Shown in pieces: positions 1 to 20,108 of a DNA stretch of 20,108 nt. The stretch lies in IMG/VR virus record IMGVR_UViG_3300050821_016787, positions 1 to 20,108 of that record. One strand, given 5' to 3'. The number at the start of each line of letters is the position of its first letter. Position 1 is the stretch's first letter. The position numbers were made by a program, and so were the translations under genes. Source of the stretch: a virus. The notes below the pieces were generated by a model. It did no database searches, was not told the DNA's origin, and saw only the letters and a list, made by a program, of their open reading frames with translations.

Positions 1-735
1 CAATTGCGCAGCGGATGTGCTAGGCAGATCTGCTGCCGGGCCGCCCAGCTCATCTGCGCGGCGTTGCGGTCGGACACCCAGTAGTCCGGGCGGACCTCCA
101 GTAGTCCGGGCGGACCTCGCCGAGGAACTCTTCCACCACCGCACGACCACGGTTCGGGCGAATGACGAAGCAGGCGCCGTCGCCATGAGGGAACACCCAG
201 TTCCACCACTTGCGCTTGCCGCCCCGCATGCTGGTTGCGTCAGACTGCAGGGCGGTGCCGGAGAGCAGGTGATGACGGATCAGACTGGCCTGCCAGTCGA
301 ACGCCTTGCGGCTAGCATCAAGCACGTTGGCCAGCGTGCCCTCGCTGATCGGGGGCCCAAGCAGATCGGACATCAGCCGCGCCAGCCTCTCAAACGAGAT
401 CGCGTGGGTATAGCGCAGATACAGCACGAAGGCGTTCAAGTGGGGCCGAACGGCGAGCCCGGTTCGAGGCTGGCCGGGCCGCGGCCTTGAAGCGGCGCGC
501 ACAGCAGGGGCAGATACCGCCGTGCAGCGTCACCCGTGCCGCGTTGGGCTTGATCTCCGGCAGTTCGATCCGGTCGTATGATGTACGGCCATCTGCGGCA
601 CGCTCGATACATCCGCCCGGCAGTGCTGACACTGCGTCACCGCCACATCGTGGCGCCGGGCCGGCTGCGGATGCAGGACCCGGGCGGCACCGGGATGTCT
701 CTTGCTTTTCCGCCGGTTGGTTGGTTCACCGTTGA
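1..735 (-). pseudogene. IS66-family transposase (TnpC-like), decayed, runs off left edge
   Basis: Read on the minus strand, successive frames give consecutive parts of an IS66 transposase. First comes a zinc-ribbon region (QCCRADVSSVPQ, then YDRIELPEIKP, then GGICPCCARRFKA, about 620 down to 480). The conserved central part follows (HLNAFVLYLRYTHAISFERL, LMSDLLGPPISEGTLANVLD), and then the catalytic-domain stretch with TALQSDATSMR, KWWNWVF and EFLGEVRPDYW. The frame changes at about 570, twice near 450-490, and again at a 20-bp tandem duplication (79-118). After the duplication VSDRNAAQMSWAARQQIC continues to the window edge. IS66 transposases move DNA by DDE chemistry, but this copy cannot give a full-length protein. 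Family assignment is strong from the motifs. The remaining C-terminus and the element ends lie outside the window or are not visible. Confidence 0.85.
79..118. repeat. 20-bp perfect tandem duplication inside the IS66 gene
   Basis: The unit CAGTAGTCCGGGCGGACCTC occurs twice back to back (79-98 and 99-118). Because 20 is not a multiple of three it shifts the transposase frame. Removing one copy rejoins EVRPDYW directly to VSDRNAAQM, the expected IS66 continuation. This reads as a slippage or short duplication event in a gene no longer under selection. Confidence 0.9.
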
Positions 736-784
736 GCTTGTCTCCCCGCGACGGCGGGAAGCAGAATCAATAGGAAAATAAAGC

Positions 785-814
785 TTGACTTTACCGAGCT
801 AGTTGAGCTATCGT
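785..814 (+). promoter_or_regulatory. candidate sigma-70-type promoter ahead of leader A
   Basis: TTGACT (785-790) is a good -35 match. The best -10 match at a workable distance is TATCGT (809-814, 18-bp spacer), which is weak but typical of degenerate alphaproteobacterial -10 boxes. It would start transcription just before the repeated leader. It rests on sequence match only. Copy B has a TTGACT at 1314-1319 but no convincing -10 partner. Confidence 0.3.
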
Positions 815-819
815 CTCGG

Positions 820-993
820 TTGTCAACGGGCGTACTGCGCTAACCGTCAAGCTCTCCCCTTTGAAATCCTACAGCCTCGCCGCAGGGCGGATCGAGCCAA
901 TCGGTCCGCCCCACCCGCGTTCGGCCGGTATGGGGGTCACGCTTGTGCGAATGCTCGGGCTGACAAACTACCATCCTGAAAGGGAAATACGCC
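820..993 (+). promoter_or_regulatory. structured leader A (two hairpins) before small ORF A
   Basis: Hairpin I spans 829-841: GGCGT, loop ACT, GCGCT, with G-U pairs at both ends. Hairpin II spans 885-911: an 11-bp stem GGGCGGATCGA / TCGGTCCGCCC with the 5-base loop GCCAA and one G-U pair. A ribosome site (GAAAGGGAA, near 979-987) precedes the ATG at 994. The same two hairpins occur at the matching places in leader B, with several changes that keep pairing. I do not recognise a known riboswitch class. A cis-acting RNA role is inferred, not shown. Confidence 0.45.
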
Positions 994-1167
994 ATGAAGT
1001 CCGTCGCGCAGGTCGTTTCTAGTGAAGCAGCCCCTGCAACCGCCGACACCAGCCGAATTCGCAATAACGGCACTCCCCGTGCCCCCTCGGCTATCCCGAC
1101 GGCGGTCGCCGACCTGGGCAAGATCCGCCTGGGCGGCGCGTGCCGCATGCCCCGCAAGGCAACCTGA
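994..1167 (+). CDS. small ORF A (57 aa), MKSV-type, unknown function
   Basis: This ATG-initiated 57-codon ORF follows a purine-rich ribosome site. The peptide starts MKSVAQVVSSEAAPA, has a Ser/Thr/Pro-rich middle, and ends with a basic block ADLGKIRLGGACRMPRKAT. The first residues and the ATG context match small ORF B. The C-terminal block resembles what copy B encodes in a shifted frame (ADQGSIRVGDTYRLH). There is no clear signal peptide or membrane helix. The layout, a short peptide gene with a conserved start and tail just before a larger gene, is the kind seen for peptide precursors or leader peptides, but no family is recognised. It could also be a decayed duplicate that is no longer translated. 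Confidence 0.4.
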   Translation: MKSVAQVVSSEAAPATADTSRIRNNGTPRAPSAIPTAVADLGKIRLGGACRMPRKAT

Positions 1168-1258
1168 ACAAGGTTGCGGCTTGGCGACCTATCCCGATTT
1201 GGCCATCGGGCCGCTGCCATCTCGGCTGGTTCAACGCCCGTCCTGTGAGCGCTCTGCG

Positions 1259-1294
1259 CTGTCCCGATATCTTGACGCCACTGTACGGTTTTAG
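1259..1294 (+). pseudogene. fossil of the DUF6065-like gene start in copy A
   Basis: CTG TCC CGA TAT CTT GAC GCC ACT GTA CGG TTT TAG reads LSRYLDATVRF then stop. It lines up codon for codon with the true gene start at 1768 (MSRFPAPIVQF). The ATG has become CTG and the twelfth codon is a stop. This shows that the duplication took in the beginning of the downstream gene, so copy A was once a leader for the same gene or is a partial copy of it. Confidence 0.55.
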
Positions 1295-1324
1295 AAAACG
1301 CCAGTTTAAGCTATTGACTTATTG

Positions 1325-1493
1325 GTCAACGGCGCACTGCGCCGACTGTCAAGCTCTTCCTTTGAACTCCTGTCGCGTTCCGCTGGGTGGATCACGCTAA
1401 TCGATCCGTCACGCACGTGTATGGCCGCTGTCGGAGCCTTCGCTTACGCAAACGCTCCACCGTGACAAACCATCACTTGAAAGGAAATACGCT
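1325..1493 (+). promoter_or_regulatory. structured leader B (two hairpins) before small ORF B
   Basis: Hairpin I spans 1331-1343: GGCGC, loop ACT, GCGCC; the two wobble pairs of copy A have become Watson-Crick pairs here. Hairpin II spans 1386-1410 at the same relative position as in copy A. Core pairs are kept, T1392-A1404 replaces a wobble, and G1387-T1409 and T1388-G1408 stay paired as wobbles. There are mismatches next to the loop. AAAGGAAA precedes the ATG at 1494. The role is inferred as cis-regulatory RNA. Confidence 0.45.
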
Positions 1494-1652
1494 ATGAAGT
1501 CGGTCCCGCAGGCCACTTTTCGCCCCGAGATCACTGCTGTCTACGTCGGTCGGATTGGCTGCGATGGCACTTGTCGTCCCCCTCGCTCACACCCCCGGTC
1601 TTCGCCGACCAAGGCAGTATCCGCGTGGGCGATACGTATCGGCTGCACATGA
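1494..1652 (+). CDS. small ORF B (52 aa), probably frameshifted copy of small ORF A
   Basis: ATG with a ribosome site AAAGGAAA. The peptide begins MKSVPQATFRPEITAVYVGR, so it shares the MKSV start with copy A, then becomes Arg/Pro-rich. The block equivalent to copy A's C-terminus (GCC GAC CAA GGC and on, 1604 onward, ending in TAA at about 1676) lies in another frame and reads ADQGSIRVGDTYRLHMSLKR. This suggests that small indels have changed the frame. A third frame carries a hydrophobic run LAAMALVVPLA (from 1555). No function is recognised, and it may no longer be a working gene. Confidence 0.35.
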   Translation: MKSVPQATFRPEITAVYVGRIGCDGTCRPPRSHPRSSPTKAVSAWAIRIGCT

Positions 1653-1767
1653 GCCTCAAGCGAGCCTAAATCGGGTTTCGACCCGGCGACTTGCCCCTGC
1701 TCAATCACCAAGCCGCTGTCGTCCCGACTTTATCAATATCAATGCCTGTCCCCGCGAGCGTTCCGCC

Positions 1768-2550
1768 ATGTCCCGATTTCCTGCCCCCATCGTACAGTTT
1801 TATCGTTTGATCGACCAAGCGCGTCCACCCCAGCGAGCCGATCGCTCGGCTGCCGGAACACTGCCAACCCGTGCCTACCGCTATTGCGAAGCCGTCACCA
1901 GCGCGACCGCTTTCGGTTGGTGGGCATTCCCACCAACCGACTTGATGCTCCTGTGGGATGGAATGGACATCTTTTGGCAGTACGAGGGCGTCTCTGATTG
2001 GCTACCCTTGATGCCATCAGCTCAATTCCCGGGCTTCGCAGCGCAGTTCAACGCGGCTGCGACACCAGACCTACAGAACTGTTCACCACCGTTTCTGACA
2101 GCTTTGCCGGAGCCAGGGTTACTGCAGATTTGGACTGGGCTCATGGCACGCACCGCTCCCGGTTGGCATTTGCTCCTCCGAGCTCCAGCCAATCTTCCGA
2201 CGTCGGGTGGCTTTAGTCTCTATGAAGGCATTGTCGCAACCGATCGATGGTTCGGACCATTGTTCATCAATCTGCGTCTCACCCGCTCTCATCTTCCAGT
2301 AAGAATGCGTGCCGACTTCCCACTCCTACACATCCAGCCAGTACAACAAATCGCGTATTCTGAGGAGGTCTTGTCGTCCGTAAGCGTCCTGAGCGATATG
2401 AGCGAACTGCAGGATACAGATTGGGCAGACTACCGCTCAACCATCGTCATCCCAAATGAGGACCAAGATCGAGCATTTGGGGCGTATGCGGTCGCGACAC
2501 GCAAGCAACGGCAAACAGTGTGTCCCTTTGCCGATGGCGCGGCGCGTTAA
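1768..2550 (+). CDS. DUF6065-like protein (260 aa)
   Basis: The ATG at 1768 is chosen because the repeat alignment with copy A and the change in composition both mark MSRFPAPIVQF as the start; upstream in-frame codons belong to the leader and small ORF. The protein has an aromatic-rich N-terminal half (FGWWAFPPTDLMLLWDG, residues 49-65). A central signature follows (WTGLMARTAPGWHLLLRAP, about 122-140), then YEGIVATDRWFGPLFINLRL (152-171) and FPLLHIQPV (184-192). As I recall it, this is the conserved pattern of DUF6065, a family of unknown biochemistry. No signal peptide or membrane helix is evident, so it is probably cytoplasmic. Its upstream region is tandemly duplicated. Its end meets the convergent response-regulator gene with a 7-base gap. 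Family assignment is fairly sure; function is unknown. Confidence 0.75.
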   Translation: MSRFPAPIVQFYRLIDQARPPQRADRSAAGTLPTRAYRYCEAVTSATAFGWWAFPPTDLMLLWDGMDIFWQYEGVSDWLPLMPSAQFPGFAAQFNAAATPDLQNCSPPFLTALPEPGLLQIWTGLMARTAPGWHLLLRAPANLPTSGGFSLYEGIVATDRWFGPLFINLRLTRSHLPVRMRADFPLLHIQPVQQIAYSEEVLSSVSVLSDMSELQDTDWADYRSTIVIPNEDQDRAFGAYAVATRKQRQTVCPFADGAAR

Positions 2551-2557
2551 GGCAGAG

Positions 2558-3031
2558 TTACACGGGCACTAGCCGAGTACAGTGCCCCTTGCGGCCGGCG
2601 CGAAAAATAAAATCAACGACGGCGCCTATGCTCGGCAATCTAGGGGACTTCACCACAGCCTCGAGTTTCCACAGTTCCTCTACTGCGTCCGCGGCTCCGG
2701 CAAGTGCAGGATCGTCGCCAGTAAGCAGTAGAATTGGCAAGCTGCAGTCGTACCGAGCAACGGTCATCATGACATAGCAGCCGTCCTGCCCCTTACAATC
2801 CAAATCGGCCACGACTCCCATTGGACGATATTCCCGCAGCGCACTAGCCAGGTCCCGTTCACTGGGAAACCTCTCAACGGCGATATCAAGAAAATCGCAT
2901 ATCGGCTGGAGCGCGGCAGCGATCCCATCTCCGTCCTCAACGATCAACAACAGCGGATGCCGCTGTATCGGCACCGTATTGCGAGCGCTGTCGGCGGGCT
3001 CGATTTCGATCAAACGCTGCATAAAGGTCAT
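2558..3031 (-). CDS. stand-alone response regulator receiver protein (157 aa)
   Basis: The ATG at 3031 has an ideal ribosome site, GGAGGTG, a few bases upstream; the longer frame would start at a TTG without such a site. A CheY-like receiver domain covers about residues 26-147. PLLLIVED supplies the acidic pair (E32, D33), D76 in VADLDCKGQDG is the expected phosphoacceptor, T104 in LLLTGDD is the conserved Thr, and K128 in VVKSP is the conserved Lys. There is no output domain, and the about 25-residue N-terminal tail is not part of the fold. It would be phosphorylated by a histidine kinase encoded elsewhere and act by protein contact. It stands alone, converging on the DUF6065-like gene and upstream of no kinase in this window. 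Confidence 0.85.
   Translation of the reverse strand: MTFMQRLIEIEPADSARNTVPIQRHPLLLIVEDGDGIAAALQPICDFLDIAVERFPSERDLASALREYRPMGVVADLDCKGQDGCYVMMTVARYDCSLPILLLTGDDPALAGAADAVEELWKLEAVVKSPRLPSIGAVVDFIFRAGRKGHCTRLVPV
2564..2587. terminator. inverted repeat between two convergent genes
   Basis: GGGCACT (2564-2570) and AGTGCCC (2581-2587) form a perfect 7-bp stem with a 10-base loop, 14 bases after the stop of the DUF6065-like gene and inside the last codons of the convergent response regulator. There is no U-run on either side, so it is not a classic intrinsic terminator. It may slow polymerase from both sides. Confidence 0.3.
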
Positions 3032-3207
3032 TATCACCTCCAACGTCTTTCATTCCTGCATCTCAGCAGAGCTCATTTAGCCCTGTTAGCGACATCGGCG
3101 AGTGTGCGACGAAAGCGGCACTTGTTAAAGTCCACAGATGGTCAGTTCATCGTCAGTTTGCGGGAAAAAAGCGCGAAAGTGCGTGAATAGCCAGGGCCAG
3201 CCGACGG

Positions 3208-3657
3208 CTAGCCACGGAGCAGGGTGACAGACCAGTGGCACCGGCCCGATGTCAGCGTCCCGACGATCCGCTCGGTGCCGTCCAGGCGCTGAATCCGACC
3301 TAGAAACCCTATAGAGATAGATTTATTTCCTGGGGTCGGGCGAACTGCCTCTCCCGAGAGATCTCCCGCGGGGCCGATCTTGCCTTGCAACACGGCTGTG
3401 CTTTGGAACGGGTCGAAGGCGAACGTATTACTTCCCACCGACATTAGCCCCGTGGTCGGTAGCCCACAATCAGCGTCGACCGGGGTAACCGGACCGACCC
3501 AGCGCCCCTCTGGGCCAGCCCAAGGCAACACTCTCCCAGATTGCAGCCGCTCGCCCGGATCCCCGGCACAGGCTGCTAGACACAACAGCCACACGAAGCT
3601 CACCGCCCCGCTCAAAGGCGAAACACGGCGTTTAGGAAAAAAGGCTTGACCAAACAC
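3208..3657 (-). CDS. putative small lipoprotein (149 aa)
   Basis: The GTG at 3657 is preceded by AGGAG with a 7-base gap, which fixes the start. The N-terminus is a lipoprotein signal: basic KRR (9-11), a hydrophobic core GAVSFVWLLCLAA, and lipobox LAAC with the lipidated Cys at residue 30. The mature part is about 120 residues and rich in Gly, Pro and Thr. It has segments (GRWVGPVTP, SGRCHWSVTLLRG) that suggest a small beta-rich periplasmic domain with cysteines at 64 and about 141. I do not recognise a family. It is probably anchored in the outer membrane. It faces the phage cassette divergently and looks like host rather than phage coding sequence. Confidence 0.7.
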   Translation of the reverse strand: MFGQAFFPKRRVSPLSGAVSFVWLLCLAACAGDPGERLQSGRVLPWAGPEGRWVGPVTPVDADCGLPTTGLMSVGSNTFAFDPFQSTAVLQGKIGPAGDLSGEAVRPTPGNKSISIGFLGRIQRLDGTERIVGTLTSGRCHWSVTLLRG

Positions 3658-3675
3658 CCCAAACTCCTGTATAGC
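3646..3675 (+). promoter_or_regulatory. candidate promoter upstream of the phage operon
   Basis: TTGACC (3646-3651) and TATAGC (3670-3675) are separated by 18 bp on the plus strand, with TG directly before the -10. This is the best promoter match ahead of the structural genes, about 190 bases before the first phage ORF. It overlaps the start of the divergent lipoprotein gene. The 3676-3866 stretch after it holds no gene I can support. Confidence 0.35.
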
Positions 3676-3866
3676 TTTTTGTATGATGCCGAAACCGAGA
3701 CGCGGCGCCAGTCCCCTTCTCCCGATGCAGTCCCCCTCCGCACGTCGCCGGCCCTGCCTGTCAGCAATGTCGATCGCAAGAAATTAGAAGACGAGGGCCA
3801 GCCGGCCTGCACTCGGGCGTGGCAGAGTCGACCCTTCGATCCAGACCGGCCGCAAATTGCGTAATC

Positions 3867-3962
3867 ATGGGTAATTCAATCAACGCGGTTCCACGCGAAG
3901 AAACCCTGACTTTGTGTGCTGCCACGGACCCAACAGTGCATCGCATGGTGGCGAGGTGGTGA
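3867..3962 (+). CDS. 31-aa ORF overlapping the terminase start
   Basis: ATG GGT AAT TCA and on reads MGNSINAVPREETLTLCAAT, then DPTVHRMVARW and stop (TGA 3960-3962), overlapping the terminase frame at its probable start. There is no good ribosome site. It could be a short translationally coupled leader, the stump of a small-terminase gene, or the true terminase N-terminus cut off by a one-base frameshift: the terminase frame continues right at this stop with VVISPDQIR. Confidence 0.3.
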   Translation: MGNSINAVPREETLTLCAATDPTVHRMVARW

Positions 3963-5338
3963 TTTCCCCGGACCAGATTCGTTGCAATCTGATGGAGTGG
4001 GCCGAGGTAGCGACGCGAGGCTACGGTCAAAAACTAGCAAAGCACCATCGCCTGCTGGTGGATGAGCTGGAGGCGCTGAGTCGTGGAGATACGGATCGAC
4101 TGATGGTACAGATGCCGCCAGGATCGGCGAAATCGACCTATACATCGATCCTTCTTCCCGCCTGGTGGTTTACACGGCACCCAAAGGACTCGATTATCGC
4201 GACTTCACACACTGCGGGTCTTGCCACATATTTCGGCCGTCGTGCCCGTGCCATTATAGCAGAAGAGACGCGTTCGCTGGGGTACGACATAGCGACGCGC
4301 GTTCGGGGCAACTCTCAGTGGTTCACCTCATTAGGCGGTGAATATTACGCGGTCGGCATTCGCGGCGCGATGATTGGGCGCCGAGCCGATTTGGCGATAG
4401 TTGATGACCCCGTGAAGTCACAGGCAGAGGCGGACAGCCCCATCCATCGGGATCGCATTTGGGACTGGTTTAGATCTGATCTGATCCCGCGCCTGAAACC
4501 CGGAGCACGCATCATCCTGATCATGACCCGCTGGCACCAGGACGACCTTTGTGGCCGTCTGCTCGCACAAGCGCCCAGCGAATGGCGTTGCTTGAGGCTG
4601 CCAGCGCTAGCGGAAGAGAGCGATCAGTTGAACCGTTCCCCTGGCGAGCCCCTCTGGCCGGAGTGGGAGGATATCCAAGGACTGTTACGCCGCCGCGCGT
4701 CTGTCGGCGAACGCGGGTGGGTGGCGCAATTCCAGCAGTCACCGCGGCCCGACTCAGGTACGTTATTCAAAGTCGCCGGCCTAGAATTCATCGACGAAGC
4801 ACCGCCCGGACCACTCGGACCCGTTGTGCGGGCATGGGATCTCGCGGCTACCGCGGACACGGGCCACAACGACCCTGATTGGACCGTTGGCGTCAAACTA
4901 ACGCGGCATACATCAGGACGATACACAGTCCTGGATGTGGTGCGGTTCCGCGGGACTTCGCAAGAGATGGAAGACCGTATCGCCGCTACCGCACGGATCG
5001 ACGGCCGCAGCGTGACGATCGGTCTTCCGATGGATCCAGGCCAAGCAGGTAAGAGTCAGGTTACTTATCTTACCAGACAGCTCGCCGGCCATCATGTGAT
5101 TGCCTCGCGGGAAACGGGCGCAAAAGCCACGAGGGCAGCGCCAGTCGCCTCCCAGATAGAGGCCGGAAACGTCACTCTTATTCGAGCCGACTGGAACCAC
5201 ACATTCATCGAGGAGCTACGTGATTTTCCATTTGGTCGCAAAGATGACCAGGTCGACGCGCTGTCGCGGGCCTTCACAATGCTGCTGGATATCGGCGCCC
5301 CGGCTCGAATTCTCGCGGTTCCACACATAGGCCGATAA
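3914..5338 (+). CDS. phage terminase large subunit (ATPase + nuclease)
   Basis: This packaging motor pumps DNA through the portal and cuts it into genome units. ATPase domain: Walker A PPGSAKST (residues 68-75), Walker B LAIVDD (160-165), coupling motif MTRWH (204-208). RNase H-like nuclease domain: acidic residues D309 in RAWDLAAT, D374 in PMDPGQAGK, and D445/D448 in DDQVDAL. Length (474 aa) is usual for the family. The frame is open from GTG 3914, but the residues before VISPDQIRCNL do not look like the family, so GTG 3956 or 3959 is a likely true start. A 31-aa ORF overlaps here. No small subunit gene was found before it. Followed by the portal gene after 47 bases. Confidence 0.95.
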   Translation: MCCHGPNSASHGGEVVISPDQIRCNLMEWAEVATRGYGQKLAKHHRLLVDELEALSRGDTDRLMVQMPPGSAKSTYTSILLPAWWFTRHPKDSIIATSHTAGLATYFGRRARAIIAEETRSLGYDIATRVRGNSQWFTSLGGEYYAVGIRGAMIGRRADLAIVDDPVKSQAEADSPIHRDRIWDWFRSDLIPRLKPGARIILIMTRWHQDDLCGRLLAQAPSEWRCLRLPALAEESDQLNRSPGEPLWPEWEDIQGLLRRRASVGERGWVAQFQQSPRPDSGTLFKVAGLEFIDEAPPGPLGPVVRAWDLAATADTGHNDPDWTVGVKLTRHTSGRYTVLDVVRFRGTSQEMEDRIAATARIDGRSVTIGLPMDPGQAGKSQVTYLTRQLAGHHVIASRETGAKATRAAPVASQIEAGNVTLIRADWNHTFIEELRDFPFGRKDDQVDALSRAFTMLLDIGAPARILAVPHIGR

Positions 5339-5385
5339 CCTCCCAAAGACAGGCTCGGCGATCCAATGTCGGATAGAAGGCGGTG

Positions 5386-6801
5386 ATGTTCGACACAATT
5401 TGCAATTTGATCCCTCAGGATCAGGATTATTCGCCACGAACGCGAATGCTCGACATTCTACATCGAGTCCTAGATGGAACGTTGTATGATGTCTTGCCGT
5501 ATCAGTTCCACGAAGAACGTGGCCTCGGCGGAGACTATATACCCTTGCGCAGCCGCCGACCGAGTGTACGCTATGGCCTGTCCCGGATCGTCGTCGAGGA
5601 CAGCGTCTCTCTGCTGTTCAGCGAGGGGCACTTTCCAACCATCGACTGCGCAGACCCTGCCGTCCAGTCAGTTCTCTCGGACATAGCCAAAGAGGCGCGA
5701 CTTAATCAGGTTATGACCGAAGCCGCAATTTGCGGCTCGGTTGGCTCCGTCGCAATTCTCATGCGAGTCCTCTGTGGGCGTGTGTTCTTTCAGGTGTTAG
5801 ATACAACGTACCTCGCGCCAGTCTGGGATCCAGAAGCCCCGGACTCACTGTCAAGAGTTACCGAACGATATAAGGTCAGCGGGCAAAGACTTGTCGATAA
5901 CGGTTATGAAATTGCAAACCCTCAGATCGACTACTGGTTCGAGCGCCAGTGGGACGTCGAGTATGAAAAGTGGTTTACTCCTCTTGCCGTCGGCGGAACA
6001 GGGGTACCCGAGGTAGATCTGCAACGCAGTATCCGACATGGCTTGAATTTCGTACCAATGGTCTGGGTACGAAACCTCCCGGGCAGATCGGCAACCAGCG
6101 ATCCAAACGACGGTGCCTGTACATTTAGAGCGGCCGTCGAGACACAGATAGAGATCGATTATCAGCTGAGCCAGGCAGGGCGCGGCTTGAAATACAGCAG
6201 TGATCCAACTCTCCTGATCAAGGAGCCCGCCACCAGTGATGCACAGATTGTGAAGGGCGCAGGCAACGCGCTTGTGGTCAGTGAGAGAGGAGACGCGAGA
6301 TTACTGGAGATCGGTGGGACAGCATCGGCGGCGGTTATGGAATACGTGCGAACTTTGCGTGAGCTTGCGTTAGAAAGCGTACACGGAAATCGTGCCAATG
6401 CTGATCGTCTTACCGCCGCGCAATCCGGACGGGCTCTCGAGCTGATGAACCAGGGTTTATTGTGGCTCGCGGACAATCTCCGTGTGAGTTACGGTGAGAT
6501 TGCGCTACTTAGCCTAGCGCGGATGGTCGTGCGCGCTTCGCAAATCTACCGACTACGCGTAATGGAAAGGGACGTACCGGCTCTCGACTCAACCTCGCGC
6601 CTGTCAATCAAATGGCCGCGCTGGTACCCTCCTACGGCTGATGACCGCCAGAAGGACGCACAGACTCTGACGACTCTCGTCACCGCTGGCTTGATTAGCC
6701 GCGAGACAGCAGTAAAGGCGATCGCCGACACATTCGACATCGAGGATGTTCCCGGCGAACTAGTAGGAATCGCAGCAGATCAAAACACCGGAACAAACTG
6801 A
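5386..6801 (+). CDS. phage portal protein (471 aa)
   Basis: ATG 5386 is preferred over the overlapping GTG 5383 because GAAGG sits five bases upstream. Size and position, between terminase and scaffold/capsid, fit a portal of the SPP1 gp6-like type. The N-terminal half has the wing-like pattern (RYGLSRIVVEDSVSLLFSEG, AICGSVGSVAILMRV) and the C-terminal half has long helices (TLRELALESVHGNRANADRL, RALELMNQGLLWLADNLRV). The end has a proline/tryptophan block, KWPRWYPPTADDRQKDAQTL, followed by GLISRETAVKAI, as often seen at the portal C-terminus. It would form the dodecameric DNA gate at one capsid vertex and bind the terminase. The stop overlaps the next start (TGATG). Confidence 0.85.
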   Translation: MFDTICNLIPQDQDYSPRTRMLDILHRVLDGTLYDVLPYQFHEERGLGGDYIPLRSRRPSVRYGLSRIVVEDSVSLLFSEGHFPTIDCADPAVQSVLSDIAKEARLNQVMTEAAICGSVGSVAILMRVLCGRVFFQVLDTTYLAPVWDPEAPDSLSRVTERYKVSGQRLVDNGYEIANPQIDYWFERQWDVEYEKWFTPLAVGGTGVPEVDLQRSIRHGLNFVPMVWVRNLPGRSATSDPNDGACTFRAAVETQIEIDYQLSQAGRGLKYSSDPTLLIKEPATSDAQIVKGAGNALVVSERGDARLLEIGGTASAAVMEYVRTLRELALESVHGNRANADRLTAAQSGRALELMNQGLLWLADNLRVSYGEIALLSLARMVVRASQIYRLRVMERDVPALDSTSRLSIKWPRWYPPTADDRQKDAQTLTTLVTAGLISRETAVKAIADTFDIEDVPGELVGIAADQNTGTN

Positions 6802-7211
6802 TGACAGAAAATGCCCCTTTAGCTGACCCCTCGGATAACCCTGTCGAAGAGCTGCGCGCTCGCGCAGACCTCCTTGAGCAAAAATTGAATGACTTTCAAC
6901 AGCGATCCGATACACGCCTCGTCCGGGCCGAGATGAAAGCCGAAGCCATTCGCGCAGGAATGATAGACCTAGATGGCTTGAAACTGCTGGACCTCTCCGC
7001 GGTAAGACTTAACGAAAAAGGAGAGGTTGATGAGGCTTCCGACCTCATGGCAAGGTTCAAGAAAGCTAAGCCTTGGCTATTCGGGACGCCATCATCTTCC
7101 AGCTCCCTGAGCGCACCCGTGGCGCAGCCTCCACGCCAAAAGCATGCAACCGAGATGACAAATGCGGAGTACTCTGTTGCCCGCGCCGCACTGTTAAGAC
7201 AGCGCTATTAA
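6801..7211 (+). CDS. putative scaffold-like capsid assembly protein (136 aa)
   Basis: A small charged protein directly before the major capsid gene, with its ATG inside the portal stop. Residues 14-50 form a predicted coiled coil (VEELRARADLLEQKLNDFQQ). A helical region follows (MKAEAIRAGMIDLDGLKLL), and then a Ser/Pro-rich linker and a basic C-terminus (AEYSVARAALLRQRY). Coiled-coil plus basic tail immediately upstream of the coat protein is the usual pattern for internal scaffolds of the gp20/minor-structural kind, which bind coat subunits during shell assembly. The assignment is by position and composition. No protease motif is visible in it. Confidence 0.6.
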   Translation: MTENAPLADPSDNPVEELRARADLLEQKLNDFQQRSDTRLVRAEMKAEAIRAGMIDLDGLKLLDLSAVRLNEKGEVDEASDLMARFKKAKPWLFGTPSSSSSLSAPVAQPPRQKHATEMTNAEYSVARAALLRQRY

Positions 7212-7255
7212 AACCAGAACTACACCTTCGTCATGGTAAATAAAAGGGACATTCT

Positions 7256-8578
7256 ATGGGGATTCAGAACTTTCCACTGGCTCTGCAGCCGATCATTCAA
7301 CAGGGCTTTCTGGAACGCGAATTCGAGCAGGCACTCCGCTCGCGTCTCGGCTACCGGGCATGCGCCGATCGGGAATCGTTCGCCGTGGGAATTGGCGAAA
7401 CACTCACCAAGACGCGGGCTGGGCTAAAGCCAACGGTAACAACGCCACTGGCGCCTGCAACCAATACCAATTTTGACAACGGCTTGACCCCAGCCACCTG
7501 GAGTGTCGAGCAATATACCATCACAATAAACCACTATGCAGCGACAACCGACCTAAACATGGTGACTGCCCGAGTCGGTATTGCCTCGCAATTCCTGCAG
7601 AACGCCTATGTCAATGGCGAGCAGGCTGCACGCAGCTTGGATGAGTTGGCCCGCAATGCCCTATTCAACGCATATTTCGGCGGAAACACGCGGGTGCGCG
7701 TCACACTTGGCAGCGCCGGACCATCGCTGTCGGTCGACGATATTCGCGGTTTTCAGACTACCTGTGCCAACGGCGTGCAGCAGCCGGTCAGCAGCTCAAA
7801 TACCTTGCCTGTCACGGTTGGCGTGGACTCGTACACGTTAGTTGGCGCCGCGGCAGATGCGACGAATGGCTCCACTGCGCCAAATGGCGTGTCCGGTGTA
7901 TTGACCTTCTCGGGGAATGTCTCCGTCAGCGACGGCACTGCCGGCAATACCGTAACGGCGACGAACGCAAGCGTGATTGTCCGACCGTCGCAGCGCGGCA
8001 ATACGTCGCAGATCGTGGCATCCGATACGCTGGCGATGTCCAACCTGCTCGATGCTGTCTCAAAGCTGCGCTTGAATGCGGTTCCCGAAATCGATGGATC
8101 CTACAACTGTTACCTAGACCCGGTTTCCGCACGCCAGTTGTTCGCTGATCCCGATTTCAAGCAACTTTTTCAGGGGGCAACGTCAGCAAACCAAGTGTTT
8201 CGCCAAGGCATGACGAATGATTTTCTGGGTCTACGCTTCATGCCAACCACCGAGGCTTTCGTACAGCCACACCCAACTCTGGCTGGCCTGATGGTACGTC
8301 GACCGATCATTTGTGGGCAGGGCGCTCTGGTTGAAGGCGATTTTGCTGGCATGGCCGCTGACGACGTAGCTCCCAAGGACTCGATCGTTGTCGTGGTCGA
8401 CGGCGTAGCTATGGTTACACGGGAGCCAATCGATCGGCTCCAACAGATCATTGCCCAATCCTGGTACTGGATGGGTGGATTCTGCGCCCCGTCCGACACG
8501 ACGACCACCCCAAGCACGGTTCCTACTGCGACGAATTCGGCGTTCAAGCGTGCGGTGATGATAGAGCATATCGGCTGA
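7256..8578 (+). CDS. major capsid protein (440 aa)
   Basis: The largest protein of the head block. It has an N-terminal arm (MGIQNFPLALQPIIQQGF) and an E-loop-like segment with TKTRAGLKPTVTTPLAPATN. VEQYTITINHYAATTDLNMV and the helix NGEQAARSLDELARNALFNA follow. The end returns to a shell domain (GDFAGMAADDVAPKDSIVVV, VTREPIDRLQQIIAQSWYWM). Residues about 178-256 are Gly/Thr/Asn/Val-rich and look like an inserted beta domain between conserved parts, similar in placement to accessory domains of P22/HK97-fold coats. AAAGGGA precedes the ATG. The shell would assemble on the scaffold-like protein encoded just before it. Identity is from position, size and pattern rather than a diagnostic motif. 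Confidence 0.8.
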   Translation: MGIQNFPLALQPIIQQGFLEREFEQALRSRLGYRACADRESFAVGIGETLTKTRAGLKPTVTTPLAPATNTNFDNGLTPATWSVEQYTITINHYAATTDLNMVTARVGIASQFLQNAYVNGEQAARSLDELARNALFNAYFGGNTRVRVTLGSAGPSLSVDDIRGFQTTCANGVQQPVSSSNTLPVTVGVDSYTLVGAAADATNGSTAPNGVSGVLTFSGNVSVSDGTAGNTVTATNASVIVRPSQRGNTSQIVASDTLAMSNLLDAVSKLRLNAVPEIDGSYNCYLDPVSARQLFADPDFKQLFQGATSANQVFRQGMTNDFLGLRFMPTTEAFVQPHPTLAGLMVRRPIICGQGALVEGDFAGMAADDVAPKDSIVVVVDGVAMVTREPIDRLQQIIAQSWYWMGGFCAPSDTTTTPSTVPTATNSAFKRAVMIEHIG

Positions 8579-8599
8579 TGTCGGGAGGACGATGGACAG

Positions 8600-8908
8600 A
8601 TGCCTATTGGAATCGCGAGCTCGACTTCTCTAACGGGGATACTCACGCCGGACGCTAGCACAACGTCCTCAAGCATTCGGCTTGCTGGAGGCCGTGAATC
8701 GATCGGTGTTAGGTACCCGACGGCCTCATTGACCAAAGGTCGGTTCTGTAGAGATCCACTGGCAAGCGAACCATGGGCCGACGTGCCGATGCTACTAGGC
8801 TCGCGCGTCGTGCTGTCGGCCAAGTCATTCTTTACTCATACTACTGCTACTGCCATGCTCACAAGTGGCTCTGGCGGTGTTTTCTACACACGCGGCTATG
8901 GAGCGTAG
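8600..8908 (+). CDS. hypothetical head-region protein (102 aa)
   Basis: A 102-aa ORF between capsid and connector genes, in the same direction, with GGGAGG 12 bases before ATG 8600. It is rich in Ser, Thr, Gly and Ala with one Phe/His segment (SAKSFFTHTTATAMLTSGSG), has no membrane helix, and is not recognised. The slot just after a coat gene often holds a decoration, head-fibre or head-tail joining protein. The start is a little far from the ribosome site, and an out-of-frame ATG at 8592 gives only 13 codons. Confidence 0.5.
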   Translation: MPIGIASSTSLTGILTPDASTTSSSIRLAGGRESIGVRYPTASLTKGRFCRDPLASEPWADVPMLLGSRVVLSAKSFFTHTTATAMLTSGSGGVFYTRGYGA

Positions 8909-8913
8909 CTCTA

Positions 8914-9291
8914 ATGGCAATGACGGATGCCGAGAAGACTGATGCCCGTCGCTTTTGCGGCTATCCGGTGTATGGCGCTGCACCTGCGGGCCTTCAGACC
9001 TGGCGATTCTTTCAGGCGTACGGCTTATTGGAATTTCGTCTCAATAACCTTTCTGACGAGGAGACGACAGTATTGAGGCGCTACCTCTGTACGCTAACCG
9101 CGTTGGAGATTGCTATACCTCGATCGGCCGACAATCTCGACACCGATACGGCCGCGGTTTGGACAAGGAACCGTGACGAACCGCGTGACCGGATCCGATT
9201 GTTTGACAACTGGCGCCAGCGACTCTGTGGGTTCCTGGGTATTCCCCCGGGACCTGCCCTGACCGACAGCGGAATTGCATTGGTGGTCTGA
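8914..9291 (+). CDS. putative head-completion / connector protein (125 aa)
   Basis: ATG 8914 (MAMTDAEKTDARRFCGYPVY) is taken; the longer frame upstream to 8773 is Arg/Cys/Tyr-rich and overlaps the previous gene. The protein is helical and charged: TWRFFQAYGLLEFRLNNLSD, a second helix block with TTVLRRYLCTLTALEIAIP, then RDEPRDRIRLFDNWRQRLCG and a C-terminus FLGIPPGPALTDSGIALVV. Its size, alpha-helical nature and place after the capsid fit a gp6/gp15-type adaptor that binds the portal. I recall similar proteins in Acetobacteraceae prophages, but cannot verify this here. Confidence 0.6.
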   Translation: MAMTDAEKTDARRFCGYPVYGAAPAGLQTWRFFQAYGLLEFRLNNLSDEETTVLRRYLCTLTALEIAIPRSADNLDTDTAAVWTRNRDEPRDRIRLFDNWRQRLCGFLGIPPGPALTDSGIALVV

Positions 9292-9292
9292 A

Positions 9293-9937
9293 ATGGATTC
9301 TGCTCGACTCGAAGACCGCTTGCGCTGGGGACTCAATGTTGCAGCACGAGCGACCGGCTCGACGACAAGCGCATACCGACCACGTGGTGCAAAGAGTCCG
9401 CTTGCGGCGCGAAACAGGTTCCTCCGTCTTCACGCTGCGTTCAGCGGTCTCGACGGAACGTTCGCTCGTCCAAATGGCTACGGTAACGCTTTATGGTACG
9501 GCATATTCGACGCGGCATACACGCTTCCCGGCGACTACTTGGTACAGAACGAGGCCACCTGGTTCATTGCAGCCCAGCAAAAGCTTTTGCCCGTTCTTTG
9601 CGTGCAGACTAACCGAATAGTCTCATTCACGCGTCCGGCGGCTCAATCGAGCATAGGCGTGAATACGTATGGCGGGGTGACCGCAGCGAATGTCACGCCA
9701 ATCATGACCGACTGGCCAGCGAGTGTGCTGGTCGCATCGCGAGAAGGTCGTCCTCTCGCCAATTTGCCCAATGATACGTCGGTCTCTTACTGGATCGTAT
9801 TGGTGCCCGCCTGCGCCGGCGTCGTTCTGCAGACTGCCGATTTGATGTCTGACGACCTTGGGCACAGTGGCGTCGTCACAACCACAGAGCTAACTGATCT
9901 CGGTTGGCGATTGGCCGTAAGGCAGGCAACAACGTGA
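9293..9937 (+). CDS. phage neck-region structural protein (214 aa)
   Basis: ATG 9293 starts one base after the previous stop (TGA 9289-9291), suggesting coupled translation. A basic N-terminus (EDRLRWGLNVAARATGSTTS) contains AYRPRGAKSP. The beta-rich body includes FDAAYTLPGDYLVQNEATWF and AAQQKLLPVLCVQTNRIVSF, then WPASVLVASREGRPL and SYWIVLVPACAGVVLQTADL. The pattern of a short barrel plus tail-facing strands fits a stopper or head-closure protein between connector and tail terminator, but no signature motif settles the exact role. Confidence 0.55.
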   Translation: MDSARLEDRLRWGLNVAARATGSTTSAYRPRGAKSPLAARNRFLRLHAAFSGLDGTFARPNGYGNALWYGIFDAAYTLPGDYLVQNEATWFIAAQQKLLPVLCVQTNRIVSFTRPAAQSSIGVNTYGGVTAANVTPIMTDWPASVLVASREGRPLANLPNDTSVSYWIVLVPACAGVVLQTADLMSDDLGHSGVVTTTELTDLGWRLAVRQATT

Positions 9938-10746
9938 TGGCTGACCAGTCAGATGTGGAAGATGCGTTGGTTGCACTAGCTGCCGATGCAATATATCCAA
10001 ATGGTGCGGGGTCGCCGAGCCTTCCTGGTCCGGACTGCCGGATATACCGCGGGTGGCCAAGTTCAACAGCACTAAACGCCGATCTTGCGGCTGGCAACAT
10101 TAACGTCACCATCTTCCCACATGGCGAGCGAGGCCACAATACCACCCGATATTCGCAACAATGGCTAGGTCCCCCCGTACAGCCAACACTCACCGCATCA
10201 ATTTCTGGTGTTTCGATCACCTTTGGCGGCACCGCAGGCCCGGGGCAACTCGCCGGAATACTGATCAATAACAGCAGCTACGTATACCGCACACAAGCCA
10301 GCGATACGCCACAGACCGTAGCTGCGAACTTGGCAACTGCCGCGCGCGCCGCCTGGATCGTCAACCTTTCAGGCGCCACTCTTGCAATTCCCGGTGCCGG
10401 CAGGGTATTGGTCCGAATTGTCGCTGACACCCCAGTCATGCAGGAAGTGCGCCGACAAGAACAGGAATTCCGCATCACTTGCTGGTGTCCTACCCCCGCT
10501 ACTCGCGACGCGTCGGCATCGGCAATCGATCTGCTGCTGGCTGGCTTCGAGTTCATTACCTTGGCGGATTCTACCCAAGGCCGATTACAATATCGCGGGA
10601 CACTTGTATTCGATCAATCCCAGGATGCGCTGCTCTATCGGCGCGACCTAGTGTACGAGGTTGAGTACCCCACGACGATCGAAGCCATGCAGCCTGCTAT
10701 GCTATTCGGGGACCTCGTCCTAAACGCTGCCGCTTTCACTGCCTAA
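9937..10746 (+). CDS. phage neck/tail-completion protein (269 aa)
   Basis: The ATG at 9937 overlaps the previous stop (TGATG). The N-terminus is helical (MADQSDVEDALVALAADAIY). It continues with CRIYRGWPSSTALNADLAAG and NINVTIFPHGERGHNTTRYS, a Gly/Ala/Thr beta region (about 90-165), then QEVRRQEQEFRITCWCPTPA, DASASAIDLLLAGFEFITLA and a C-terminus with LLYRRDLVYEVEYPTTIE. Opening with the pattern 'divide into N days, then measure against a tail' is typical of tail-terminator-like proteins before a sheath gene. A Mu gp37-like or gpS-like role is inferred from position only. Confidence 0.5.
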   Translation: MADQSDVEDALVALAADAIYPNGAGSPSLPGPDCRIYRGWPSSTALNADLAAGNINVTIFPHGERGHNTTRYSQQWLGPPVQPTLTASISGVSITFGGTAGPGQLAGILINNSSYVYRTQASDTPQTVAANLATAARAAWIVNLSGATLAIPGAGRVLVRIVADTPVMQEVRRQEQEFRITCWCPTPATRDASASAIDLLLAGFEFITLADSTQGRLQYRGTLVFDQSQDALLYRRDLVYEVEYPTTIEAMQPAMLFGDLVLNAAAFTA

Positions 10747-10758
10747 TCTTGGAGCCTC

Positions 10759-10908
10759 ATGGAAATGCATTTGGTAGTTGTGAGACCGTTCGATGGTTTC
10801 TCACGCGGTGACGTGATCACGGATTCCGCGCGAATCACCAGTATCCTCAGAAGTGAGCGCGCCCATTACGTTGTGCGGGTAGCCGCGCGGATGCCGGGAG
10901 GGGCTTGA
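10759..10908 (+). CDS. small conserved-looking neck protein (49 aa)
   Basis: This ORF is short. ATG 10759 follows TTGGAGCC, and a second Met is at 10765. The peptide MEMHLVVVRPFDGFSRGDVI continues with TDSARITSILRSERAHYVVR and ends MPGGA. It has a beta strand, the GD-V-I turn and one helix: the shape of small SH3-like or winged proteins often found before a sheath gene. Its stop overlaps the reading frame of the sheath gene. It looks real because the spacing fits the operon and codons are unbroken. Confidence 0.6.
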   Translation: MEMHLVVVRPFDGFSRGDVITDSARITSILRSERAHYVVRVAARMPGGA

Positions 10909-10913
10909 CACCA

Positions 10914-12476
10914 ATGCCGATCGTCCAACAAGGCAGCATCAATACGACGGCGCTTGTGGTGCCAGACCTCTACGTCCAGATAGTGCCACCCCAGAATTTG
11001 GTCCTAAACGGTGTTCCGACCAACGTGGTTGGTGTCGTCGGTACCGCGTCGTGGGGTCCGATTGCACAGCCCGTTATTGTCGCCACCATGGCAGATTACG
11101 CGCGAAGCTTTGGTCCAATTATCGCCCGGAAGTATGATATGGGAACCCAAATCGCTACGGCGGTTCAACAGGGGGCTCAGAATTTTCGGTGTGTTCGCGT
11201 CAGCGATGGAACTGACACGGCTGCGCAGGTTGTTGTCCCCGGGACGACCGCCTCCTTTACAGCACTCTACACGGGCTCGCTAGGCAATCAGGTCAACCTG
11301 ACACTGCAACCCGGCACGGGACCGAACACTTGGCGACTGGTAGTGACACTGCCCGGATTGCAGCCTGAGGTCTATGACAATATCGGGGGAACCGGCGCAC
11401 AGTTCTGGATCTCACTAGCGGCAGCGGTAAACCAGGGCCAAGGTTCGCAGCGTGGGCCCTCGCAGCTTGTGATCGCAAGTGCTGGTGGTGCGACCGTGCC
11501 TCCCGTAGCCTTCGCTACGACGCTCGGTATGAGCACGCCGGGGTCAGATGGGGGAACTAACGTATCATCTGTGCAATTGATCGGCACGGACATCCCTCCA
11601 CGCACTGGCATGTACGCCCTAAGAGGCCAGGGTTGCGGTATCGCCGTTCTGGCCGACTCGGACGATCCCAACCAGTGGACAACTCAAGCAGCTTTCGGCC
11701 TCCAGGAAGGCATCTACATGATCCTTACGGGCCCGGCCGGCGACACAATCCAGAATGCTGTCACTGTAATGCAACAAGCCGGACTCGACAGCTATTCTGC
11801 AAAGCTGATGTTCGGCGATTGGTTATGGTGGTCTGATCAGGTGAGTGGTACAATTCGGTTGGTCTCCCCGCAAGGATTTGCTGCGGGCCGGCTTGCAAAC
11901 CTATCGCCGGAGCAATCAAGTCTAAACAAACAGATCTATTGTGTCATCGGTAGCCAGATGTCCGGGACCCCTGGCTCGGGTCAAAGCACGTCGTACTCGG
12001 CAGCGGATCTTGCGGTATTACTTGGTGCAGGGATCGATGTAATATGCAACCCGCAGCCTGGCGGAAGCTACTGGGGGGTGCGCGGAGGTTTTAACTCATC
12101 ATCCAATCAGGCCACGAACGGCGACAACTATACGCGCCTTACCAATTACATCGCTGCTACCCTCGCAGCCGGAATGGGTCAGTATGTAGGCCAAGTCATC
12201 AACGCCAACCTATTCCTTGGTATTCGCTCATGCCAACTCTCGTTTCTGCAGAACATGCTTGGGCAAGGTCTGCTTGGCAGCATCGATGGAAGTCTACCAT
12301 TCAGCGTGATTTGCGATTTGTCGAACAATCCACCGAGTAGAACTGGTCTCGGCTACGTCCAGTCAGACGCGCAGGTGCAATACCAGTCAATCAATGAGAA
12401 GTTCATCGTCAACGTAGAGGGAGGTCAGACAGTCCAGGTGTCCGTTCAGACCCTTCCAACTGGGCAAACGACATAA
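10914..12476 (+). CDS. contractile tail sheath protein (520 aa)
   Basis: The frame opens at TTG 10905, but ATG 10914 (MPIVQQGSINTTALVVPDLY) is preferred; GGGAGGGG lies 10-17 bases upstream. The N-terminus is followed by VPTNVVGVVGTASWGPIAQP, a typical sheath opening for anchoring the strand-exchanging arm. Later come GTQIATAVQQGAQNFRCVRV, a middle domain with LQLIGTDIPP-like strands, DLAVLLGAGIDVICNPQPGG, and a C-terminal part with DAQVQYQSINEKFIVNVEGG, then VQVSVQTLP. The sheath contracts to drive the tube through the target envelope, so this is a myovirus-type tail rather than a siphovirus tail. The tube gene follows 12 bases later. Confidence 0.9.
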   Translation: MPIVQQGSINTTALVVPDLYVQIVPPQNLVLNGVPTNVVGVVGTASWGPIAQPVIVATMADYARSFGPIIARKYDMGTQIATAVQQGAQNFRCVRVSDGTDTAAQVVVPGTTASFTALYTGSLGNQVNLTLQPGTGPNTWRLVVTLPGLQPEVYDNIGGTGAQFWISLAAAVNQGQGSQRGPSQLVIASAGGATVPPVAFATTLGMSTPGSDGGTNVSSVQLIGTDIPPRTGMYALRGQGCGIAVLADSDDPNQWTTQAAFGLQEGIYMILTGPAGDTIQNAVTVMQQAGLDSYSAKLMFGDWLWWSDQVSGTIRLVSPQGFAAGRLANLSPEQSSLNKQIYCVIGSQMSGTPGSGQSTSYSAADLAVLLGAGIDVICNPQPGGSYWGVRGGFNSSSNQATNGDNYTRLTNYIAATLAAGMGQYVGQVINANLFLGIRSCQLSFLQNMLGQGLLGSIDGSLPFSVICDLSNNPPSRTGLGYVQSDAQVQYQSINEKFIVNVEGGQTVQVSVQTLPTGQTT

Positions 12477-12488
12477 CGAGGTATCCCT

Positions 12489-12917
12489 ATGTCATTTACG
12501 GCGTTCTCTGTTGGTCGAGATACACAACTTGTCGTCATGGGACCAAATGGCCGCGTAGATCTGGAGCATGTCACCGCCTTCGAAAGTCGACAGCTAACTC
12601 AATCGGTGCGCGTCAGTCGATTGGATGGAACCCAGTTGGGCACCGAACTGCCCAAAGGTTGGGAGGGCAGCTTCGAACTCGAGCGTGGTAACTCGGTAGT
12701 AGAAGACTTTATTGCTGCCACCGAACTGACATACTTCAATGGCGGAAGCTCAAGCTCCAACACCATGTACCAGTACATTAACGAGACGGACGGGTCAACC
12801 TCGACATATCAGTATGATGGCGTTACCTTTAAGCTGGTCAACGCGGGAATCTGGAAAGGTGAAAGCAGTGTCAAGCAGAAGCTCGAGTTTTTTGGCGTCC
12901 GTAGGCGTCGCATCTGA
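12489..12917 (+). CDS. tail tube protein (142 aa)
   Basis: A small beta-rich protein directly after the sheath: MSFTAFSVGRDTQLVVMGPN, then EHVTAFESRQLTQSVRVSRL, GWEGSFELERGNSVVEDFIA and a C-terminal KGESSVKQKLEFFGVRRRR. ESRQ with a long strand and the ELERGN block fit the tube fold, which stacks as hexamer rings inside the sheath. AACGAGG precedes the ATG by a few bases. Its stop overlaps the chaperone start (TGATG). Confidence 0.85.
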   Translation: MSFTAFSVGRDTQLVVMGPNGRVDLEHVTAFESRQLTQSVRVSRLDGTQLGTELPKGWEGSFELERGNSVVEDFIAATELTYFNGGSSSSNTMYQYINETDGSTSTYQYDGVTFKLVNAGIWKGESSVKQKLEFFGVRRRRI

Positions 12918-13282
12918 TGACCCCAGCGGCGACAATTGTTGCTAAGGCAACCGAAGCGCGGTCTGTTGTAGACAGCTTAGGGCGACGCCTTACACTTCGG
13001 AGTTTGACGGCGCTGGATAAGCTACGAATCTTTAAGGCGGCAGGGCCGGAACTTGCTCTTAACCAACCCTGGCTCGCTATGGCGATTCTGGCAAGTTCGG
13101 TGACCGCTATCGATGACATACCGGTACCTCCGCCCTCCACTGAGACTCAGATAGAGGCACTCGTAAGTCGGCTAGGTGATAGCGGGATTGAGGCAATCGC
13201 CGAGACGATCGAACCGTTGAGGGAGGTCGGCGAGACCGAGCAGGTCACAAACGCGGGAAACTCGTCCGGCACCCCGAGCTGA
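12917..13282 (+). CDS. tail assembly chaperone, short (gpG-like) form (121 aa)
   Basis: ATG 12917 lies inside the tube stop. The product is helical: TEARSVVDSLGRRLTLRSLT, KLRIFKAAGPELALNQPWLA, MAILASSVTAIDDIPVPPPS, then an acidic end EAIAETIEPLREVGETEQV. This is the usual place and size of the zero-frame tail chaperone, which coats the tape measure during tail building. The end of the gene contains a -1 frameshift signal (13255-13317), and the zero-frame stop (13280-13282) lies within the stem. See the longer frameshift product. Confidence 0.8.
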   Translation: MTPAATIVAKATEARSVVDSLGRRLTLRSLTALDKLRIFKAAGPELALNQPWLAMAILASSVTAIDDIPVPPPSTETQIEALVSRLGDSGIEAIAETIEPLREVGETEQVTNAGNSSGTPS

Positions 13283-13434
13283 CCGACTGCCTTTATCTGG
13301 TCAGAAACGGGGTGCCGTTCGATGTTGCCTTTTCGCTGCCACCGGACGAGCGCATGGCGTACGTGGTCACTTTCGGCATGCTAGATGGACAACAGTTTGA
13401 TTGGCGAACGCTACGGTGGAGGCAATCAACGTGA
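12917..13434 (+). CDS. tail assembly chaperone, -1 frameshift (gpGT-like) form (172 aa)
   Basis: Slipping by -1 on GGGAAAC (13255-13261) leaves the first 115 residues unchanged, ending TNAGN, and continues LVRHPELTDCLYLVRNGVPF, then DVAFSLPPDERMAYVVTFGM and LDGQQFDWRTLRWRQST to the stop at 13432-13434. The extra 57 residues have no suitable start codon of their own early on, so they are best read as an extension. In lambda-like tails the G:GT ratio set by the same kind of slip controls tail assembly, the T part binding the tube. This entry is a joined product: 12917-13261 plus 13261-13434, with base 13261 read twice. Confidence 0.8.
13255..13317 (+). other. -1 programmed frameshift site: slippery heptamer plus stem
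   Basis: Zero-frame codons GGA (13256-13258) and AAC (13259-13261) with the preceding G give the canonical X XXY YYZ heptamer G GGA AAC. After a 5-base spacer (13262-13266) comes a perfect 9-bp stem, CGGCACCCC (13267-13275) with GGGGTGCCG (13309-13317). Inside it is a second 5-bp stem, TGACC (13280-13284) with GGTCA (13299-13303). The spacing and stem strength are those of known stimulators. Confidence 0.85.
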
Positions 13435-14420
13435 TGTTCTTCTGCCGTGTCTTTCTCTGACAGCATCGTATTGTGATCAATCCGTCGACACTAGACTCGA
13501 TGCATCCTCGGGGTAATGGAACCTCCACACACATATTTGCGGTGCGACGTAAGATTCGCGCACTCGACAAGATTATTGGTCACTCGTCGACCGGATTATC
13601 CAGGCTTCTACGTATCGCCGACGGAATAGTCGGAGGCAAGATCGGGCGCCTCTCGTGGGTCAAGCCGACGTTGCTAGCACGCGGACAGCAGCGACAAGGC
13701 CGGGCGACGATGATCACTACACTGGGGCTGTCGCCCCGCGTGCTCCGCCAGTATCGCCCTCTTAGGGTTCCTCTGGGTCAATTCCATCCACCAGCGATAT
13801 CGCGGCCGTTTCAAGACACGCGGCTGCACACCCAATGGCTCACGTCACCGCAGCTCAAGACGCCAGTTGTTGGGGCCGATCGCACCAGAACGGAACCACG
13901 CCAGGTAAACGGGCTAGTCAGCCAGCAGGTACAAATACCCGCACCAATGCCTGGGCGATCTCAACGCCTTCGGGTAGCCCCATCGATAGCGTTCGAATCC
14001 ATCGTCCAAGTGGTTGCATCGCGGCTCTCGGATTTCGGCAAAACCATCGGAAAATCTCAATCGTTATCGGAACATGCCCGCTCAACTAGAACCGGAAGCG
14101 CTCCCGCAATCGCTTCGTTCGTGTATAACGATGCTCTTGCAGGCTCGTTTAATCATATAACACTGCCCGTGAGCAGGTCCTCCGAGGCGACTACGCCCCC
14201 GTCCCTATCCCCGAACACGGCCGTATCTCGCCTAAAGACGGTGCAGAGCGACCGAAGCGGAATCAGAGGTAACAATGAAAAGGAAGCCAAGAACAGAAAG
14301 GGGGATCTTTACCTTGAGAGTTCCGTTCTTGGTCGCTGGCTACTCGAGCATCTGAACCAAGAAATCAGCCGTCCCCGTGCTGGGACCTCGGCTGTCGACT
14401 CTCGAATTACACCATGGTAG
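13434..14420 (+). pseudogene. tape-measure-slot protein, N-terminus apparently disrupted
   Basis: The natural coupled ATG (13434, overlapping the chaperone stop) runs only eight codons to TGA at 13458. Downstream in the same frame is a long open stretch (usable from GTG 13473, 315 aa) ending TPW. Other frames near the start read like pieces of the missing N-terminus (VSFSDSIVL from 13447, DQSVDTRLDASS from 13475), which would need two single-base shifts. The body is basic, Pro/Arg/Gln-rich and lacks the hydrophobic helices of a tape measure. The end GDLYLESSVLGRWLLEHLNQ seems coherent. Expected here is the tail-length ruler that the chaperone loads. I cannot name it firmly, and it may be inactive. 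Confidence 0.45.
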
Positions 14421-14812
14421 ATTCGGTCCTACGCTTACGAAGTAACGGGCATCGCGTTATTGTTGTGGCTCATGTCGTTGGTTCATAAGATAATCTCTAA
14501 ATCGGTGACTCGGTAATGATAGAGTTGCATCGAGGGGACGGAACAAGTCACCGAATACATCATGAAACCCAGCCATGAGGAGTGGGAGCAACCCAATACG
14601 TTGATCCAAACCGGCCAACACGGTGCGAGCCGGTTGGTGAAGGGATACATCCTGCCGAAGGACGCACCTTGGAGGACGGCCAGGGATGGGGCGACAGCCA
14701 GATCGTTGGACGCTGGAACTGCTGGAACCGGCGGTCGTGGAGCTGAATATCGTTGACCGTGCCGGCGATCACAAGATTTGGCTGACCGGAAAACGTTCTT
14801 GAGCCGCGCCGG
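14413..14812 (+). pseudogene. broken small tail gene in several frames
   Basis: ATG 14413 overlaps the previous stop and reads MVDSVLRLRSNGHRVIVVAH then stops at about 14487. GDSVMIELHRGDGT (14501 on) and EEWEQPNTLIQTGQHGASRL with VKGYILP (about 14579 on) follow in two further frames. WTLELLEPAVVELNIVDRAG with DHKIWLTGKRS ends at 14812 in another. Together these look like one protein of about 130 residues cut by at least two or three indels. The alternative is chance ORFs in non-coding DNA. The opposite strand also has open frames here, but with Arg/Ser/Pro-biased shadow composition. Confidence 0.35.
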
Positions 14813-15259
14813 AAGAGCAATCGGTTCATTCCGCCACACGCCAACGCTGCCTTCGTCCCTGGGACGGAAGATATACCAAAAACTTTTCAGATATCGTACG
14901 ATCCAGAATGCTCTGTCGAATGCCTGGACGAGACGTCGAAGAACTTATCGCCGAAGAGTGCGCGTACCGATCGCAGCCAAACCAGGACGCGCCGCGCGGT
15001 ACGACAATGAGTACGCAGGCACCGCCACGTCCAACAGTTCATGCTCGAACGGCCAGGCGCCTGGAAATGAATCCCCTTTTCGCCGGCGGCGCGACCGTGG
15101 CCTGGATCGTGGTGCTATCGATCATCTACTACACGTCCAGGCCTCCGCCGCTATCCGCCAGTCCCTGCGACAGGATGTCCCACCCCCCCCAGCCTCACGC
15201 CGCTGCTCGTTCGACCGCTCCAGTAATCTACCCCTGCGAAGGCGAGAGAAAGTCGCCCT
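14813..15259 (+). other. 447-base stretch with no gene I can support
   Basis: Two overlapping plus-strand frames are open (from 14778 and from 14908), but neither is convincing. The second includes MPGRDVEELIAEECAYRS and a possible membrane helix FAGGATVAWIVVLSIIYY (about 15076-15137). The first includes RGAIDHLLHVQASAAIRQSL, which looks more like a phage helical protein. Mixed signals across frames, together with a run of eight Cs (15183-15190), suggest eroded coding sequence. Confidence 0.4.
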
Positions 15260-15400
15260 TGCATACCGTTAGCGCCTGGGGCTGTGTGCAGCACCTCTTG
15301 TTGTCTCCTGGTTTTGCCGACCGAGGTGAGCTGCGAAGCGGATGGACGGGCACGATCTCTGCCCATTCATCGTCGGTCAGATCGGCTCGTGGTCTAAACC
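15260..15400 (-). pseudogene. probable IS5-family transposase N-terminal scrap
   Basis: On the minus strand RPRADLTDDEWAEIVPVHPL (about 15390 down to 15330) matches the N-terminal pattern of IS5-type transposases (DLTDDEW-I-P-LP). In a neighbouring frame, GKTRRQQEVLHTAPGANGMQ (about 15320-15260) has the spacing of the G-R-R-D/Q-VLN region that follows. No inverted repeats or remaining transposase are visible. It suggests an insertion followed by deletion in the tape-measure slot. It rests on one short motif and a weak continuation. Confidence 0.4.
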
Positions 15401-15558
15401 GCTGCGGTCATATCGATGGCGGCTCTCTTTGGATCACATCCAATTCTTTCAAATTCACGTTGGGGCAGAAAAATGCTAATCGATCCAATGGGTCCAAGAG
15501 GCACCCACAACGACGTCCAAGAATCTGATTTGTTCCCAGACGAACACTGAGAGACCCG

Positions 15559-16299
15559 ATGGCAGGCGTAGTATTGATACTTGGACCAGTCGTCTTTCAG
15601 GATTTTGAAATTCCCTCAGGTATCAATTTTGGAGGGCGACAGCTCCTCGCGGTTCATCAGTTGACCGATGGCCGAAGGGTCGTCGACAGCATTGGTCCAA
15701 ATGAGTCTGAGATCTCCTTCTCGGGCACATTCTCCGGAACCGACGCTACCTCGCGTGCGCGCGTGTTGAATTCACTTCGCGTCGCAGGTGGTAAGCTCAG
15801 TCTGACCTGGGATGTTTTTTTTTACACAGTCGTTCTAAGTCACTTTAATGCCGATTATGAGAACCCAATATGGATACCATATGGGGTTTCCTGCACCGTG
15901 ATACGTGATGAGGCCGCCACGATGATTCCGCCCGCGGTCTCTCTCGGCAATTCGATCCTCAGCGATCTAGATGCCGCAGCCGCTCAATGTGACGGCTTTG
16001 GCCTCGATTTCACGGCAGTCCGGAACTCTGTGATGAACCCTGATGCCACTACCCTCGGGAGCGCTGCATATGCGGCCACCCAGTCAGGCATTAGTCTTAT
16101 GCAGTCTGCTATCAATATCCAAATCGCGTCCGCCGAGATCGCTCTGCAGACCACTGTGTCGTCAAATCCAACCTCCGCCGGATCCCTGGTAGCAAACCTT
16201 GTGGCATCTACGAGAGCTGCGCAGCAGTTGGCAAGCCTGACGAATGCAAACGCCTATGTCGGTCGTACGGCTCGGAATCTCTTGAACGCGAGCACTTGA
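15559..16299 (+). CDS. baseplate / tail tip protein before the LysM gene (246 aa)
   Basis: An ATG start with GAGAGACCCG upstream. The first half is a beta domain (VVLILGPVVFQDFEIPSGIN, GGRQLLAVHQLTDGRRVVDS, IGPNESEISFSGTFSGTDAT) like the DNA-circulation or Mu gp43-type N-terminal domain that sits before LysM and gpD proteins in contractile tails. The second half is helical and Ala/Gln/Asn-rich (SLMQSAINIQIASAEIALQT). It probably sits at the tail tip or tape-measure exit. A run of nine Ts (15815-15823) is inside the gene. The stop overlaps the next gene's TTG start. Confidence 0.65.
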   Translation: MAGVVLILGPVVFQDFEIPSGINFGGRQLLAVHQLTDGRRVVDSIGPNESEISFSGTFSGTDATSRARVLNSLRVAGGKLSLTWDVFFYTVVLSHFNADYENPIWIPYGVSCTVIRDEAATMIPPAVSLGNSILSDLDAAAAQCDGFGLDFTAVRNSVMNPDATTLGSAAYAATQSGISLMQSAINIQIASAEIALQTTVSSNPTSAGSLVANLVASTRAAQQLASLTNANAYVGRTARNLLNAST

Positions 16300-16487
16300 C
16301 GTTGAAGACGATCACGGTCGCCGGCAGTAACCTCTTTCGTATTGCTGCTGAACAGTTGAATGACGCAACGCAATGGTTAAGGATCGCCCAGTTGAATGGG
16401 CTTACTGACCCTATGCTATCGGGCGTGGTGACCCTGCTGATCCCTGATCAAGACCCAAACGCAGGAGGTGGCATTGCTTCTCAATGA
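16296..16487 (+). CDS. LysM/gpX-like tail protein (63 aa)
   Basis: The frame has no ATG. TTG 16296 overlaps the previous stop (16297-16299), and TTG 16302 is an alternative. The peptide TITVAGSNLFRIAAEQLNDA then TQWLRIAQLNGLTDPMLSGV then VTLLIPDQ has the LysM-fold pattern (opening strand, two helices with W and NGL, closing P-x strand) of P2 gpX-type tail proteins, which bind the hub. Length is usual for gpX. Its stop overlaps the hub gene start. Confidence 0.7.
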   Translation: MTLKTITVAGSNLFRIAAEQLNDATQWLRIAQLNGLTDPMLSGVVTLLIPDQDPNAGGGIASQ

Positions 16488-17562
16488 ACCTCAACCTTCG
16501 TATCGGTCTCCGAGACTCCGCCTTTTGGTAAATGACCAGGCGCTAACTGGTGCTTATGAAGCAGAGGTCAATTCGAACAATCACTATGGCGCTGATCGCT
16601 TTGGCGCGGTTCTTGCGCTTGGTCCAGACCCTTGGGCGGATGCAGGATTCTGGTCATCCGAAACTAACATTCTTGTCGACGTGCAGTTCAGTCTTGATGG
16701 CGGAGCGAGTTTTACGAGCGTTATACAGGGACTTGTAGACATGGTGTCGATTAATCCGGTAAATGGTTCTGTGCACATTAGCGGAAGAGATTTCACAGCG
16801 GCACTGATCGAAGCGCATGCGCAAGAAACCTTCGCAAATCGGACATCAAGCGAGATTGCGACGATTTTTGCGCAGCGCCATGGTCTTATTCCTCGGGTAA
16901 CACCGACGAGTGCCCTTGTCGGCCGCTTTTATCAAAGCGACAATGAAAGCCTAATGCTGAACCGATTCTCTGAGGCTACCACTGAGTGGGATCTCCTAAC
17001 ATACTTGGCACGGCAAGAGAACTACGACTCATTTGTGTCTGGTAGTGACCTACGCTTTCAACCTACTACACCAGAGACAAAGATCGACCAAGTACTGCAT
17101 CCGGCAGACATGATAGAACTCAAACTAGCACGCGCGTTAACGCTCGCACGTGACATTCAAGTTACGGTGCGAAGCTGGAACTCTCTCCAGCAAACGGCAT
17201 TTGCCGAGTGCGTTGGCAGCACTATAATCGGAACATCTCCTGGTGCCTCGGATAACAGCACAAATGCAACCCAGCAGTATGTTGTCATACGTCCCAATTT
17301 GACGCCTGACAAAGCGTTAGCAGTCGCACAACAACACCTGTCTGAACTATCCCGCCATGAACGTATAATTGAATTCTCTATGCCGGCAGAGCTTGCGCTC
17401 ACACCACGAAGTCGGATTCTTTTGGATGGCACCAACACAGACTTTGACCAGCCTTACTACATTGACTCTATCGAGAGAACATTCCGTCCACAGACCGGTT
17501 TTATACAGCGGATTCGAGCTAGTGGCAGCTCGCCAAGGATCGTGTCGACTCTTCAATCATAG
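16474..17562 (+). CDS. baseplate hub protein, late-control D family (362 aa)
   Basis: AGGAGG (16463-16468) with a 5-base gap points to TTG 16474; the GTG at 16468 overlaps that site. The protein has the domain order of GpD/gp44 hubs: an N-terminal barrel (RSPRLRLLVNDQALTGAYEA, NSNNHYGADRFGAVLALGP), an insert with IQGLVDMVSINPVNGSVHIS and GRDFTAALIEAHAQETFANR, then AQRHGLIPRVTP and WDLLTYLARQENYDSFVSGS. The second barrel has DIQVTVRSWNSLQ and the C-terminus SRILLDGTNTDFDQPYYIDS with IERTFRPQTGFIQRI. It forms the trimeric hub under the tube and holds the spike encoded next. Confidence 0.8.
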   Translation: MLLNEPQPSYRSPRLRLLVNDQALTGAYEAEVNSNNHYGADRFGAVLALGPDPWADAGFWSSETNILVDVQFSLDGGASFTSVIQGLVDMVSINPVNGSVHISGRDFTAALIEAHAQETFANRTSSEIATIFAQRHGLIPRVTPTSALVGRFYQSDNESLMLNRFSEATTEWDLLTYLARQENYDSFVSGSDLRFQPTTPETKIDQVLHPADMIELKLARALTLARDIQVTVRSWNSLQQTAFAECVGSTIIGTSPGASDNSTNATQQYVVIRPNLTPDKALAVAQQHLSELSRHERIIEFSMPAELALTPRSRILLDGTNTDFDQPYYIDSIERTFRPQTGFIQRIRASGSSPRIVSTLQS

Positions 17563-17571
17563 AGTTGACAG

Positions 17572-18087
17572 ATGGAACGCCTTCTTAATGCTATAAAAAA
17601 TCAGGCCAACGCACTTGTCCAGACTCAAGCCCAACCGCGGTTCGGTACAATCACATCGATCGATCCAGACACGGGAACCGCTCGACTACAACTGCAGCCC
17701 GAAGGTGTCCTAAGCGGCTGGCTGCCCGTGTTATCGTCATGGGCAGGTGCCGGCTGGGGAATGATATGCCCTCCGGCTCCGGGAGATCAGGTGCTTGTGC
17801 TCGCCCAGGAAGGAGCCGCTGAACACGGAGTCATTGTTGGCCGAATATTCTCGAGCGAGCAGCGTCCTCCGCCCGCCCCTAGCGGTGAATTATGGCTAGT
17901 ACATCAGTCGGGCTCATACATAAAATTACTAAACGACGGGACTGTTCAAATCGGCGGTGACTTACACGTAAGCGGAGACGTCTATGACAGCCAAGGGTCT
18001 TTGTCGCGGTTGCGAGGGCACTATGATGCCCATACCCATACTGACTCTCGTGGCGTAGTAACGACTACGACTAGCCAACCGGATTAG
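17572..18087 (+). CDS. baseplate spike / assembly protein V-gp45 type (171 aa)
   Basis: Starts nine bases after the hub gene. Residues about 22-95 form an OB-fold (PRFGTITSIDPDTGTARLQL, WLPVLSSWAGAGWGMICPPA, GDQVLVLAQEGAAEHGVIVG). It is followed by a beta-helix-forming stretch (LWLVHQSGSYIKLLNDGTVQ, GDLHVSGDVYDSQG). Near the end is HYDAHTHTDSRG with H154-T-H156, the HxH pattern that holds an iron ion at the apex of P2/Mu-type spikes. It would pierce the outer membrane during contraction. Confidence 0.85.
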   Translation: MERLLNAIKNQANALVQTQAQPRFGTITSIDPDTGTARLQLQPEGVLSGWLPVLSSWAGAGWGMICPPAPGDQVLVLAQEGAAEHGVIVGRIFSSEQRPPPAPSGELWLVHQSGSYIKLLNDGTVQIGGDLHVSGDVYDSQGSLSRLRGHYDAHTHTDSRGVVTTTTSQPD

Positions 18088-18094
18088 CGGTACC

Positions 18095-18472
18095 ATGGCA
18101 GATATTGCCCACCAATGGGGTTCCGATCTAGCGTTTGGGCCAACAGGAGATTTGGCTGTCGTTGCCGATTCGGCCCTTGGTCAGCAACGGGTTCTGCGAC
18201 GCCTCCTTACTAACCAACTCGACTACATATGGCAACCTACCTACGGCGCCGGTTTGGCTGGATTCATAGGGCAGCCAGCGAATGCTTTGCAAATCCGCGC
18301 CACGATTCGTAGCCAGATATTCAAGGAAGCCGTAGTGTCACGAGACCCCGAGCCTACTATCGACGTGATGCTCAGCCCCGGGGGTACCACTGGGGATGTC
18401 TATGTGCATATACTTTATGTCGATGCACAGACTGGTCAGACCCAGGTTCTAAGCTTCTCGGTGAGTACATAA
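18095..18472 (+). CDS. baseplate wedge protein gp25/gpW type (125 aa)
   Basis: A small acidic protein: MADIAHQWGSDLAFGPTGDL, then VLRRLLTNQLDYIWQPTYGA and GLAGFIGQPANALQIRATIR, IFKEAVVSRDPEPTIDVML and a closing strand with VYVHILYVDAQTGQTQVLSF. The order, an N-terminal GD-L-A-V element, a basic helix and an R-x-R-I-I/R helix before a two-strand end, is the gp25/gpW pattern. It sits where P2- and Mu-type tails have W, between the spike and J. It triggers sheath polymerisation at the wedge. Confidence 0.8.
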   Translation: MADIAHQWGSDLAFGPTGDLAVVADSALGQQRVLRRLLTNQLDYIWQPTYGAGLAGFIGQPANALQIRATIRSQIFKEAVVSRDPEPTIDVMLSPGGTTGDVYVHILYVDAQTGQTQVLSFSVST

Positions 18473-18475
18473 ACG

Positions 18476-19600
18476 ATGCAACTTTCGCTTCAGACATTCA
18501 CCAGCTTGGTGCAGGGAATGGCCGCAGCCGTTCAGGCGACTGCAGCTCAACTCCTTGACCTTACGGTTGGCTCCACACTTCGAGCAATATTGGAGGCGAC
18601 TGCCTCAATTGCGTTATGGATGCAGTGGCTGATCCTACAGGTGCTCCAAATGACACGCGCCGCAACGAGCAACGGCGCTGATCTTGATAGCTGGATGGCC
18701 GACTTCTCCTTAGCGCGCATGGCGGCAAGCCCCGCTTCGGGAACAGTCACGTTTTCTCGGTTCAATTTTAGCGCTCCTGCACTTGTCCCGGTTGGCGCCC
18801 TTGTTCGAACTACCGACGGCACCCAGACTTTCGCGGTCACGGAGGATACGACGGCTCCGGGATGGAACCAGACACAGAATGGTTACCTTATTGGCGTAGG
18901 GATCGCCACCCTTGATGTACCGGTCGTAGCGCTGACTGCCGGGACGAGCGGGAACGTGCAGGCCACGTCGATATCGATCCTCGCCTCAGCGTTGTCGGGC
19001 ATAGATAACGTTACAAATATTTCTGCGTTCGTAAATGGCATCGATGCGGAGTCGGATTCCGCCTTCAGGCTCCGGTTCCAGAATTTCATATCTAGCCTTT
19101 CACGAGCGACTGTTCTGGCGGTTGGATATGCGATTAACTCTGTGCAGCAAGGCTTAAGCTATACAATACAAGAGAACACGGATGCGTCAGGGGCGTTCCG
19201 GCTAGGTAATTTTGTGATTGTCGTAGATGACGGGTCCGGGTATCCGTCAAATACACTTCTGTCCATGGCGCAACAGGCGGTCGATGCGGTACGTCCCGTT
19301 GGATCGACCTTCGCCATTCTCGCACCTACGGTTACGCAAGTAACTATATCACTTACTATCGCCGTCATGGCCGGCAGCGACAAAACACTTGCAACGCCGC
19401 TAGTCGTCAGTGCAATTAGTGCGTATGTAAATGCCCTTCCAGTCGCTGCCCCCCTCCCCGCGAGCAGGATTGCGCAGATTACCTATACTGCAAGCCCAAC
19501 CATAAGCAACGTGACCGCGATTCTGTTGAATGGACAGACATCGGATGTGGTCGTTCAACTTTCCGGAGTGATTAAAGCCACCACGATCGTGGTGAGTTGA
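18476..19600 (+). CDS. baseplate J protein (374 aa)
   Basis: The start is three bases after the W-like stop. It has the known J order: an N-terminal helical part (LVQGMAAAVQATAAQLLDLT, GSTLRAILEATASIALWMQW, TRAATSNGADLDSWMADFSL), then VPVGALVRTTDGTQTF and PGWNQTQNGYLIGV. The middle contains VPVVALTAGTSGNVQATSIS, DAESDSAFRLRFQNFISSLS, and VGYAINSVQQGLSYTIQENT. VIVVDDGSGYPSNTLLSMAQ and QAVDAVRPVGSTFAI follow. GTSGN and the DSAFR-RF-NF block are typical. J forms the wedge arm with W and the I-like protein. Confidence 0.9.
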   Translation: MQLSLQTFTSLVQGMAAAVQATAAQLLDLTVGSTLRAILEATASIALWMQWLILQVLQMTRAATSNGADLDSWMADFSLARMAASPASGTVTFSRFNFSAPALVPVGALVRTTDGTQTFAVTEDTTAPGWNQTQNGYLIGVGIATLDVPVVALTAGTSGNVQATSISILASALSGIDNVTNISAFVNGIDAESDSAFRLRFQNFISSLSRATVLAVGYAINSVQQGLSYTIQENTDASGAFRLGNFVIVVDDGSGYPSNTLLSMAQQAVDAVRPVGSTFAILAPTVTQVTISLTIAVMAGSDKTLATPLVVSAISAYVNALPVAAPLPASRIAQITYTASPTISNVTAILLNGQTSDVVVQLSGVIKATTIVVS

Positions 19601-19601
19601 T

Positions 19602-20108
19602 ATGGTAGGTGACCAGCAGGACGTCCTATTTCGTCTGAAACAGGTCCTGCCATTGAGATGGTTTCCGGACGACACACCCGTTCTTGACACCCTGCTGAAC
19701 GGCGTTGCCTGGGCCTGGGCGTGGATATATGAACTCTTGCAATATGTCAGGTTGCAGACCCGCATTTCGACGGCTGAAGGCGCTTGGCTAGACTTGATAG
19801 CAGTGGATTATTTTGGATCAAAAATAAGACGACGTGTTGGTGAGAATGACGACGCATATCGACTAAGAGTTCAGTTGGAGCTCATCCGTGAACGAGGGAC
19901 ACGGCGAGCTGTCATTTTATCACTTGTAGATCAAACCGGCCGATCGCCTATAGTATTTGAGCCCGCAAGCACTTCGGACACTGGCGGATATGGCCATATC
20001 AATGAGATTGCCGGCGGGATGGCTTATGGTCTGGCGGGCGGTTGGGGAAGCCTTAGTCTGCCATTTCAATTTTTTGTTACGGCCTACAGGCCGGCCTGTG
20101 TCGGTATC
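19602..20108 (+). CDS. tail protein I-like / baseplate wedge, partial (169 codons to edge)
   Basis: ATG 19602 follows the J stop by one base; the frame is open to the right edge. The N-terminus MVGDQQDVLFRLKQVLPLRW leads to FPDDTPVLDTLLNGVAWAWA, then YELLQYVRLQTRISTAEGAW with LDLIAVDYFG and NDDAYRLRVQLELIRERGTR. This is the sequence of features of the gpI-type or DUF-tail proteins after J: a helix-rich core with TA-GAWLD and a R-R-V-E-x-D-x-x-Y-R-x-R segment. The C-terminal part with AGGMAYGLAGGWGSLSLPFQ may be a Gly-rich tip that leads to the fibre gene. Confidence 0.8.
   Translation, partial: MVGDQQDVLFRLKQVLPLRWFPDDTPVLDTLLNGVAWAWAWIYELLQYVRLQTRISTAEGAWLDLIAVDYFGSKIRRRVGENDDAYRLRVQLELIRERGTRRAVILSLVDQTGRSPIVFEPASTSDTGGYGHINEIAGGMAYGLAGGWGSLSLPFQFFVTAYRPACVGI

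Follow-up and report, generated by a model that had tools for sequence, protein, structure and literature searches.

The window, by which we mean the whole 20,108-nucleotide stretch of viral DNA analyzed (IMG/VR record IMGVR_UViG_3300050821_016787), carries terminase, portal, capsid, sheath, and baseplate genes that surround the gene considered here, indicating that the DNA belongs to a contractile-tailed phage or prophage. Downstream of the sheath gene lie, in order, a tube-sized gene, a gene for a 121-amino-acid (aa) protein, and an open reading frame (ORF) in the position of a tape measure gene (Table 1). At the left contig end, positions 50 to 502 of the minus strand encode a fragment of an IS66-type transposase (PF03050, 1.4e-14), and a small response-regulator-receiver-like ORF on the same strand (2558 to 3043; PF00072, E = 1.1e-5, below the curated cutoff) adjoins the phage genes.

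Table 1. Positions in the window of the candidate frameshift signal and of neighboring tail genes
Feature	Positions	Strand	Evidence
Tail sheath gene	10905..12476	+	phrog_23, 4.6e-44
Putative tail tube gene, directly upstream	12489..12917	+	phrog_12993, 5e-40 (no assigned function); position and size
Short form, probable G-like tail assembly chaperone, zero-frame ORF, 121 aa	12917..13282	+	ORF, PHROG matches, 2ob9 fold match
Two-frame overlap, from upstream stop of -1 frame to zero-frame stop	13189..13282	+	
Slippery heptamer G GGA AAC	13255..13261	+	RRRAAAC in 164/165 relatives
5-nt spacer, TCGTC	13262..13266	+	First codon is the zero-frame stop in 114/165 relatives
Lower stem, 5' arm	13267..13276	+	8 to 9 of 9 core pairs in 140/141 distinct sequences
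Lower stem, 3' arm	13308..13317	+	Folding and conservation of core pairs
Upper stem, 5' arm, containing zero-frame stop	13279..13285	+	Well preserved only where the stop is at +18
Upper stem, 3' arm	13298..13304	+	Folding
Zero-frame stop TGA	13280..13282	+	
-1 extension, 57 codons, putative T-like part of 172-aa fusion, stop TGA at 13432-13434	13261..13434	+	Conserved terminal FDW....W motif
Next long ORF, 315 aa, putative short tape measure	13473..14420	+	Position; counterparts of ~290 to 490 aa in relatives

Near its end, the 121-aa ORF contains the heptamer G GGA AAC, in which GGA and AAC are zero-frame codons, followed after a short spacer by a hairpin. The arms of its lower stem, CGGCACCCC (13267 to 13275) and GGGGTGCCG (13309 to 13317), are perfectly complementary, as are the inner-stem arms TGACC (13280 to 13284) and GGTCA (13299 to 13303), and the zero-frame TGA lies inside the inner stem. 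Reading base 13261 a second time adds 57 residues in the -1 frame. An original prediction, made from the letters of the DNA, had proposed this arrangement, and all of its coordinates for the heptamer, the spacer, both stems, the buried stop, and the extension were confirmed on the sequence. It had also placed the -1 stop over the next ATG; the overlap is real (13434 to 13436), but this ATG opens only 8 codons and was rejected as a gene start, the next long ORF beginning at the GTG at 13473. GGGAAAC alone is not rare, with three occurrences in the window versus 2.2 expected. We therefore rejected heptamer rarity as evidence, and the case rests on the register, the location of the site in a 91-nt frame overlap, the hairpin, and conservation.

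The 121-aa protein matched phrog_20383 (4e-16), a PHROG family without an assigned function, and weakly matched phrog_508 (tail assembly chaperone; E = 0.006); searches of Pfam and of PDB sequences assigned it to no family. The best PDB match of its predicted structure (pLDDT 84.6) was the HK97 tail assembly chaperone 2ob9, a weak match (E = 0.18, probability 0.75, TM 0.42, 16% identity), and several of the matches to the model in BFVD are named tail assembly chaperone (E = 0.004 to 0.2). The combination of gene order, frameshift signal, and weak fold match makes it very likely, although no one similarity settles the matter, that this is a G/GT-type tail assembly chaperone gene, in agreement with the original prediction. 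In Komagataeibacter phage phiKX2, the corresponding gene precedes a tail completion gene, after which comes the gene for a 742-aa tape measure (phrog_28). The ORF in tape measure position in the window, for which Pfam and PHROG searches returned no family match, encodes 315 aa versus those 742 aa; if it is a tape measure, at ~1.5 Å per residue it would specify a very short contractile tail. A tail completion gene (phrog_5/phrog_26) between the chaperone and tape measure genes was seen in relatives (L061:5515-5895, and phiKX2 at L083:6467-6979) and is absent from the window, where its start may survive as the 8-codon ATG at 13434.

To compare the signal among relatives, we searched IMG/VR with the fused protein, which returned 542 related stretches, and read the best 80 of the 542; further loci came from bacterial genomes (75 loci), phages phiKX1 and phiKX2, and 10 relatives of these two phages. 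Most of the loci in bacterial genomes come from Acetobacteraceae or further members of Rhodospirillales, and the outliers are listed under the names Limnoglobus and Paraburkholderia; the relatives of the window thus point to a probable host of the Acetobacteraceae/Rhodospirillales type. GGGAAAC was in register and the downstream part in the -1 frame in all of the first 81 loci (81/81). Among the loci with both halves, the -1 relation held in 165/165 and an in-register heptamer was present in 164 (GGGAAAC in 137 and AAAAAAC in 27). The sole relative lacking the heptamer (L144:3280-3420) keeps the -1 frame and has CAT TTT CCG at the site and a damaged 5' stem arm; it may slip by a single tRNA on T TTT or may represent a decaying prophage. 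As the fusion had served to find these 165 loci, we searched again with the N-terminal part alone, which is blind to the extension, and GGGAAAC with an open -1 extension was found in 80/80 loci (with fewer than 50 codons in two). Many contigs are shared with the first set, and so the second search tests for bias and should not be read as independent sampling. In Burkholderia-type relatives, TAG comes straight after AAAAAA(C/A/G), and a -1 frame lies downstream, 57 codons long in the 13 of 19 measured. These relatives have the heptamer and the stop without the 9-bp stem, suggesting that the stem is not needed everywhere.

Folding the window with RNAfold extended the stems to 10 and 7 bp, with a minimum free energy of -35.1 kcal/mol (z = -5.3 versus dinucleotide shuffles). 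Across 141 distinct sequences, each core pair of the lower stem, nine in all, is formed in 94 to 100%. The stem arms code for conserved residues (RHP and NGVP), and the third codon positions in the lower stem are also frozen (Val as GTG in 141/141, Gly as GGG in 135/141, and His as CAC in 133/139). Downstream, third positions vary freely (Val as GTG in 27/130 at codon 21 and Gly as GGG in 19/131 at codon 38), and outside the stem, Val and Gly codons of the -1 frame end in any of the four bases. When codons were randomly exchanged for synonyms at the codon usage of the family, the lower-stem pairs fell from 8.9 to 6.2, and the native fold energy of the window was reached by 0 of 200 recodings. 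The mean z score over the 141 sequences, whose relatedness this comparison leaves in, was -4.1, whereas control stretches taken from the same ORF gave -0.2, and the effect recurred in distant members (phiKX2, z = -4.1; L151, z = -4.5). Because third positions are nearly fixed inside the stem and variable elsewhere, and because recoding loses pairs, the pairing is not a by-product of the protein sequence: the lower stem is conserved beyond coding needs, and selection acts on the RNA stem. Together with the conservation in relatives, the recoding results rule out a chance origin of the signal.

The original prediction had pointed to relatives as a test, through conservation of the heptamer, the spacer, and stem covariation and through retention of the -1 frame. 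The heptamer (164/165), the -1 frame (165/165), and the lower stem (140/141) are kept; covariation is scarce overall, with few compensating pairs. The pairing-preserving changes that we observed were the replacement of C-G by U-A at pair 12-50, seen in four loci, and of C-G by U-G at pairs 11-51 and 14-48. This scarcity reflects the offset of the two arms in codon register, which sets third positions in one arm opposite first positions in the other. A Shine-Dalgarno-like upstream stimulator was also considered and is not general, being present in 36/141 sequences.

The slip could be real and the hairpin kept for some other role, such as mRNA stability, a binding site in the RNA or DNA, or terminator-like control between the chaperone gene and those after it. 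This reading draws on the near invariance of the stem in sequence as well as in pairing, and on the Burkholderia-type relatives that manage without it. The invariance, however, is accounted for by the register, as the first positions faced by third positions belong to conserved codons, and in all carriers the stem begins 5 to 6 nt past the heptamer, the usual distance for a stimulator. We therefore consider a separate role unlikely and regard the hairpin as a probable stimulator of slipping.

It is also conceivable that two separate genes are present, the downstream ORF having its own start, used through coupling or reinitiation once ribosomes have reached the zero-frame stop, and the heptamer being incidental. 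The stop and the extension are close enough for coupling to be physically possible, and phiKX2 is annotated in this way, with the second coding sequence starting at an internal ATG. Coupling, however, needs no heptamer, yet the heptamer is in register throughout the relatives found with the fusion, save one, and in all of those found by the N-terminal part; moreover, conservation (NLxRHP) extends to the residues encoded between the heptamer and any internal start. Two genes are thus very improbable. The phiKX2 locus (L083:5929-6470; LC644976, PhiKX2_400/_410) was deposited as two separate hypothetical proteins, bearing out the expectation in the original prediction that annotation would miss such a site; its sequence, with AAAAAAC-TGA and the same hairpin, supports one frameshifted gene. 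Joining of the frames by transcriptional slippage, to which the six-A run of the AAAAAAC members could expose the polymerase, or by a sequencing or assembly indel can be dismissed almost entirely, as GGGAAAC, the most frequent site, contains at most three identical bases in a row, the agreement of 165 contigs in their frame relation excludes an indel artifact, and a hairpin at a fixed spacing of 5 to 6 nt, kept against synonymous drift, fits ribosome pausing.

Programmed -1 ribosomal frameshifting is thus the almost certain explanation of the locus, a tail assembly chaperone gene carried by a contractile-tailed phage or prophage whose host is an acetic-acid-type bacterium. We infer that most ribosomes would stay in the zero frame and produce the 121-aa G-like protein, whereas a minority would pause against the GGCACCCCG/CGGGGTGCC hairpin with the P- and A-site tRNAs on GGA AAC. 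The paused tRNAs would slip to GGG AAA, and translation of 57 more codons would yield the 172-aa GT-like protein. If the two proteins act as lambda G and GT do, the 121-aa form would coat the tape measure protein, recruitment of tube subunits would fall to the 172-aa form, and the ratio of the two would matter.

The position of the zero-frame stop differs among relatives. It directly follows the heptamer in 114/165 loci, lies at +18 inside the upper stem in 49/165, including the window, and lies at +3 in one. On a tree of the N-terminal domain (FastTree, 112 columns), which gives only rough counts of change, the stop class changes ~14 times, with at least 7 changes forced by well-supported branches, and the first letter of the heptamer changes ~5 times. 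The upper stem retains 5.45 of 6 pairs in the class with the stop at +18, versus 3.95 after recoding, and 5.8 in the clade of the window; outside this class it is weakly kept (4.16 pairs versus 3.51 recoded). We therefore rejected the buried stop as a defining feature. The original prediction had presented the two-tier stem enclosing the stop as the characteristic layout; by sequence comparison, it is the version of the window's clade, and the lower stem characterizes the Acetobacteraceae-type lineage. Given the stemless Burkholderia-type members and the moving stops, the common denominator is the heptamer with an early stop.

In Escherichia coli, GGGAAAC and AAAAAAC are inefficient, yet they are very likely used by insertion sequence elements (PMC4066793), and AAG is shifty there because of a single lysine tRNA (PMC5009743). 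In five of six genomes carrying relatives, we found lysine tRNA anticodon arms with both CTT and TTT, and in the sixth, which is fragmented, TTT only. This pattern fits the idea that AAG would slip poorly where both lysine tRNAs are present. Both lysine tRNAs are common in many bacteria, and AAAAAAG occurs in three Burkholderia-type contigs. For these reasons, and because AAG slip sites have been noted in hosts with both tRNAs (PMC4066793), the idea stays a suggestion only. More broadly, and quite tentatively, we speculate that the locus carries a lineage-specific recoding cassette, in which sites that are poor in E. coli (GGGAAAC/AAAAAAC) would be made to work in two-lysine-tRNA hosts by a hairpin whose arms interlock, out of codon register, with invariant residues, and in which the zero-frame stop shifts between the post-heptamer position and the upper stem, possibly tuning the short-to-long ratio. 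The repeated stop moves with constant ...AAC heptamers in such hosts amount to a natural experiment on the efficiency of bacterial -1 frameshifting.

Signals of this type are already known in tailed phages, and the window represents a well-supported addition in which slipping is predicted. A large and mostly unannotated family, whose function is unassigned in PHROGs, thereby gains a firmly supported candidate frameshift with a conserved RNA stem. The window resembles lambda G/GT in having a -1 slip site near the end of the chaperone gene, between the tube and tape measure genes, with short and extended products; family searches with the window protein found no similarity to lambda G/GT. The lambda heptamer is GGGAAAG, whereas that of the window ends in C, is followed by a conserved hairpin, and belongs to a phage with a contractile tail. 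Knowledge of tail chaperone frameshifts dates from lambda G/GT, and the phenomenon was generalized in 2004 by Xu, Hendrix, and Duda (cited in PMC5009743); both GGGAAAC and AAAAAAC have been predicted as slip sites in haloarchaeal viruses (PMC5009743). Burkholderia phage KL1 has GGGAAAC directly before TGA at gp18/gp19, predicted by motif (PMC3483164), which is the majority layout of the window's family, and Caulobacter phages phiCbK (AAAAAAC) and Colossus (GGGAAAC) have the same two heptamers in chaperone genes preceding the tape measure gene (PMC3556154) and are phages of Alphaproteobacteria. These are likenesses of motif, and all three phages differ from the window in being siphoviruses. Among solved structures, HK97 2ob9 is the closest to the 121-aa model, at the weak level given above. 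In contrast, Komagataeibacter phages phiKX1 and phiKX2 (LC644975 and LC644976) are true relatives (33 to 34% identity) that share the 9-bp stem and the -1 extension, differing in having A for G in the heptamer, the stop directly after it (AAAAAAC-TGA), and an annotation as two hypothetical genes.
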